Below, one piece after another: positions 1 to 64,000 of a DNA stretch of 64,000 nt. The position numbers and the translations under genes are program-made. How positions within the stretch are numbered: position 1 is the first letter of the stretch; every line of letters begins with the position of its first letter. The stretch is from Myxococcota bacterium (lineage in GTDB: Bacteria; Myxococcota_A; Bradymonadia; UBA7976; UBA1532), in NCBI GenBank assembly GCA_963169045.1, contig CAUJDF010000039.1, positions 248,001 through 312,000 on the forward strand. Reading direction: 5' to 3'. The notes beneath the pieces were generated by a model. It made no database searches. It was not told the origin of the DNA and saw nothing but the letters and a program-made list of their open reading frames with translations.

Positions 1-145
1 ACCCCCGCTCGGCGCAGCGCAGACCGGCGGCGCAGTCGGCGTCGACGTCGCATCCGCGGCGCGTCGTCGAGCCGCCGTTCGGCAGGTCCGCCTCGTCGAC
101 GCAACCGGCGAGCGCGAGCAGCGCCAGCGGAATCAGCCTTCGCAC
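1..145 (-). CDS. Lipoprotein, partial (C-terminus outside the window)
   Basis: Reading the minus strand from GTG at 145 gives a short basic N-terminus, a hydrophobic stretch and a lipobox LALAGC, so the product is probably a secreted lipoprotein. After the Cys come VDEADLPNGG and a Cys-spaced segment (GCDVDADCAAGLRC), a pattern common in myxobacterial surface proteins. The reading runs off the left edge, so only about 48 residues are visible. The GTG start overlaps the last 13 bases of the upstream lipoprotein gene, which implies translational coupling. No function can be assigned from the visible part. Confidence 0.7.
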   Translation of the reverse strand, partial: MRRLIPLALLALAGCVDEADLPNGGSTTRRGCDVDADCAAGLRCAERG

Positions 146-663
146 AGCGAGCGGTCCATCAGGATGATCCAGGCGAGCCGGAACGAACCGGCGTCGGCGG
201 GCAGGTGCTGGTTCGGCGTCGTCGGTGGATCGGGCTCCTCGTCGGTCGACAGGAACGGCCGGTCGGCCACGACCACCTCGATCGCCACCGGCCCGTCGTT
301 GAGGAACTGGTTGCACGGATCCACGATCGACAGCGTGATCTGGGCGTCGGCGCCGGGCTCGATGCCGCGGCCGTTGCCGAAGCGCGGCGCCGCCGAGAGC
401 AGCGGGTTGTAGTCGACGAAGGCGCGCCAGAAGACCAGGTCGCCCGGGTTCGGATCGAAGATGCCGTCGATGCGCAGCACGAGCGTGCGTCCGTTCGTCG
501 CGGGATCGTACGGTACGACGTCGAGGTAGCTCGGCGTGACCGTGCTCGCCACGAAGTAGGGCGGCAGGTTCTCGACCTCGGGCTCCTCCTCGAGGGGCTG
601 GGGGACGAGACAGCCCGTGAGCAGCAGCCCTGCGGCGAGCGCTGAACGGAGAGTCCTGATCAA
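133..663 (-). CDS. Hypothetical lipoprotein
   Basis: About 176 residues. It starts at TTG (663), the only start codon near the signal peptide. The signal IRTLRSALAAGLLLTGC ends in lipobox LTGC, and a Glu/Pro-rich linker (EEEPEVENLPPYF) follows. The rest is polar and looks like a compact extracytoplasmic domain with a late Cys pair. It overlaps the downstream lipoprotein by 13 bases, so the two form a unit transcribed away from the RND-like gene at 820. I recognise no family. The TTG start is plausible but has only a weak ribosome-binding sequence. Confidence 0.72.
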   Translation of the reverse strand: MIRTLRSALAAGLLLTGCLVPQPLEEEPEVENLPPYFVASTVTPSYLDVVPYDPATNGRTLVLRIDGIFDPNPGDLVFWRAFVDYNPLLSAAPRFGNGRGIEPGADAQITLSIVDPCNQFLNDGPVAIEVVVADRPFLSTDEEPDPPTTPNQHLPADAGSFRLAWIILMDRSLCEG

Positions 664-819
664 GCGCGTTCCGTGGGGGCGTAAGCCGCGACGAACATAG
701 CACGCGGCCGGCGCGCCGCCCGATGAAACTGGACCCGAACCCGGCGCCTCGCCGCGGCGTCCGGATCGTGGTACCTGCACGTGCAGACGCCGCCGGCCGG
801 CGGCAGGGAGGGACGCCCG

Positions 820-3111
820 GTGTTGGGCAGGTGGTGCGAGCGATTGGCGGCGCTGGCCATGGCGGCGCGGCGCCGTGCGGTCCTCCTGGCCGGCCTGATG
901 GCCCTGGCGGCGGTCGCGCTCGCGGCCCTGCTGCCACGGCCGTCCGACTTCGAACACGCGCTGCCGCCCGCTCACCCGGCCGTCCAGGCCGCCGATGCGC
1001 GCCGCATGGCGCCGCTCTTCGAGCTCCACATCGTGTCGGCGGCCCCCGAGCGGCGCGCCGCGGCCGAAGCCGCGTTCGAAGCGGCGCTCGCCCGCCACGC
1101 GGCGGTCCTCGTGGCCGCGCGGGCCGCGCCCGGGCCCACGCCGCCGGCGCCCGACGCGACGGCGCTCGCCCGCCGCGTCGACGCCCTGGCGCCCCTGCTG
1201 GGGCTCGGCGAGGGCGCGCCGCCCGACGCCGTCGCCGCCGCCGTCGCGGCCCTCCCAGCCGAGGCGGATCTCGGGCCGGTCCGCGTCGCCCTGTTCGAGC
1301 TGTTCGAGCGCCTCCTGCGCGACGGCAAGCAGGTCTCGCCCGACGAGGTGGCGACCGGCCTGCGCGGCGCGGTGGATTTGCCCGGGATCATTCGGAATCC
1401 CGATGCGAGCTCCGCGCTGCGCCCGACCCCGTCGGCGCGCCTGTGGCTGCGCGCCGCGGGGGACGGACGCGCCGCCGTCCGCGACGTCGCCGCCGCGCTC
1501 GCCGCCGAGGGCGTGCAGGTCGAGGTCGGCGAGCCCCCCGACGAGGCGGTCCGGGCCGGGCGCGCGGCGCCGCCCTGGGGCGCATGGTTGGCGGCGGTCC
1601 TCGCCGGGCTGGCCGTCGCCGCCCTCGGCGGGTGGCGCGCGGGGCTGGGCGCCGCGGTCGTCGCCCTCGCCGCCTCCTCGATCCCGCTGGCGCTGCTGGC
1701 GCTCGCCGGCCTGCCGCTGGACGCCGGCGCCGCGATGGCGCTGACCTTGGTGGTCGCCGGCGCCGGCGCGGTGCACGTCCTGCTGGCGGGCCGCCTGCGC
1801 GCGCGACGGCCGGCGGGCGGGCTGCAGGGCGCGCTGCGCGAGGCGTTACGGACGGCGGTCCTGCCGGCGTGGAGCGCGGCGCTCGTGCTCACCGCCGCGG
1901 CGTTCGGCGAAGGCGCCGGCGCGACCATGGCGGCGGCCCGGGTGCTCGCCGGCGGCGCCGCGTCATGGATGCTCGTCTGGGCCATCCTCGCGCCGGGTGC
2001 GCTGGCCCTGGCGCCGCCGCCCGACCGGACGCTCGACGTGCTGAGCCGTCGACGCGCTCCCGCACCGCGACACGCCGCGGGCATCGCCGCGGCGGTCGCC
2101 GCGAGCGCCGCGCTGATGCTGGTGCGCGCGCCGGCCTGGCCGGAGGACAATCCGAAGACGGCGTCGCTCCGAGCGGTGGTCGTCCCGGCCACCGAGGTCG
2201 GCGCGCGGGCGGCGGCCCTCCGCGCGGCGGGCGCCGTCGTGGTCACGGCCGAAGATCCGCCGCCGTCGCGTCCGTCCGAGGTCGGGCTCGCGGCGCTGCG
2301 GACGGCGCTCGGGCGGATGCCGCACGCCGGCGCGCGTCCGATCCGCGGCGAGGGGCTCGAAGCGACGTTCGCGGCGCTCGCCGAGCGCGAAGACGAGCTG
2401 GGGCGCGCGGCGGCGCGGGTGCTGTCGGCCCTCGCGAGCGTGCCCGCCGGCGCGCGCGAGACCCGGCTCTACTACGTCGAGGGGGTGTTGCAGCGCGGGC
2501 TCGCGGCGCTGCGCGACGACGTGGAGCGGCTCCGAATCTGGGCCGGGACGCCCGCCGACGTCGCGCCGCCAGCGGAGCGGGTCGCCTTCCATCGCCTGCC
2601 GGACGACCGCGCGATCATCGTGGTGCCCCCGCATTCGGGGGGGGACACGGCGGGCGCAACGGCGGGGACGGTGGAGCGCGCGGCCCTCGCCCCCGCCGGG
2701 CCGCGGGCCACGCCGCGGCGTCTCGTCGCCTGGGGGCTGGCCCTCGCCGCCGTCGCGTTCGGCAGCGTGCTCAGCGCAGGCCGGCGCGCGCTGGCCCTCC
2801 TCGCACCGCCGGCGCTCGCCGCCGCGTGCGTCCTCGGCGTCGCCGGGCTGGCCGGACGGCCCGAGACGGCATTCGCGCCCTTGCTCGCGGCCGCCGCCGC
2901 CGCGCTTGCGCTGTTGCCCGCCGCCACCCTCGCGCGCGCGCGGCGTCACGACGAGGCGCCCCGCCTCCAGCCGCTCCTCGCGACTGGTCTTCTCGTCGCC
3001 GGGGCGCTCGCGGCGGCCGTCACTTTCGCGCCGTGGTCCGCTCTGCTCGCGCCCGCCCTCGCGCTCGCCGCCGCGCTGGCCGTCGCCGCCGCGCTGGCCG
3101 CCGCCGTCTGA
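820..3111 (+). CDS. RND/MMPL-like membrane transporter
   Basis: 763 residues from GTG at 820, chosen because AGGGAGGGA (805-813) lies 6-8 bases upstream. An earlier in-frame GTG at 781 has no such site. One membrane helix near residues 25-47 is followed by a long soluble Ala-rich domain, then a bundle of helices (about residues 245-400), a second soluble domain and a second helix bundle to the C-terminus. This two-fold arrangement, with many Gly/Ala in the helices, is that of RND-superfamily predicted exporters (MMPL/HpnN type). Substrate and partners cannot be read from the sequence. The short loops and lack of a clear Asp relay make the exact subfamily uncertain. It faces the following gene across a palindromic repeat. 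Confidence 0.62.
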   Translation: MLGRWCERLAALAMAARRRAVLLAGLMALAAVALAALLPRPSDFEHALPPAHPAVQAADARRMAPLFELHIVSAAPERRAAAEAAFEAALARHAAVLVAARAAPGPTPPAPDATALARRVDALAPLLGLGEGAPPDAVAAAVAALPAEADLGPVRVALFELFERLLRDGKQVSPDEVATGLRGAVDLPGIIRNPDASSALRPTPSARLWLRAAGDGRAAVRDVAAALAAEGVQVEVGEPPDEAVRAGRAAPPWGAWLAAVLAGLAVAALGGWRAGLGAAVVALAASSIPLALLALAGLPLDAGAAMALTLVVAGAGAVHVLLAGRLRARRPAGGLQGALREALRTAVLPAWSAALVLTAAAFGEGAGATMAAARVLAGGAASWMLVWAILAPGALALAPPPDRTLDVLSRRRAPAPRHAAGIAAAVAASAALMLVRAPAWPEDNPKTASLRAVVVPATEVGARAAALRAAGAVVVTAEDPPPSRPSEVGLAALRTALGRMPHAGARPIRGEGLEATFAALAEREDELGRAAARVLSALASVPAGARETRLYYVEGVLQRGLAALRDDVERLRIWAGTPADVAPPAERVAFHRLPDDRAIIVVPPHSGGDTAGATAGTVERAALAPAGPRATPRRLVAWGLALAAVAFGSVLSAGRRALALLAPPALAAACVLGVAGLAGRPETAFAPLLAAAAAALALLPAATLARARRHDEAPRLQPLLATGLLVAGALAAAVTFAPWSALLAPALALAAALAVAAALAAAV

Positions 3112-3115
3112 CCTC

Positions 3116-3304
3116 GACTCGAATCCCACCTCGAGCTTCACCATTTCGGCGTCGACGAGGCCGAGCGACGACCGAGTCGCCGCAAGGAGCAAGGCGAGTT
3201 TCGGTCGAAGGCGTGCTCGTGGCACGTCGAGACCTGCGCCGCGCGACGCAGCGGCCGCCGGTCGGGGCCGGCTGCAGGCAGCCGAAGGCGGGGAAACTCG
3301 AGTC
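3116..3304. repeat. Palindromic intergenic repeat, copy A
   Basis: About 189 bases filling the gap between two converging genes. The sequence matches 44494-44674 over its whole length. Shared segments include ATTTCGGCGTCGACGAGGCC, TTTCGGTCGAAGGCGTGCT and CGGTCGGGGCCGGC. Its right end, GCCGAAGGCGGGGAAACTCG then AGTC, is the inverse of the left end of copy B. The left end of copy A has diverged and contains about a dozen extra bases. The final GACTCGAG, read on the minus strand, begins with the G of the neighbouring TAG stop codon. It may be a MITE-like element or a bidirectional terminator. Confidence 0.85.
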
Positions 3305-4344
3305 TAACGCTGGAAGCGGGCCCGCAGCCGAGCCTCGACCGTCGGCGGCACGAACTCGGCGACGCTGCCGCCGTTGGCGGCCACCTCGCGAATCAGGCTC
3401 GACGACAGATAGAAGTGGTCTTCGCCGGTCATCATGAAGATCGAGTCGACCTGGTCCGAAAGCCGGCGGTTCATGCTGGCCATCTGGAACTCGTACTCGA
3501 AGTCGCTCACGGCCCGCAACCCACGGATCAGAAAGCGGAATCCGCGTTGGTGCGCGTAGTCGACGAGCAGTCCCGAGAAGCCGGTGACCTCGACGCGGTC
3601 CTCGCCGGCGAAGACCTCCTGGATCATCGCCACGCGCTCCTCGTCGGAGAACAGCGGCGTCTTGCGGATGTTGCACGCCACCGCCACGACCACCCGGTCG
3701 AACAGCTTCAGCGAGCGGTGCACGATGTCGACGTGCCCGTTGGTGATCGGATCGAACGACCCCGCATAGAGGGCGACGCGCATGGCGGGCTCCTGCGTGA
3801 AGACGGTGACGCCGGTGTCCCCATAACGGCGCTCGAAGACGGTTGCAAGGTTCTCGGGCGCTTCGGGCGGCCGTCCGGCGCGGTGCTCGACGCAGACGAG
3901 GCCGCCGGGGGCGAGCCAGCCGCCGCGCAGGACCGCCTCGAGCGTCGGTCCGGCGAGGCCCGCGTCGTACGGCGGATCGATGAAGACGACGTCGAAGGGG
4001 GTGGCCTCGCCGGCCAGGAACGCCTCGACGCGCCGGCGCACGACGCGCAGGCGATCGCCCGCGGCGGCGTCCACGCGGCGCGCGTTCTCGGCGAGGGCGG
4101 CGGCGATGCGCGCGTCCTGCTCGACGAAGCAGACCGTCGCCGCGCCGCGGCTGTACGCTTCGAGACCCAACGTGCCCGCGCCGCCGAACAGGTCGAGCAC
4201 CCGCGCGCCCTCGAAGGCGACGCCGAGCCGGTGCTCGAGCACGTTGAAGATCGCCTCGCGCACGCGGTCGGCCGTCGGCCGCACGGGGCCGTCGGGCACG
4301 CTCAGCCGGCGTCCGCGCGCAATCCCGCCGATGATCCTCACCAT
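3304..4344 (-). CDS. rsmD-coaD: In-frame fusion: 16S rRNA m2G966 methyltransferase (RsmD) plus phosphopantetheine adenylyltransferase (CoaD)
   Basis: 346 residues from ATG at 4344, two bases after the kinase stop. Residues 1-187 are RsmD: the SAM-binding loop VLDLFGGAGTLGLEA and the catalytic motif VFIDPPYD are present. Residues 188-346 are CoaD: AGSFDPITNGH with its (T/H)xGH motif, and the late LSSSLIRE motif. CoaD makes dephospho-CoA from phosphopantetheine and ATP, the fourth step of coenzyme A synthesis. RsmD and CoaD are often adjacent, but here the linker (TVFTQEPAMRV) has no stop codon. The CoaD ATG at 3783 has an AGGAG six bases upstream, so CoaD may also be made alone by internal initiation (3304-3783). 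Confidence 0.92.
   Translation of the reverse strand: MVRIIGGIARGRRLSVPDGPVRPTADRVREAIFNVLEHRLGVAFEGARVLDLFGGAGTLGLEAYSRGAATVCFVEQDARIAAALAENARRVDAAAGDRLRVVRRRVEAFLAGEATPFDVVFIDPPYDAGLAGPTLEAVLRGGWLAPGGLVCVEHRAGRPPEAPENLATVFERRYGDTGVTVFTQEPAMRVALYAGSFDPITNGHVDIVHRSLKLFDRVVVAVACNIRKTPLFSDEERVAMIQEVFAGEDRVEVTGFSGLLVDYAHQRGFRFLIRGLRAVSDFEYEFQMASMNRRLSDQVDSIFMMTGEDHFYLSSSLIREVAANGGSVAEFVPPTVEARLRARFQR
3790..3794 (-). promoter_or_regulatory. Shine-Dalgarno site inside the rsmD-coaD fusion
   Basis: On the minus strand AGGAG stands six bases before the ATG at 3783 that begins the CoaD domain. It suggests that CoaD was, and perhaps still is, translated as a separate 159-residue protein in addition to the fused product. 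Confidence 0.6.
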
Positions 4345-4346
4345 CG

Positions 4347-6443
4347 CTATGTGCCCGTCGCCGGAGGTTCGGTCCGCCGCCGGTGCTCGCCCGTCAGGGA
4401 GACGTCGGCGGCGAGCGGCAGCCGCACCGTCATCGTCGCGCCCCGCCCCGGCCGGGAGTGCACCGTGATGTCGCCGCCGTGGTTCTGGACGATGCGCTGG
4501 CTGATCGCCAGCCCCAGGCCCGTGCCGCCCTTCTTGGTCGTGAAGAAGGGGACGAACAGGTTGCGCCGGACGTCGTCGGGGATGCCCGGGCCCGTGTCGC
4601 GCACCCGGATCTCGACACGCCGCCGCACGCCGTCCGGCCGGTCCGCCGCGCGCTCGCTGACGAGCGCCGTCGACAGCTTGAGCTCCCCTCCGGTCTCGGC
4701 CATCGCCTCGCACGCGTTGCGCGCGAGGTTCAGGCACACCTGCAGCAGTTGGTCGCCGTCGCCGAGCACCGGCGGCAGGTCTGCCGCCAGGTCGACCTGG
4801 ACGCGCACGGGCGGATCGCGCTCCTCGGCGCGCAGCAGCATCGCCAGCCGCTCGACCACCGGCGCCACGTCCATCGGCTGCAGCCGCCCGCGGTAGGGCC
4901 GCGCATAGTCGAGGAACTGCCGCACCACGCCGTCGAGGCGGTCGACCTCCTCGATGATGACCTGCACCATCTCGCGCTGCTCCTCGTCGACGTCCCCCGG
5001 CGAGAGCAGCTGTCCGGCGGCCTTGATGGCGCCGAGCGGATTGCGGATCTCGTGCGCCAGACCCGCCGCCATCTCGCCGAGCGCCGAGAGCCGATCGCGC
5101 TCCTTGAGCCGCTCGAAGAGCTCCGAGTTCTCGACGACGGTGGCCGCCTGCGCCGCGATGCCGGCCACCAGCCGGATCTCGTCGCTCGAGAACGCCTCGC
5201 TCAGCCGGTCGTCCTGAACGTTCAGGAAGCCCAGCAGACGGTCGCCCGAAAGGAAGGCGAAGCTGAGGTCCGCCGACAGGTCGTCCATGGTCTCGAGGAC
5301 GGCCTGGACCGTCTGCCGGCGGGCCGAGTCGTCGTCGCGGGAGTGGTCGCGCAGCTCCGACTCGAGCTGCTCCCGCGCCAGGACGCGCTCGCGCCGCAGC
5401 GCCTCGAGGAAGGGCCGCTGCGTCACCACGTCGATGCGCTGCGGCTCCACCGGCCCCACCGAGCGCGTCATGAAGAAGCCGCGCTCGTCGCCCTCGAGCA
5501 GGAACACGCTGGCGTGCGTGATCCGCCGCGAGGCCTCGAGGCGCGCGAGCAGCCGCTCCGAGAGCTCGTTGAGCGCGATCACGCTCGCCAGCTCCCGGCG
5601 CAGCTTCGCCATCTGCATCTGCAGGTCGTACTTCTCCTGGAAGAGCAGGCGCCCGAGCCACGTGGTGACGAGCTGCTTGAGCGGCTCGAACAGGAAGATC
5701 AAGACGATGCTGGCGAGCAGCGTGTTGAAGAAGAAGAGGCCCAGCCGGCCGCCGACCCAGACGACGAGGGCGGTGTAGACGAGCGCGATCACCACCGCCT
5801 GGATGACGAGGGCCAGCCCGCGGCCCAGCAGCTCCTCGAGGTCGAGCAGCCGCGACCGCTGGATGACCTGCATCCAGAAGTACATATAGAAGACGGTGAA
5901 CAGGTGACCGATGGCCGGGAAGGGGATCTCGATCAGCGGGAGCAGGTCGAGGCCGCTGAAGGCGACCGACGCCGCGCCGCCGATGACGAGGTACAGGAGG
6001 CGCTGGCCCTCCACGGGCGTGTCGGCCTTGCGGTAACGCTTGTAGAGGCGGGCGACGCACCAGCCCACCACCGCCAGCACGTAGAAGGTGATGAGGACGC
6101 CGAGCGTGAGGCTGTCGCCGAGGCGCGTGGCCAGCAGGACGACGGAAACCGCCGTCGCCGGGGTCACGACCGACCACGCCACGCGGTCCGTCTCGCCGAG
6201 GAAGCGGTCGTAGAAGCGCAGCGCCGCCCACGGGACCATCACCGCCGCCAGCAACACCACGCGCCCGAACACCGGCCCGCCGACGACGCCGTCGAGGAAG
6301 AACACGAGGTTGTAGGCGAACAGCGCCCCGAGGAACGTGGCGAACGAGCGCCGGTGCACGACGCGTCGCTGGAAGAGGACGTTGACGCCCAGCGCCAGCA
6401 GCAGGACGGCGGCGATGAGCGCGCTCTGGGTTTGAATGCCCAC
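4347..6443 (-). CDS. Membrane sensor histidine kinase with GAF domain
   Basis: 698 residues. Residues 1-270 hold about eight hydrophobic helices, a multi-pass sensor region of the 7TM type. A GAF-like domain follows (about 310-440, ending VAGIAAQAATVVENSELFERL). Next are the HisKA dimerisation helix with phospho-acceptor His464 in AHEIRNPL, then the ATPase with N box NLARNACEAM, G1 DTGPGIP and G2 GGTGLGL. It would autophosphorylate and pass phosphate to a response regulator, but none is encoded nearby. It is the first gene of a unit with rsmD-coaD, whose ATG lies two bases after the kinase stop, and it is divergent from the MinD-like ATPase gene at 6525. The signal is unknown. Confidence 0.93.
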   Translation of the reverse strand: MGIQTQSALIAAVLLLALGVNVLFQRRVVHRRSFATFLGALFAYNLVFFLDGVVGGPVFGRVVLLAAVMVPWAALRFYDRFLGETDRVAWSVVTPATAVSVVLLATRLGDSLTLGVLITFYVLAVVGWCVARLYKRYRKADTPVEGQRLLYLVIGGAASVAFSGLDLLPLIEIPFPAIGHLFTVFYMYFWMQVIQRSRLLDLEELLGRGLALVIQAVVIALVYTALVVWVGGRLGLFFFNTLLASIVLIFLFEPLKQLVTTWLGRLLFQEKYDLQMQMAKLRRELASVIALNELSERLLARLEASRRITHASVFLLEGDERGFFMTRSVGPVEPQRIDVVTQRPFLEALRRERVLAREQLESELRDHSRDDDSARRQTVQAVLETMDDLSADLSFAFLSGDRLLGFLNVQDDRLSEAFSSDEIRLVAGIAAQAATVVENSELFERLKERDRLSALGEMAAGLAHEIRNPLGAIKAAGQLLSPGDVDEEQREMVQVIIEEVDRLDGVVRQFLDYARPYRGRLQPMDVAPVVERLAMLLRAEERDPPVRVQVDLAADLPPVLGDGDQLLQVCLNLARNACEAMAETGGELKLSTALVSERAADRPDGVRRRVEIRVRDTGPGIPDDVRRNLFVPFFTTKKGGTGLGLAISQRIVQNHGGDITVHSRPGRGATMTVRLPLAADVSLTGEHRRRTEPPATGT

Positions 6444-6524
6444 GGCGCGTCAGGGTGGCGCGGGCGGCGGCGCCGCTCAAGGCCCACGTGGCGCGGGGCC
6501 CTCCGGTTGGGGTACACAGGACGC

Positions 6525-7595
6525 ATGGGCCAGGACCGCCGCCATGACGAGGACGAGAAGCGCATGACCGCGCTGCGCGGCCCGACCACCGTCGACGACT
6601 CGATCGAGGACGCCGAGGACGCCCTCGACGAGAGCGCCGTCGACCTTCCGTCGCTCGCCGGCCAGATCCCGTGGAGCGACGAGCGCGAGGGCCCGTTCGT
6701 GGTGGCGCTCGTCGGCGGCAAGGGGGGCGTGGGTACGAGCCTCGTCGCCGCCAACGTCGCGGTGTTCCTCTCGCGCCTCGGCCGCGAGGTGGTCGTGGCC
6801 GACGGGGCCGCCGGCGGCGCGAACCTACACACCTACCTGGGCGTGGAGCCTCTGCTGCCGTCGCCGGCCTCGCTCCTGCGCGCGCCCGGCCCGCCGCGCC
6901 TCGATCGCGTGCCCGGCATGAGCCTGCGCCTGTGCCGTCCGCCGAGGCCGATCGGCGGTGGTCCCGACGCACCCGCCCGCCGGGAGGTCCTCGAGACCAC
7001 GCTGGGCGTCGACGCCGACGTCGTCGTGCTCGACCTCGGCGCGCAGGCCGATCCGCTCACGCTCGACACCTTTCTCGCCGCCGACGCCGGGGTGATGGTG
7101 GTCATGCCGGAGCCGGCCGGCGTCGAGCGCACCTACGCGTTCCTGCGGGAGGCGCTCGTGCGGCGGCTCGTCAGCGGCGACGACCGCCCCGCCCGCGAGG
7201 CCCGCGCGCTGCTCGAGGCGGACGAGGGCGACGAGCTCGGCACGCCGAGCCGCCTCGTGGCCGCCCTGGCGGCGGTCGATCCCGACGCCGCCGACGCGAT
7301 CCGCGCCCGGGTGCTGGCGTTCACCCCGCACGTGCTGCTGAACAAGTGCCGCAGCCGTGCCGACACGGAGCTCGTCGACGGCATCGTCAGCGCGCTGCGC
7401 CGCCGCTGGGGCGTCAGCGCCGAGCCGCTCGGCGCGCTCGAATACGACGACGCCGCGTGGCACTCGGCCCGCCGGCGCCGGCCGCTGCTCATCGAGTACC
7501 CGGGATCGGCGCTGGCGGAGCGCATCGAGCGCATGGCGCGCCGGCTGCTGGCGCTGGCCGTCCGCCAGCCGGTCCGCGACGAGCGCAGGGGATGA
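6525..7595 (+). CDS. MinD/ParA-family P-loop ATPase
   Basis: 356 residues. An acidic N-terminal tail of about 55 residues precedes VVALVGGKGGVGTS, a deviant Walker A with the signature Lys66 and KGGVGTS at 66-72. The later DVVVLDLGA matches the Walker B region of SIMIBI-class ATPases (MinD, FlhG, ParA). Such proteins dimerise on ATP and position cell structures. The D following the P-loop helix (VVVADGAAGGANLHTYLG) resembles FlhG. No amphipathic MinD membrane tail is evident at the C-terminus, which is Arg-rich. Its stop overlaps the start of the J-domain/HTH gene (ATGA), so the two are probably translationally coupled and functionally linked. Confidence 0.88.
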   Translation: MGQDRRHDEDEKRMTALRGPTTVDDSIEDAEDALDESAVDLPSLAGQIPWSDEREGPFVVALVGGKGGVGTSLVAANVAVFLSRLGREVVVADGAAGGANLHTYLGVEPLLPSPASLLRAPGPPRLDRVPGMSLRLCRPPRPIGGGPDAPARREVLETTLGVDADVVVLDLGAQADPLTLDTFLAADAGVMVVMPEPAGVERTYAFLREALVRRLVSGDDRPAREARALLEADEGDELGTPSRLVAALAAVDPDAADAIRARVLAFTPHVLLNKCRSRADTELVDGIVSALRRRWGVSAEPLGALEYDDAAWHSARRRRPLLIEYPGSALAERIERMARRLLALAVRQPVRDERRG

Positions 7596-8215
7596 GCATG
7601 GACCTCGGCACCAGCTACTACGCGCTTCTCGAAATCGATCCGGGCGCCAACGAGGACGACATCCGCCGGGCGTACAAGCGCCTGGTGAAGCTCTTCGACG
7701 CCGAGGGGCCGGTGGTCTACGGGCTGTACCCCGACGAGGAGGTGGAGACGCTGTCGCGCGCGCTGCGCGAAGCCTACGAGACGCTGATCGACGCCGACAA
7801 GCGACGCCGCTACGACCTCGGCCTCTTCCCCGAGGGCCACCCGAGCCTGCGCCGCGCGGACCAGCGCGAGGCCGCTTCGCAGCCGCGGCGGCGCCCGGAG
7901 CCGCCCGCCGATCCGCTCGCCGCCCTCGACCTCCCCGAGACGACGCCGCTGAGGGGCGCCGTCCTGCTGCGCGTGCGCGAGGTCTGCCATCTGAGCCTGC
8001 AGGACATCGCCGAGCGGACGAAGATCAGCATGTTCACCCTCCGCTGCATCGAGGGCGAGCACTACGCCGACCTGCCCGCGCGCGTGTACCTGCGGGGATT
8101 CCTGCGTCAGATCGCGGACATGCTGCGCCTCGACGCCGATCGCCTCGTCCGCGACTATCTGGCGGCCTATGACGACTGGCAGCGCACGTTCGAGAGCAAG
8201 TCCTGGCCTGGTTGA
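7592..8215 (+). CDS. J-domain-like protein with RodZ-type helix-turn-helix
   Basis: 207 residues from the ATG of the ATGA overlap with the ATPase gene. Residues 6-68 follow the DnaJ fold (YYALLEIDPGANEDDIRRAY to DKRRRYDLG). The HPD tripeptide needed to stimulate Hsp70 is missing: the loop reads KLFDAEGPVVYGLYPDEE. After a Pro/Arg linker, residues 118-195 match an HTH_25 domain as in RodZ (LQDIAERTKISMFTLRCIEG, ARVYLRGFLRQIA). RodZ-type domains bind MreB and the cytoskeleton. No membrane helix follows, so this is a soluble protein. Pairing with a MinD-like ATPase suggests a role in cell positioning or polarity, which is inference. Confidence 0.85.
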   Translation: MSMDLGTSYYALLEIDPGANEDDIRRAYKRLVKLFDAEGPVVYGLYPDEEVETLSRALREAYETLIDADKRRRYDLGLFPEGHPSLRRADQREAASQPRRRPEPPADPLAALDLPETTPLRGAVLLRVREVCHLSLQDIAERTKISMFTLRCIEGEHYADLPARVYLRGFLRQIADMLRLDADRLVRDYLAAYDDWQRTFESKSWPG

Positions 8216-8246
8216 CGGACCGCCGGCCCTGGACTAGTTTCGCCGC

Positions 8247-8513
8247 ATGTCGAACATCAATACGCCCGAGGCCGCGCTGCGGCTGGCCCGCACGATCGCC
8301 TCCGACATCCTGCTGTACAACAAGGAGAAGATCGCCGAGGGCCTCAAGAGCGACAAGCTCTTCGACGTCCTCGCCGAGGACATCGCCGAGGGCCGCAAGC
8401 TGTACGAGAGCCGCGTCACGCCCGACCTGCGCGACCAGTACAACTTCCTCGACCGGGCGCTCGTCGACGTGCTCGTCAAGTCGAGCGCGCGGGTCCCCAC
8501 GAACATCTGGTAG
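8247..8513 (+). CDS. Small conserved-looking hypothetical protein
   Basis: 88 residues, charged and helical, with no signal peptide, membrane segment or Cys. Features include an N-terminal SNINTPEAALRLARTIASD helix, Lys/Glu-rich heptads (KEKIAEGLKSDKLFDVLAED) and an abrupt VPTNIW C-terminus. It sits between the J-domain/HTH gene and the pseudouridine synthase on the same strand, with 31 bases before it. The codon pattern is like that of its neighbours and no opposing frame looks better. I do not recognise the family. A small helical partner of the preceding two genes is possible but unsupported. Confidence 0.75.
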   Translation: MSNINTPEAALRLARTIASDILLYNKEKIAEGLKSDKLFDVLAEDIAEGRKLYESRVTPDLRDQYNFLDRALVDVLVKSSARVPTNIW

Positions 8514-8535
8514 CGCGACGACCCCGACCGTCTCC

Positions 8536-9480
8536 ATCGTCGTCCCGCCCGAGGCCGGGGGCGAGCGGCTCGACCGCTTCCTCGTGCCGGCGTTCCCTGA
8601 GCACAGCCGTAGCCGCATCGCCGCTTGGATCGCCGACGGGTGCGTCCGTGTCGACGGCCGAAGCGCGCGCGCCGGTCAGGCGTTGAAGGCGGGGCAGCGC
8701 GTCGAGGTCGACGTGCCGCCGCCGGAGCCGGTCGAGGCCGTCCCGCAGCCGATGGCGCTGGACGTCGTCTTCGAGGACGCCGACTTGCTGGTGATCGACA
8801 AGCCCGCCGGCCTGGTGGTGCACCCCGGCGCCGGCAACCCCGACAACACCCTCGTGAACGGGCTGCTGCACCGCTACGGCGAGCTCTCGCCGCTCGGCGC
8901 GCCGCTGCGGCCGGGCATCGTGCACCGCCTGGACGGCGGCACGTCCGGCCTGATGGTGGTGGCGCGCACCGAGGCGGCCCATCGCGCGCTCGCCGCGCAG
9001 ATCGAGGCCCGCGAGATGGAGCGCCGCTACCGCGCGATCGTCTGGGACCACGGCCTGCCCGACGAGGGCGTCCTCAAGACGCTCTACGGCCGGCATCCCG
9101 CCGATCGGCGCAGGTTCACCGGGCGTGTCGCCCTTGGCAAGCCGGCGGAGACGGCGTGGCGCGTCGTCGAGCGGCTGCCGCCGTGCGCCCTCCTCGAGTT
9201 GAAGCTCGCGACGGGGCGGACGCACCAGATCCGCGTGCACCTGTCCGAAGCGGGGCACCCCATCGTCGGGGACGTCGAGTACGGCCGCAGGCGTCGTGTG
9301 GAGCGGCCTCCGGCCTTGCGCGCGCTCGGCCACGAGCTGGGCCTGTCTCGCCAGGCGCTGCACGCGTGGCGGCTCGGCTTCCGACATCCGCGCACCGGCG
9401 AGGCGCTCGCGTTCGAGTCGCCGCTCCCCGCCGACATCGCCGCGGCGCTCGACGCGCTGCGGTCGGCCCAGGGGTCATGA
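8536..9480 (+). CDS. rluD: RluD-type 23S rRNA pseudouridine synthase, no canonical start codon
   Basis: About 314 residues. An S4 RNA-binding domain comes first (GGERLDRFLVPAFPEHSRSR), then the PseudoU_synth_2 domain with catalytic Asp in GIVHRLDGGTSGL (about residue 133) and the distal LATGRTHQIRVHL motif. The family isomerises uridines of helix 69 and similar sites in 23S rRNA. Between the previous gene's stop (8513) and the S4 domain there is no in-frame ATG, GTG or TTG. The first is GTG at 8584, which would cut into the S4 domain. I place the start at ATC (8536) provisionally. It overlaps the lytic transglycosylase start by four bases (ATGA). Either a non-standard start, coupling from upstream, or a sequence error is involved. 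Confidence 0.85.
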   Translation: MVVPPEAGGERLDRFLVPAFPEHSRSRIAAWIADGCVRVDGRSARAGQALKAGQRVEVDVPPPEPVEAVPQPMALDVVFEDADLLVIDKPAGLVVHPGAGNPDNTLVNGLLHRYGELSPLGAPLRPGIVHRLDGGTSGLMVVARTEAAHRALAAQIEAREMERRYRAIVWDHGLPDEGVLKTLYGRHPADRRRFTGRVALGKPAETAWRVVERLPPCALLELKLATGRTHQIRVHLSEAGHPIVGDVEYGRRRRVERPPALRALGHELGLSRQALHAWRLGFRHPRTGEALAFESPLPADIAAALDALRSAQGS

Positions 9481-11474
9481 GGCGCTTCATCTTCGCGATT
9501 CTCCTGCTGTTCTCGGCGTGTGTCGAGGCGAGGCCGGGGCCGGTGGCCACCGCGGTCGAGTCCTTCCGCCGCGCGCCCGCGACATCGGTGAAGGCGCTCG
9601 AGGCCGCCGCGAAGCGGGCGCCGAGCATCGAGACGGCGCTTTGGACGCTCGAGGCCGAGGCGCGGCTCGCCGCCGGCGACCGCGAGGGCGCGCGGCGCGT
9701 GGCGGCGCGCGTCGTCGCCAGGGACGCCCGCTGGGCCGGGCGCGCCGCCTGGGTTTCGGCGCGCGCCACGGACGACTGCCGCGCCGCGATCGCCTCGCTC
9801 GAGACGGCGGCGCCCGATCCCGCCTGGGTGCCGGCCGCGCCGCGCCTCGCGCTGCTCGCCGACGCGCAGGCGCGCTGCGCGGACGCCGCCGCCGCGGAGA
9901 CGCGCCGCCGCCTGGCCATCGAGCATCCGCACACGCCCGAGGGCGAGGCCGCCGCGCGGGGCCTGACGTTCGACGAGCCCGAGGCGCTGGCGCGTGCGGA
10001 GGCCTTCGAGCGCGCGCGCATGTACCCGGAGGCGCAGCGTGCGCTCGAGGCGCTCGCTGGGTCGGACGAGGCGCGCTTCCGCCTGGCGATGCTGCGCCTC
10101 GACCGGCTGCGTGACGACTTCCGGGCGGCGGCGGCGGCGCTCGAGCAGGTGGCCGGCGGCGCCGGTCCGCGCGCCGAGGAGGCGCTCTACCAGCGGGCCC
10201 GCGCGCTCGGTCGCGCCGACGACGCGGGCGCGGCGGCGGCCTGGGAGGCCTACCTCGGACGCTACCCCGAGGGCGCGTTCGCCGAGGACGCACGTTTCTT
10301 CCGCGCCTTCCTCGACTACGAGCGCGGGCGCTTCGCCGAAGCCGCCGCCGGGTTCGGCGCGATCGCCGCCGGCCGGTGGACCGGCGAGGCGCGCTGGTAC
10401 CACGCGTGGAGCCTGTTCCTCGCGCGCGACCCGCGGGCCGCCGCCGCCCTCGACGCGGCGGCCGCCGTCGAGCGTCCCGGATCCGAGCCGGGGCGCCGTG
10501 CCGCCTACTGGGCCGCGCGGGCGCGGGAGGCACGCGATCCCGCCGAGGCGCGCCGGCGCTACGCGGCGCTGCTCGCCGAGGCGCCGTTCGACTGGTACGG
10601 CATGCTGGTCCGGCGCCGGCATCCAGCGCTCGCAAGGTCCGTGGCGCCGCCGCAGGTGCCGCCCGAGCGGCCGGCGCCGCCCCTGCCGAAGGCGCTGCGC
10701 GACGAGGTCGACGAAGTGCGGCTGCTGGCCCGCGCCGGCCTCGGCGAGTTCGCGCGGCGGGCGCTGGCGCGGCTCGATCCGGCGCTGCGAAAGGCGCGCG
10801 CCTTCGGGCTGCTGCGGGAGCTCGCGCGCGCCGCGGGCGACTGGCGCCGGCTGGCGGCGGTGACGGAGGGCCGCCACGACGACCTGCTCCGTGGTGTGCC
10901 GGGCGCCGGCGACGTGCGGGTGTGGCGCGACGCCTATCCGACACCGTGGGAGGACGCCGTCGGCGCCGCCGCCAAGGAGGCCGGGATCCCCCCGTCGCTC
11001 GTCACCGCGTTCATCCGGCAGGAGAGCGCGTTCGACCCCGACGCGGTGAGCGGCGCCCACGCGGTCGGCCTGATGCAGCTGTTGCCGAAGACGGCGCTGC
11101 GCATCGTGGGGGAGCGGGGGCGCCCGGCCTCGCCGCCGCCGCCCGACCTGTTCCGCCCCGAGGTCAACGTCGAGCTCGGCGCCTGGTACGTCGGCGCCCT
11201 CTCGAAGCGCTTCGGCGGCCAGGTGCCGCTCGTCGCCGCCGCCTACAACGCCGGCCCGAGCTCGGTGCTCGGCTGGTTCCGCGGCCGCCCGACCGCGCCC
11301 ACCGACGAGTTCGTCGAGTCGATCCCGTTCAAGGAGACGCGCCGCTATGTACGCCATCTCCTTCGACATTTCGTGACCTACCGCATCACGCGCGAGCGCG
11401 TGGGCGCCGACGTCGCGCTGCAGGCGCTGCCGCTCGAGCTCGACCTGACGGTGCGTCCCGGCGTGGATTTCTGA
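9477..11474 (+). CDS. Soluble lytic murein transglycosylase, lipoprotein
   Basis: 665 residues. The signal MRRFIFAILLLFSAC has a lipobox, so the enzyme is probably anchored to a membrane facing the periplasm. Residues 30-480 form an alpha-helical superhelix of TPR-like repeats, as in Slt70. The C-terminal SLT domain carries catalytic Glu516 in IRQESAFDPDAVSG, followed by AVGLMQLLPKTA and AAYNAGPSSVLGW. It cleaves the MurNAc-GlcNAc bond, leaving 1,6-anhydro ends, during peptidoglycan turnover. The length suits Slt70-like enzymes. It is coupled by ATGA to the pseudouridine synthase gene. Confidence 0.93.
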   Translation: MRRFIFAILLLFSACVEARPGPVATAVESFRRAPATSVKALEAAAKRAPSIETALWTLEAEARLAAGDREGARRVAARVVARDARWAGRAAWVSARATDDCRAAIASLETAAPDPAWVPAAPRLALLADAQARCADAAAAETRRRLAIEHPHTPEGEAAARGLTFDEPEALARAEAFERARMYPEAQRALEALAGSDEARFRLAMLRLDRLRDDFRAAAAALEQVAGGAGPRAEEALYQRARALGRADDAGAAAAWEAYLGRYPEGAFAEDARFFRAFLDYERGRFAEAAAGFGAIAAGRWTGEARWYHAWSLFLARDPRAAAALDAAAAVERPGSEPGRRAAYWAARAREARDPAEARRRYAALLAEAPFDWYGMLVRRRHPALARSVAPPQVPPERPAPPLPKALRDEVDEVRLLARAGLGEFARRALARLDPALRKARAFGLLRELARAAGDWRRLAAVTEGRHDDLLRGVPGAGDVRVWRDAYPTPWEDAVGAAAKEAGIPPSLVTAFIRQESAFDPDAVSGAHAVGLMQLLPKTALRIVGERGRPASPPPPDLFRPEVNVELGAWYVGALSKRFGGQVPLVAAAYNAGPSSVLGWFRGRPTAPTDEFVESIPFKETRRYVRHLLRHFVTYRITRERVGADVALQALPLELDLTVRPGVDF

Positions 11475-11534
11475 ACGTTTGCGGTGCGGGTGGGGAGTGC
11501 TAGCATCGCGCCAGCGACGGCAGAGAACGGGCAG

Positions 11535-13451
11535 ATGAGTCAGCCGTACATCATCCGGCGGGACGGGGTCGACTACCACGCCCCCGACCTCGACACGTTG
11601 CGGCGGTGGGCCCAGGAAGGGCGCGTCCACCCGACCGACCTCATCTACTCGCCGACCTTCCACGCCTGGTACCGTGCGCACGACCTGCGCGCCCTGCGCG
11701 ACGTGCTGCCGGCGGTCGCCGCGGCGCCACCGCCGGCGATGGCCCGCAGCCAGCAGTGCTTCTGGCTGCGCAAGGGCGAGAACAACTACCGGGCCGACGA
11801 CCTCGAGACCGTCCTGCGCTGGGCCGAGGACGGCAACATCGAGCCCGACGACTTCATCTTCCACCCGTCCTACGGCAAGTGGTTCCGGGCGGGCGACTCG
11901 CCCCAGCTGGCGAGCCGGTTTCCGGCGCACATCCAGTCGCAGCCGCCGTTCCTGCCGGCGTCCGCCGATCCGATGGGCAGCCCGGCGGTCGCGGCCGACG
12001 CGCCGGGGTCCGACGAGGGTGGGGTGACGCGGCCCGACCTGCAGTCGGTGAGCGCACAGCGGCGGGCCGCGGGTGGACGGGCGGGGACGGGCGTCGAGTC
12101 GGCCGATTCGGTCGCCAAGACGGTGATGGACCTGCGCGCGGTCGACGTGATCCGGGCGCTCGAGGCGGAGCGCGCCGCCGCGCGGCCCGGCGTCCCGGGT
12201 GACGGGGCGGCTCGCCCGACCTTCGCGCAGGTCTCGGTCACCGATCGCACGTACCCGGGCGCGGCGCGGCCGACGGGCGCGCTCGCGCGGCCGGCGATGC
12301 CCGCGGGCGAGGCCGCGCGGCCCGCCGTCGGGGCGCGCCCCACACCGGAGGCCGCGCGTGCCGCCGCCGATGAGGCGCGCACGGTGCCCGATCTGACGCG
12401 CGCCGCCGAGGCCGCCCGCTCCGCCCCAGAGGCCGCGCGCCCCGCTGCCGAGGCCGCGCGCCCCGCGCCCGAGGTCGCGCGCCCCGCTGCCGAGGCCGCG
12501 CGCCCCGCGCCCGAGGCCGCGCGCCCCGCTGCCGAGGCCGCGCGCCCCGCGCCCGAGCTGCCCCGTACCGGCCCGGCGCCGGGCGCCGCCATCCACCGAC
12601 CGCGCACCGGCTCCATGGCCGCCGTCGATCCGGACGCGGCGGCGCGTCCCCGGACGGGCTCGATCGCGACGGCCGATCCGCGCGTCGAGCCGTCGCCGGC
12701 GCCCACGCCGGAGCGGGCCCGCTCCGTGGCCGCCCCGGCCGACGAGGCTCCGAGCCGCCCCGCCCCCGCGGCGCAGGCGGTCGCCGCTGCGGTCGTGCCA
12801 GACACCTCGCGCCCGTCGACGCCCGCGAGCGTCGCGCCGTCCGTGCGCCCGGCGGTCCCACCGAGCGACGCGCCGGCCGTGCGTCCGCCGGTCCCGGCGG
12901 GCGACGCGGCATCGGCTCGCCCGGTCCCGGAGAGCCCGACCGCCGACGCCCCGTCCGCGCCCGAGGCCGCCGCCGCGCCCGCGGGCCCGGCCCCGGCCGA
13001 CGACGTGCGCTTCACTGACCGGCTCGGCCTGATGAAGCCGTTCTACGACGCGGCGCGCGTCTTCGTCGTGACGCGCGACCTGCGTCCGGGCGAACTTCTC
13101 GAGACGTCGTGCCGCATGCCCGGTGTCGTCGACGACTTCCTCGGCACCGCCAAGCGCGCCATCTATCACCGCGTGACCGACGTGCTCCAGGGCCACCTCG
13201 AGCGCGTCGTGCGCCCCGCCCGCGCCGAGATGCGCCCCGACGAGCTCCCCGGCTTCGAGCGCATGCTCGATCGCGCCGAGCAGTTCGTCGGCATCCTCGA
13301 CGGCGCCCGCGATCTGATCGGCAAGAAGCCGCCGGAGCGCGTGGTCATCGGCAATCAGGGCCGCCCGAAGATGACCCCCGAGGAAGAGCAGGTCGTCCAG
13401 CGCCTCGACAAGGCGCTCAAGGCGCTGATCTCGGTGAAGGCGAAGGGATAG
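11535..13451 (+). CDS. Double GYF-like domain protein with Pro/Ala linker and C-terminal domain
   Basis: 638 residues, no signal peptide. Two tandem GYF_2-like modules lie at about 4-65 and 73-130: each has a short strand, LxxWAxxGxxxPxDxI and a W-(Y/F)-RA ending. Such domains bind Pro-rich or modified peptides in myxobacterial regulators. Residues 150-495 are low-complexity Ala/Pro/Arg, including a seven-copy heptapeptide. The last 150 residues form a charged helical domain (DRLGLMKPFYDAARVFVVTRD to VQRLDKALKAL) that I cannot name. It is probably cytoplasmic with a scaffold role, which is inference. Terminal gene of the forward cluster, converging on the DUF547 gene with a 12-base gap. Confidence 0.85.
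   Translation: MSQPYIIRRDGVDYHAPDLDTLRRWAQEGRVHPTDLIYSPTFHAWYRAHDLRALRDVLPAVAAAPPPAMARSQQCFWLRKGENNYRADDLETVLRWAEDGNIEPDDFIFHPSYGKWFRAGDSPQLASRFPAHIQSQPPFLPASADPMGSPAVAADAPGSDEGGVTRPDLQSVSAQRRAAGGRAGTGVESADSVAKTVMDLRAVDVIRALEAERAAARPGVPGDGAARPTFAQVSVTDRTYPGAARPTGALARPAMPAGEAARPAVGARPTPEAARAAADEARTVPDLTRAAEAARSAPEAARPAAEAARPAPEVARPAAEAARPAPEAARPAAEAARPAPELPRTGPAPGAAIHRPRTGSMAAVDPDAAARPRTGSIATADPRVEPSPAPTPERARSVAAPADEAPSRPAPAAQAVAAAVVPDTSRPSTPASVAPSVRPAVPPSDAPAVRPPVPAGDAASARPVPESPTADAPSAPEAAAAPAGPAPADDVRFTDRLGLMKPFYDAARVFVVTRDLRPGELLETSCRMPGVVDDFLGTAKRAIYHRVTDVLQGHLERVVRPARAEMRPDELPGFERMLDRAEQFVGILDGARDLIGKKPPERVVIGNQGRPKMTPEEEQVVQRLDKALKALISVKAKG
12408..12554 (+). repeat. 21-base tandem repeat, seven units, inside the GYF-protein gene
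   Basis: Seven in-frame units related to GAGGCCGCGCGCCCCGCTGCC encode alternating heptapeptides (P/A)EAARPA. Units 2 to 7 are nearly identical and alternate two variants, so copy number is likely to vary by slippage. The array lengthens the flexible linker between the GYF pair and the C-terminal domain. Confidence 0.9.
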
Positions 13452-13463
13452 GCGCCGGGCGCC

Positions 13464-14183
13464 TCACTTGCCGTTGAGGCGCCAGTCGTAGTCGAGAAAC
13501 TCCAGCTTCGGGGCCTTCCGCACGAGCTCGCCGTCCGCCGGCTCGAGGTAGCCCGACAGGAACGCCGCCACGCCGCCCGCCGCCTCGAAGTCCTTCGCGT
13601 ACCACTCGAAGATGCGCGAGAGCTTCGCGCCGCCGGCGCCGATCGCGTTGCGGCCGCGATCGCGGGCGAACAAGCGCATCTGCGCGTCGAGCTGCGCGTC
13701 GAGCCGCGGCCCGGTGAACGCGTAGGGCGCGATCGGCGGGCACGACACGCTCGCGCAGTTCAGCGCGGCGTGGATGCGCGGGTCGTTGAAGCGGGGGCGC
13801 ACGACCGCGTTCTCGATCTCGTCGAGCGAGTACTTCTTGCCGCCGAGGACGTGGACCTTCTGCTTGAAGAAGCCGAAGTCGGGGTAGGGGTCCTGGACGC
13901 TCTTGATCGTGGGGTGGAGCTGTACGACCGCGTGCAGCGTGAACGCGTTGTACGCGTTGATCCAGAGCGCCAGCTGCTCCTTGCGGTCCGGCAGCGCGTC
14001 GGGGTCGATCGCGGCGAGCGCCCCGACGTACTTCGCGAGGTCCGGATCGGCCTTGAGCGCCCCGTAATCGACCCTGCCGTCGTGCACGTGCCTCCTCAGC
14101 ACGCCGTCCAGCAGCGTGTGGTCGGGGGCGGTGACGGGCGGCGCGGCGAGCAGGGCGAGCGCGACGAGGAGCGGCGTGAGCAT
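13464..14183 (-). CDS. DUF547-domain secreted protein
   Basis: 239 residues with a cleavable signal (MLTPLLVALALLAAPPVTA). The mature part matches DUF547: GRVDYGALKAD, LALWINAYNAFTLHAVV, the central DEIENAVVRPRFNDPRIHAALNCASVSCPP and the C-terminal FLDYDWRLNGK. The ALNCASxSCPP motif with conserved Cys, Asn and His suggests an enzyme active site, although the family reaction is not established. A strong GGAGG lies before the ATG. It is the last gene of a minus-strand group with the barrel-like and roadblock genes. Confidence 0.9.
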   Translation of the reverse strand: MLTPLLVALALLAAPPVTAPDHTLLDGVLRRHVHDGRVDYGALKADPDLAKYVGALAAIDPDALPDRKEQLALWINAYNAFTLHAVVQLHPTIKSVQDPYPDFGFFKQKVHVLGGKKYSLDEIENAVVRPRFNDPRIHAALNCASVSCPPIAPYAFTGPRLDAQLDAQMRLFARDRGRNAIGAGGAKLSRIFEWYAKDFEAAGGVAAFLSGYLEPADGELVRKAPKLEFLDYDWRLNGK

Positions 14184-14206
14184 GGCGGAGCGCCTCCGTG
14201 GAGCGG

Positions 14207-14761
14207 TTAGAGGCCGTGCAGGCGGTATCCGATACGGAGCAACACGTGCTGGGCGATGCCGTCTTCGAGCGGCCCGTCGTCGAGCGCGCGCGTGCGCAGG
14301 TACTGGGCGCCGAGCCACCAGCTCGCGCCGGCCCCGAGGCCGGCGAGCGGCACGTCGAGGCCGACGCCCCAGTCCCACGTCGCGCCCACGTCCCAGTCGT
14401 CGCCGGCGCTCGAGAGCGTCGGCGCGAAACCAACGCGCAGGTGGAGCGACGCGAGCGTGGCGCCGAGGCTGTCGCCGGTGAGCAGGAAGAAGAACAGCGG
14501 ATGGAGCTGCAGCCCGACGCCGAGCCGGTGCGCCGTGAGGTCCGCCTCGGGCACGTCGATCGCGTCGAACGCGAGCGCCACGTCGGCCAGGTGGAGCACC
14601 GTCGAGACGCGGCCCGCGACGCCGACGCCGACGCCGGTCTCGCCGCCGGCGAAGGCGGGCCCGGCGCCCGCCTCGATGCCACGGAAGGCGCCGCTGAACC
14701 GCTGCGGCTCCACCGCGACTGGCTGCGCCAGCGCACCGGAGGCGAGCAGGAGCCCCGTCAT
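14207..14761 (-). CDS. Small outer-membrane beta-barrel-like protein
   Basis: 184 residues from ATG at 14761, with a short signal (MTGLLLASGALAQ). The mature chain alternates polar and hydrophobic residues with many Gly, Trp and aromatic girdle positions (GDDWDVGATWDWGVGLDVPL) and ends RIGYRLHGL, a terminal strand typical of outer-membrane barrels. No family is recognised; an eight-stranded barrel is the best guess. It lies between the roadblock gene (23 bases upstream) and the DUF547 gene (23 bases downstream). Confidence 0.65.
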   Translation of the reverse strand: MTGLLLASGALAQPVAVEPQRFSGAFRGIEAGAGPAFAGGETGVGVGVAGRVSTVLHLADVALAFDAIDVPEADLTAHRLGVGLQLHPLFFFLLTGDSLGATLASLHLRVGFAPTLSSAGDDWDVGATWDWGVGLDVPLAGLGAGASWWLGAQYLRTRALDDGPLEDGIAQHVLLRIGYRLHGL

Positions 14762-14784
14762 CAGGCCGTGCAGGGACGGCGCCG

Positions 14785-15147
14785 TCAGAGGTTCTCTTCG
14801 AGGGTCTCGACCGCCGCGCGCGCCGCCGTCACGACGCGGGCGGGCGCGGTCTCGGGAGACACCGACACGACGAGCTGGTACTCGTCGCCGACCTTCAGCG
14901 TGACGAGGCTGCCCTCGGACCCGTGGAGCACCAGCGTGCGCACGCCGCGGCGGCCCGCGCGCTCCTCGGCCGCGTTCAGGCGCCGCAGCGCGATGCCGCC
15001 GTAAGCCGCGCACAGCCGGAGCTCTTCGCGCCGCGCCTTCGGATGGATGGCGATCTCCTCGCCGTCGAGGTCGGTGAAGGCCGCCCCCGAGACACCCGGA
15101 CAGTCGGCGACCAGCTTGGAGATGGCGTCGGTGAACACGTCGGGCAT
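14785..15147 (-). CDS. Roadblock/LC7-like domain protein
   Basis: 120 residues. The pattern fits the roadblock/longin-like fold: an N-terminal helix (DAISKLVADCPGVSGAAF), DLDGEEIAIH as the first hairpin, a central helix and hairpin (RTLVLHGSEGSLVTLKVGDEYQLVVSV) and a final helix. In Myxococcota such proteins (for example MglB) regulate small GTPases in polarity, but no GTPase gene is adjacent. An ATG further upstream would add about 12 residues of low quality, so 15147 is preferred. Divergent from the protease-like gene at 15258. Confidence 0.75.
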   Translation of the reverse strand: MPDVFTDAISKLVADCPGVSGAAFTDLDGEEIAIHPKARREELRLCAAYGGIALRRLNAAEERAGRRGVRTLVLHGSEGSLVTLKVGDEYQLVVSVSPETAPARVVTAARAAVETLEENL

Positions 15148-15257
15148 GGGCGGTCGATTAACATGCCGGCACGGGAGGGGCAAGGTCGATTGACACCGCC
15201 GCGGGCGCCCGGCAGGCTGCCTCCCGCGCGAGACACGTGTCGCGCCGGAGAAACGCC

Positions 15258-16274
15258 GTGAGCGAAGGCGCCCGCCTGGCCGACATCCTCGAGGACCGCA
15301 TCGCCGTCGCGGCCAACCGCGATCTCGTCGAGGCCGTCGTCGACCAGCGCCAGCACCCGTTCGTGGCCGTCGTGCTGTCGCCCGAGATCCAGTTCCGGCG
15401 CAGCATGATCCCGCCGCTGGTCGAGATCCTCGACGGCCTTCCGCGTCGCGGCCGCCTCGACCTGCTCGTCGATCGCCTCGGACACGCCTGCGAAGAGAAC
15501 TGGCGCTTCGTCTCCGTGCTGCGCGAGTACTGCGAGCGCTACACGGCCGTCGTGCCCTTCGCCGCCTCCACGGGGGCTACGCAGATCGCGCTCGGCGCCA
15601 ACGACCTGCTCATGGGCGAAGCCTCGAGCCTGGCGCCGCTCGACCCGGTCCGTCTGCGCGACGCCGAGGGTGCCACGGGGCGCCTGCCCGTGGCGGCCAA
15701 CGACCTGCGTTACCTGGTCGACTTCCTCGGACAGGACCTGGGCCTCGACCCGGAGACGACCGCCCTGCGCGGCGCGTTCGAGCGCCTGTGGGACAAGGTC
15801 GATCCGCTCGCCCTCGGGGCGACCGCCAAGGCCCACCGCCTGCAGCAGCTCATCACGCGGCGCTGCCTCGAGACCCACCTCGACGCCGAGCGCGACAAGC
15901 CGCAGATCCAGCGCATCGTCGCGTGGATGTGCGGCGACTTCATCAGCCACAGCTTCCCGGTGACGCGGCGCGACTGCGAGCAGGCGCTGGGCCTGAAGAT
16001 CGTGCGTCCCGACCGCGCGCTGTGGGGCGCCGTCTGGCGCCTCTACCAGTACTACCAGCGGATGCTCGCCATCGAGGCCGACTACGTCCTCGCCGAGGGC
16101 CGCTTCACCCTGAACTACGACGGCTTCATCGACACGCTCGACGACCGGCGGGTGCTCATCCGCATCCAGCGCGTCGACGAGCGCGGCGTCCCGCTGAACG
16201 ACAAGCCCGTGCTGCATCGCTGGGTGCGACCGGGGGCCGGCGAGCCGGTGATCGACACCGAGGTCGACGTCTGA
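15258..16274 (+). CDS. ClpP-fold serine protease-like protein (SDH_sah/SppA-like)
   Basis: 338 residues from GTG at 15258, chosen because GGAG lies seven bases upstream. An in-frame GTG at 15237 has none. The middle resembles serine dehydrogenase proteinase (PF01972), a membrane-less relative of SppA and ClpP. FAASTGATQIALGANDLLMGEASSL followed by APLDP matches the signature in which a Ser (here Ser104) after a small-residue run is the nucleophile and (G/A)P(I/L)DP closes the motif. The usual HTPGG oxyanion segment is not evident, so activity is uncertain. No signal peptide or membrane helix. The C-terminal 150 residues are charged and novel to me. Confidence 0.7.
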   Translation: MSEGARLADILEDRIAVAANRDLVEAVVDQRQHPFVAVVLSPEIQFRRSMIPPLVEILDGLPRRGRLDLLVDRLGHACEENWRFVSVLREYCERYTAVVPFAASTGATQIALGANDLLMGEASSLAPLDPVRLRDAEGATGRLPVAANDLRYLVDFLGQDLGLDPETTALRGAFERLWDKVDPLALGATAKAHRLQQLITRRCLETHLDAERDKPQIQRIVAWMCGDFISHSFPVTRRDCEQALGLKIVRPDRALWGAVWRLYQYYQRMLAIEADYVLAEGRFTLNYDGFIDTLDDRRVLIRIQRVDERGVPLNDKPVLHRWVRPGAGEPVIDTEVDV

Positions 16275-16280
16275 CAACCG

Positions 16281-16302
16281 CACGCGGGCTCCTGCCCGCG
16301 TG
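16281..16302 (+). terminator. GC-rich hairpin after the protease-like gene
   Basis: CACGCGGGC-TCCT-GCCCGCGTG forms a perfect nine-base stem seven bases after the stop at 16274. A second hairpin (GGGGGC-GAA-GCCCCC, 16313-16327) follows. Neither has a T tract, so termination may be Rho-assisted. Confidence 0.5.
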
Positions 16303-16393
16303 CTCTCGCTGCGGGGGCGAAGCCCCCTTCGCTCCGCCGTCCGCGGCCGGGCCGCCAGGCCCGGGTCGCGTCTTCCGAACCGGATTCGAGGAC

Positions 16394-17131
16394 ATGGCCC
16401 AGGAACGCTTGCAGAAGATCATCGCCCGCGCCGGCGTCGCCGCGCGCCGCAAGGCCGAGGAGCTCATCACCCAGGGCCGCGTGCGCGTGAACGGCCAGGT
16501 CGTCGACCAGCTCGGCGCCAAGGCCGACGCCGAGCGCGACAGGATCGACGTCGACGGCAAGCCGCTGCGCATGCCGCGAGCGTCGACCTACGTGCTGCTC
16601 CACAAGCCGGGCAACGTGGTGACGACGGCCAGCGACGAATTCGGCCGCCGCACCGTGCTCGAGCTCATCAGCGGGGTGCAGGCGCGCCTCTTCCCGGTGG
16701 GCCGCCTCGACTACGACGCCGAGGGCGTCCTGCTGCTCACCGACGACGGCGAGCTCGCCGCGTCGCTGGCGCACCCGTCGAACGAGGTGCCCAAGGTCTA
16801 CCGCGCCAAGGTGCGTGGCCCGGTGCCTGAAGAGGCGCTCGAGAAGCTCCGTCGGGGCGTCGTCCTCGAGGACGGCCAGGCGAAGGGGGAGAGCGTGCAC
16901 CGCGTCCCCCTGCGCCAGCCCTCGAACCACGAGTGGATCGAGCTGACCGTCTCGGAGGGCCGCCACCGCATGGTCAAGCGCATGTTCGAGGCCGTCGGCT
17001 ACCCCGTGGTCCGCCTGCGCCGCGTCCAGTTCGCCGGCCTCACCGTCGAAGGCCTGCGCCCCGGCCAGTGGCGGCACCTCCGCAAGGACGAGCTCCGCGC
17101 CTTGCGCGCCGCGTCGAGACGTACGCGCTGA
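16394..17131 (+). CDS. rluB: RluB/RsuA-type rRNA pseudouridine synthase
   Basis: 245 residues from ATG with GAGGA just upstream. The S4 domain (ERLQKIIARAGVAARRKAEE) leads into the RsuA-family catalytic domain with Asp106 in VGRLDYDAEGVLLLT and the late EGRHRMVKRMFEAVGYPV. RluB makes pseudouridine 2605 in 23S rRNA; RluE, RluF and RsuA are relatives, so the target is by family likeness. Length fits RluB. The initiator tRNA follows directly, with its promoter starting eight bases after the stop codon. Confidence 0.93.
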   Translation: MAQERLQKIIARAGVAARRKAEELITQGRVRVNGQVVDQLGAKADAERDRIDVDGKPLRMPRASTYVLLHKPGNVVTTASDEFGRRTVLELISGVQARLFPVGRLDYDAEGVLLLTDDGELAASLAHPSNEVPKVYRAKVRGPVPEEALEKLRRGVVLEDGQAKGESVHRVPLRQPSNHEWIELTVSEGRHRMVKRMFEAVGYPVVRLRRVQFAGLTVEGLRPGQWRHLRKDELRALRAASRRTR

Positions 17132-17138
17132 TTCGTTC

Positions 17139-17166
17139 TTGACAGCGGGAAGTTCCTGCGTATTAT
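17139..17166 (+). promoter_or_regulatory. Sigma-70-type promoter of the initiator tRNA
   Basis: TTGACA (17139-17144) and TATTAT (17161-17166) are separated by 16 bases, a near-consensus promoter. The tRNA begins 12 bases after the -10 element, so the 5' leader would be only a few bases. Confidence 0.88.
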
Positions 17167-17178
17167 CGGCCCACTTGC

Positions 17179-17255
17179 TGCGGGGTGGAGCAGCCAGGTA
17201 GCTCGTCGGGCTCATGACCCGAAGGTCGAGGGTTCGAATCCCTCCCCCGCTACCA
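17179..17255 (+). tRNA. Initiator tRNA-fMet (CAT anticodon)
   Basis: 77 bases with CCA encoded. The anticodon loop is CTCATGA on a stem with three consecutive G:C pairs (GGG/CCC), and the T-loop is TTCGAAT. Position 1 (T) and position 72 (T) do not pair. The unpaired 1:72 end and the GGG:CCC anticodon stem are the two identity features of bacterial initiator tRNA, used for formylation and P-site entry. Its 3' half borders a decayed integrase, as expected for an integration site. Confidence 0.96.
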
Positions 17256-17270
17256 CCAGTGAGAAATGCG

Positions 17271-17302
17271 AAAGCCCGGTCGCGAAAGCGGCCGGGCTTT
17301 TT
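17271..17302 (+). terminator. Rho-independent terminator of the initiator tRNA
   Basis: AAAGCCCGGTCGC-GAAA-GCGGCCGGGCTTTTT is a long GC-rich stem with a GNRA-type tetraloop and a run of five T, 15 bases after the tRNA CCA. It is the clearest intrinsic terminator in the window. Confidence 0.92.
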
Positions 17303-17417
17303 GCGTTTCGGGCCAGTCTTTGGCCACTGGGGCCACGCCCCGGGTGCAAAGCGGCGGGTCGGGTTTGCAGTCGCGCCACCGGCAACAGACCGGGCGCAGG
17401 GCGACGCGGCCAGGCCC

Positions 17418-17582
17418 GTCCAGCATGGCGACAAGTGGCGCATCCGCTGGTTCGACGAGAACGGCGGTCGGCAGCCCGCCGGCTCCGACAGCGACCGCGA
17501 GGCCGCGCTGGCCAGAGCGAAGCTGAGCGTCCAGGTCGACGAGGTGATGAAGGCGCTTCTCCAGCTGGTCTTGAGGTCTTGA
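17418..17582 (+). pseudogene. Tyrosine-integrase N-terminal remnant beside tRNA-fMet
   Basis: A 54-residue open segment reads VQHGDKWRIRWFDENGGRQP, then ends LSVQVDEVMKALLQLVLRS. The KWRIRWFDENGxRQ pattern followed by a DREAA-type helix is the arm-type DNA-binding strand-and-helix module at the start of many phage-type integrases. No start codon or SD site fits it, no core-binding or catalytic domain follows, and arsR begins 24 bases later. The 17303-17417 stretch before it shows no gene. It is best read as the scar of an element inserted at the tRNA 3' end. Confidence 0.6.
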
Positions 17583-17605
17583 TTCCAAAAAAGTAGAAGT
17601 AGCGT

Positions 17606-17914
17606 ATGGACGCGACGCTCGAACGACACGCGGCGCAGCTCGGTGCCCTCGGTCATCCCGTGCGCCTTCAGGTGCTGCGCTTCGTCGTGCGCTCCGGCGA
17701 CGGCGGCGCCCCGGCCGGCGAGATCCAGGCGCACGTCGATCTGCCGGCCTCAACGTTGAGCCACCACCTCAGGCGCCTCGTCGGCGCCGGCCTGCTGACC
17801 ACGCGAAGCGAACGAACCTTCCATTACTACGCGGCCGACTACGTCGCCCTGCGCGGCCTCACGGAATACCTCTGGGAGGACTGCTGCCGACAGGGCCGTG
17901 GCAGCTGCTGCTGA
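17606..17914 (+). CDS. arsR: ArsR/SmtB-family metalloregulator
   Basis: 102 residues. The winged helix-turn-helix is clear: LGHPVRLQVLRFVV, then LPASTLSHHLRRLVGAGLL and the wing TRSERTFHYYAAD. The classical metal site in the alpha-3 helix (ELCVC) is absent. Instead the C-terminus carries EDCCRQGRGSCC, four Cys that can form a trigonal As(III)/Sb(III) site as in other ArsR subclasses with relocated sites. It would repress the ars genes until arsenite binds. arsM follows 12 bases later. The upstream 24 bases are A-rich (CCAAAAAAGTAGAAGTAG) and probably contain the operator. Confidence 0.92.
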   Translation: MDATLERHAAQLGALGHPVRLQVLRFVVRSGDGGAPAGEIQAHVDLPASTLSHHLRRLVGAGLLTTRSERTFHYYAADYVALRGLTEYLWEDCCRQGRGSCC

Positions 17915-17926
17915 GGAGAGACGACG

Positions 17927-18772
17927 ATGGACCCGACGAAGGACAAGGGCGAGGCGCTGCGCGAGACCGTTCGCGAGCGGTACGGCCAGGCCGTGAAGGC
18001 CGTCCAGGGCGGCGCGAAGGCGTCGTGCTGCGGCTCGACGGCAGCCGTGGGGATCGGCGGCACCGACCCGATCACGCGCGACCTGTATGACATCGGCGAG
18101 GCGTCACAGGTGCCCGAGGAGGCCCTGCTGGCCTCGTTCGGCTGCGGCAACCCGACAGCGCTCGCCGAGCTGCACCCGGGCGAGGTCGTGCTCGACCTCG
18201 GCTCCGGCGGTGGCATCGACGTGCTGCTCTCGGCGAAGCGCGTCGGCCCCGAGGGCCGCGCCTACGGCCTCGACATGACCGACGAAATGCTCGACCTCGC
18301 GCGGCGCAACGCCGAGAAGGCCGGCGCCACCAACGTCGAGTTCGTGAAGGGCACCATCGAATCCATCCCGCTGGCCGATGCCTCGGTCGACGTGATCATC
18401 TCGAACTGCGTGATCAACTTGTCCGCCGACAAGGACCAGGTGCTGCGCGAGGCGTTTCGCGTCCTCCGACCCGGCGGCCGCTTCGCCGTGTCCGACGTGG
18501 TGATGCGCCGCGAGCTGCCGGAAGAGCTGCGCGCGTCGGTCGACCTGTGGACGGGCTGTGTCGCCGGGGCGCTGCTCGAGTCGGATTACGTGGAGAAGCT
18601 CGAGCGCGCCGGCTTCGCCGACGTCTCGATCGAACCGACGCGGATCTACTCGGCGGACGACGCCGCCGAGATGGCGTCGGGCGCGTGTTGTGGCGGTGAC
18701 CTCTCGGCGACGACCGCTGCGCTCGACGGCGCGGCGATGAGCGCCTTCATTCGGGCGCGGAAACCCGGCTGA
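17927..18772 (+). CDS. arsM: Arsenite S-adenosylmethionine methyltransferase
   Basis: 281 residues after a strong GAGGAGA site. The SAM-binding motif I is VLDLGSGGGIDVLL. The conserved Cys of arsenite methyltransferases are present: a Cys pair at 34-35, Cys73 in SFGCGNP, Cys161 in SNCVINLS and Cys211 in WTGCVAG. These bind As(III) and form the disulfide relay during methylation, which gives methylated, partly volatile arsenicals. An additional Cys pair occurs near the C-terminus (SGACCGG). Cytoplasmic. Second gene of arsR-arsM-acr3. Confidence 0.95.
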   Translation: MDPTKDKGEALRETVRERYGQAVKAVQGGAKASCCGSTAAVGIGGTDPITRDLYDIGEASQVPEEALLASFGCGNPTALAELHPGEVVLDLGSGGGIDVLLSAKRVGPEGRAYGLDMTDEMLDLARRNAEKAGATNVEFVKGTIESIPLADASVDVIISNCVINLSADKDQVLREAFRVLRPGGRFAVSDVVMRRELPEELRASVDLWTGCVAGALLESDYVEKLERAGFADVSIEPTRIYSADDAAEMASGACCGGDLSATTAALDGAAMSAFIRARKPG

Positions 18773-18888
18773 CGCCGGGGCGGCGCTCGCCGCGCTCGTG
18801 CGTTGCTTCGGGCCGGCGGCGAGCACGTGGAAGCGCCGAACGTGTGGGTCCTCTTCGCTCCCTGAACTACTGAACGGGATTCACCCAG

Positions 18889-19980
18889 ATGTCTGCCACG
18901 ACCCGAAGACTGTCGTTCCTCGACCGCTATCTGACGCTCTGGATCTTCGCGGCGATGGGCATGGGGGTGGCGCTCGGCCACACCGTTCCGGGCATCGCTT
19001 CGTTCCTCCATCGCTTCGAGGTGGGGACGACCAACATTCCCCTTGCGATCGGGCTCATCCTGATGATGTACCCGCCCCTCGCGAAGGTCCGATACGAGGA
19101 GCTGCGGGGGGTCTTTCGCGACCGACGCATCCTCGCCCTGTCGCTCGTCCAGAACTGGGTCATCGGTCCGATGCTGATGTTCGGGCTGGCGGTCGTGTTC
19201 CTGCGTGACCAGCCGGAGTACATGACCGGCCTCATCCTCGTCGGCCTGGCGCGCTGCATCGCGATGGTGCTCGTCTGGAACGAGCTCGCCTGCGGGAGCA
19301 GCGAGTACGCCGCCGGGCTCGTCGCCTTCAACAGCATCTTCCAGGTGCTGTTCTTCAGCGTCTTTGCGTGGCTCTTCATCACCGTGCTGCCGCCGGTCTT
19401 CGGGCTCGAGGGGAGCGTCGTCGACGTCAGCATCGGCGAGATCTTCCAAAGCGTGATGATCTACCTCGGCATTCCGTTCGCCGCCGGCTTCGTCTCGCGT
19501 CTCGTCCTGCGTCGCCGGTTCGGCGACGCCTGGTACGCGCAGCGCTTTCTCCCGCGCATCGCGCCGATCACGCTGATCGCGCTCCTCGCCACGATCGTCC
19601 TGATGTTCAGCTTCAAGGGCGAGGTCATCGTCCGCATTCCGCTCGACGTGCTGCGGATCGCCATCCCGCTGGTGATCTACTTTGCGCTGATGTTCCTCGT
19701 GAGCTTCCTCTTGGCCTGGAAGCTCGGTGCGGACTATCCGCGGACCGCGACGCTGTCGTTCACCGCCGCCGGCAACAACTTCGAGCTGGCCATCGCCGTG
19801 GCGATCGCCGTGTTCGGCCTGCAGTCGGGCGTCGCCTTCGCGGCGGTCGTCGGGCCGCTCGTCGAAGTGCCCGCGCTCATCGGGCTCGTCTCGGTCTCGC
19901 TCGCGCTCCGGCGCCGGCTGTTTCCGGCGGAGGTCGCGGCGGGAGGCCCGGCGCCGAGCCGCGAGGGGATGCGGTCATGA
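18889..19980 (+). CDS. acr3: Arsenite efflux permease, ACR3 family
   Basis: 363 residues with about ten membrane helices. The ACR3 signature is clear: [17 protein letters not shown] with the essential Cys123 in helix 4, and later [19 protein letters not shown]. The permease exports arsenite using the proton gradient. The 116-base gap after arsM shows no gene and could carry a second promoter. Its stop overlaps ATGACGCAGTCC at 19977, which opens a 23-codon reading frame that collides with the convergent gene and is likely the stump of a lost ars gene. Confidence 0.95.
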
Positions 19981-20013
19981 CGCAGTCCGACGAAGCCCGG
20001 GGCAACTGGCGCC

Positions 20014-21096
20014 TCAGGGCATGGCGCCGTGCGGGTGCAGGCACGTGATGCCGTTCGGGCCGTCGCCGACGGGGACCGTGCCGGCGACTTCGCCGTCGGC
20101 CACGTCGACGCGCTGCACGCTCCCGTCGACGAGGAGCGTCACCCACACCGAGGCGCCGTCGGGTGTCACCACGACGCCGTGCGGTCCCTCACCGACGGGG
20201 ACGCTCGCGAGGACCTCGCCCGTGGCGGCGTCGAGGCGAAAGAGCGTGCGCCCGGCGGGGCGGTCGAGCAGGACGCCCTGGTCCGCGACCCAGACGCTCC
20301 CGCCGTCGGGGTGCGGATAGATCTGGAGCGGGCCGGCGCTGTCCGGGGGCAGGTCGAAGAGGCGCACCGCGTCGGTCGCGAGATCGAGCCGCGCCACCTG
20401 CCGCGTGTCGAAGAGCGTGGCGAAGGCCGCCGAGCCGTCGGGCAGGACGGCGGTCTGCACCGCGACGCCGGGCAGGTCGTGGGCGGTCACGGCGCCCGTC
20501 ACCGTGTCGACCACGTGCAGCGATCCGTCGCCCATGCCGGCGACCACGAGGCGCCCGCCGTCCGGCGTGAGGCGCGCGCCGTGCGGGCCGCTGCCCCGGG
20601 CGAGGTCGACGCGCCGTCGCACGGCGCCGCGCTCGAGGTCGACCACCAGGACCACGTCCGCCTGGTTGGCGGTCACGAATGCGCGCGGCCCGTCCAGCAC
20701 CACGTGGGCGATGTGGAGGGCGCGGCCGAGCGGGATGCGCCGGATCACGGCGCCCGTCTCGAGGTCCACGCCGACGAGCTCGTCGGGGAGCGGCATGCTC
20801 ACGTGGCCGCCGTGCGCGCCGGCGGGCATGGTCGTCGCCCAGACGGTGCGGCCGTCGGGGGCGCCCTGGACGTTGTGGATCGCGTACGGGATCCGCATGC
20901 CCTCCACCACGGGGGAGATGTCGACGCGCCGGACGACGCGGCCGGTGACCTGGTCGATGACGGCGAGGACGCCCTCCGCTTCGACGGCGGCGACGATGTG
21001 GCCCTCGTGCGGCGACGCCTCGTCGTCGGGCGCCGCGTCGTCGCAGGCGGCGAGCGCCGCCGCCAGGAGCGCGGCGAAACGGAGCGAACGGTTCAT
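20014..21096 (-). CDS. YncE-like beta-propeller lipoprotein
   Basis: 360 residues. The signal peptide ends in lipobox LAAC and is followed by an acidic, His-containing linker (DDEASPHEGH). The mature part is made of repeating blades (VDLETGAVIRRIPLG, LTPDGGRLVVAGMGDGSLHV, VTPDGASVWVTLLVDGSV), a 40-residue periodicity like YncE and YVTN-type seven-bladed propellers. Conserved PHG tripeptides recur in four blades (GSGPHGARL, GEGPHGVVV, GDGPNGI). Function unknown; surface or periplasmic. It lies between the ars and cus operons, convergent with acr3, and may receive read-through from cusA. Confidence 0.85.
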   Translation of the reverse strand: MNRSLRFAALLAAALAACDDAAPDDEASPHEGHIVAAVEAEGVLAVIDQVTGRVVRRVDISPVVEGMRIPYAIHNVQGAPDGRTVWATTMPAGAHGGHVSMPLPDELVGVDLETGAVIRRIPLGRALHIAHVVLDGPRAFVTANQADVVLVVDLERGAVRRRVDLARGSGPHGARLTPDGGRLVVAGMGDGSLHVVDTVTGAVTAHDLPGVAVQTAVLPDGSAAFATLFDTRQVARLDLATDAVRLFDLPPDSAGPLQIYPHPDGGSVWVADQGVLLDRPAGRTLFRLDAATGEVLASVPVGEGPHGVVVTPDGASVWVTLLVDGSVQRVDVADGEVAGTVPVGDGPNGITCLHPHGAMP

Positions 21097-21236
21097 CGGC
21101 GGATTCCTTCTCGGGTGCCGCGACATCATGCGGCGAGGGGACGGGCGCTCCGCATCCGTCAGGCGGCGGTGTCGGTCCCTGCAGCCAGGCTCGCCGTGCC
21201 GCCGCGCGGGGCGGCCGAGACGCTCGAGAACGTGTC

Positions 21237-21285
21237 GCGCGCTCTCCGAAGCGTCTCGGACGCTCTCCAATCTCGGAGGGCGCGC
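21237..21285 (-). terminator. Nested hairpin after cusA
   Basis: GCGCGCTCTCCGA (21237-21249) pairs with TCGGAGGGCGCGC (21273-21285) with one wobble. Inside it AGCGTC-TCG-GACGCT forms a second stem. It starts nine bases after the cusA stop and probably ends the cus transcript. Confidence 0.6.
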
Positions 21286-21293
21286 GACCGGGC

Positions 21294-24200
21294 TCACGCG
21301 GAGTCGGCGAGCGTCTCGGTGGCGGTCTCGGGCGCTTCCCGGGGCAGGTGGCGGCCCTTCCAGAGCGCGAACAGCGCCGGGTACACGGTCAGCTCGAGCA
21401 GGAAGGATGTCACGAGCCCGCCGACCATCGGCGCCGCGATGCGCTTCATGACATCCGCGCCGGCGCCCGTGCTCCACAGCACCGGCAACAGACCGATCAT
21501 GTCGGTCATCACGGTCATCAGCTTCGGGCGGATGCGCTGTGCCGCCCCTTCGACGATGACGTCGCGCAGGTCCGCGCGTGTGCGCAGCGTGCCGGCGGCC
21601 TCGCGCCGTTTGTGGGAGAGCGTGAGGTACAGCAGCATCACGACGCCCGTCTCGGCGTCGACGCCGGCGAGCGCGATGAGGCCGACCCACACGGCCACGC
21701 TCATGTTGTAGTCGAGCAGGTAGAGCAGCCAGACGGCGCCGATGAGCGAGAAGGGGACGGCGAGCATCACGATGCCCGTTTCGACGAGCGACTTCGTGTT
21801 CAGGTACAGCAGCACGAAGACCAGCAGCAGCGTCGCGGGCACGACGAGCAGCAGGCGCTCGCGGGCGCGCTCGAGGTACTTGAACTGGCCGACGTACTCG
21901 AGGCGGATGCCTTCGGGCAGCTCGAGGCCGGCGACGGCGGCGCGCGCGTCGGCGACGTAGTCGGCGATGGGGCGGTCGGTGTCGACGAAGACGAAGCCGA
22001 CGACCTTGCCGTCCTCGCTGCGGATCATGGGCGGCCCGGTGACGGCGCGCAGGTCGGCCACCTGCGACAGCGGGATCTGCGCGCCGCCGGGCGTGGCGAC
22101 GAGCACGCGGCCGAGCGCCGCCGGATCGTCCCGGAACTCGCGCGCGTAGCTCACGTTGATGGGATACCGCTCGCGGCCCTCGACGGTCTCGGCGACGTTC
22201 ATGCCGCCGATGGCCGTCTGGACCATCTCGTTGACGTCACCGACGTTGAGCCCATGACGCGCTGCTTCTTCCCGGTTCACCCGAACATCGAGATAGAAGC
22301 CGCCGGTGGAGCGCTCGGCGAAGGCGCTGCGCGTCCCCGGGACGTTCGCCACGGCCTGCTCGATGGCGAGCGCGGCGCGCTCGATCGTGGGCAGGTCGTC
22401 GCCGAAGACCTGGATGCCGAGCGGGCTGCGCACGCCGGTCGCCAGCATCTCGGTGCGGGTTTGGATCGGCATCCACCAGATGTTCGGCATGCCGGGGACG
22501 CGCACCTTCTCGTCCATCTCGGCGATGAGACGGTCCCAGGTCATGCCTTCGCGCCACTCGCTGCGCGGCTTGAGCATGACCGTCGTCTCCGCCATGCCGA
22601 TGGGCGCCGGATCCGTCGGGGTCTCGGCGCGTCCCATCTTGCCGAAGACGCTCTCCACCTCCGGGAACTTCTTCAGCTCGCGGTCGAGCACCTGGATGGC
22701 GTTGACCGCCTCGGTCATCGACATGCCCGGCGGCGCCGATGGCATGTGCAGGATGGCACCCTCGTTGAGCGGCGGCATGAACTCGTTGCCGAGGCGCAGG
22801 AAGGCGGGGACGGTGAAGACCATGGCCGCGATCGCGCCGCCGATGACGAGCATCCGGTGGCGGATGACGAAGCGCACCACCGGCGTGTAGAGCGCGACCA
22901 GCCAGCGGTTGAGCAGGTTGTGCTCCTCCTTGGCGATGCGGCCGCGGATGAAGAGCGCCGCCAGCGCCGGGGCCAACGTCACCGCGAGCACGGCGCCGAA
23001 CGCCATCGACCACGACTTGGTGAAGGCCAGCGGCTTGAACAGACGGCCCTCGCTGCCCTCGAGCGTGAAGACGGGCAGGAAGGCGACGGTGATCACGAGC
23101 AGCGAGAAGAAGAGGGACGGCCCCACCTCCTGCATCGCGGCGATGACGACGCCGCGGCGCTGCTCGGGCGGACCGTGCCAGTCCTCGAGGCGCTTGTGGA
23201 CGTTCTCGACCATGACGACCGAGGCGTCCACCGCCGCACCGACGGCGACGATGATGCCGCCGAGAGACATGATGTTGATGGTCAGGCCCTGGTAGAGCAT
23301 GGGGATGAACGCCAGCAGCACGCCGAGCGGCAGGATCAGGATGGGGACGAGCGCGCTGCGCACGTGCATGAGGAACAGGAAGATGACCAGGCTGACGACG
23401 ACCAGCTCTTCGATCAGGCTGTGGGTGAGCGTGTCGATCGAGGCGTGGATGAGCTCGGAGCGGTCGTAGGTGGTGACGATGCGCACGCCCTCGGGCAGCG
23501 TCTTCTGCACCTCGGCGATGCGCGCCTTCACCCCCTCGATCACGTCGAGGGCGTTCTCGCCGTAGCGCATCACCACGATGCCGCCGACGACCTCGCCCTT
23601 GCCGTCCAGCTCGGCGAACCCGCGCCGCTGGTCGGGTCCGACGACGACCTGGCCGACGTCGCGCACGTGGATGGCCGTGCCGTCGCGGGCCAGCTTCACC
23701 GCCACGCTCTCGAGGTCGGCCGGGCTGCGCACGTAGCCGCGGCCGCGGATCATGTGCTCGTGGCCGGCGATCTCGATGACGCGGCCGCCGACGTCCTCGT
23801 TCGACAGGCGCACGGCGCGCGTGACCTCGGGGACGGCGACGCCGTAGGCCAGCAGCTTCTGGGGGTCGAGCTGGATCTGGTACTGCTTGACGAAGCCGCC
23901 GACCGGCGCGACCTCGGCCACGCCCTCGACGCTCGACAGCGCGTAGCGGACGTTCCAGTCCTGGAGCGATCGCAGCTGTTGCAGGTCGAGGCGGCCGCCG
24001 TCGTCGACGAGCGCGTACTGGAAGACCCAGCCGACGCCGGAGGCATCCGGGCCGAGCATCGGTGTGACGCCCGCGGGCAGGCGCGCGGTGGCCCCGCTGA
24101 GATACTCGAGCACGCGGCTGCGAGCCCAGTAGATGTCGGTGCCGTCCTCGAAGATGACGTAGATGAACGACATGCCGAACATCGACTGGCCGCGGACGGA

Positions 24201-24464
24201 CTGCACGCCGGGGGCGGCCACGAGCGACGAAGAGATGGGATAGGTGATCTGGTCCTCGACCAGGTCCGGGCTGCGACCCTCCCATTCGGTGAAGACGATG
24301 ACCTGGGTGTCCGACAGATCGGGGATGGCATCGAGCGGCGCCTGGCGAAGGGACAGGAAGCCCCAGACGCCGAGCGCCGCCGACAGCAGGATCGTCAGGA
24401 ACGGGTTGCGCGCGCAGCCGGCGATCACGCGGCCGACGAGGCCGCCCTGTTCAGTGGCCGCCAT
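21294..24464 (-). CDS. cusA: CusA-type heavy-metal RND efflux pump
   Basis: 1056 residues, the full length for HME-RND pumps. Residues 15-35 are the first helix, followed by APLDAIPDLSDTQVIV, the HME N-terminal signature. Helix 4 contains GGIIVAVGAAVDASVVMVEN, and the proton relay lies in GVDAETGVVMLLYL. Periplasmic Met-bearing segments TRTEMLATGVRSPLG and PPGMSMTEA match the methionine ladder that moves Cu(I) and Ag(I) in CusA. The start codon lies 14 bases inside the cusB coding end, so the two are coupled. Last gene of the cus operon. Confidence 0.96.
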   Translation of the reverse strand: MAATEQGGLVGRVIAGCARNPFLTILLSAALGVWGFLSLRQAPLDAIPDLSDTQVIVFTEWEGRSPDLVEDQITYPISSSLVAAPGVQSVRGQSMFGMSFIYVIFEDGTDIYWARSRVLEYLSGATARLPAGVTPMLGPDASGVGWVFQYALVDDGGRLDLQQLRSLQDWNVRYALSSVEGVAEVAPVGGFVKQYQIQLDPQKLLAYGVAVPEVTRAVRLSNEDVGGRVIEIAGHEHMIRGRGYVRSPADLESVAVKLARDGTAIHVRDVGQVVVGPDQRRGFAELDGKGEVVGGIVVMRYGENALDVIEGVKARIAEVQKTLPEGVRIVTTYDRSELIHASIDTLTHSLIEELVVVSLVIFLFLMHVRSALVPILILPLGVLLAFIPMLYQGLTINIMSLGGIIVAVGAAVDASVVMVENVHKRLEDWHGPPEQRRGVVIAAMQEVGPSLFFSLLVITVAFLPVFTLEGSEGRLFKPLAFTKSWSMAFGAVLAVTLAPALAALFIRGRIAKEEHNLLNRWLVALYTPVVRFVIRHRMLVIGGAIAAMVFTVPAFLRLGNEFMPPLNEGAILHMPSAPPGMSMTEAVNAIQVLDRELKKFPEVESVFGKMGRAETPTDPAPIGMAETTVMLKPRSEWREGMTWDRLIAEMDEKVRVPGMPNIWWMPIQTRTEMLATGVRSPLGIQVFGDDLPTIERAALAIEQAVANVPGTRSAFAERSTGGFYLDVRVNREEAARHGLNVGDVNEMVQTAIGGMNVAETVEGRERYPINVSYAREFRDDPAALGRVLVATPGGAQIPLSQVADLRAVTGPPMIRSEDGKVVGFVFVDTDRPIADYVADARAAVAGLELPEGIRLEYVGQFKYLERARERLLLVVPATLLLVFVLLYLNTKSLVETGIVMLAVPFSLIGAVWLLYLLDYNMSVAVWVGLIALAGVDAETGVVMLLYLTLSHKRREAAGTLRTRADLRDVIVEGAAQRIRPKLMTVMTDMIGLLPVLWSTGAGADVMKRIAAPMVGGLVTSFLLELTVYPALFALWKGRHLPREAPETATETLADSA

Positions 24465-26172
24465 GGTCGTTCTCGCTCCAGTAGGTGGCCGCCGCGCGGA
24501 TGCGGCTCTCGGCGGCGACGAGGAAGTTGCCCGAGGTGACGATCACCTGACCCTCCTCGAGGCCGTCGCGCACCTCGTACCAGCCGTCGGCCTTGGCGCC
24601 GAGCCGGACCTCCTGCGGGCGTAGCCGGCCCTCGCCGAGATCGACGAAGACGAGGCGCCGCTCCCCGGTATAGAGCACGGCGCTCTCGGGGATGCGCAGC
24701 CGCTCGCCGTGATCGACGGCGAGGTTCACGGTGGCGTACATCGCCGGCTTGAGGGTGCCGGCGGGGTTGGGCAGCTCGACGCGGACGCGGGCGGTCCGCG
24801 TTGTCGCGTCCAGCTCGGGGTAGACGTAGGCGACCTTGCCGTCGAACGTGGCGCCGTCGAGGTGGGCCAGGGAGACCCGCGCCGGCTGGCCCACGCGCAC
24901 GTCGCCGAGGTCCGCCTCGTACACGTCGGCCTCGACCCACACGCGGTCGAGCGCCGCGATGCGGTAGAGCCGCTGGCCGGGCATGACCGCGGCGCCGGCG
25001 ACGACGTCCTTCTGGATGACCACGCCGCCCGCCGGCGCCAGGAACGGCACCGCCTCGAGCGGCGCGCCGCGCTGCGCCAGGTCGCGGATCTGGGCCGCGG
25101 AGAGGTCCCAGAGGCGCAGGCGGACCTCCGCCGCCTGGACGAGGCCGTCCATGCGCTCGCCGCCCGCCTCGCGCGTCCGCAGGGCGAGCAGATACTCCTG
25201 CTGCGCGGCGTACAGCTCGGGGCTGTAGACCGTGAACATGCGCTGGCCCTTGCGGACGACCTGGCCGGTGGCGTTGACGTCGAGGTCGCGGATCCAGCCC
25301 TGCAGCTTGAGCGTGACGTCGCGCAGGGTGCGCTCGTCCCAGGTGACGCGGCCGGCGGCGCGGATCTCGCGGCGGATGGGGCCGCGCGCGACGGGCGCCG
25401 TGCGCACGCCGATCTCCTGGCGGCGGACCGGATCGATGAGGACGAGCCCGCCCTCGGTCTCGCCGCGGGTGACCGGCGTCAGGTCCATCCCGCAGATCGG
25501 GCACTTGCCGGGCCCGGACTGCTGCACCGAGGGGTGCATCGGGCAGGTGTAGAAGGCGATCTCGCCGTCGGCGTGGGCGTGGTCGGCGGCGGCCCACTCG
25601 CTCGCGCCGCCGCAGGTGAGCATCTTCGGGCCCATGTACGGGTTCTCGATGGACGCGCCGCGCTGGAGCCACTTCTGGTAGCCGGGCGACATCGGGCACT
25701 CGAAGAGGTGCCAGCCCTCACGCAGGCGCGGCTCGGCCTCGGCGACGGCGACCAGCGCGCGGCTGACGTCGCCGAACGCGACGCGGGCGGCGCCGAGCTC
25801 CGGGGCGGCGGCGAGGCGCTCCGCGGCGGTGGCGCCCTCCTCGAGCGCGTGGACGAGCGGCGCCGGCGCGGTGCTCACCGCGGTCCGCGTCGCCCGCATC
25901 GCGTCGGCGATGGCGCGCGCGTGGGCCGCGAGGCCGTCCACCTTGTCGGCGGCGAGCAGCGCGCGGGCCTCCTCCTGGGCGGCGAGGGCGCGGCGCGCCG
26001 TCTGAAGGGCGGCGTCCGTGAGCACGGGCGGGGCCGCGGGGGCCGACGAGGCCGGCGCGGCGGCGGCGGGCACCCGGCCCGGGCGGAACCAGTCGACGAG
26101 CGCGCCGCGGTAGGCGATGGCGGCGGTGGCGGCGCCCGCCAGGACGAATACCGGAACGATCCAGCGCCTCAT
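24451..26172 (-). CDS. cusB: CusB-type periplasmic adaptor with DUF3347 and heavy-metal-binding domains
   Basis: 573 residues. One N-terminal helix anchors it. Residues 50-200 fit DUF3347 (LAAHARAIADAM, then FECPMSPGYQKWLQ and NPYMGPKMLTCGG). A short heavy-metal-binding domain follows at about 210-235 (YTCPMHP, GKCPICGMDL). The remainder is the HlyD-like adaptor: GRVTWDERTL barrel, lipoyl pieces and a helical hairpin around EYLLALRTREAGG. It bridges CusA and CusC. The Cys and Met in the two added domains could hand metal to the pump. The ATG overlaps the cusC stop (ATGA). Confidence 0.94.
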   Translation of the reverse strand: MRRWIVPVFVLAGAATAAIAYRGALVDWFRPGRVPAAAAPASSAPAAPPVLTDAALQTARRALAAQEEARALLAADKVDGLAAHARAIADAMRATRTAVSTAPAPLVHALEEGATAAERLAAAPELGAARVAFGDVSRALVAVAEAEPRLREGWHLFECPMSPGYQKWLQRGASIENPYMGPKMLTCGGASEWAAADHAHADGEIAFYTCPMHPSVQQSGPGKCPICGMDLTPVTRGETEGGLVLIDPVRRQEIGVRTAPVARGPIRREIRAAGRVTWDERTLRDVTLKLQGWIRDLDVNATGQVVRKGQRMFTVYSPELYAAQQEYLLALRTREAGGERMDGLVQAAEVRLRLWDLSAAQIRDLAQRGAPLEAVPFLAPAGGVVIQKDVVAGAAVMPGQRLYRIAALDRVWVEADVYEADLGDVRVGQPARVSLAHLDGATFDGKVAYVYPELDATTRTARVRVELPNPAGTLKPAMYATVNLAVDHGERLRIPESAVLYTGERRLVFVDLGEGRLRPQEVRLGAKADGWYEVRDGLEEGQVIVTSGNFLVAAESRIRAAATYWSENDHGGH

Positions 26173-27500
26173 CGCGCGCCCCCTTCCCATTCGGCGAGCG
26201 GCGCCCCGACGGCCCGCTCGAGCGCCGCGCGGCGCGTGAGCACCGCCGCGCGCGCCATCTCGACCTCGAGCTGCACGTCGCGCAGGCCGCGCTCGGCCCC
26301 GACCACCGCGACGAAAGGCGTGCCGCCGCTCACGAAGCCGATCCGCGCCGCCTCCACCTGGGCCTTCGCGGCGGGGAGGATGCGCTGCTCGAAGAGGGCG
26401 AGCGCGCCGTAGGCCTCGGTGAGCTGCGCGAGCGCGCGCTGCACCTCGGCGCGGACCTCGTGCTCCATGCGCTCCGCCTGGTGGCGGGCGCGGGCGCGGC
26501 GGGCGTCGGCCTCGTCGAGGGCGGCGTCCCGGGCGCCGAGCTGCAGCGGCACGTTGAGCGACACCCCCGCCATCCACCGGTGCGCGGGCATCTCCCACAT
26601 CGAGCTGTACTCGGCCATCAGCTCGAAGTCGGGCGCGTAGGCCCGCTCGGCCAGGGCGACGCGGGCCGTCTCGGCCTCGACGCCGGCGCGCATCGACTGG
26701 AGCTCCGGTCGCCGCTCGACGGCGATCGCCAGCAGCGCCGACGCGTCCTGGGCGGGCGCGTCGCCCACCGCCAGCGCGTCGGGCGGCGGCGGGAGCGGCG
26801 CCTCGGACGACCGGTGTAGGAGCGCATTGATCTCGGCCACTTGCGCGGCGCGCTGCGCCTCGAGCGCGAGCCGGCGGCGCGCCAGCATGCCCGCCTCGAC
26901 CTCGGCCATCAGCGGGTCCTGCGCGCCCGCGCGGCCGGCGGCGTACTGGATCTCCGCGGCGTGCTTCAGCTCCTCGAGCAGCGCGAGGTGGTCGTCGGTG
27001 ATCGCGAGCGCGCGCGCCGTCGCGTAGTGCTCCGCGAAGAGGGACGAGGCGATCAGAGCGAGGCGCAGCCGCGCGGCGGCGAGGTCCCCGCGCGCCATCT
27101 CCGCCTCGGCGAGCGCCATGTCGCCGGCGCGGTCGCGCTTGCCCGGGAACGGCAGGCGCTGGGCGACGCGCACCGTCTGGCCGAAGGGCGCGCCGCCGGG
27201 GACCGCGCTGCCCGGCGCGAGGCTGTAGGTGAGCATCGGATCGTCGAGCGCGGTCACCTGCGGGTGGCGCGCCTGCGCGGCGCGGACCGCCTCGCGCGCC
27301 GCCGCCACGTCGCCGTTGCGCGCGAGGACGGCGGCCACGAGCGCCTCGCGGTCGAGCGTCGCCGCACCCGCGAAGGGCTCGCCGGCGGGCGCCGCCGCCT
27401 CGTCGGGGGCCGCCGCCGCGGGGCGGACGCCGGCGCGCGGCGCGCACCCGGCCCAGAGGAGGGCCGCGGCCAACGCCGCGGGCCCCGAAAATCGTTGCAT
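26169..27500 (-). CDS. cusC: CusC/TolC-family outer-membrane efflux lipoprotein
   Basis: 443 residues. The signal peptide carries a lipobox (LLWAGC). Two OEP repeats are present, each with long amphipathic helices and proline-bounded turns (QRLPFPGKRDRA and the second-half SLNVPLQLGARD). Family likeness is to CusC and related metal-efflux outer-membrane factors. A CAGGAG site lies before the ATG, 92 bases after the small Cys/His-rich gene. The stop overlaps cusB by four bases. Confidence 0.92.
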   Translation of the reverse strand: MQRFSGPAALAAALLWAGCAPRAGVRPAAAAPDEAAAPAGEPFAGAATLDREALVAAVLARNGDVAAAREAVRAAQARHPQVTALDDPMLTYSLAPGSAVPGGAPFGQTVRVAQRLPFPGKRDRAGDMALAEAEMARGDLAAARLRLALIASSLFAEHYATARALAITDDHLALLEELKHAAEIQYAAGRAGAQDPLMAEVEAGMLARRRLALEAQRAAQVAEINALLHRSSEAPLPPPPDALAVGDAPAQDASALLAIAVERRPELQSMRAGVEAETARVALAERAYAPDFELMAEYSSMWEMPAHRWMAGVSLNVPLQLGARDAALDEADARRARARHQAERMEHEVRAEVQRALAQLTEAYGALALFEQRILPAAKAQVEAARIGFVSGGTPFVAVVGAERGLRDVQLEVEMARAAVLTRRAALERAVGAPLAEWEGGAR

Positions 27501-27544
27501 TTCGCGAGTCTCCTGAACCCGAAGGACACGTCACGCACCGCTCC

Positions 27545-27572
27545 GCCGGCGCGGGCGTACGTCCGCGCCGGC
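27545..27572 (-). promoter_or_regulatory. Perfect hairpin between the small Cys/His gene and cusC
   Basis: GCCGGCGCGG-loop-CCGCGCCGGC, a ten-base perfect stem with an eight-base loop (itself palindromic, GCGTACGT). With no T tract it is more likely an RNA stability or attenuation element that sets the ratio between the first gene and cusCBA than a full terminator. Confidence 0.5.
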
Positions 27573-27592
27573 CCGCAGGGGGCGCGTCAGGC

Positions 27593-27988
27593 TCAGATCA
27601 GAAAGGCGCAGACCTCGAGGTAGATGCCGCGGCCGTGCAGGGGCGGCGGTGCCCGGGCGCCCACCGGCAGCAGTGCGCGGGGGCGTGGGGCGAGCGTGGG
27701 CTCGGGGGGTGGGGGGACCGCCGCCGTCGGCGCGGGCGTCAGCGCGAAGGCGGGCGGCGCGGGCTGCGGCACGACCGGCGCGGGGCCGGCGTCGCCGACC
27801 TCGCCGTCGCAGCAGACCTCGGGCCGCTCGTCGGCGGCGGGCCCGCCGGCTTCATCGTGCTGGTGGCTGCAGCAGCAGGCGCCGATGACCAGCCCCGCCA
27901 TCAGGCACCGGTGCACGACCTGGCCCAGCGCTGCCGCCGGAAAGGCGAGGGCGAGGGTCACGAGCAGCGCGGTGATGCGGGCGATCAT
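27593..27988 (-). CDS. Small secreted Cys/His-rich protein leading the cus operon
   Basis: 131 residues. The N-terminus is a signal or membrane segment (MIARITALLVTLALAFPAAA), then VVHRCLMAG, a hydrophobic turn and GACCCSHQHDEAGG, later EVCCDGE. The centre is Pro/Ala-rich (about 70 residues) and the end is GIYLEVCAFLI. Seven Cys and clustered His next to copper-pump genes suggest periplasmic binding of Cu(I) or Ag(I). I do not recognise the family. It is the first gene of the unit reading into cusCBA, separated from cusC by 92 bases that hold a hairpin. Confidence 0.75.
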   Translation of the reverse strand: MIARITALLVTLALAFPAAALGQVVHRCLMAGLVIGACCCSHQHDEAGGPAADERPEVCCDGEVGDAGPAPVVPQPAPPAFALTPAPTAAVPPPPEPTLAPRPRALLPVGARAPPPLHGRGIYLEVCAFLI

Positions 27989-28022
27989 CGGCGACGAGCG
28001 TAGCGCGATCGACGACGCCGCG

Positions 28023-29579
28023 TCACTCCGCAGGACGGCGGGGGTGGAACGCGCGGCGGAACGTCGCGTCGAAGGGGGTCGGGCCGGGCAGGCGCTCGGC
28101 GCGATCGTTGGCGGCGAGGTGCTCGAGGAGGTGGAGGGCGGTCTCGGCGTCCTCGGGCGCGAGCGCCTCAGCCGTACGGGGGGTCCCGTCGAGCGCCGCC
28201 AGCAGGCGCCGCTGGAGCGCGAGCACGCCGGCGGCCGCCTTCTTGCCAGCCTCGACGCCGGGCTGGTGGTACGCGTTGACGTGGATCAGCGACGCGTAGA
28301 GCCCGACGGCCCGCTCGTAGAGCGCGATCAGCCCGCCGACGGTGCGCGCGCCCACGTCCGGCACCGTCAGGGTCATGCTCTCGCGGCCCTTCTCGGCGAG
28401 CGCGGCGCGCGTGCCGAGCGCGAAGCCGAGCAGATAGTCGCCGGCGGTGACGCCCGGCTCCACCTCGAGCGAGGCGCCCTCGCGGTCGCGCAGTACATGG
28501 AGGAACGTCACGAAGAAGTTGTCGACGCCGTCCCGGAGCTGCTGCACGTAGGCGTGCTGGTCGGTCGCGCCCTTGTTGCCGTAGACGGCGAGCCCCTGCT
28601 CGACCACGCGGCCGTCGAGGTCCCTCTCCTTGCCGAGCGACTCCATCACGAGCTGCTGCAGGTAGCGCGAGAAGAGCAGCAGGCGGTCCTTGTAGGGCAG
28701 GACGACCATGTCCTTGAGGCCGCGGCCGCCGCTGGCGTGGTGCCACATCAGCGCCAGCAGCGCCGCCGGGTTGCGGCGGACGTCGTGGACGCGCGTGGCC
28801 TCGTCCATGGCGCGCGCGCCGGCCAGCAGGCCCTCGGCGTCGAGCCCCTGCAGCGCCGCCGGCAGCAGCCCCACGGCCGACAGCACGCTCGTGCGGCCGC
28901 CGACCCAGTCCCACATGGGGAAGCGGGCCAGCCAGCCCTCCCGGGAAGCGAGCCGGTCGAGCTCGCTGCCCTCGCCGGTCACGGCGACGGCGTGCTTCGC
29001 GAAGTCGAGGCCGTGCGCCCGCCAGGCGGCGGCGGCCTCGAGCATGCCGTTGCGCGTCTCTTTCGTGCCGCCCGACTTGGAGATGACGACCGTCAGCGTG
29101 CGGTCGAGCCGGTCGCCGAGCCCGTGCAGCACACGGTCGAAGCCGTCGGGATCGGTGTTGTCGAAGAAGGCGACCGTCATCGCGTCGCGGTGGGTGCCGA
29201 GCGCGTCGGCGACGAGCTGCGGCCCGAGGGCGGAGCCGCCGATGCCGATCACGAGCAGGTGCCGGAAGCGGCCGGCGGCGTGGACCTCGCGCGCGAAGGC
29301 AAGGATCTGCGCGCGCGTCGACTCGATGGCCTCGCGCAGGGCCGGCTCCGGCGCGCGCTCGGGCGCCCGCAGCCAGTAGTGGCCGACGCGGCGGCCCTCG
29401 TCGGGGTTGGCGATGGCGCCCGCCTCGAGCGCGTCCATGGCGGCGAAGGCGCGCGCCATCGGCGCCTCCATGCGGGCGGGCAGGTCGTCGGCGAAGCGCA
29501 TGCGCGAGACGTCGAGGCGGAAGCCCAGCGCGGGCACTTCGCACAGCCAAACGCGGTGGCGGGCGTAGAGATCGTTCAC
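28023..29579 (-). CDS. pgi: Glucose-6-phosphate isomerase
   Basis: 518 residues from GTG at 29579, which has AAGGGGG upstream. The fold signatures are all present: [26 protein letters not shown] (first PGI signature), [10 protein letters not shown] and the C-terminal [12 protein letters not shown]. It interconverts glucose-6-phosphate and fructose-6-phosphate in glycolysis and gluconeogenesis. Length resembles the shorter bacterial PGI subfamily. A small hairpin (GGACCG-CCGAA-CGGTCC, 29616-29632) separates it from the upstream AAA gene. Confidence 0.96.
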
Positions 29580-29650
29580 GGCGGCACCCCCTTTCGGGCG
29601 CCAACATAACGCGTCGGACCGCCGAACGGTCCTCGCGCGGACCGCCCGCG

Positions 29651-31186
29651 CTATCGGGCGGTCGTCGCCGCCCCGGTCGAAAGCGGCAGCGCCGCGAAGC
29701 CGCCGCGCGCCGCCGCGAGGCGCGCGGCCAGGGCATCGCTCGCCGCGAGCGCCCCGCGCAGCGCGTCGGCCGTGGGCGCGAAGGCCGCCGCCCCCCCCCA
29801 GAGGTCGTCGGCCGCCGCCGCCGACCGGTCGCACGTCTCGCGGAGCTCGCCGAGCGCGCGGCCGAGCGCGTCGATCGCCGCCAGCGCGTCGGCCACCTGC
29901 GCGGGATCGTGGGGCGCCGGCCCCAGGGACGGCGGCAGCGCCTCCTCGCCGAGCAGGCGGCTCTCGGGATCGGCGAGGTACGCCGACCGGCCCGGCCAGC
30001 TCCGAAAGGGCCGCAGGGAGGCGGCCCCCGGCACGCCGCGCAGCCGCAAGGCGTCGAGCTCCGCCAGCGTGTAGCCGCGATCGCCGCGGGTGCGGTCGGT
30101 CACCGGCAGGCCGTTCGTGGCGACGGCGCCGGGCGGCGCGAGGTAGAGCGCCTCGCCGTGGCGGGTGCGCGGCCGGGCCGCGGTGGGGCGCGTCGTCGGC
30201 GTCCCGTCGCCCTGCACGTACAACGGCCGCCCCGCCTCGTCGCGGGCCTGGGCGCGCTCGGCGTGCCGGTGGGCGAGCGCCGCCTCCCAGGCGGCCACCT
30301 GCGCTTCGATCGGCCCGAGCGCCTCGGGGACTGCGCGCGCCGCCCACCAGTCGTCGAGCGCCGCCGCCTGCTCGGGGCGCGTCCACAGGCAGTGCCGCAG
30401 GAGCGCGCAGTCCCCCGGCGCCACGGCGCGGCGCCCGTTGGCGGCGGCCGCGACGCGCAGAAGCCCGGCGGCGCGGCGCCACCGTCGATCGGAGACGACG
30501 ATGCCGCGGGCGGCGCAGAACGCGCGGAGCTCCGCCAGCAGGGCGATGATCGCGTCGGGCACGTCGACGGTGTCCGCCTCGGCGCGCAGCCGCCGCCGAT
30601 CGTCGGCGCTCAGGCGGAGCGCGACCGGCACCCAGGGGGGCGCGTCGCGGGCGGCGAGCAGCCGGGGGAAGGCGGCGTCCGAGACGGGATCCACGCGCAG
30701 ACGCAAGAGAAAACGGTCGGCGAGGGCGTCGGCGTCGGGCGGCGGCTCGGTCGTGGCGGCGATCGCCGTGACGAGCGGCGCCGGGTGCCGCCGCGGCCCG
30801 TCGTCGAGGATGCGCTCGTCGAGCAGCGTCAGCAGCCCGTTGCGCACCGCGCTGCCCGCCTCGAGCACGCCGTCGAGGAAGGCGAAGCCGGCCGACGGGA
30901 GGTAGCCGTCCACGCGGCGGCCGCCCTCGGTCCCCGGCCCGAAGACCTCGTCGGCGGTCGTCGTCGGCGTGACGTGGCGCTCGAAGAACGTGGCGTCGAC
31001 GAAGGCCAGCGGCAGGCGCCGCGCGACGGCGCGCCGACCCGTTCCCGGCGGCCCGACGAGGAGCAGGTGCTCGCCGGCGAGGGCCGCGAGCAACGCCAGG
31101 CGGACGGCGACGTCGCGCTCGACGAGCCCGCCGCCCAGCGCGTCGCGCAGCGCCCGCAGGCGATCGGTGAGCGAGGGCGCGTCCAT
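29651..31186 (-). CDS. RavA/MoxR-like AAA+ protein with altered Walker motifs
   Basis: 511 residues. Domain order is as in RavA: an AAA+ core (1-260) and a long C-terminal region with an LARA-like segment and a final helical bundle ([16 protein letters not shown]). The core aligns in [31 protein letters not shown] and [10 protein letters not shown]. The Walker A Lys is replaced by Arg51, and the Walker B acidic pair is Asp105-Gly106 where the family has Asp-Glu. Both changes usually abolish ATP hydrolysis. No VWA-domain partner gene is adjacent. The C-terminus carries several degenerate GxPLY-like tetrads. It could be an inactive regulatory AAA protein. Confidence 0.8.
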
Positions 31187-31236
31187 GGGCCGCGATGATG
31201 GGGCCGCCGGCGGCGCGCCCGCAAGCGCGGAGGCCG

Positions 31237-32571
31237 CTACTCGGACCCGTCGGCGACCATGATCTCGTCGTCGTCGCGCTTCGGCGGCGGGTGGATGCGC
31301 ACGCGTTCGACCCGCGCCGCGGTCGCCGCGACCACCTCGAGCTTCGACCCGTCCTCGGACTCGACCACCGTGCCGACGCCGGGGATCCGCGCCGCCAGCT
31401 CGATCGCCAGGCCGGCGACGGTCGTGAAGCCCTCGCCCTCGGGCAGCTCGAGGTCGAGCTCGCGGTTCACGTCGCGGATGGCGAGCGCGCCGTCGACGAG
31501 GAACGTGCCGTCGGGCTCGCGGCGGATCTCGCTCTCGTCGGGCTGGTCGTACTCGCTGAGGATGTCGCCGACGAGCTCCTCGACGAGGTCCTCGGTGGTG
31601 ACGATACCGGCGAAGCTGCCGAGCTCGTCGACGACGATCGCCAGCTGCGTGCGGCGGCGCTGCATCTCGTGGAGCAGGTCGACGACCGGCATCCGCTCGG
31701 GCACGAAGTACGCGGGCCGGATGAGGTCCTCGAGCACGATCAGGTCCTTCTGGAACACCATCGCCAGCACGTCCTTGGCCGTGACGTAGCCGATGATGTT
31801 GTCGAGGGACCCGTCGAACACGGGCATGCGCGTGTGGTTCTCTTCGAGCAGGACCTGGCGGATGTCGTCCTGCGTGGCCTGCCGCGAGAGCGCCACGACC
31901 GCCCCGCGCGGCACCATGACGTGCTGGGCGTCGAGGTCGCCGAACTCGATGGCGCGCGACGCGATCTCGCCGGCGCGCGGGTCGATCGTGCCGTGGCGCG
32001 TGGCCTCGTCGAGCGTCATGTGCAGCTCTTCGGGCGACATGCGCGTTTCGGTGAACGACGTGCGGTCGCCGAAGAGCCGGAGCACGACGTTGGACGACGC
32101 CGTCAGGAACCAGACGAGCGGGCGCGCGAGCCGCGTCAGGCCCAGGAGGGGGCGGGCGACGAAGCGCGCGTACGGCTCGGCGCCGCGCAGGGCCAGCGAC
32201 TTGGGGACGAGCTCGCCGAGCACCAGGCTCAAGTACGAGACGAGGCCGACCACGACGGCGATCGCCACGCCGTGCGCGCGCGAGCCGAGCCACGGCTCGA
32301 AGACCGGCGTGAGCTTCTCGGCGACGTTGGCGCCGCCGAAGGCCGCGGCGGTGGCACCGACGACGGTGATGCCCACCTGGATGGTGGCGAGCAGGCGCTC
32401 GGGATTGTCGCGCAGCGTCTTGATCGCGCGCCCGCGCCGTCCGCCGTCGGCGGCGAGCTCGGCCACCCGCGTCTTGCGGATCGAGATCAGGGCCATTTCG
32501 GCCCCGGCGAAGATGCCGTTGGCGACGATCAGCGCGAAGATGATCAGGATTTCGGGAAGGATCGATTCCAT
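31237..32571 (-). CDS. CNNM/CorC-type membrane protein with CBS pair (HlyC/CorC family)
   Basis: 444 residues. An N-terminal DUF21 domain has four helices ([50 protein letters not shown]). Two CBS domains follow (about 210-335; [39 protein letters not shown]) and a CorC_HlyC domain with [11 protein letters not shown] ends the protein. Such proteins are linked to Mg2+ or Co2+ efflux and homeostasis. Full length for the family. Divergent from the hydrolase gene at 32641. Confidence 0.94.
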
Positions 32572-32640
32572 GAAGCAGCGAGGCGACACGCTACGGCCAG
32601 CCCGCCGTCGGGGCAAGCGGTTCTTCGCCGGAGGTGCCTC

Positions 32641-33474
32641 GTGAAGGTGCGTCATGTCTCGCGGCCCGGCGCGCGCGTGGGCTACACCGTGGCGGGCCGC
32701 GGGGTGCCGATCGTGCTCGGTCACAGCCTGCTGCTCGACGGGCGCATGTGGGATCCGGTCCGCGAATTCCTCACGGCGCGCTGTCTCGTGATCGACGTCG
32801 ACCTGCGCGGGCACCGCCACTCGACCGCCGAGGCGCCGTTCACGCTCGAGGACGTCGCCGGCGACTGGATCGCCATCCTCGACGCGGAAGGCATCGACCG
32901 CGCCGTGCTCTGCGGGCTGTCGACCGGCGGCATGACGGCGATGCGGCTCGCGATGCGGGCCCCGGAGCGGGTGCTGGGCCTCGCGCTGCTCGACACGAGC
33001 GCCCGGCGGGAGCCGCTGCTCCCGCGTCTGCGCTTCCGGGCGATGGCCGAGGTCCTGCGGCGGGCGGGCTTCGCCGACTTCCTGCTGCCGCCGACGCTGA
33101 AGGAGCTGTTCGGCGAGACGACGCGCCGCGCGAACCCCGGGCTCGTCGCCGAGACGCAGGCGCGCATCCTCCAGCACGACCCGCGGCAGGTCTACCTCGC
33201 CTGCCGGGCCGTCTTCGACCGCGACGACGTGCTCGAGGACCTCGCCGCCGTCGCGTGCCCCACCACGGTGCTCGTCGGCCGCGAGGACACGGCCACGCGG
33301 CCCGAGGAGTCGCGGCGCATCGCCGCCGCGATCCACCACGCGTCCCTCGTCGAGGTGGCCCGCGCCGGCCACCTGACGCCCCTCGAGGCCCCCGAGGCGG
33401 TGATGGCCGCCCTGGGCGCGCTGCTCGACCGCGTGGCGCCCGCGCTTGCCGATCCCGCCGCCGGCAGGTACTAA
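32641..33474 (+). CDS. Alpha/beta hydrolase, PcaD-like
   Basis: 277 residues from GTG at 32641 with GGAGG a few bases upstream. The fold markers are VLGHSLLLDGRMWDPV for the oxyanion strand, nucleophile Ser94 in LCGLSTGGM, an acidic residue in VGREDTATRP and the His in ARAGHLTPLE. It is closest in style to 3-oxoadipate enol-lactonase and related esterases, but no aromatic catabolic genes are nearby, so the substrate is open. Twenty-seven bases separate it from the ABC ATPase gene. Confidence 0.9.
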   Translation: MKVRHVSRPGARVGYTVAGRGVPIVLGHSLLLDGRMWDPVREFLTARCLVIDVDLRGHRHSTAEAPFTLEDVAGDWIAILDAEGIDRAVLCGLSTGGMTAMRLAMRAPERVLGLALLDTSARREPLLPRLRFRAMAEVLRRAGFADFLLPPTLKELFGETTRRANPGLVAETQARILQHDPRQVYLACRAVFDRDDVLEDLAAVACPTTVLVGREDTATRPEESRRIAAAIHHASLVEVARAGHLTPLEAPEAVMAALGALLDRVAPALADPAAGRY

Positions 33475-33501
33475 GCTCCGCATTCCCCTGGGAGGGTGCG
33501 G

Positions 33502-34200
33502 ATGATCCGGCTCGAAGGCGTCACCAAGACCTACGGCGAGGGGCCGAACCGCGTCGAGGCGCTGCGCGGGGTCGACCTGCACATCGCGCCCGCCGAGTTC
33601 GTGAGCATCATGGGCCCCTCGGGGTCCGGCAAGTCGACGCTGCTCAACCTCGTCAGCGCCCTCGACCGCCCCACCGGGGGCAAGATCACCATCGAAGGCC
33701 AGGACATCAGCACGCTGACCGACGACGCGCTGACGCTCTTCCGGCGGCGGCGCATCGGCCTGATCTTCCAGTTCTTCAACCTGCTGCCGACCCTCGACGC
33801 GCTGCACAACGTGCTGCTGCCGGTGATGCTCGAGCGCGAGGCGCGCGGCGAGGACGTCGAGCGCGCGCGCGGCCTGCTCGAGCAGGTGGGCCTCGGCAAG
33901 CGCACGCACCACCGCATCCACCAGCTCTCCGGCGGCGAGATGCAGCGCGTCGCCCTCGCGCGCGCGCTCGTCCTCGGGCCGAAGCTGCTGCTGGCCGACG
34001 AGCCGACCGGCAACCTCGACTCGCACACCGGCGAGGCCATGCTCGCGCTGCTCAAGGGCGTGCGCGACCAGCACGGCACGACGATCGTGATGGTGACCCA
34101 CGACCGCAACGCGGCGCTCGTCGCCGACCGGCAGGTGCGCGTGAAGGACGGCACCATCGTCGAGGACGGCGCCGCCGCGCGGCTGGCGGCCGGCGCATGA
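33502..34200 (+). CDS. ABC transporter ATPase, LolD/MacB type
   Basis: 232 residues from ATG at 33502 with GGGAGGG just upstream. Walker A GPSGSGKST, Q-loop FQFFNLLP, signature LSGGEMQR and Walker B LLLADEPTGNLDS are intact. The IFQFFNLLPTL and NLDS features are those of the MacB/LolD/FtsE group, which powers mechanotransmission rather than passage through the membrane. Coupled by ATGA to the FtsX-type permease. Confidence 0.95.
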   Translation: MIRLEGVTKTYGEGPNRVEALRGVDLHIAPAEFVSIMGPSGSGKSTLLNLVSALDRPTGGKITIEGQDISTLTDDALTLFRRRRIGLIFQFFNLLPTLDALHNVLLPVMLEREARGEDVERARGLLEQVGLGKRTHHRIHQLSGGEMQRVALARALVLGPKLLLADEPTGNLDSHTGEAMLALLKGVRDQHGTTIVMVTHDRNAALVADRQVRVKDGTIVEDGAAARLAAGA

Positions 34201-36863
34201 ACCCGCTGCGCTGGCTGGGCGAGAGCCTGGCGTTCCTCATCCTCGGCTGCCTGCGCGGGGCGGCGTTGCTGCTGCGCCCGTGGCGCATCGGCCGCCTCCT
34301 GCGCACCGTCAGCGTCCCCCACTTCGGCGAGCACAAGATCCGCACGAGCCTCACCGTCCTCGGCATCGCGCTCGGCGTAGCGGTGCTGATCGCGGTGGTG
34401 CTCGTCAACCGGTCGATCGTCGCCAGCTTCGGCGCCACCATCGACTCGGTCTCCGGCAAGGCGAACCTGCAGGTCACGGGCGGCGGCGGCTTCGAGGAGG
34501 AGGTCGTCGAGAAGGTCCGCGCGACGCCGGGCGTCTTCAAGGTCGCGCCGGTGCTCACCCAGACGACGCCGGTGCGCCTGCCGGGCCAGCAGGGCGACCA
34601 GCTGCTGCTCGTCGGGGTCGACTTCCTCGGCGAGGACGACGAGTACTTCCGCGAGTACCAGTCGGGCGAGATGCCGGCGATCAAGGACGACCCGATCGCC
34701 TTCCTCAACTCCTCGACGCACCTCATCCTCGGCCGCAAGGTGGCCGACCGCTACGGCTTCAAGCTGCACGACAAGATCCCGATCGTGACGCCCGAGGGCG
34801 TTCGGGAGTTCGAGATCTGGGGCTTCGTCGGCGACGAGGGCGTGGGCCGCGCCTTCGGCGGCGACCTCGCCATCATGTACTACCAGGCGATGCAGGTGGC
34901 GTTCGGGCGGGGGACGAAGGTCGACCGCCTCGACGTCGCGGTGCGGGAGGGCGAGGACGTCGCCGCCGTCGCCGACCGCCTCGAAGCGGCGCTCGGCCCC
35001 GGCTTCGAGGTGGACCGCCCCGAGCGCCGCACCGAGCGGGTCAGCCAGCTCCTCTCCGGCCTGAACGCCGGCCTGATGATGGCGTCGCTCGTGGCGCTGC
35101 TCGTCGGGATGTTCTTGATCTACAACACGATCTCGATCGGCGTGGTCCAGCGGAAGAAGGAGCTCGGCATCCTGCGCGCGCTGGGCACGACGCGGCGGCA
35201 GACCCTCGCGCTGTTCACGCTCGAGGGGCTGCTGTTCGGGGTCGTGGGATCGGCGATCGGCGTCGGCCTCGGCATCGTGCTGGCGAAGTTCCTGCTGCGG
35301 TCGATGACGGAGTCGGTCAGCGAGATCTACGTGCAGATCGCGGCGACCGACGTCCACATCGACGCGCCGCTGCTCGTCGGCGGCTTCGTGCTCGGCGTGC
35401 TCGGCGCGCTCGCCGCGGCGCTCGTGCCGGCGCGCGAGGCCATGCGCGTCAGCCCGATCGAGACGCTGCGCACGAGCGGCATCGTCGAGAGCCAGGGGCC
35501 GCGCCGCGGCCTCACGCGGGCCGACGTGGTGGCGCTGCTGCTCGTCGCCGCGACGATCGGCTTCCTGCAGCTGCCGACGATCGGCGGCCAGCCGGTGGGC
35601 GGCTTCTCGGCGGCGATGACGACGACGCTGGCCGGCGCGATGCTCACGCCGCGCCTCATCCGGCTGCTGATGGGCGGCCTCGGTCCGCTGGCGGCGCGCC
35701 TGCTGAAGGTGCAGGGGCGCCTGGCGGCGGGCAACCTCACCCGCGACCTGACGCGCAACTCGATCACCATCGGCGCGCTGATGATCGGCGTGGCGCTGTC
35801 GGTGAGCATCGGCACGTTCATGACCAGCTTCCAGCGGTCGGCGCTCGACTGGATCGAGCAGACGCTGCCCGCCGACCTGTTCGTGACGAGCGCCGCGAGC
35901 ATGGCCAACGCGCGCAACGTCCCGCTCGACGGCGCGCTGCGCGAGCAGCTCGCGGCGCTGCCCGGCGTGGAGAACGTCGAGGCGGTGCGCATCCTCGAGT
36001 ACACGTACCAGGGTCGGGCCGTCGAGTTGCTCAGCTCGCAGTTCGAGATCACGGTGAAGCGCGCCCGCATGACCTTCCTCGAGGGCGACGCCGACACCGC
36101 GCTGCGCGAGATGCTGCAGAACGAGGCGGTCATCGTCAGCGAGAACTTCGCCCGCCGCTTCGGCGTGGGCCGCGGCGCGGTGCTGACGCTCGACACGCCG
36201 GACGGCACGCGCCAGTTCCCGGTGACCGCGGTCATCATCGACTACACGAGCGACCAGGGCGTGATCGCCATGGACCGCTCGGTCTACACGCGCGTCTGGA
36301 ACGACACGCTCGTCGACACCTTCAAGCTCTACGTGCCGCCCGGCGGCGACCTCGAGGCGGTGCGACGCCGCATCGCCGACCGCTTCGGCGAGAAACACGC
36401 GCTGTTCGTGCTGACGAACGCCGAGGTGAAGCAGGAGGTGGTCGCCATCCTCGAGCAGGCGTTCGTGGTCATGCACGCGCTCGAGCTCGTCGCGATCATC
36501 ATCGCCGTGCTCGGGGTGGTGAACGCGCTGCTCGCCAGCGTGCTCGACCGCACGCGCGAGCTCGGCGTGCTGCGCGCCATCGGCATGCTGCGGCGCCAGG
36601 TGCAGCGCATGGTGATGGCCGAGGCGGGGCTCGTCGGCCTGACGAGCACGCTGATCGGCATCGGCGTCGGCCTGGTGCTCGGGGTGATCCTGCTCGACTA
36701 CATCAACCTGGCGCAGACGGGGTGGTACATCCCGTTCCGGCTGCCGCTCGGGTCGATGGGGCTGACGCTGGCGATGGTGCCGATCGCGGCGGTGGTCGCG
36801 GGGTGGTACCCGGCGCGGCAGGCGGCGGCGCTGCCGGTGACGAGCGCGCTCGAGTACGAGTAG
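34197..36863 (+). CDS. FtsX-like permease with duplicated MacB_PCD-FtsX halves
   Basis: 888 residues. The first half has a helix at about 45-70 (LTVLGIALGVAVLIAVVLVN), a periplasmic MacB-type domain (75-280) and three helices ending PAREAMRVSPIETLR. After two more helices the plan repeats: a helix at about 525, a periplasmic domain and three final helices ending YPARQAAALPVTSALEYE. This ten-helix architecture is that of YbbP/LolC-E-like exporters of lipids or lipoproteins. With the coupled ATPase it would form a complete transporter. The substrate is not evident. Confidence 0.93.
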   Translation: MNPLRWLGESLAFLILGCLRGAALLLRPWRIGRLLRTVSVPHFGEHKIRTSLTVLGIALGVAVLIAVVLVNRSIVASFGATIDSVSGKANLQVTGGGGFEEEVVEKVRATPGVFKVAPVLTQTTPVRLPGQQGDQLLLVGVDFLGEDDEYFREYQSGEMPAIKDDPIAFLNSSTHLILGRKVADRYGFKLHDKIPIVTPEGVREFEIWGFVGDEGVGRAFGGDLAIMYYQAMQVAFGRGTKVDRLDVAVREGEDVAAVADRLEAALGPGFEVDRPERRTERVSQLLSGLNAGLMMASLVALLVGMFLIYNTISIGVVQRKKELGILRALGTTRRQTLALFTLEGLLFGVVGSAIGVGLGIVLAKFLLRSMTESVSEIYVQIAATDVHIDAPLLVGGFVLGVLGALAAALVPAREAMRVSPIETLRTSGIVESQGPRRGLTRADVVALLLVAATIGFLQLPTIGGQPVGGFSAAMTTTLAGAMLTPRLIRLLMGGLGPLAARLLKVQGRLAAGNLTRDLTRNSITIGALMIGVALSVSIGTFMTSFQRSALDWIEQTLPADLFVTSAASMANARNVPLDGALREQLAALPGVENVEAVRILEYTYQGRAVELLSSQFEITVKRARMTFLEGDADTALREMLQNEAVIVSENFARRFGVGRGAVLTLDTPDGTRQFPVTAVIIDYTSDQGVIAMDRSVYTRVWNDTLVDTFKLYVPPGGDLEAVRRRIADRFGEKHALFVLTNAEVKQEVVAILEQAFVVMHALELVAIIIAVLGVVNALLASVLDRTRELGVLRAIGMLRRQVQRMVMAEAGLVGLTSTLIGIGVGLVLGVILLDYINLAQTGWYIPFRLPLGSMGLTLAMVPIAAVVAGWYPARQAAALPVTSALEYE

Positions 36864-36984
36864 CCGGGTCACGCGCGTCGAAGCAGCTCGGGTGCATCTC
36901 GCACGTCGTCCTGGTCGTCGTCGCTCTGCTGCGTGCGGCGCTCGGGGCGAGCCGGCGGCAGGGTCGCGCCAAAGAAAAACGCCC

Positions 36985-37125
36985 GTGAGTCCCAACCTGC
37001 CGGAAACGTTCGTAAATCTCTTCGCCCACTTCGCGCCGGTCGTCAGCGGGCCGTCGTTCGCGAACTCCACGGTGCTCGTGGACGCGCTCCTGCGCGCCCG
37101 GTCTGTCTCGTCCTGCACGGCCACC
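36985..37125 (+). pseudogene. Transposase-like N-terminal remnant
   Basis: From GTG at 36985 the frame reads LPETFVNLFAHFAPVVSGPS, then FANSTVLVDALLRARSVSSC. The pattern F-x3-FxPxFxxPSxxxxxxLxxALLxA resembles the start of IS701/ISNCY-type DDE transposases. The frame then turns to unrelated Thr/Pro-rich sequence and no catalytic domain follows. The flanking 36864-36984 stretch shows no gene; it contains an A-rich run (AAAGAAAAAC). This is a fragment, identified by pattern only. Confidence 0.45.
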
Positions 37126-37151
37126 CGCACGCCGGCGGGTGGCCTTGCAGG
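37112..37151. terminator. Long hairpin between two converging genes
   Basis: CCTGCACGGCCACCCGC pairs with GCGGGTGGCCTTGCAGG across a six-base loop: 17 base pairs with one mismatch. It lies 11 bases past the stop codon of the GMC oxidoreductase gene and could terminate transcription from both sides. Confidence 0.65.
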
Positions 37152-37162
37152 GCTGACGCCGC

Positions 37163-38665
37163 TCACCCCGCCGCGGCGATCGCCCGCCCGACGTGCAGCC
37201 CCAGCGCGTAGATCGAGATCTGCGGCGGCACGCCGATCGACGTCGGGAACAGCGATCCGTCCGCCACCCACAGCCCGGCGAGGTGGTGGTGCCGCCCGCG
37301 GCTGTCCACCGCCGCCGTGCGCGGGTCGTCGCCCATCGCCACCGACGACATGGGGTGCACGGCGGTCAGGTCGATGTCGCCGGCGGCGAAGTCGGCGGGC
37401 AGCTTCGCGAACGGATCGTCGCCCGGACCGAGCACCACGGCCGGCGCGCCCGGCACGTAGACGCGCCGCGCGCCGGCCGCCAGCAGCAGGCGCGCGCACG
37501 CCGCGAGGCCGAAGAGCAGCTCGCGCCGGTCCTCGGCCGACGGCCGGTAGTCGATCGCCACGTCGAGGTCGCCCGCCGGCGTCACGACGCCCGCCGTCCG
37601 GTCGTGCAGCATGGCGCTGAACACCGCCAGGTGCGCGTAACGGCTCATGATCTCGCGGTGCGCGGCGCCGTGGCCCGGGATCATCGTCGCGAGGCCCATC
37701 GGGTGCGCGAACGCGGGGATGATCCAGGAGCGGTGCTCGGCGGTCTCCGCGAAGTCGAGCCACTGCGTGCACTCCCAGCTCTGCGGGATGCCGAGCCACG
37801 CGTTCACCGGCTCGTCGAAGTCGCCGGCGCAGGCGACGCCCGGGTGCAGCCGCAGCGTGCGGCCGGTCGTACCGCTGGGGTCCGGCACCTCGGAGCGGAT
37901 CAGCAACGCCGGCGTGCCGGTCGCCGACGCGGCGACGCAGACGCGCGGCGCCTCGATCTCGACGAGGCCGAGCGGGCGGCGCGTCGCCTCGTCGATGACG
38001 GCCGCCTCGACGCCCGTCACCCGGCCGCCGGCGTGCAGCACCCGCAACGCCTGGCAGTGCGTGATCACGTCGCCGCCGCGCGAGAGCAGGCGCGGCACCA
38101 TCACCTTGAGCGCGTTGTTCTTGGCGTCGAACGAGCAGCCCACCTCGCAGAAGCCGCTGGCGACGCAGCCGGTGCGGTTGTGGTGCAGCGGTCCGCCGGC
38201 CCAGCCGAGCGCCTCGCAGCCGCGCTTCAGCAACTCGTTGTGGCGATTGAGCGACGGGATGCGCGAGACGGACAGCGCGACCTCGATCTCGTCGTACAGC
38301 GCGTCCCAGGTCGCCGGCGGCAGGTGCTCGAGCTTCCACGAGGCGCGCACCTCGGGCGGAATCCGCTTGCACAGGTTGATGTTGTGCAGCGACGACCCGC
38401 CCACGCCGCGCCCCTGGTGCACGTGGACGGCGCGGTCGACGGTCGTGCGGCCGCCGGCCGCCCAGTACAGCAGCGGGAACATCTCCTCTTCGCGCTGGTT
38501 CATCTCGCCGGTCGTCACGAGGGGCCCGGCCTCGAGCAGGACGACGTCGAGGCCGGCCTCGGCGGCGGCGGCGGCCGCGGTGGCGCCGCCGGGACCGCTG
38601 CCGATCACGCACAAGTCGGCGCGCACGCGGGCGGGCAGGGGGAGGCGGGCGGCATCGTAGATCAT
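37163..38665 (-). CDS. GMC-family FAD-dependent oxidoreductase
   Basis: 500 residues. The FAD-binding Rossmann motif is VIGSGPGGATAA at about residue 20. GRGVGGSSLHNINLC matches the first GMC signature region. The C-terminal GMC_oxred_C part contains AVHPMSSVAMG with the active-site His and WVADGSLFPTSIGVPPQ. Several Cys lie in the middle (GCVASGFCEVGCSFDAKN), as in ferredoxin-like insertions of gluconate- and fructose-dehydrogenase type GMC enzymes. The ATG overlaps the end of the subunit 3-like domain (ATGA), so the two are likely partners. No cytochrome c subunit is present. Confidence 0.9.
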   Translation of the reverse strand: MIYDAARLPLPARVRADLCVIGSGPGGATAAAAAAEAGLDVVLLEAGPLVTTGEMNQREEEMFPLLYWAAGGRTTVDRAVHVHQGRGVGGSSLHNINLCKRIPPEVRASWKLEHLPPATWDALYDEIEVALSVSRIPSLNRHNELLKRGCEALGWAGGPLHHNRTGCVASGFCEVGCSFDAKNNALKVMVPRLLSRGGDVITHCQALRVLHAGGRVTGVEAAVIDEATRRPLGLVEIEAPRVCVAASATGTPALLIRSEVPDPSGTTGRTLRLHPGVACAGDFDEPVNAWLGIPQSWECTQWLDFAETAEHRSWIIPAFAHPMGLATMIPGHGAAHREIMSRYAHLAVFSAMLHDRTAGVVTPAGDLDVAIDYRPSAEDRRELLFGLAACARLLLAAGARRVYVPGAPAVVLGPGDDPFAKLPADFAAGDIDLTAVHPMSSVAMGDDPRTAAVDSRGRHHHLAGLWVADGSLFPTSIGVPPQISIYALGLHVGRAIAAAG

Positions 38666-40257
38666 GTCGTCCACCTCCGCGGGATGTCGCCGAGCGGCGC
38701 GCGCATCGCGTCGTACGGGCTGCGCCGCGGCTCGCGGCCGACCATGGGGCCGCCGTAGCCGAGCGCGGGCCACGTCTCGGGTCGCTGGTAGTGTCCGAGC
38801 AGGCAGAGGTCGCGGATGCCGCGGTACATCTGCCGCTGGAGGCCGCCCCGCCGGTCGAGCGCCTCGAAGAATCGCAGGCGCGCCGGCGGGTCGAGCGCCG
38901 TGAGCCGCGACAGGCGCTGGTCGAGCGCGGTGCCGTGCTCGATCGCGCCGAGCAGCAGCCCGATCTCCTGGCGCAGCGGGCGCGGCAGGGCGGCGACGTA
39001 GGCGTCGACCCGCGCCGGCACGTCGTCGTAGGGGCCCGGCGCCGGCGGCAAGAGCGCCTCGGCGGCGGCGCGCACGACGTGGGCCTGCCAGGCCGTCAGC
39101 GCCGCGCCGTCCCAGTCGCCGTCGGGATAGCCGGTCAGGCGCAGGCCGAGCGCCACGCTCCCCGCCGCCGCCAGGCCGCCCAGGATCGCGCGCCGCCGCC
39201 CCGGGTGCTCGAGCGCGACGAGGCGCCGGCGCAACGCGCACGGCAGGCGGTCGCGCCAGTCGTCGGCGGCGGGCAGGGGACCCGCGCGCCGGGGCGTGAC
39301 CCAGAACAGCACGCGCTCGCCCCGCTGCGCCGCGCCGCCGAGGAGCGCCGCCATCGCCTTGCCGGAGTAGATCGGCTCGAGGCCGAGGCCCTCGCGCTGC
39401 AGGCGCGCGCACGCCGCCCGCGACGCCGCCGTCGGGAGGGCATAGCCGTCGCCCACGCGCCGCCGGTCGACGAGCAGGGGCGCCGCGGGCGCGTCGGCGT
39501 TCACCCCCGCGTCCCGCAGCCAGTCCCGGCAAGCCTGCTCGAGGCCGGCGAGCCTGTGCCGCGTCGAGAACGGGCGCTCGACGGCGCTGACGGCGTGCAC
39601 CACCGGACGCAGGCCGGCGAGGCCCAGGCCGAGCGCCAGGCCGACGGCGGTGCCGCCCGAGCCGAGCGGCACGAAGACGCGGTCCACGGGCGGCACCTCG
39701 CCGGCCTCGATCTGCGCGGCGAGCTCGAGCCCGGCGCGCACCGCCCCTGCCATGCCCGCCGGCGCGCTCGCCCCCGGCACGATCACCGGCCGCCCGCGGT
39801 GCGTCGGCCCGAGCAGGACCCGCGGATCCCGCAGCGCCAGGGTCGCGCGGTTGCGGCGGTACACGAGCGTCGTCGGGCCCGACGCCGTGAACGCGAGGTT
39901 CTGCTCGACGCCGTCGGAGAGGTCCTCCCAGAAGACGTGGGCCGCGAGCCGCCGCCCCAGCTTCTCGGCGGCGGCGGTGAGCGCCACGAGGTGCCCCGAG
40001 CCGATCGCGCCCGCCGAGACCCAGACCGGCGCGTCGGCCCAGGGGGCCGCGGCCAGCAGGCAGTCGAGCTTGCGGACCTTGGTGCCGCCGTGCAGCACGT
40101 CCAGCCGGTCGTCGCGCTTCGCGCCGAGCCACGCAAGGCTCAGCGACGCGCCGAGCGCCTCGAGCGGCGTGACGGGCGAGGGCGCCGCCACCCAGCCCAG
40201 GCGGGGCAGGGCGTCCAGGTCGGCCAGCCGGTGTCGCGCGCTCAAGGGCACCTCCAT
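38662..40257 (-). CDS. In-frame fusion: ACC deaminase/D-cysteine desulfhydrase-like PLP enzyme plus gluconate 2-dehydrogenase subunit 3-like domain
   Basis: 531 residues without a stop. Residues 1-341 resemble 1-aminocyclopropane-1-carboxylate deaminase/D-cysteine desulfhydrase: HGGTKVRKLD holds the PLP Lys, VFVPLGSGGTAVGLALG binds phosphate, and EPIYSGKAMAALLGG is near the end. Residues 342-531 start LRRRLVALEHPGRRRAILGG, a twin-arginine-like signal, and continue as a gluconate 2-dehydrogenase subunit 3 domain, usual partner of GMC enzymes. TTG at 39234 (codon 342) could start the second protein alone, but it has no Shine-Dalgarno site. A Tat signal inside a cytoplasmic enzyme makes a true fusion odd. 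Confidence 0.82.
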   Translation of the reverse strand: MEVPLSARHRLADLDALPRLGWVAAPSPVTPLEALGASLSLAWLGAKRDDRLDVLHGGTKVRKLDCLLAAAPWADAPVWVSAGAIGSGHLVALTAAAEKLGRRLAAHVFWEDLSDGVEQNLAFTASGPTTLVYRRNRATLALRDPRVLLGPTHRGRPVIVPGASAPAGMAGAVRAGLELAAQIEAGEVPPVDRVFVPLGSGGTAVGLALGLGLAGLRPVVHAVSAVERPFSTRHRLAGLEQACRDWLRDAGVNADAPAAPLLVDRRRVGDGYALPTAASRAACARLQREGLGLEPIYSGKAMAALLGGAAQRGERVLFWVTPRRAGPLPAADDWRDRLPCALRRRLVALEHPGRRRAILGGLAAAGSVALGLRLTGYPDGDWDGAALTAWQAHVVRAAAEALLPPAPGPYDDVPARVDAYVAALPRPLRQEIGLLLGAIEHGTALDQRLSRLTALDPPARLRFFEALDRRGGLQRQMYRGIRDLCLLGHYQRPETWPALGYGGPMVGREPRRSPYDAMRAPLGDIPRRWTT

Positions 40258-40295
40258 CGGGGGCGGGGAGTCTGGCGTCGGACCCGCGCGCTGCC

Positions 40296-40586
40296 TCAGC
40301 GCAGGATCAAGAGGAGCGCCGCGGCGGCGAGCGCGCCGACGCCCGCCGCGACGACGAGCGGCAGGAGCGACGGCCGGGCCGGCGCCGGCGGTCGGGGCAG
40401 CCCGGTCGCCCGCGGCGGCGCCCCGGTCGCGGGCGGCGGCGCCGACAGACGCTGCGTCGCCGCGTCGAGGTCGCCGGGCTCGATGGCCATCGTCGGCGCC
40501 AGCGCGTCCATCTCGACGACGACGGTGTCCGGCAGGTCCGCGTCGGGGCCCGTCCTCGGCCGCTGGTCGCCCGGGCGTTGCGTCAT
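40296..40586 (-). CDS. Small tail-anchored membrane protein
   Basis: 96 residues with GGAGG eight bases before the ATG. The N-terminal 70 residues are hydrophilic and Thr/Pro-rich (LPDTVVVEMDALAPTMAIEP), then a single C-terminal helix (LLPLVVAAGVGALAAAALLL) ends in ILR. DTVVVEMDALAPT-like Thr motifs resemble those recognised by FHA domains when phosphorylated, but that is only a resemblance. It precedes the PLP-enzyme gene on the same strand by 38 bases. Confidence 0.72.
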   Translation of the reverse strand: MTQRPGDQRPRTGPDADLPDTVVVEMDALAPTMAIEPGDLDAATQRLSAPPPATGAPPRATGLPRPPAPARPSLLPLVVAAGVGALAAAALLLILR

Positions 40587-40695
40587 GCGGACACCTCCGC
40601 AGCCCTTCTATCGATCGAGGCTGCGCGGCGCAACCGTCGACGGGCCCGGATCCATTCGACTTCCGTCGGGGCGTCGTGGTAGGCGCAGCCGACCG

Positions 40696-41349
40696 ATGCA
40701 CGAAGACGCCCAACTCCCGCTCCTCGCGTCCGGACGGCGCCTGACGCGGGCCGACGCCCTCGACCGCCTCGCCACGCTCGTCGGCGTCGACCTGCGGCCG
40801 CTGGCCGACCGCTACGGCGTCACGGTCTGGCGCGACGGCCGGCGCAACAAGGGCTGGGCCGGCATGGTCGTCGAGCGGTACCTCGGCCTCGCCGCCAACG
40901 GGACGCAGGCCCCCGACTTCGGCGACTGGGAGCTGAAGGTCGTGCCCCTCGCGCTCGCCGCCGATGGGCGCCTGCGCCTCAAGGAGACCATGGCGGTCAC
41001 CATGTTCACCGCGGCGGACCTCGAGTCCCGGGAGTTCGAGGAGAGCCACCTGCTGGCCAAGCTCGGGCGCATCGTCGTCGTCGCGCGGGTGTACGAGGGC
41101 CCCGAGGAGGCGCGCTCGGTCGTGCAGGCGGTCGCCGGCTTCGACCTGACCGACGCCGACCGCGCCCAGGTCCGCGCCGACTACGAGGAGGCGCGCTGGA
41201 TGGTGCGGACGCAGGGCGCCTGGGCGCTCGACGGGCGCGTGGGCCGGCTGGTGCAGCCGCGCCCCAAGGGGGCGGGGCATGGCAGCGGCGGTATGGGCTT
41301 CTACGCGAAAAAGGCTCTCGTGACGCGCATGTTGGGGATCGGCGCGTGA
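40696..41349 (+). CDS. MutH/Sau3AI-type DNA endonuclease
   Basis: 217 residues. The family core is visible: NKGWAGMVVERYLGL with Glu60, then APDFGDWELKVV, giving the acidic and basic triad Asp74, Glu79, Lys81 of the MutH/Sau3AI catalytic motif (D-x(n)-ExK). In E. coli MutH nicks the unmethylated strand at hemimethylated GATC. Here no methyltransferase, MutS or MutL gene is in the window, so the methyl signal it reads is unknown. The stop overlaps a GTG of the next reading frame, though that gene probably begins later. Confidence 0.88.
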   Translation: MHEDAQLPLLASGRRLTRADALDRLATLVGVDLRPLADRYGVTVWRDGRRNKGWAGMVVERYLGLAANGTQAPDFGDWELKVVPLALAADGRLRLKETMAVTMFTAADLESREFEESHLLAKLGRIVVVARVYEGPEEARSVVQAVAGFDLTDADRAQVRADYEEARWMVRTQGAWALDGRVGRLVQPRPKGAGHGSGGMGFYAKKALVTRMLGIGA

Positions 41350-41417
41350 ACGCTTTACTCGCCCGGCGCGGGCGGGCCAGACTCGACGCGCGTGGGGTGC
41401 TGGCCGGAGGTGTGTCC

Positions 41418-44400
41418 TTGGTCCGCCGTGTCGCCCCCTTTTGTCTCCTCCTCGCGATGACCGCCTGCGACGACGGCGGCGCCTCGTCCGCCGGCGACGC
41501 CGCCGCGCCCGACGCCGCGCCGGACGCCGCGCCCCCCGACGGCGCCCCGCCGGACGCCGCGCCTCCCGACGCGACGCCCCCCGACGGCGCCCCGCCCGAC
41601 GGCAGGGTGCCCGACGCCGCCCCCCCCGACGCCGGCCCCCCCGCGGATCCCTTGCGGTTCAACGAGCTGATGGCCAGCAACGACGGCGCATGGGTCGACG
41701 AGACGGGCGAGACCGACGACTGGATCGAGCTCTACAACGCCGGGCCCGTGGATCTCTCGCTCGAGGGCTACGCCATCGCCGAGAAGGACGACGAGTGGGT
41801 CCCGCTGCCGGGCTTCCTGCTGGCGCCGGGCGACGTGCTCGTGCTGTGGGCCGACGACACGCCGGCACAGGGGCCGCTGCACCTGCCGTTCAAGCTGTCG
41901 TCGGGCGGCGGGCGGCTGATGCTCCGCGCGCCGGGCGGCGAGCTCGCCGACGCGGTGCGGTACCCGCCGTCGCAGCCCGACGACGCCTTCCAGCGTCTCC
42001 CGGACGGGCAGGGCGACCTCGTGCGCTGCCGCTGGGCGACGCCCGCGCGCCACAACGGCGAGCGGTGCGGCCCGCCGCCGCCGCCGGAGCTCCCCGAGGA
42101 GGTGACGTTCGCGCCGTACGTCTGGCCGGCGCCGACGCCGCCGACGCTGGTGCTGACGGAGCTCGCGCTGCGGCCGTCGGCGTTCGTCGAGGTGCTCAAC
42201 CCGACCGACGCGCCGATCGCGCTCGACGAATACACGGTGCGCCTCGCGGCGACGCGGCCCGGCGTGCCCTGGCCCGGCCGCGAGGCGGGCGCGGCGCTGG
42301 ACTGGCCCGAGGCGCGGTTGGCGCCCGGCGCGCGCCTCGTGCTGCCGCTGACGGCCGAGGACACGGCGGCGCTCGCGACCAGCCCCGACTTCGAGGGCGT
42401 CGTGACGCTGTGGGGTCCCGAGGGGCCCGTCGACCGCGTCGACTTCATGGCCTGGCCCGAGGGCGCGGCGCTGGCGCGCGTCCCCGACGCCACCGGGCAC
42501 CCGCGGTTCTGCGCCGCGACGACGCCGGGGGCGGCGAACGACCCGTGCGATCCGCTGCCGTCGCGGCCCGTCGGCGACCGACTGCGCCACCTCTACACGC
42601 CGGGCGACTTCGGGGCGCTGGCCGAGGGCGAGACGGCGCTCGGCCAGGAGCCGCTGAAGGTCGTCGTCGACATGGCGTCGGGCGACGTCGTGCACCTGCT
42701 GTCGAGCCGCGCCTGGGACCTGCACTACACGTTCATTCGGGAGCGCATCGACGGGCTGCCGCACCTCGACCGCTGCGACCCGGTCCAGAACGACGTGCAC
42801 CTCGCCGGCTGGCGCGAGTTCAGCGACCGCGAGTACCTGCAGGCCGAGGGCCGCCGTTACCTGCTCGGCACGCTCGTGCACCACGCGGGCCCCGGCCTGC
42901 GCACCTACGAGTTCGCGGCGGGCGACCAGATCACGCCCGAGCTCATGCGCCGGTCGTTCTTCACGGCGATGCGGCACGTGCCCGACCCCGAGCGGTGGTT
43001 CCTGCGGCCGCAGGACGCGCGACAGATCGCGAACATGCGCGAGATGGACGGCCAGGCGCCGATGATCGGGCCGAACGCGCCGTTCCGCGGCGTGACCTTT
43101 CAGCCGCTCACCGAGGGCCTCGCCTACGGCGTGCTGACCTTCGTGTCCTCCGAAGAGCTCGCCCGGACGCCGCTCGGGCCGCAGGTGATCGTGGTCACCG
43201 ACCAGGTCCCGAACGACATCGACCTCGTCGGCGGGCTCGTGACCGAGGCGTTCCAGACGCCGCTCGCGCACGTGAACCTGCTCAGCCGCAACCGCGGGAC
43301 GCCCAACATGGCCCTGGCCGACGCGCGCGACGACCCGCGCGTGGCGCCGCTGCTCGGCACGCTGGTGCGGCTCGAGGTGACGGCGGGGGCGTTCACGATC
43401 GCGCCCGCCGAGCCCGCCGAGGCGGAGGCCTTCTGGGAGAGCCGGCGGCCGTCGGGCGAGCCGTTCCGGCCGCGCCTCGACACGAGCGTGCGCGGCGTGG
43501 TGCCGCTCGACACGGCCACGATCGCCGACCTGCCCGCCCTCGGCGGCAAGGCGGCGCAGTTCGCGGAGCTCTACCGCGTCGTCTCGGCGGGCCGGGGCTG
43601 CGAGGGCCCGCTCAACGTGCCGCGGGGGGCGTTCGCGATCCCGGTCGTGCACTCGCTCGAGCACTTCGAGGCGAGCGGCGCGGCGACGATCCTCGAGGCG
43701 CTGCGGGCCGATCCCGAGTTCCGCAGCGATCCGCGCGTCCGCGCCCTCGGCCTCGCGCGGGTGCGCACCGCCATCCGCGTCCACCCCGTGGATCCGGCGC
43801 TGCTCGCGCAGGTGCAGGCCGAGGTGGAGGCGCGCTTCGGCGGGGCGCGCGTGCGCTTCCGCAGCAGCAGCAACACCGAGGACCTGCCCGGCTTCAACGG
43901 CGCCGGCCTGTACACCTCGATCTCCGGCGAGCTCGACGACCCCGAGCGCCCCATCGACGACGCGATCCGCACGGTGTGGGCGAGCCTGTGGCTGCAGCGC
44001 GGCTACGACGAGCGCGACTACCACCACATCGCCCAGGACGGCGTGGCGATGGCGGTGCTGGTCCACCCGGCGGCGCTGTCGGAGAAGGCCAACGGCGTCG
44101 CCATCAGCCGCAACATCCTCGAGCCGATCCGCCGCGACCACTACCTGAACGTCCAGGTCGGCGAGGCGAGCGTCGCCAACCCGGCGCCGGGCGTGACGAC
44201 GGACCAGCTGCTGATCAGCCCGTACCGCGGCAGCAACCCGCAGTACCTCGCGCGCAGCAGCCTGAGCCCCGGGGTGCCGGTGCTCTCGCTCGAGGAGGTG
44301 CGCCACGTGTCGTGCGTGCTCGGCGCCATCCACGCGCACTATCGGCCGCTGCTCGACCCGGACGCCGCGAACCAGTGGTTCGCGATGGACGTGGAGCTCA

Positions 44401-44495
44401 AGCTGATCGGGCCGGAGCGCGCGCTGTCGGTGAAGCAGGCGCGCGCCTACTCGTTCGGCGGGCAACAGCCGCCCGCCGACTGCCGCGAGCTCTGA
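41418..44495 (+). CDS. Secreted lipoprotein with lamin-tail domains and a dikinase-like His/ATP-grasp module
   Basis: About 1025 residues from TTG at 41418, chosen because GGAGG ends seven bases before it and it gives a clean signal VRRVAPFCLLLAMTAC. A repeat linker of DAAPPDA units covers 25-75. A lamin-tail domain (LRFNELMASNDGAWVDETGE) and a second similar domain (LVLTELALRPSAFVEVLNPT) follow. A phosphohistidine-like segment has His618 in TPLAHVNLLSRNRGTPN. A PPDK-type ATP-binding domain then carries LGGKAAQFAEL, VRFRSSSNTEDLPGFNGAG and a late ELKLIG. The order His domain then ATP-grasp is that of glucan water dikinases. An exported member is unusual. Ends at a palindromic repeat. Confidence 0.8.
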   Translation: MVRRVAPFCLLLAMTACDDGGASSAGDAAAPDAAPDAAPPDGAPPDAAPPDATPPDGAPPDGRVPDAAPPDAGPPADPLRFNELMASNDGAWVDETGETDDWIELYNAGPVDLSLEGYAIAEKDDEWVPLPGFLLAPGDVLVLWADDTPAQGPLHLPFKLSSGGGRLMLRAPGGELADAVRYPPSQPDDAFQRLPDGQGDLVRCRWATPARHNGERCGPPPPPELPEEVTFAPYVWPAPTPPTLVLTELALRPSAFVEVLNPTDAPIALDEYTVRLAATRPGVPWPGREAGAALDWPEARLAPGARLVLPLTAEDTAALATSPDFEGVVTLWGPEGPVDRVDFMAWPEGAALARVPDATGHPRFCAATTPGAANDPCDPLPSRPVGDRLRHLYTPGDFGALAEGETALGQEPLKVVVDMASGDVVHLLSSRAWDLHYTFIRERIDGLPHLDRCDPVQNDVHLAGWREFSDREYLQAEGRRYLLGTLVHHAGPGLRTYEFAAGDQITPELMRRSFFTAMRHVPDPERWFLRPQDARQIANMREMDGQAPMIGPNAPFRGVTFQPLTEGLAYGVLTFVSSEELARTPLGPQVIVVTDQVPNDIDLVGGLVTEAFQTPLAHVNLLSRNRGTPNMALADARDDPRVAPLLGTLVRLEVTAGAFTIAPAEPAEAEAFWESRRPSGEPFRPRLDTSVRGVVPLDTATIADLPALGGKAAQFAELYRVVSAGRGCEGPLNVPRGAFAIPVVHSLEHFEASGAATILEALRADPEFRSDPRVRALGLARVRTAIRVHPVDPALLAQVQAEVEARFGGARVRFRSSSNTEDLPGFNGAGLYTSISGELDDPERPIDDAIRTVWASLWLQRGYDERDYHHIAQDGVAMAVLVHPAALSEKANGVAISRNILEPIRRDHYLNVQVGEASVANPAPGVTTDQLLISPYRGSNPQYLARSSLSPGVPVLSLEEVRHVSCVLGAIHAHYRPLLDPDAANQWFAMDVELKLIGPERALSVKQARAYSFGGQQPPADCREL

Positions 44496-44674
44496 CTCGA
44501 GTTTCGCCATTTCGGCGTCGACGAGGCCGAGCAACGACCGAGACGCGGCAAGGAGCGAGGCGAATTTCGGTCGAAGGCGTGCTTGACGCACGTCGAGACC
44601 GAAATTCGCCGAGCGACGCCGCCGCGGCCGGTCGGGGCCGGCCGCAGGCAGCCGAAGATGGCGAAACTCGAGTC
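44494..44674. repeat. Palindromic intergenic repeat, copy B
   Basis: 181 bases with terminal inverted repeats of about 23 bases: GACTCGAGTTTCGCCAT, then TTCGGC, at the left and its complement at 44651-44674 with one inserted base. A second inner pair is GGCGAATTTCGGTC (44559-44572) and GACCGAAATTCGCC (44597-44610). The whole can fold as long stems. The left GACTCGAG shares its first two bases with the TGA stop of the lipoprotein gene. Homologous to 3116-3304; both copies sit between converging genes. Confidence 0.9.
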
Positions 44675-44689
44675 TGACTCCGACCGCCG

Positions 44690-44771
44690 CGCCGGGACGC
44701 GCAAAGGTCGACGAACGAACCTCGTCGGCGGCGCCCGGGACGCCCGGAGGTCGACGAACGAACCTCGTCGG
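44690..44771. repeat. Two tandem 43-base repeats
   Basis: AGGTCGACGAACGAACCTCG then TCGG occurs at 44705-44728 and 44748-44771, preceded each time by a GCGCC(C)GGGACGC stretch, so the period is 43 bases. Each core has CGACGA and TCGTCG arms around ACGAACC and could form a small hairpin. The rest of the gap to the hydantoinase stop at 44807 shows nothing further. Confidence 0.85.
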
Positions 44772-44806
44772 AGGCTCCGAACGCGTTCCGGCGCCCGGCC
44801 GGCGGT

Positions 44807-47800
44807 TCAGCGCGGCCGCCAGCCGCCGCCGCCGGGGGTCTCCACGACGAGCACGTCCCCGGGCTCGACGGGCACCGTCACCTTGCCCGGCAGCGCCACG
44901 CGGGTCCCGTCGGCGCGGATCAGCGTGTCGCGGCCGCGCTCGCCGTCCGGCGCGCCGTTCCGCCCCCACGGCGCGAAGCGGCGGCGTTCGCCCAGCAGGT
45001 TGACCTCCGCCGGCGCGAGGAAGCGGTAGGCGCGCACGACGCCCTCGCCGCCGGTGCCGGGCGTCTCCGGGCGCACCGCGTACCGCTCGATCCGCACCGG
45101 AAAGGCGCGCTCGAGGGCCTCCACCGGCGTGTTGAGCGTGTTGGTCATGTGCGTGTGGATCGCGCTCGCCCCGGGACCCCGCGGCGAGCCGCCGGCGCCG
45201 CCGCCCAACGTCTCGTAGTGCACGAAGGCGCGCCCCGCGGCGTCGACCCCGCCGAAGAGCACGTTGTTCATCGAGCCGCACGAGGCCGCCGGCACGCGGT
45301 CGGGCGCCGCCTGCGCCAGCGCGCCGAAGATCGCGTCGACGAGGCGCTGCGACGTCTCGACGTTCCCCGCCGAGACCGCCGCCGGCGGCAGCGCGTCGAC
45401 GACCGAGCCCGGGCGCGTGCGGACCGCGATCGCGCGCATCAGCCCGTCGTTCGCCGGGATGGCCTCGCCGGCGAGGCAGCGGAACGCGTAGAAGGCCGCC
45501 GACACGGCGATGGCGCGCACGGCGTTCAAGGGGCCGGCGACCTGGTCCGGCGCCCCGGTGAAGTCCACCTCGGCCGCGTCGCCGTCGACGCGCACGACGA
45601 CCGGGATCTCGATGGGCGCGTCGCCGGCGCCGTCGTCGTCGAGGCGGTCGACGAAGCGGTGCTCGCCGTCGGGCAGCGCCGCGATCACCGCGCGCATCCG
45701 GCGCTCGGCGTAGTCGAGCAGCGCGTCGTTCAGCCCCGCGACGCGCCCGTGGCCGACCTCGTCGACGAGCGCGCGCAGGCGCAGCGCGCCGACGTGGTTC
45801 GCCGCCTCCTGGGCGCGCAGGTCGCCGCGCCGCTCCGCCGGCGTGCGCGACGCGCTCGCGAACCGCTCGCGCAGCGCGTCGTCGAGCGGCGTCGGCGGCA
45901 GGCGGATGCCCTCGTCGTCGACCGTGAGCGCGCGCACGTGCCCGTCGGCGTCGCGCGGGGAGGGCAGGCTGCCCGGCGACACGCCGCCGACGTCGGCGTG
46001 GTGCGCGCGGTTCGCCACGTAGAACGCGGGGCGCGCCGCGTCGTCGAGGAACACCGGCGTCACGAGCGTCACGTCCGGCAGGTGCGTCCCGCCCGCGAAC
46101 GGATCGTTGAGCACCACCTGCGTGCCCGGCGTCATCGGCACCGCGTCGATGGCCGCGCGCACGCTCAGGGGCGTCGAGCCGAGGTGCACCGGGATGTGCG
46201 CCGCGTGGACGAGCATGCGGCCGTCCGCGTCGAACACGGCGCACGAGAAGTCGCGCCGCTCCTTGATGTTGGCGGAGAACGCCGCCCCCATCAGGTTCGC
46301 GCCCATCTCCTCGGCGATGGCCCCGAGGCGCTGGCGGTGGATCTCGAGCGCCAGCGGGAGGAGGGACGGCGCTTCGTCGGCGCGCGCCCCGCCCGTACGC
46401 TCGCAGAGCAGGTCGCCGCTCGCGAGCGCCGTCGCGCGCCAGCCCGGCGGGAGCCACAGGGTCGCGCTGTAGGCGGACACCGACCGCGGCCCCGCGAGCG
46501 CCCCGCCCGCCGGACCGGGCCCGGCTTCGTCGATCGCGGCCTCCGCCGTGCTGACCGTCGCCCGCACCGCGACGAGCTCGATCGGCGCGTCGAGCCGGTA
46601 GCCGTAGCGCGCCGCGTGGGCCGCGTCGAAGGCGGCGCGCAGCGACGGGCCCTCGAGCGGCACCGCCAGCGTGAACGTCTGGCCGGCGTAGCGGCAGTCG
46701 GCGAGCACGCTCGCCGTGGCGGGGGCGGGGCCGGTCTCGTCGCGCAGGATCGCCGCGGCCTCGGCCAGCACCTCGTCGCGCAGCTGCGCCAGCGCGTCGG
46801 CCGTCCAGCGCGCCTCGCCCAGGAAGACGGACCGCGTGGCGGTGGCGAGGGAGGGCGCGTCGAGGATGCCCTCCGCCGAGAGCAGCCCCGGCTCCCGCGG
46901 GAAGAGCACGTCGCGGCACCCGAGCGCGTCGGCCAGCGCGCACGCGTGCAGGCCCCCGGCGCCGCCGAACGCGACGAGCGTGAGGCCGCGCGGATCGATG
47001 CCGCGCTCCATCGAGACGCGCTTGCAGGCGCGCGCCATCGTCGCCTCGGCGATCGCCAGGATGGCGCGCGCGGTGTCCTCGAGCGGCGTCCCGAGCCGCG
47101 CCGCGAGATCGCCGACCGCGCGGCGGGCCGCCTCCGCGTCGACGGGCATCGCGCCGCCGAGCAGCGCGGGCAGGCGTCCGAGCACGACGTGGGCGTCGGT
47201 GACGGTGGGCTCGACGCCGCCGCGCCCGTAACACGCCGGCCCGGGCACGGCGCCCGCCGACCGCGGTCCCACGCGCAGCGCCCCGCCGGCGTCGACGAAG
47301 GCGACGGACCCGCCGCCGGCGCCCACCGTCTCGATCGGCAGCAACGGCACGCGCAGCGGGTGCTCGCCGATGGCGCCCTCGTCCTCCGGGCGCAGCGCGC
47401 CCTGCACGACGGCCACGTCGGTGGACGTCCCGCCCATGTCGAACGCCAGGAGCGCGGTGCGGCCGCAGCGCCGACCCGCCGCCCATGCGCCGCGCACGCC
47501 ACCCGCGGGCCCGGAGAGCACGGTGTGGACCGGCTCGCGCGCCGCCCGCGCCGCCCCCATCCGCCCGCCCGCCGACGCCATCACCGACAGGCGGCCCGGA
47601 CGCAGCGCGTCGGCGAGGCGCGCCACGTAGCGCGACATCACCGGCGCCACGTGCGCGTTCACGACCACCGTCGACGTGCGCTCGAGCTCGCGGAAGACCG
47701 GCGCGAGCGCGTGCCCCGTCGACACCGGCACGCCGGGGAACGCCGCCCGCAGCGCCGCGGCCACGGCCGCCTCGTGCCGGTCGTCGGCGTAGGCGTGCAA

Positions 47801-48268
47801 CAGGCAGACGGCGAAGGCCTCCGCTCTCCGCAACGTCTCGGAATTCCTGGCGATCCATGCGTCGAGCGGCTCGAGCGGTTCGACCTCCTCACCGCCGGGC
47901 CCGAGGCGGCCGCGCACGCCGACACAATCCTCGGGCGGCACGAGCGGCGGCGGGACCTCGGGGTGCAGCGCGTAGAGGTCCGGGCGCGCCTGGCGCCGCA
48001 GCCGCAGGACGTCCTCGAAGCCGGCGGTCGCGACGAGCACCACCCGCGCGCCGCGGCGCTCCAGCAGCGCGTTCGTGGCCACCGTCGTGCCGTGCCGCAC
48101 CTCGTCGGGCGCCGCGCCGAGGGCGGCGATCGCGTCGAGCACGGCGCGTCCGGGGTCGTCGGGCGTGGAGGGGACCTTGACCTGCGCGGTGCGGCCGCCG
48201 GGCAGGCGGGCGACGAGGTCGGTGAACGTGCCGCCGGTGTCGACCCCGACGATCACGGGCGGGGTCAC
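44807..48268 (-). CDS. Fused HyuA-HyuB hydantoinase / 5-oxoprolinase
   Basis: 1153 residues from GTG at 48268. The N-terminal HyuA half begins IVGVDTGGTFTDLV, an actin-like ATP-binding loop, with HGTTVATNALLERRGA, ELERTSTVVVNAHVAPV, LLAFDMGGTSTDVAVV and TLVAFGGAGGLHACALADAL. The HyuB half starts near residue 640 (IHRQRLGAIAEEMGANLMGA, ANIKERRDFSCAVFD) and ends VVETPGGGGWRPR. Fused enzymes of this length open 5-oxoproline or hydantoins with ATP. Its GTGA start overlaps the stop of the upstream TPR gene, so the three minus-strand genes form one unit. Substrate is uncertain. Confidence 0.94.
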   Translation of the reverse strand: MTPPVIVGVDTGGTFTDLVARLPGGRTAQVKVPSTPDDPGRAVLDAIAALGAAPDEVRHGTTVATNALLERRGARVVLVATAGFEDVLRLRRQARPDLYALHPEVPPPLVPPEDCVGVRGRLGPGGEEVEPLEPLDAWIARNSETLRRAEAFAVCLLHAYADDRHEAAVAAALRAAFPGVPVSTGHALAPVFRELERTSTVVVNAHVAPVMSRYVARLADALRPGRLSVMASAGGRMGAARAAREPVHTVLSGPAGGVRGAWAAGRRCGRTALLAFDMGGTSTDVAVVQGALRPEDEGAIGEHPLRVPLLPIETVGAGGGSVAFVDAGGALRVGPRSAGAVPGPACYGRGGVEPTVTDAHVVLGRLPALLGGAMPVDAEAARRAVGDLAARLGTPLEDTARAILAIAEATMARACKRVSMERGIDPRGLTLVAFGGAGGLHACALADALGCRDVLFPREPGLLSAEGILDAPSLATATRSVFLGEARWTADALAQLRDEVLAEAAAILRDETGPAPATASVLADCRYAGQTFTLAVPLEGPSLRAAFDAAHAARYGYRLDAPIELVAVRATVSTAEAAIDEAGPGPAGGALAGPRSVSAYSATLWLPPGWRATALASGDLLCERTGGARADEAPSLLPLALEIHRQRLGAIAEEMGANLMGAAFSANIKERRDFSCAVFDADGRMLVHAAHIPVHLGSTPLSVRAAIDAVPMTPGTQVVLNDPFAGGTHLPDVTLVTPVFLDDAARPAFYVANRAHHADVGGVSPGSLPSPRDADGHVRALTVDDEGIRLPPTPLDDALRERFASASRTPAERRGDLRAQEAANHVGALRLRALVDEVGHGRVAGLNDALLDYAERRMRAVIAALPDGEHRFVDRLDDDGAGDAPIEIPVVVRVDGDAAEVDFTGAPDQVAGPLNAVRAIAVSAAFYAFRCLAGEAIPANDGLMRAIAVRTRPGSVVDALPPAAVSAGNVETSQRLVDAIFGALAQAAPDRVPAASCGSMNNVLFGGVDAAGRAFVHYETLGGGAGGSPRGPGASAIHTHMTNTLNTPVEALERAFPVRIERYAVRPETPGTGGEGVVRAYRFLAPAEVNLLGERRRFAPWGRNGAPDGERGRDTLIRADGTRVALPGKVTVPVEPGDVLVVETPGGGGWRPR

Positions 48269-49440
48269 TTCTTGCGCGGGGCGGCGGCCTGGGCGTCCTC
48301 GAGGCGCTTGCGCACCTCCTCGAGCTTGCCGCGGGCCGTCATGAGCGTCTGCTCCTGGTTCGGGTCCTTCTCGAGGGCGCGGGCCGCGCGCTCCATCGCC
48401 ACCTGCAACGCCCCGGCGGCCAGCTTCAGGTCGCCGTGCCTCTCGGCGATCAGCCCGATGCGCAGGTGCGGCTCGGACAGCTCGTCGTCGATCTGCGCCA
48501 GCTCGCCGAACACCTGGAGCGCCGCCTCGGTCTGGTCGCGCCGCTCGTACAGGCGGCCGAGGCGGATGTAGGCCTCGCGATCGCCGCTCTGCTCCCACGC
48601 GCGCTTCAGATGGCGCTCGGCGAGCATGTCGCGACCGAGGGCAGCGTACGCGCCGCCCAGCGGGCCGTGCACCGCGGGCACGTCGCCCTGACGCGAGAGC
48701 GCCCTCTCGAACGCCTTGACCGCCTCCTGCTGCTTGCCCTGCTCGGCGAGCGCCTTGCCCAGCGTCACGAACAGCGTCGGCTCTTCGAGCTTCTTGCTCG
48801 CGCGCTCGAGGAGCTTCGTCGCCTCCTCCCAGTTCTTCTGCTGGAAGCGCGCCTGTCCGAGCGCGAGCTGGATGGTCGCGTTCTCGGCGTCGAGGCCGAG
48901 CGCTTTGTCGAGCGCGTCGACCGCCGGCGCCAGCTCGCCGGCGCGCAGGAAGGCGACGCCGAGGTTGTGGTGGGCCGGCGCGAACTTCGGATCGGCCTCG
49001 AGCGCGCGCTGGAACTGGCGACGCGCCCCGGGATCGTCGCCGCGGGCCAGCAGCAGCTTCCCGTAGGCGACCAGCAGCGGCGCCGACGGCTGCGCGCGGG
49101 CGACGAGCGCGGCGCCGAGCGCCTCCTGCAGCCGCGCGCCCTCGGCGACGTCGAGCGTGCCGCTGAACTTCAGGACCTGCTGGACGCGCGCGTCGACCAG
49201 GGCGTCGCGCCACTCGGCGCGTCGGGGATCGGCGTCGAGGGCGGCGGCGAAGGCGTGGGCCGCGAGCTCGGGATCGCCGGCGTCCAGCGCGGCGCGGCCG
49301 ACGGCGGCGTGCTCGGCGCCGAGGGTCGCGGCCTCGCGGCGCGCCCCGAAGGCCGCCCATTCGTTGGCCGCCCACGGCACGGCGCCGGCGCCGAGGAGCA
49401 GCAGGACCAGGGCGAGCAACCAACGGAGAGGATCGCGCAT
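48265..49440 (-). CDS. Membrane-anchored TPR protein (paralogue 1)
   Basis: 391 residues. A single N-terminal helix (PLRWLLALVLLLLGAGAVPW) anchors it, then come TPR units for the rest of the chain (for example ARRQFQRALEADPKFAPAHH and QQEAVKAFERALSRQGDVPA). It ends in a Lys/Arg tail. It shares order, anchor and repeat layout with the next gene upstream (49465-50607), from which it probably arose by duplication. Coupled to the hydantoinase gene. No catalytic residues seen. Confidence 0.86.
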   Translation of the reverse strand: MRDPLRWLLALVLLLLGAGAVPWAANEWAAFGARREAATLGAEHAAVGRAALDAGDPELAAHAFAAALDADPRRAEWRDALVDARVQQVLKFSGTLDVAEGARLQEALGAALVARAQPSAPLLVAYGKLLLARGDDPGARRQFQRALEADPKFAPAHHNLGVAFLRAGELAPAVDALDKALGLDAENATIQLALGQARFQQKNWEEATKLLERASKKLEEPTLFVTLGKALAEQGKQQEAVKAFERALSRQGDVPAVHGPLGGAYAALGRDMLAERHLKRAWEQSGDREAYIRLGRLYERRDQTEAALQVFGELAQIDDELSEPHLRIGLIAERHGDLKLAAGALQVAMERAARALEKDPNQEQTLMTARGKLEEVRKRLEDAQAAAPRKK

Positions 49441-49464
49441 GTCGGGCTCCCGGGGCGTGTGCGT

Positions 49465-50607
49465 TCAGCGCTTGGGCGCGGGGGCGGCCGACAGGGCCGC
49501 GAGGCGACCCTGCGCCTCCTCGAGGGCCGCGGCCTGCTTCTCGTCGGCCTGGGCCAACCGGATGGCCGCCTCGAGCGCGCCGCGGGCCGCGTCGGCCTGC
49601 CCGAGGGCGAGGGCGCTGCGGGCGATGCCGAGCGGCGCGCGGGCGTCCCTCGGCAGGAGGCGGCGCAGCTCGCCCCAGGCGCCGACGGACTCCTGGTGGC
49701 GGCCGAGGACCTGCAGGAGCTCGGCGCGGCGGGCGAGCGCGTCGACGTCGCCCGTCAGGCGCCAGGCGGCCTCGAGGGCGCCGAGGGCGAGGTCGTTCTG
49801 GCCCTGACGCAGCCAGGCCTCGGCGAGCGGCGCGTGGGCGGCGGCGAGGTCCGGCTGTAGCGCGAGCGCCCGCTCGAGCGACGTCGCGGCGTCGGCCCAC
49901 TTCTTCTGCCGCAGCAGCGCGCGTCCGAGCGCGAGCCGCACGGGCGCGCGGTCGAGGTGCTCGACGGCGGCGCCCAGCAGCTTCTCGGCCTCTTCGTACT
50001 TCTCCTGGGAGAGCCGCGTCTGTCCCAGCGCGAAGCGGGCCTCGTGGAGCGTCGCATCGATGGCGAGCGCCTTCTCGAGCGCGGCCGCGGCGCCGTCATA
50101 CTGCTTCGCCTTGAGCAGCAGGTCGCCGAGGTGCATGTGGGCGACCGCCAGGCCCGGCTCCGCGTCGATGGCGCGCTCGAACGCCCTGCGGGCCTCGTCG
50201 TCGCGGCCGCGCACCTGCAGCGCCTTGCCGAGCGCGATCTGCAGGCGGGCCGGCGCGGCGGGGGCGCTCGCCAGCGCCGTCGCCAGCTCGGACTGCAGCC
50301 GCAGCGCGTTCGCCGAGGTCACCGCGCTCGGGTCGCGCACCACCTGCTCCGCGTGGAGCTCGACGAGCCGCCGCCGCAGCCCCTCGTCGGCCGGGTCGGC
50401 CTCGATCGCGTCGGCCTGCGCCTGGCTGGCGAGCGCCGGATCGCCGGCGGCGAGCGCGGCCTCGGCCAGCGCGGCGTGGGCCGCGGCGCGCTCCGCGGCG
50501 GCGCGCCGGCGGCCGAGCGCGTCGACCTGGTTCAGCAGCAACGGGACGGCGGCCGCGGCGACGACCGCCAGCGCGCCGGTCTGGATCCAGCGGTGGGCTT
50601 GGCTCAT
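49465..50607 (-). CDS. Membrane-anchored TPR protein (paralogue 2)
   Basis: 380 residues. An N-terminal helix (ALAVVAAAAVPLLLNQ) precedes a coiled-coil-like Ala/Arg segment (RRRAAAERAAAHAALAEAAL) and about eight TPRs (RRAFERAIDAEPGLAVAHMH, YDGAAAALEKALAIDATLHE, ATSLERALALQPDLAAAHAP). Same plan as 48265-49440, 24 bases downstream. First gene of the TPR-TPR-hydantoinase unit, divergent from the giant secreted protein at 50760. The 152-base gap probably holds both promoters. Confidence 0.86.
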   Translation of the reverse strand: MSQAHRWIQTGALAVVAAAAVPLLLNQVDALGRRRAAAERAAAHAALAEAALAAGDPALASQAQADAIEADPADEGLRRRLVELHAEQVVRDPSAVTSANALRLQSELATALASAPAAPARLQIALGKALQVRGRDDEARRAFERAIDAEPGLAVAHMHLGDLLLKAKQYDGAAAALEKALAIDATLHEARFALGQTRLSQEKYEEAEKLLGAAVEHLDRAPVRLALGRALLRQKKWADAATSLERALALQPDLAAAHAPLAEAWLRQGQNDLALGALEAAWRLTGDVDALARRAELLQVLGRHQESVGAWGELRRLLPRDARAPLGIARSALALGQADAARGALEAAIRLAQADEKQAAALEEAQGRLAALSAAPAPKR

Positions 50608-50759
50608 GGTCTGGCTTATATGTCCGCCACTCGCGAATACGCAACGCCGGCCGGCGGCGACCGGCGGCCCCCGTCGCCGCCGTCCGGACGGCGGGATCTC
50701 GCCGGGAACTCGCGCTCCGCGCCGCTGTCGGACCCCTCGTGCCCTGCGGAGGAGAGCCC

Positions 50760-53700
50760 ATGAGACTCTGGATGGCGTGCATGATGGCGTGGCTGCTCCC
50801 GGCGGCGGCCATCGCCGACGACGCGGCCCTCGCGGCGCTCGCCGGCGGCCGCGTACGCGAGGGCGTCGAGCGTCTGCGGGAGGCGGCGGCGCGCCCCGGC
50901 GCCGATCCGGAGCTGCTGTGCCTCCTCGGCCGCGCCGAGCGCCGCCTGGGCGACGAGCGCGCCGCGGCGGCCACCCTGGCCCGCGTCCCGCCGGACGCGC
51001 CCTGCGCCCGCCAGGCCGGCTTCACGCGCGCCGATGCGCTGCTCGCCCGAGGCGAGGCGGGGCCGGCGGTGGCGCTCTACGAGTCGCTGGGCACACCGGC
51101 CCTGGGCGAGGACCGCGACGCTGCCACCGCCGCGGCGATCGAGGCGCTCGCCGGGCGCCTGCTCGCCGGACCCGAGCCCGAGGTCGACCGCGCCGCCGAT
51201 CTGCTGGCCCTCGCCGTCGTGCTGCGCCTCGCGCCCGACCGCCGCGTCGCCCTCGCCCGCCGCATCGCCGGGCTGGCCGCGGCGCACGCCGATCTGCCCG
51301 TGGACGGCGCGCGCGACGCGCTGCTCGAGTCGCTGGGGCGCCCCGGCGGCGACCGACCCGCCGACCGCGGCCTCGTGGCGCGCCTCCTCCCTCCGGCCTG
51401 GGGCCTGGCCGCGCTCGCCCCATTGCCGCACGACGCGCCCACCCTCGCCACGCGCGCCGACGTCGCCGAGCCGTTCGACACCGACGTGGCCTTCGCCTTC
51501 CGCGACGCGGCCCTCGAGAAGGACCCTGCCTCGCCGCTGGCGGCGCGCCACGCGAACGCCCTCGCCGAGGCGGGGCGCGCCGTCGCCGCCCGGGCGCTGC
51601 TGGCCCGCCTCGCCGCCGGCCAGGACGAGGACGCCGCCCGCGCCGCGTGGCGGCTCGCGCGCCTCGATCTCGCCGCCGACCGGCCCGAGGCCGTGCTCGA
51701 GAGCGTCGCCGCCTACCTTCGGCGCTTCCCCGCCGGCGAGGCCCGCGCGGAGGCCGAGGCGGCCCAGGGGGCGGCCCGCCTGCGCCTCGCCCGCCGCGCC
51801 TTCGCCGCCGGCGCGCCCGCGGCGGCGGTCGAGCACGGCGACGCGCTCGTGGCCCGCGATCCCCGCGCCGACGAGGCGCCCGACGCCACCTACGAGGCCG
51901 GCCTCGCCGCCCGCGCCGCCGGCGACGCCGCCGACGCGCGCCGCCGCTGGAAGGCCGTCGCCGCCCGCTGGCCCGAGGCCGACGCCGCCGAGCGCGCCGT
52001 CGCCGCCCTGGCGCGCGCCCTCGCTTTCGACGACGGCCGTTACGAAGAGGCGGTGGCCTGGCTGCGCGCCCGCGAGAAGGACGGCGTGGTGGCCGCCGCG
52101 ATGGAGCGCGCCCGCCTCGCCGACGCCGACGTGCGCCTCGAGGTGTCCGGCCGCCGCGCGCCCGGCCGCCCGGCGACGGTGCGCGTCGTCGCCCGCAACC
52201 TGCGCGAGGTGGAGCTGCGCCTGCACCGCGTCGACGCGGAGGCGTTCCTGCTGGCCGGCGGCACGCCCGCCACGCTGCCGGCGCTCGACGTGCGCGTCAT
52301 CGCCCCCGACGCCCGTTGGCAGGCCGCCGTCCCCGGGTTCGCGCCCGGCCGCGACATCGCGTTCGACGTGCCGGTGAAGGCCACCGGCCCCGGGCTGTAC
52401 GTGGTCACCGTCGCGGCGCCGGACCGCGAGGCCTCGGCGGTGCTGCTCGTCTCCGATCTCGACCTCGTCGCGCGCGCGGTCGGCCCCGACCTGGCGGTCG
52501 CCGCGTTCCGGGGCGGCCGGCCGGTCGCGGGCGCCGAGGTGGTCGTGCGCGCCGGCGGGGAGGTGAAGCGCGGCCGGACCGACCGCGCCGGCCTGTTCCG
52601 CGTCGAGGTGCCGGGCGGACCGCTCGGCATCCTCGCCCGCGACGACGGCGCGCCGGCCCTCGTCGCCCTCGGGCGCGAGGAGGGCACGGCCCCGCCGGCG
52701 TCCCTCGTGGCCGGCGCCGATCTGGATCGTCCGGTCTACAGGCCCGGCGACACGGTGGGCTTCCGCGTGGCCCTCCGCCGCGGCGGCGCCCCGGTGCCCG
52801 GCCCGTGGAAGGTCTGGCTTGGCGACTACCCGTCGGTGCGCCTCGAGCCCGGTCCGTCGGGCAGCGTCGTGGGCGAGCTGCCGTTGCCGCCGCGCCCGGT
52901 CGGACCGCTGACCCTCTTCGCGCAGGCGCCGGGCGGCGACGGGCCGTTGGCGGTGGCCACGGTGCAGATCGCGGCGGACGCGCCCGCCGGCCGCGACCTG
53001 GTCGTCCGCATGGACGACGGCGGGGCCACGGTCGTCGTGCGCGAGGCCGACGGGGCGCCCGCCGCGGGCGTGCCGATCGACGCCGGGCCCGCGGGCCGCG
53101 GCCGCACCGACGGCACGGGGCGCCTCCGCCTCGCCGGGCCGCCGGCGGGCCTGCCCTGGCGCGTGCATGCGGCCATCGCCGGCACCGACGTCTCCGCCAG
53201 CGCCGAGCGCGTCCTGCCGGATCGCGAGCCGCTGCGTCTCGAGCCCGAGGCCGACCGCCTCCGGCCGGGCGAGGCGCCGCGCCTCCGCGTCGACGGGGCG
53301 CCGGGCCGGGTGCGCCTCACCCTGGCGCGCCTCGTCGAGCCGCGCCCCGAGCCTCCGCCGCCCGCCGATCCCTGGGTCCCCGCGGTCCGCACCGCGCTCG
53401 AGGGCCCCCTCTCGTGGCGTGGCAGCGGCCCGGCACTGCCCGCGATCACGCAGGAAGAGGAGGCGTGGCGCCTCGACGTCGACCTGAAGGACCGCCCGCT
53501 CGAGCAGGTCCTGCCCGCGCTCGCGGAGGGGCGCTACCGGGTCCGCGCGGTGGCGCTCGACGGCCGCGTCCGCAGCGTCGTCGCCAACCTCACCGTCGCC
53601 GCCGACGGTGTCCGCCTGCTGGGCGGGCGCAGCGCCGGCGCCGGCGAAGCGCTCGACTTGCGCGTCGAGGGCGGCGCCGCGCTCGTCACCGCAGAAGGGG

Positions 53701-56700
53701 ATCGGCTCTTCGCCGCCGCCGTCGTGTCCGCCGGCGCGCGCGTACGATGGCCGGTGCCACCGGCCTGGGGCGGCGCCCTGACCCTGGCCGCGACGGCGCC
53801 CGACGGCGGCGTCCACGCCCGGGCCTTCGAGATCGACGCCGCGCTGCGGGTGGATCTCGCGGTGGCGCCGGCGGGGGCGGCCTGGGCGGTCACGGCGCGG
53901 GTCACCGACGGCGCCGGGCGGCCCGTGGACGCCGAGGTGGCCCTCGCCGCCGTCGACGAGCGCCTCATGGCGACCGCGGGGGCCGCGCCCGCGCTCGGCC
54001 CGGCGCTGCTCGACGTGCCGGTCCTCGCCGTGGGCCCGGCGGGCGGCGCCGCCCCCGATCTGCGGCACGGCGCCGAGTCGGCCCCGATCGCCGCGGCGCT
54101 CCTCGAGGAGGTCGCCCGGCAGGAGGAGGCCCGCCGCGCCGCGCGCGCGGACAGCGGCCGCTTCGGCGACAACGCCGTCGCCGACGCGATGAAGCGCGAG
54201 GTGCCGCTGAGCGAGGGCCTGCAGGGCCTCGGGGCGGTCGGGTACGGCGCGGGCGCCGGCGGCTTCGGCGCACGGTCGGCGCGCGCCCCGAGCATCCACA
54301 TGGGCGAGGCGCACGTGCGCCCGTCGCGATTCGCCGGTGAGCGCGGGCGTGTCCTCTGGTCCGTCGGGCGCACCGACCGCGAGGGCGTGGTGCGGACGAC
54401 GCTGGCGCCGGCGACGCCGCGGCCGACGCGCTGGCGCGTGACGGCCGTGGCGCTCGCCGCGAACGCGCACGGCCGCGCGACGGCCACCGCCGACGGCGCC
54501 GGCGCGGTCTTCCTGACGACGCGGGCGCCCGCGCCGGGCGCGCCGGGCGAGACGGCGCACCTGCGGGCGACGGTCGTGAACGGCGCCGCCGCGCCGCTGA
54601 AGGGCGCCGTGATCGCCGGCGCCGAGCGGCGCGAGGTGGAGGTCCCCGCCGGTGAGGCCCGGACGGTGGACTTCGGCCCGAAGCCGCCGGGCACGACCGC
54701 CGACCTGACCCTCGAGGCGGACGGCGGCAAGCTGGACGTGCGCCGCTGGACGTTCCGGCTCGCCGGGGGCGCGCACGCGCCGCAGGGGTCGGTGCTGAAC
54801 GTGGCCGTGGGGGCGGGCGGCGGCGCGCCCGTGGCGGCCCTGGCGCTCGCCGACGATCCCGGCGCGTGGGAGGACGCGGGTCGGGCCGCGCTCGCCGGGC
54901 GCGCGGCCCTGGCGGCCCTGCCGCGGGCGCGGGCGAACGAGCGCCCGGCGCTGCTCGCGCGAGCCGCCGCGGCGCGTGCCGCGCTCCGGACGCTGGGCGC
55001 GCCCGGCGAGGCCGCCGACGCCGCCGAGGTCCTCCTGTTCCTCTCCGAGGCGCGCGACAACCTGCCGGACGTCGTGCGCGGCGATCTGGAGGTCGCGCGC
55101 GATGCCGTCCGGCGCGCGCTCCCCGCGGCGCCGTCGGTCGAGGCGCGCCTCGCCGCCGTGCACGCGCTCGCGGCCTCCGGCGCCGAGGTGGACGAGGCCG
55201 TCCTCGCGCGCCTGCAGGCGGCGGCGACGGCACCCGAGGCCGCCGCCCGGCTCGCGCGCGTCCTCCTCGCGCTGAAGCGCCCGGTCGCGGCGCCGCCGCC
55301 CGGCGGACCGCAGGCGGTGCTGGCCCGCGCCGCGCTGCGCCAGCCGCCGGGGGACGTCGCCGGGATCGGCGCGCCACCCCCGCCGGGCGAGCCCGGCCGC
55401 CCCGAGTGGATCGCGGCGCTCGCCGCGCTCTCGCCGACCCCACCGAAGAAGGCCAGTGGCGTCGCGGCGATCCACGTCGACGGCCGACGGGCCGGCGAGG
55501 TCGATCTGGTGACGGGCGGGCTCGTCCGCGTCCCGGCGGGCGACGTCGTGCGCGTCGAGGGCGCCCCCGGCGCGCTGAGCTGGCGCTCCGATCCGCGCCC
55601 CGCGGGCGACGGCGCGCGGGCGACGGCGCGCGTGCCCGCCGGCGCCTCGGGCCGACCGGTGGCGGGCGCGGAGGCGGCCGAGCTCGCGCGCGACCCGGCC
55701 GTCCGCTGCGATCCGTGCCGCCTTCGCGTCGGCGACGCGTTGTTCGTCGACGCCGACCTGCGGGCGCCGGGCTGGTCGCCGCCCGTGGGCCTCGCCCTCG
55801 AGCCGGCGGCGGGGCGCCTGCGCGCCGTGGTCCCCGGGCGCTTCTCCGTGGCCGGCCTGCGCGTCCGCGGCGAAGACGGACGCTGGCGAACCGCCGCGCC
55901 GCTCGCCGTCGAAGTCGTGGCGGACGAGGGCCCGGTCTCGCCGGTGGCCGCGCCGTTCGCGGTGGCGCTCGCCGAGGTGGCCGCCGCCGCCGGCGACGAC
56001 CCCGGACCGGCGCCCGAGGACGCGGCGCCCGCCGTTCGCGCCCGCGCCGCCGCCGTACGGTTCGCCCACGCCGTCCGCGCCGGCGCCCCCGCCGCGGAGC
56101 GCGTCGCCCGCTTCGAGGCCCTGCGCGAGGTCGAGCCCGACGCCCGCCTCGAGCTCCCGGAGGTGCGCTCGGTCGCGCTCGCCTATCGCGAGATCGGGCG
56201 CCCCGAGCGGGCGATCGCCGTGTGGCGCGCCGGCCTCGGCGCCGCCTTCCTGGCCGAGGCCGGAGCCGCGCGAGCCCTCGAGGACGCCGTCGGCCTGCTG
56301 GCCTCTCTCCAGGCCCTGCGGGCGCTCACCGGCCGGTACCCCGTCATCCCGGTGGTCGAGGAGACGCTGTTCCACCTGCCGGAGCGGCTCGGCACGCTGG
56401 CCGACGGCGATCTGCCGCCCGAGGTCGCGCGCGCCTCCATCACCGCCACCGACCTGCGCCTGATGGCCGCCGCCTGGGACCGCGAGTTCCTGGCCTTCCA
56501 CGCGTCGTCGCCGCTGGCGCCGGAGGCCGGCTTCCATCTCGCGCAGGGCCTGCTGCGGCTGCGCGCCTTCGCGCCCGCCGCCGAGTGGGCCGGCCGCGTC
56601 GCCGCCGCGCACCCCGAGGCCGAGGTGCTCGACGGGCTGCTGCTGGCCGAGGGCCTCGCCCGCGCCGAGATGGGGCAGGGGGACCGCGCCCTCGCGCTCT

Positions 56701-57593
56701 TCGAGCGCGTCGCGGAGGGCGAGTTCCCCCAGGCCGACGGCACCCGCGGCCCCGCCGCGAGCCGCACCGACGCACGCTACGCCGCGGCGCGCCTGCACGA
56801 GGCCCGCGGCGACCTCGACGCGGCCCGCGCCGCCTACCGCGCCATCGCCGACGAGAACCCGGAGGCCGGCGAGGCGGCGGCCGCGCTGACGGCGGTGCGC
56901 CTCTCCTCGGACGCCGTCCTGCGGCAGGCGACCGATGCGCCCGCCCGCGTGCCGGTGCGCGCCGCGAACCTCGACGAGGTGCAGGTCCGCGTCTATCGCC
57001 TCGACCTGCGGACGCTCTTCCTGCGTGACGGCGGCCTCGACGACGTCCTCGGCCTCAACGTCTCGGGCGTGAGCCCGGCGTGGTCCGGCGAGCGGTCGCT
57101 GCCGGGCGGGCCGGCGGGGCCGTTCCCGCGGCGCGTCGACCTCGAGCTGCCCATCGACGCGCCCGGCGCGTGGCTCGTCCGCATCGGCGGCGGCGGGCAG
57201 CAGACCTCGACGCTGGTCGTGCGCAGCGACCTCGAGGTGGCCGAGGACGGCGGCGGCCGGCTGCGGGCGCGGTGGCGACGGGGCGCGCCCGCCGCGGGCG
57301 TGGCGGTGCGCGGCGTCCGCCCGGACGGCGACATCGTCGCGGCCACGACCGATCCGCGGGGCGTGGCCCAGCTCGCGGGCGGCGGCGCCGTCCTCGTGTT
57401 CGACGGCGAGCATTACGCGTTCGCCGACGCGCCGGCGGCGCCCACGCCGGAGATGCCCGCCGCGCCGAAGGCCGCCGATCTGTACGATCGCCTCGGCGAG
57501 CGCCTCGAGGAGCAGCGCCGCCGCAACCAGGAGCGCTATGAGGACAACCTGCGCGTCGATCCGGACCAGTCGGTGGAAGCCTCGCAGATGTGA
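50760..57593 (+). CDS. Giant secreted TPR and alpha-2-macroglobulin-like protein
   Basis: 2277 residues with GGAGGAG before the ATG and a signal peptide (MRLWMACMMAWLLPAAAIA). Residues 20-450 are TPR-like. From 460 a series of beta domains follows, including an MG2-like domain with DLDRPVYRPGDTVGFRV (about 655-675). Near 1140-1180 lies a Gly-rich stretch (GLGAVGYGAGAGGFGARSA), then the A2M core TRWRVTAVALAANAHGRA (about 1224). Helical regions with more TPRs follow to about 2060, and a last beta domain. No thioester CGEQ motif or complement-like TED is seen. By analogy to bacterial A2M it may trap proteases in the periplasm, or act as a scaffold. Confidence 0.82.
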   Translation: MRLWMACMMAWLLPAAAIADDAALAALAGGRVREGVERLREAAARPGADPELLCLLGRAERRLGDERAAAATLARVPPDAPCARQAGFTRADALLARGEAGPAVALYESLGTPALGEDRDAATAAAIEALAGRLLAGPEPEVDRAADLLALAVVLRLAPDRRVALARRIAGLAAAHADLPVDGARDALLESLGRPGGDRPADRGLVARLLPPAWGLAALAPLPHDAPTLATRADVAEPFDTDVAFAFRDAALEKDPASPLAARHANALAEAGRAVAARALLARLAAGQDEDAARAAWRLARLDLAADRPEAVLESVAAYLRRFPAGEARAEAEAAQGAARLRLARRAFAAGAPAAAVEHGDALVARDPRADEAPDATYEAGLAARAAGDAADARRRWKAVAARWPEADAAERAVAALARALAFDDGRYEEAVAWLRAREKDGVVAAAMERARLADADVRLEVSGRRAPGRPATVRVVARNLREVELRLHRVDAEAFLLAGGTPATLPALDVRVIAPDARWQAAVPGFAPGRDIAFDVPVKATGPGLYVVTVAAPDREASAVLLVSDLDLVARAVGPDLAVAAFRGGRPVAGAEVVVRAGGEVKRGRTDRAGLFRVEVPGGPLGILARDDGAPALVALGREEGTAPPASLVAGADLDRPVYRPGDTVGFRVALRRGGAPVPGPWKVWLGDYPSVRLEPGPSGSVVGELPLPPRPVGPLTLFAQAPGGDGPLAVATVQIAADAPAGRDLVVRMDDGGATVVVREADGAPAAGVPIDAGPAGRGRTDGTGRLRLAGPPAGLPWRVHAAIAGTDVSASAERVLPDREPLRLEPEADRLRPGEAPRLRVDGAPGRVRLTLARLVEPRPEPPPPADPWVPAVRTALEGPLSWRGSGPALPAITQEEEAWRLDVDLKDRPLEQVLPALAEGRYRVRAVALDGRVRSVVANLTVAADGVRLLGGRSAGAGEALDLRVEGGAALVTAEGDRLFAAAVVSAGARVRWPVPPAWGGALTLAATAPDGGVHARAFEIDAALRVDLAVAPAGAAWAVTARVTDGAGRPVDAEVALAAVDERLMATAGAAPALGPALLDVPVLAVGPAGGAAPDLRHGAESAPIAAALLEEVARQEEARRAARADSGRFGDNAVADAMKREVPLSEGLQGLGAVGYGAGAGGFGARSARAPSIHMGEAHVRPSRFAGERGRVLWSVGRTDREGVVRTTLAPATPRPTRWRVTAVALAANAHGRATATADGAGAVFLTTRAPAPGAPGETAHLRATVVNGAAAPLKGAVIAGAERREVEVPAGEARTVDFGPKPPGTTADLTLEADGGKLDVRRWTFRLAGGAHAPQGSVLNVAVGAGGGAPVAALALADDPGAWEDAGRAALAGRAALAALPRARANERPALLARAAAARAALRTLGAPGEAADAAEVLLFLSEARDNLPDVVRGDLEVARDAVRRALPAAPSVEARLAAVHALAASGAEVDEAVLARLQAAATAPEAAARLARVLLALKRPVAAPPPGGPQAVLARAALRQPPGDVAGIGAPPPPGEPGRPEWIAALAALSPTPPKKASGVAAIHVDGRRAGEVDLVTGGLVRVPAGDVVRVEGAPGALSWRSDPRPAGDGARATARVPAGASGRPVAGAEAAELARDPAVRCDPCRLRVGDALFVDADLRAPGWSPPVGLALEPAAGRLRAVVPGRFSVAGLRVRGEDGRWRTAAPLAVEVVADEGPVSPVAAPFAVALAEVAAAAGDDPGPAPEDAAPAVRARAAAVRFAHAVRAGAPAAERVARFEALREVEPDARLELPEVRSVALAYREIGRPERAIAVWRAGLGAAFLAEAGAARALEDAVGLLASLQALRALTGRYPVIPVVEETLFHLPERLGTLADGDLPPEVARASITATDLRLMAAAWDREFLAFHASSPLAPEAGFHLAQGLLRLRAFAPAAEWAGRVAAAHPEAEVLDGLLLAEGLARAEMGQGDRALALFERVAEGEFPQADGTRGPAASRTDARYAAARLHEARGDLDAARAAYRAIADENPEAGEAAAALTAVRLSSDAVLRQATDAPARVPVRAANLDEVQVRVYRLDLRTLFLRDGGLDDVLGLNVSGVSPAWSGERSLPGGPAGPFPRRVDLELPIDAPGAWLVRIGGGGQQTSTLVVRSDLEVAEDGGGRLRARWRRGAPAAGVAVRGVRPDGDIVAATTDPRGVAQLAGGGAVLVFDGEHYAFADAPAAPTPEMPAAPKAADLYDRLGERLEEQRRRNQERYEDNLRVDPDQSVEASQM

Positions 57594-57644
57594 CGCCCCG
57601 CGCACCGGCGGACTCCGCTGCGTTCCGCAGCCGGGGGAGCACCG

Positions 57645-58760
57645 ATGCACCTGCACCTGATCGCCGCCTTGTTGACGACGGACGCGAGCGTGACGCCGCC
57701 CGGCCAGGTGGACCCGCTGCCCGCCGCGTGCGTCCGCCCCGGCAACACCATCGTCTGGACGCAGCCGCCGCGGCTGCCCATCGAGCACCAGCAGGCGGTG
57801 CGCGTGCCCACCGACGGGACGGTCCGCATCGCCTTCGCCGGGAGCGCCTGCCCCGAGGCGTCGCAGTTCACCATCCAGGCCGCCGACGGGACGCCCGTGC
57901 CCACCCAGGTGCGCGTCCGCTCGCCGTGGGTGCTCGACGTCTTCCGCGAGGCCGGCCCGACGCTCCTCGAGATCCAGCCCATGGCGCCGCTCGCCGAGAA
58001 GGCCGACTACACGGTCACGTGGCGCGTGCCGGTCGCAGAACTGTCTGAATTCACGACGTATTCACTGACCTTTCGCACGGCGACGCACGCGACGGACCCC
58101 CTCGACGCCGGCGCGTTCGAGGGCATCCGCGCCGTCGAGCCGTTCACGACGAACTGTGGGGGCGAGGGCAACGCCGGCGGGGTGATCCGCGGCGGCATGG
58201 GCCCGCCCGGCTGCGCCGAGGTCGACCGGCTGCTGCTGGCGGTGCGCTACTTGCCGGTGGACCGGCCGGACGTGGCCTACGTGATCGAGCGCGTCTCGTC
58301 GGCCGCCGAGGACGGCGCGCGCGACGACCGCCCGCTCGAGATCGGCTACGAGGCCGGCGTCGACCTCGACGTGGTGCACGCCTCCCACGAGCGCCGGTCC
58401 GTCGTCACGGTGCCCGCGGCGCCGACGCCGCGCCGCGACTGCTTCCGCGTCCGCATGCTGGACCAGCGGGGCCGCGCGCACGGGGACGAGAGCGCGACGG
58501 CCTGCATCGACCTGCCCGCCGGCTTCGCGTGCCCGGTGCCGCCGACGACGATCGAGCCGTCGGGGCCGGTGCCGCTGCGCGCCTGCGCGGCCGTCGGCGT
58601 GCACGGCGGCGACGCGCGGCGCGAGCCGCCGCCGGACGACGGATCGGGATCGGAAGACGACGGGGGCGGGGGCGGGGGCTGCGACGCCGCCGGATCGCCG
58701 GCGGCGCTGCCCGGGCTGATGGTGTTGGCGGGGCTGCTGCGGCGTCGTCGCCGTCAGTAG
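57645..58760 (+). CDS. Secreted protein with MYXO-CTERM-like anchor
   Basis: 371 residues from ATG at 57645 (GGGGGAG upstream). The first 17 residues are only weakly hydrophobic (MHLHLIAALLTTDASV), so export by a short signal is likely but not certain. Eight Cys are spread through the chain, and two beta domains of about 150 residues are suggested. The end is Gly/Asp-rich, then GCDAAGSPAALPGLMVLAGL and a run of five Arg, a MYXO-CTERM-like sorting tail that is cleaved and lipid-anchored in myxobacteria. Converges on the lipoprotein gene, overlapping by seven bases. Confidence 0.82.
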   Translation: MHLHLIAALLTTDASVTPPGQVDPLPAACVRPGNTIVWTQPPRLPIEHQQAVRVPTDGTVRIAFAGSACPEASQFTIQAADGTPVPTQVRVRSPWVLDVFREAGPTLLEIQPMAPLAEKADYTVTWRVPVAELSEFTTYSLTFRTATHATDPLDAGAFEGIRAVEPFTTNCGGEGNAGGVIRGGMGPPGCAEVDRLLLAVRYLPVDRPDVAYVIERVSSAAEDGARDDRPLEIGYEAGVDLDVVHASHERRSVVTVPAAPTPRRDCFRVRMLDQRGRAHGDESATACIDLPAGFACPVPPTTIEPSGPVPLRACAAVGVHGGDARREPPPDDGSGSEDDGGGGGGCDAAGSPAALPGLMVLAGLLRRRRRQ

Positions 58761-60004
58761 GGGCAGGCGAAGAGCGTGGCGAGCGCCCGGCGGGCGGCCG
58801 CCCCGTCGAACGCGTCGGCGGTGCCGCCGAACGCGGCGGCGAGCGCATCGGCCGCCGCGGGATCGGCGGCGCGCGCCGCGCGGTCGATGGCCGGCCCGAG
58901 GATCTTCAGGAAGGCCCAGTGGGCCGCGCGCGCCTCGCCCTCGGCCGCCTCGAACGCCTGGATGCGCGCGTCGAGGATCGCGGCGAGCGAGCTGTCGACC
59001 GCCGTGTCGATCTGGGTGTTCGCGCGCCCCTGCAGCTCGGCGTTCATCGCCGTCTCGCCGTTGTCGAGGTCGCGCCAGCAGCGGATCGCGAGCAGGCCAT
59101 CGAACACGGCGTCGTGCACCTCGGGGGCGACGTCCTGGACGATGCCGCCGTATCCGAGGTTGTCCTCGTCGCGCTGCTTGCCGCCGGTGTAGTAGGCCCA
59201 GCCCGAGTCGCAGTCGGCGGCCTTGCCGGCGCAGGTGTTCACCTCTTTGTAGACGCTCACGTAGAGGAACCACAGCAGCGACGCCTCGAGCCGGGCGGCG
59301 TTCAGGCGCGGCTCCTGACCCATCGAGCCGGCCTCGAGCGCCGCCTGGACGAGCGGCTCGATGCGCGCCGGGCCGATGCAGTAGTCCGGGTGCATCGCGA
59401 CGGAGCCTGCGTCCGCGCAGTCGGCCCCTTCGGGCTTCGGCACGTGCTGGTCGTAGCGGCGCGTCACGCGGCTCTGCAGACCCTCCTCCTGGCCGTACAG
59501 GAACGCCGCGTCGATGAACGCCTGTGCGTCCGGAGCGCCCTCGGCGCGCCAGAGCAGGTCCGCCATCTCCTCGTAGGCCTCGATGCGGCCGATGGTGCCC
59601 GGCGGCGAGGCGCCCGCGAGCGCCCAGTCGTCCGCGTCGCTCACGCACGCATCCCAGGCGTCGCCCGGATAGTACGTGTCGGGCCGATCGCACTGCGGGC
59701 CGCCACCACCGGCGCCGCCTTCGCCGCCGGCGCCGCCTTCGCCGCCGGCGCCGCCTCCACCACCGGCGCCACCCTGACCGCCGGCGCCGCCTTCGCCGCC
59801 GGCGCCGCCTTCACCGCCGGCGCCGCCTTCGCCACCGGCGCCGCCTTCACCGCCGGCGCCGCCTTCACCACCGGCGCCGCCGTCGCCGCCCATGGCACCC
59901 GCGCCACCGGCGCCGCCCGCGCCACTCTCCTCGGGATCGTCGGATTCGCACGCCGAGAGCGCGCACGCCAGCGCCACCGCGACGATCGACCACTGCCTCC
60001 TCAC
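58754..60004 (-). CDS. Lipoprotein with long Gly-rich repeat, partner of the TonB receptor
   Basis: 416 residues from GTG at 60004. The signal ends in LSAC, then acidic residues and about 65 residues of GGAGGE-type repeats. The mature domain is helical with Cys (YYPGDAWDACVSDADDW, ASLLWFLYVSVYKEVNTCAG, CDSGWAYYTGGKQRDEDNLG). It starts in a GTGA overlap with the TonB receptor stop, so the two are coupled; a role as surface ligand-binding partner of the receptor is inferred. I do not recognise the fold with certainty; the imelysin/EfeO group is one possibility. Confidence 0.82.
   Translation of the reverse strand: MRRQWSIVAVALACALSACESDDPEESGAGGAGGAGAMGGDGGAGGEGGAGGEGGAGGEGGAGGEGGAGGEGGAGGQGGAGGGGGAGGEGGAGGEGGAGGGGPQCDRPDTYYPGDAWDACVSDADDWALAGASPPGTIGRIEAYEEMADLLWRAEGAPDAQAFIDAAFLYGQEEGLQSRVTRRYDQHVPKPEGADCADAGSVAMHPDYCIGPARIEPLVQAALEAGSMGQEPRLNAARLEASLLWFLYVSVYKEVNTCAGKAADCDSGWAYYTGGKQRDEDNLGYGGIVQDVAPEVHDAVFDGLLAIRCWRDLDNGETAMNAELQGRANTQIDTAVDSSLAAILDARIQAFEAAEGEARAAHWAFLKILGPAIDRAARAADPAAADALAAAFGGTADAFDGAAARRALATLFACPY
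59699..59893 (-). repeat. 18-base tandem repeat, about eleven units
   Basis: On the minus strand the unit GGCGCCGGCGGCGAAGGC and variants repeat about eleven times, encoding GGAGGE, GGAGGQ or GGAGGG. Variants differ by single bases, so units can slip and the linker length probably varies between strains. Confidence 0.9.
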
Positions 60005-62193
60005 GGAGCCACCTCCACATTCACGACGAGGCCGCGGCCGGCGCCGTTCACCGCCGATCCGTGCACGCGGTACGCCTCGTCCGTCAGGTTGTCGAGCACC
60101 AGGTTGAGCGTGAACCCCGGCCGCACGATGCCGGCGCGAAGCTCGTGAACCACGTAGCCGGGCGTCCCGCCGAACGGGATGCGGGCGTCGTGGATGTCAC
60201 CGAAGGACAATCGAGCCTGCTCGGCGGCCCAGCGGGTCGCCGCGCCGAGGTACAGGCCGCCGGCGCCCGACCAGCGCGCCTCGGCCGTCCCGTTGAGCGG
60301 GGGGATGCGCGAGAGCGGCTGCCGCCCGCCGGTCGGCGCCTCGCCCTCGCCGTGGGCGTAGGAGACGGTGGCGCGCCCCTCGAACCCGAGGCCGGGCCGA
60401 ACGCGCGCCTCGCCCTCGAAGCCCTGAATGACCGCCGTGTCCCCGAGGTTTACGAGCCGGACGGCGATGCGGCGGTTGGACCGACACTCGCGATCCGAGG
60501 GCGGACACTCCGCGGCGCGTCGCTCCATGGCGTCGTCGAGCGTCGAGCGGAAGGCCCAGCCCTCGAGTGTGAGCCAGCGCCAGTCGAGCCGCGCCCCCAC
60601 CTCGAGCGTGAGCGCCCGCTCCGGATCCAGGTCGGGATTCTCCACCTGGTATCCCTGGCCGGTGGCTTGACGCGCCGTCAGATCGTCCAGGTTCGGCGGC
60701 CGAAAGCCCTGCTCCGCGTTGAGCATGAGCGTGAGCGGGCCCCAGGCGTTCCATTCCACCCCACCGTTGGCCACGAACGCCGACCAGCCCTCATCGACGG
60801 CGACGGTCTCGGCGTCGGGGACCGCCGGGCTGTCGGCGGCGGCGAACGCCCACCGCGCGCCGGCCCGCAGCAGCAGCCCGTCGCCGACGTGGAGCCGCGG
60901 CGCGGCCCACACGCCGCCCTGCGCGTACTCGCTGCCGTCGACGTACTGCCCGCGCGGCCGCAGGTTGAGGAGGCTGTCGTGGGTGCGATGCCAGATGTCC
61001 CAGGCCGCCGACTCGATGGTCTCGAAGGTGCCGTCGACGCCGTAGCGACCTTCGATGCCGAGGTTCGGGCCGAGGCCGAACCAGCCCGTCGCGCCCCGCG
61101 CGAGCACCTCGTACTGGTCGATGTCGTCGCGCCGTCCGTTGACGAACGGCTCGTGGCTGTTGCTGGCCCGCTGGTGCTGTCGCTGGTACGCGGCCGCGAG
61201 CTCGAGCCGGCGCATCGCCGCCGTGCCGGGCTGCAGCGCCGCCTTGGCGTAGGCATGCGTGCGGAACTGCTCGTCGTACGTCAGGCAGTGCGTCTCCGGC
61301 GCCTCGGGCGGCGGGCATTGATCCGTACGCGGCGCGTCATACTGCCGGTAGAGGTAGAGCGCCGCCGTGAGCGTCTCGCCCGGCCCGAGCCGGTGGACGA
61401 GCCGCGCGTCCCCGGTCAGCTCCCGGAACCCGGTGCCGAGCTGCGTCCGCCCGTCGTCCGCGAAGCGCGGGACCTGCTTCTCGGCGGCGGGCAGGCCGAC
61501 CTCCGCCGGCGTCTTCAGCCCGTGGATGGGCCCCGCGGCCTCGAGGCGCTCCACGTCGCGGTAGCCGGCGCCGACGAGCAGGCCGGTGGCGCGCCCGAGC
61601 TGGGCGTCGAGCTGCAGGCGCCCGCCGACCTCGCCGTCGGCCGTCGCGTGCCGGAAGGCGGCCTTCGGCTGCACGTGGAGGCCCTGCCGATCGGGATCGA
61701 CGTCCGGCTCGAGCGGGTGGACGAGCACCGCGCCGGCGATGGCGTCGGCGCCGAGCTCCACGCCGGCCGCGCCGCGCACGACCTCGACGCTGTCGATCGT
61801 GCGGGCGTCCACCGTGACGAAGTACTGGTTCGGCCCCTCACGGAAGAGCGCGTGGTTGATCCGCAGGCCGTCGAAGAGCAGCAGGGTGCGGCGTCCGGTC
61901 TGGCCGCGAATGTACGGCGAGGCCTGGCCGTGGGCCGTCTGCTGCACGTACACCCCCGGTGTGTAGCGCAGCGCCTCCGGCGCGGAGCGGGCCTGGCGCT
62001 CGTCGAGCTGCGACCGCGTCGTGCGCGTCGTCGCCCGTCCGTCCTTCGCGTCCTCGGCCTTCTTCTCGCGCACGACGATGCCTTCGTCTTCCGGTGCGGG
62101 GTCGTCGGGACGGATCTCGAGTGTCTGCGCGGCGGCGACCGACGCGAACCCTGCCAACGCGAAGAACGTGCGAGCGATCTGTCCGAACCCCAT
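60001..62193 (-). CDS. TonB-dependent outer-membrane receptor
   Basis: 730 residues with signal peptide (ARTFFALAGFASVAAAQ). An early EDEGIVVREKKAED segment fits a TonB box region. The plug is clear: RSAPEALRYTPGVYVQQTAHGQASPYIRG is its start, then LLLFDGLRINHALFREGPN, and SVEVVRGAAGVELGADAIAGAV ends it. The barrel has aromatic strands and ends LTDEAYRVHGSAVNGAGR. The barrel contains several Cys pairs (DQCPPPEAPETHCLTYD), which is unusual for enteric receptors. Ligand unknown. Coupled to the downstream lipoprotein and divergent from pyrD. Confidence 0.93.
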   Translation of the reverse strand: MGFGQIARTFFALAGFASVAAAQTLEIRPDDPAPEDEGIVVREKKAEDAKDGRATTRTTRSQLDERQARSAPEALRYTPGVYVQQTAHGQASPYIRGQTGRRTLLLFDGLRINHALFREGPNQYFVTVDARTIDSVEVVRGAAGVELGADAIAGAVLVHPLEPDVDPDRQGLHVQPKAAFRHATADGEVGGRLQLDAQLGRATGLLVGAGYRDVERLEAAGPIHGLKTPAEVGLPAAEKQVPRFADDGRTQLGTGFRELTGDARLVHRLGPGETLTAALYLYRQYDAPRTDQCPPPEAPETHCLTYDEQFRTHAYAKAALQPGTAAMRRLELAAAYQRQHQRASNSHEPFVNGRRDDIDQYEVLARGATGWFGLGPNLGIEGRYGVDGTFETIESAAWDIWHRTHDSLLNLRPRGQYVDGSEYAQGGVWAAPRLHVGDGLLLRAGARWAFAAADSPAVPDAETVAVDEGWSAFVANGGVEWNAWGPLTLMLNAEQGFRPPNLDDLTARQATGQGYQVENPDLDPERALTLEVGARLDWRWLTLEGWAFRSTLDDAMERRAAECPPSDRECRSNRRIAVRLVNLGDTAVIQGFEGEARVRPGLGFEGRATVSYAHGEGEAPTGGRQPLSRIPPLNGTAEARWSGAGGLYLGAATRWAAEQARLSFGDIHDARIPFGGTPGYVVHELRAGIVRPGFTLNLVLDNLTDEAYRVHGSAVNGAGRGLVVNVEVAP

Positions 62194-62332
62194 CGACGTG
62201 GCCACCCTAACGGAATGTGCGCTGCGCGCTGAATCGCGGAGACTACCTATTCGTCGCGAGACAGGCGGACCGCGAGCGCGAGACATGCGATTCGCTTGCG
62301 ACGCCCGCGGGGTCCGGCTACTCCTCCGCGCG

Positions 62333-63385
62333 ATGTACCGTCTCGCCCGCCCGCTGCTCTTCCGCCTCGATCCCGAGCGCGCCCACAACCTGACGTTCGC
62401 CGCGCTCCGGGCGCTCGGCCCCGTGGCGCGCGCCGCCGCGACGCGCGCGTGCGGCCCCCCCGACGGCCGCCTCGCCACGCAGGTCGCCGGCCTGGCGCTC
62501 GCGGGCCCGATCGGCCTCGCGGCGGGCCTCGACAAGGACGGCCGCCTCGCCCCCTTCTGGCCGACGCTGGGCTTCGGCTTCGTCGAGCTCGGCACGGTGA
62601 CGGCGCACGCGCAGCCCGGCAACCCGCGCCCGCGCCTCTTCCGGCTGCCCGAGGCCGGCGCCCTCGTCAACCGCATGGGCTTCAACAACGAGGGCTCGGC
62701 GGCGCTCGCCGGTCGCCTGCAGCGGCTGCGCGCCACCGGCCGGGCCCCGCGCGTCCCGCTCGGCGTGAACCTCGGCAAGTCGAAGATCACGCCCCTCGAG
62801 GAGGCGGTCGGCGACTACGCCGCGAGCGCCGCCCGCGTCGCGGAGCACGCCGACTACCTCGTCATCAACGTGAGCTCGCCGAACACGCCGGGCCTTCGCA
62901 AGCTGCAAGATCCTGAGTTTCTTCGCGATATCGTCGCCGCGGTCCGCGCCGAGGCCGGTGAGCGGCCGGTGTTCGTGAAGCTCTCGCCGGACCTCGAGCC
63001 GGGGGCGCTCGACGACGCCGTGCGGGTGGCCGAGGTCGCCGGCGCCCGCGGCCTGATCGCCACCAACACGACGATCGGGCGCGAGGGCGTCCGCGATCCG
63101 GGTCCCGGCGGCCTGTCGGGGCGGCCGCTGCGCGCGCGCGCGCTCGCTGTCATCCGTCACGTCGCGCAGCGGACGTCGCTGCCGGTGATCGGGGTGGGCG
63201 GCCTCTTCACCGCCGACGACGTGCTGGCCGCCATCGCCGCCGGCGCCGACGCCGTCCAGGTCTACACGGCGCTGATCTACGAGGGGCCCGGGCTCGTGTG
63301 CCGGCTGAACCGGGCGCTCGTGGCGCGCATGGCGCGCGACGGCCTGCGCGACTTCGCCGAGCTCAAGGCCGCGGTGCGCGGGTAG
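62333..63385 (+). CDS. pyrD: Dihydroorotate dehydrogenase (quinone), class 2
   Basis: 350 residues from ATG at 62333 (MYRLARPLLFRLDPERAHNL, the membrane-associating helix of class 2). An ATG at 62285 would add 16 unlikely residues. FMN and catalytic motifs: IGLAAGLDKDGR, VELGTVTAHAQPGNPRPR, NRMGFNNEG, INVSSPNTPGLR with the catalytic Ser, and VGGLFTADDVLAAIAAGAD. It oxidises dihydroorotate to orotate with a quinone as acceptor, the fourth step of pyrimidine synthesis. Its end overlaps the last 23 bases of the convergent gene. Confidence 0.96.
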   Translation: MYRLARPLLFRLDPERAHNLTFAALRALGPVARAAATRACGPPDGRLATQVAGLALAGPIGLAAGLDKDGRLAPFWPTLGFGFVELGTVTAHAQPGNPRPRLFRLPEAGALVNRMGFNNEGSAALAGRLQRLRATGRAPRVPLGVNLGKSKITPLEEAVGDYAASAARVAEHADYLVINVSSPNTPGLRKLQDPEFLRDIVAAVRAEAGERPVFVKLSPDLEPGALDDAVRVAEVAGARGLIATNTTIGREGVRDPGPGGLSGRPLRARALAVIRHVAQRTSLPVIGVGGLFTADDVLAAIAAGADAVQVYTALIYEGPGLVCRLNRALVARMARDGLRDFAELKAAVRG

Positions 63386-64000
63386 CGCGGCGCCGGCATC
63401 GCAGCGCGAGCAGCAGACCGAAGAGCGCGGGCCCCCCGCCGACGCCCTGGGCGCAGCCGTCGTCGGCGACGCCGCGCTCGACCGAGGGCCCTTCGAGGCC
63501 GGGGCCGCCGCCGTCGGCCTCGGGCCGGTCGTCGGGACCCGGGCCGTCAGGCGCGTCGGCGAGCCCCGCGTCCTCGTCCGATCTGCCCGCGTCGCGACGA
63601 CCCCCGTCCGCCTCCGGACCGCCCGCGTCCTCGTCCTCGGGCGGCGCGCCCGCGTCCGGCGGCGGCCGTTCGCCGCACAGCCGCCGCGGAAAGCCGTCGA
63701 CCGGCGCGCGCTCGATGGCGCCGCGCGTCTGCGGTCCGATGAGGCCGTCCGCGTCGATCGGATCGTCGGGACGGTTGCGGTTCCAGAGCTCCTGGAAGGC
63801 GAGCACGTTCAGCGGCGTGAGGTCGTCGCCGTCGGGTCCGGCGTAGCGGAAGATGCCCGGCAACGCCGTGCCCTCGTTCGTGAAGCCCTGCGCCAGGAGC
63901 GCCTGCGCCACCGTCGGGTGCCGCGGCACGAAGACGGCGAGGCCGGTGTTGTAGTCGCTGCGCGCCGACGGCGCGGCGCTGTCGCAGGCGATGTTCTCGG
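63363..64000 (-). CDS. Secreted protein with MYXO-CTERM-like anchor, partial (N-terminus outside the window)
   Basis: The reading frame continues to the right edge (ENIACDSAAPSARSDYNTGL) with no start codon of its own, so the N-terminus lies beyond the window. The visible 212 residues include a PG_binding-like helix segment (GDDLTPLNVLAFQELWNRNR, GLIGPQTRGAIERAPVDGF), a 100-residue Asp/Glu/Gly/Pro linker and a C-terminal DDGCAQGVGGGPALFGLLLA then CRRRATRA, a MYXO-CTERM-like anchor. A wall-acting enzyme domain may precede it. GTG at 63929 is not needed as a start. Confidence 0.8.
   Translation of the reverse strand, partial: ENIACDSAAPSARSDYNTGLAVFVPRHPTVAQALLAQGFTNEGTALPGIFRYAGPDGDDLTPLNVLAFQELWNRNRPDDPIDADGLIGPQTRGAIERAPVDGFPRRLCGERPPPDAGAPPEDEDAGGPEADGGRRDAGRSDEDAGLADAPDGPGPDDRPEADGGGPGLEGPSVERGVADDGCAQGVGGGPALFGLLLALRCRRRATRAPRP

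Follow-up and report, generated by a model that had tools for sequence, protein, structure and literature searches.

A predicted lipid-anchored, dikinase-type phosphotransferase with lamin-tail domains in a Myxococcota bacterium

Several described phosphotransferases pair a PPDK-type ATP-grasp domain with a conserved histidine. In the plant dikinases GWD and PWD, the ATP-grasp is coupled to a phosphohistidine domain bearing a conserved His, and GWD, a plastid enzyme, places this domain N-terminal to the ATP-grasp. PEP synthase and PPDK combine an ATP-grasp with a swivel His in the reverse order. In rifampin phosphotransferase (RPH-Lm, 5hv1), which works by a dikinase mechanism through a swivel His, an ATP-grasp is followed by a RIF-binding domain and a C-terminal His, and Lys22 and Arg117 are required for resistance (PMC4844700). 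CotH kinases form another class of exported kinase; in Gram-positive bacteria, CotH, polyphosphate polymerase and DUF4956 make up an accessory set beside Pel genes (PMC7112168). For exported PEP/pyruvate-binding lipoproteins, we found no paper in the open-access literature.

Here we describe a predicted lipoprotein with such an ATP-grasp, encoded in a 64,000-nucleotide stretch of Myxococcota DNA (the window) on contig C39 of a 9.0-Mb genome. An earlier note, made from the sequence, had proposed an open reading frame whose frame and coordinates are borne out by the TTG start at 41418, the GGAGG 7 nt 5' of it and a G+C content of 0.77/0.52/0.97 at codon positions 1/2/3, a pattern typical of coding sequence. 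An alternative GTG start at 41346 is possible; it gives a longer protein, overlaps the upstream stop and yields a poorer signal peptide. The flanking genes, by reading a MutH-like gene and a hydantoinase-like fusion, are common only to close genomes, and an operon partner was rejected for this reason. Other features of the window, the first two by reading only, are a hydantoinase/oxoprolinase-like fused gene with two tandem TPR-type paralogues (44807-50607, minus strand), consecutive genes for an ArsR-like regulator, an ArsM-like methyltransferase and a transporter-like protein that probably form an arsenic operon (17606-19980), and a tRNA-Met (17179-17255).

Pfam detects two LTD stretches (E 7e-15) and PPDK_N (E 2e-12) above cut-off, and an AlphaFold2 model computed from a 38-row alignment has a mean pLDDT of 90.1 and a pTM of 0.80. 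When model domains were compared with PDB structures by Foldseek and VIA-align 2, the ATP-grasp matched rifampin phosphotransferase 5hv1 best (Z 30.4, rmsd 2.1 over 293 residues), followed by PEP synthase 2ols (Z 28.8) and PPDK 1dik (Z 21.9). The swivel at residues 560-668 has no Pfam match in the protein itself; its fold matches RPH 5fbu (Z 11.0) and the pyruvate kinase C-terminal domain 3t05 (Z 10.5). Pfam and the modelled folds together confirm the lamin tails, the His-bearing swivel-like segment and the PPDK/GWD-type ATP-grasp that had been read from the sequence. Counted from the TTG, the His falls at position 618, as first numbered, and its domain precedes the ATP-grasp, in keeping with the glucan-dikinase-like order proposed at the outset. 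That first description overlooked the domain at residues 386-560, which is strongly conserved and lies after the LTDs and before the swivel.

Table 1. Coordinates of the gene, its predicted domains and related loci (window positions unless a locus is named)
Feature	Position	Strand	Basis or remark
Whole gene	41418..44495	+	1025 aa + stop; ORF reading, codon-position G+C
Shine-Dalgarno-like GGAGG	41406..41410	+	Sequence; 7 nt upstream of TTG start
Signal peptide and lipobox, LVRRVAPFCLLLAMTA then C17	41418..41468	+	Reading and pattern match
Ala/Pro/Asp-rich linker, residues 18-76	41469..41645	+	Sequence
Lamin-tail domain 1, residues 78-182	41649..41963	+	Pfam PF00932; lamin 1ifr Z 9.4; DUF4876 4q1z Z 9.7
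Second beta-sandwich/LTD, about residues 245-365	42150..42512	+	Second Pfam LTD stretch; beta-rich in model
Conserved N-terminal core domain, residues 386-560	42573..43097	+	Conservation; model pLDDT 94
Swivel phosphohistidine-type domain, residues 560-668	43095..43421	+	Model, fold match
His618, predicted phosphoryl carrier	43269..43271	+	Alignment conservation
PPDK/PEPS/RPH-type ATP-grasp, residues 690-1025	43485..44492	+	Pfam PF01326; 5hv1 match; conservation
LipoI/LipoII pair beside family gene	L095:3134-5721		Locus order VTC, DUF4956, LipoI, LipoII, family gene, consecutive
LipoI/LipoII pair; locus with the same set, other genes separating VTC from DUF4956	L094:4738-6621		
Sorangium LipoI/LipoII region	L053:3039-5274		Order LipoI, LipoII, family gene, DUF4956, HlyD, Pfam-less ORF, CotH

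By architecture, the protein is not RPH, PEPS or PPDK. Although RPH supplies the best ATP-grasp match, the window protein has no RIF-binding domain, carries an export signal, places its His domain before the ATP-grasp and scores 28.6 bits against NCBIfam RIF_Ptrans_rph, for which the cut-off is 999. It shares the ATP-grasp, the swivel His and, by motif, the same key residues with PEP synthase and PPDK but has the reversed domain order and ends at the ATP-grasp, and a Pfam search found no C-terminal PEP/pyruvate-binding barrel; the name 'PEP/pyruvate-binding' given to homologues is presumably due to the ATP-grasp alone. With GWD and PWD it has in common the PPDK-type ATP-grasp, both as a Pfam match above cut-off (PF01326) and as a fold match, and the N-terminally placed phosphohistidine domain with its conserved His. 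The swivel similarity to GWD is weak: PF22973 (GWD1_pHisD) matches three relatives at E 0.006-0.11 (12.6-16.7 bits against a cut-off of 27) and does not match the window protein, and with scores below the cut-off it was rejected as proof of GWD membership. Neither CBM45 nor CBM20, the starch-binding modules, was found in a Pfam search at E up to 1. Whereas GWD is a plastid enzyme, the window protein is a predicted lipoprotein with unrelated N-terminal domains, and the best reading is of a protein that would be GWD-like in its working mode, yet no member of GWD. Its build of lipoprotein plus LTDs recurs in the CotH kinases of the same genome, in which 8 of 10 CotH frames carry LTDs; it thus resembles a CotH lipoprotein fitted with a different kinase module, and PF08757 (the CotH domain) gave no match to it in the Pfam search.

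Export is supported by the window protein's own N-terminus, which has the n-region, hydrophobic core and lipobox Cys of a bacterial lipoprotein (A-M-T-A-C, with the Cys at position 17, by reading and pattern match), as had been claimed for it before. A lipobox also opens most homologues with a complete N-terminus, though these N-termini are otherwise unrelated. An automatic count found lipoboxes in 14 of 28 family genes, compared with 34 of 207 neighbouring genes (P 2e-4). The figure for the family is too low, because start calls often lay too far upstream and the rules rejected some good lipoboxes, such as Sorangium ...LPPAC. We predict that the window protein is a lipid-anchored envelope protein.

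The 639-aa core finds a match at 1e-10 or better, in some cases partial, in 131 of 284 sampled Myxococcota genomes, and the named records bearing homologues are Myxococcota, for example Sorangium. LTDs are mainly confined to one clade, most other members being without them. Two homologues of 668-670 aa on Streptomyces plasmids start without an obvious signal peptide and retain the full set of donor-site residues; each is flanked by an ATP-grasp ligase on one side and an MFS transporter on the other (L105:7529-12209 and L106:7523-12350), in a trio that looks like a small biosynthetic cassette. These short members indicate that the three domains of the core form a protein in their own right, and most of the Myxococcota proteins are predicted to be exported. 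The earlier note had missed how broad the family is, that the LTDs are an optional add-on, and the CotH/VTC/DUF4956 link taken up below.

In the alignment of 38 members, His618, Lys711, Arg815, Glu821/Asp822, Asp991/Glu993, Gln1007 and Arg1009 are kept in at least 95% of the non-degenerate sequences, and a wider check that added deep branches and the two Streptomyces proteins found the donor-site residues and His618 retained there as well. Loss of the His and ATP-binding residues among homologues, or a disproof of export, had been named as what would refute the first reading; neither applies, since these residues are kept in essentially all homologues and a lipobox opens most of the complete ones. 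The degenerate members are L002, a sister paralogue in the window genome itself (contig C70, G000:C70:164647-167583), and L046, from another genus. Both carry H618E, K711H, R815W and Q1007R, and Gly or Ser replaces Glu993. Their mutual identity is 68% over 954 columns, compared with 63% over the core for the window protein and the equivalent protein from the genus of L046, which argues that the dead-looking copies are maintained; as they also group with the LTD clade at a support of 100, the loss of the active site is derived. That the same five positions are lost together implies that His618, Lys711, Arg815, Glu993 and Gln1007 behave as one functional, catalytic unit. From their sequences, L002 and L046 look like a maintained pseudoenzyme, and with presumably active and dead-looking paralogues paired in one genome, the system offers a built-in control. 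Two contig-end fragments of the same genome (C62:3-1271 and C50:5-742) may be halves of one further family gene.

The domain at 386-560 has seven invariant residues in the alignment (Asp418, His436, Tyr473, Arg479, Arg480, Glu498 and Asp503), all retained in L002 and L046, so the job of this domain seems separable from phosphotransfer. Modelled alone, it reached a pLDDT of 94, and in a fold search no PDB structure matched it clearly (highest VIA Z 3.6), which by itself does not prove a new fold. EndoMS and the Can2/Card1 nucleases matched weakly, at Z 2-3, and sequence matches to pertussis toxin S1, with E values of 0.14 or more, were dismissed as chance. Acceptor binding is the simplest proposal for its role.

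Part of the family has DUF4956, VTC and CotH genes close by. In 3 of 18 genomes, DUF4956 is found no more than 3 kb from a family gene, against an expectation of 0.03 (P 6e-6, or 6e-4 if the two loci that come from one taxonomic family are taken as a single case), and CotH within 7 kb was observed 3 times where 0.29 were expected; the P values are optimistic, since uniform placement was assumed and the genomes are related. In other clades, the family gene often stands beside LipoI, a conserved lipoprotein with no Pfam match, and sometimes beside the DUF1554-like LipoII (Table 1). VTC genes, of a polyphosphate polymerase family, occur in two related loci of one taxonomic family only. That some members neighbour another exported kinase class suggests phosphorylation outside the cytoplasm. 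The CotH/VTC/DUF4956 association comes from other subfamilies, the neighbours in the LTD clade being conserved only among close genomes, and most family loci have no DUF4956 or CotH nearby, which weakens this line of argument; among the flanking genes checked, none next to the window gene itself is of the DUF4956, VTC or CotH type.

We regard the window protein as probably, though by no means securely, an extracytoplasmic, lipid-anchored ATP:acceptor phosphotransferase of the dikinase type. This reading draws on the domains and their order, the residues that are conserved in the family and lost together in the paralogue clade, the lipobox and the gene associations; from these we infer catalysis, ATP as donor, the transfer route and the roles of the 386-560 domain and the LTDs. 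In the proposed mechanism, the ATP-grasp would bind Mg-ATP through Lys711, Arg815, Asp991/Glu993 and Gln1007/Arg1009. The beta-phosphate would pass to His618 on the swivel, giving phospho-His, AMP and Pi, with the gamma-phosphate transferred to water by the precedents of RPH and GWD. The swivel would then move and carry its phosphate to an acceptor held on the 386-560 domain by Asp418, His436, Tyr473, Arg479-480, Glu498 and Asp503, while the two LTDs may serve as an optional module that anchors the enzyme to material of the envelope or matrix. The acceptor is most likely a glycan or protein of the envelope or matrix, which would give the enzyme a job akin to that of CotH kinases; the surface polysaccharide suggested in the earlier note may be such an acceptor. 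A small molecule comes next.

The small-molecule acceptor leads to a different account, in which the protein is an RPH-like but extracytoplasmic enzyme that modifies an antibiotic, a peptide or a signal molecule. Its nearest solved ATP-grasp is indeed that of rifampin phosphotransferase, and the signal-less Streptomyces homologues, set between ATP-grasp ligase and MFS transporter, indicate such an acceptor for the core and count against an envelope target. We nevertheless think this account unlikely for the window protein, which has neither the RIF-binding domain nor the domain order of RPH, and LTDs and CotH/VTC/DUF4956 neighbours suit envelope polymers better.

The scarcity of ATP outside the cytoplasm weakens any dikinase reading; we can only guess that lysed prey or neighbours supply it. 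The same scarcity favours a binding or scaffold protein that reuses the dikinase fold to hold nucleotide or polymer, with no phosphotransfer, as do the maintained but catalytically dead-looking L002 and L046. The earlier suggestion of a non-catalytic binding fold does fit these two paralogues. For the window copy we judge it quite improbable, because the His and all donor-site residues are kept there and in nearly all homologues, and the dead clade shows that these residues are free to go once catalysis is unneeded. Polyphosphate, pyrophosphate or some other phosphorylated metabolite to be had in the envelope might instead replace ATP as donor, an idea to which the VTC genes of the two related loci lend some colour; with VTC confined to one taxonomic family here, and with conserved counterparts, by motif (GGK; RSS), of RPH Lys22 and Arg117, which position the triphosphate, we hold it to be highly improbable.

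As no GWD structure has been solved (PMC12892837), a bacterial protein of the same domain order could be a structural stand-in. If the predicted lipid-anchored dikinase is active, it would be at work outside the cytoplasm, raising the questions of where its ATP comes from and what it phosphorylates, and an unnamed family present in nearly half the Myxococcota genomes sampled would be tied to the poorly understood CotH/VTC/DUF4956 sets. Tentatively, and as a broader possibility that we would not yet favour, the exported three-domain His-relay dikinases may stand next to CotH as a second class of phosphotransferase working outside the cytoplasm. Their acceptor domain would then have a new fold, they would phosphorylate envelope or matrix polymers across the Myxococcota, and in some genomes a maintained pseudoenzyme would accompany them.
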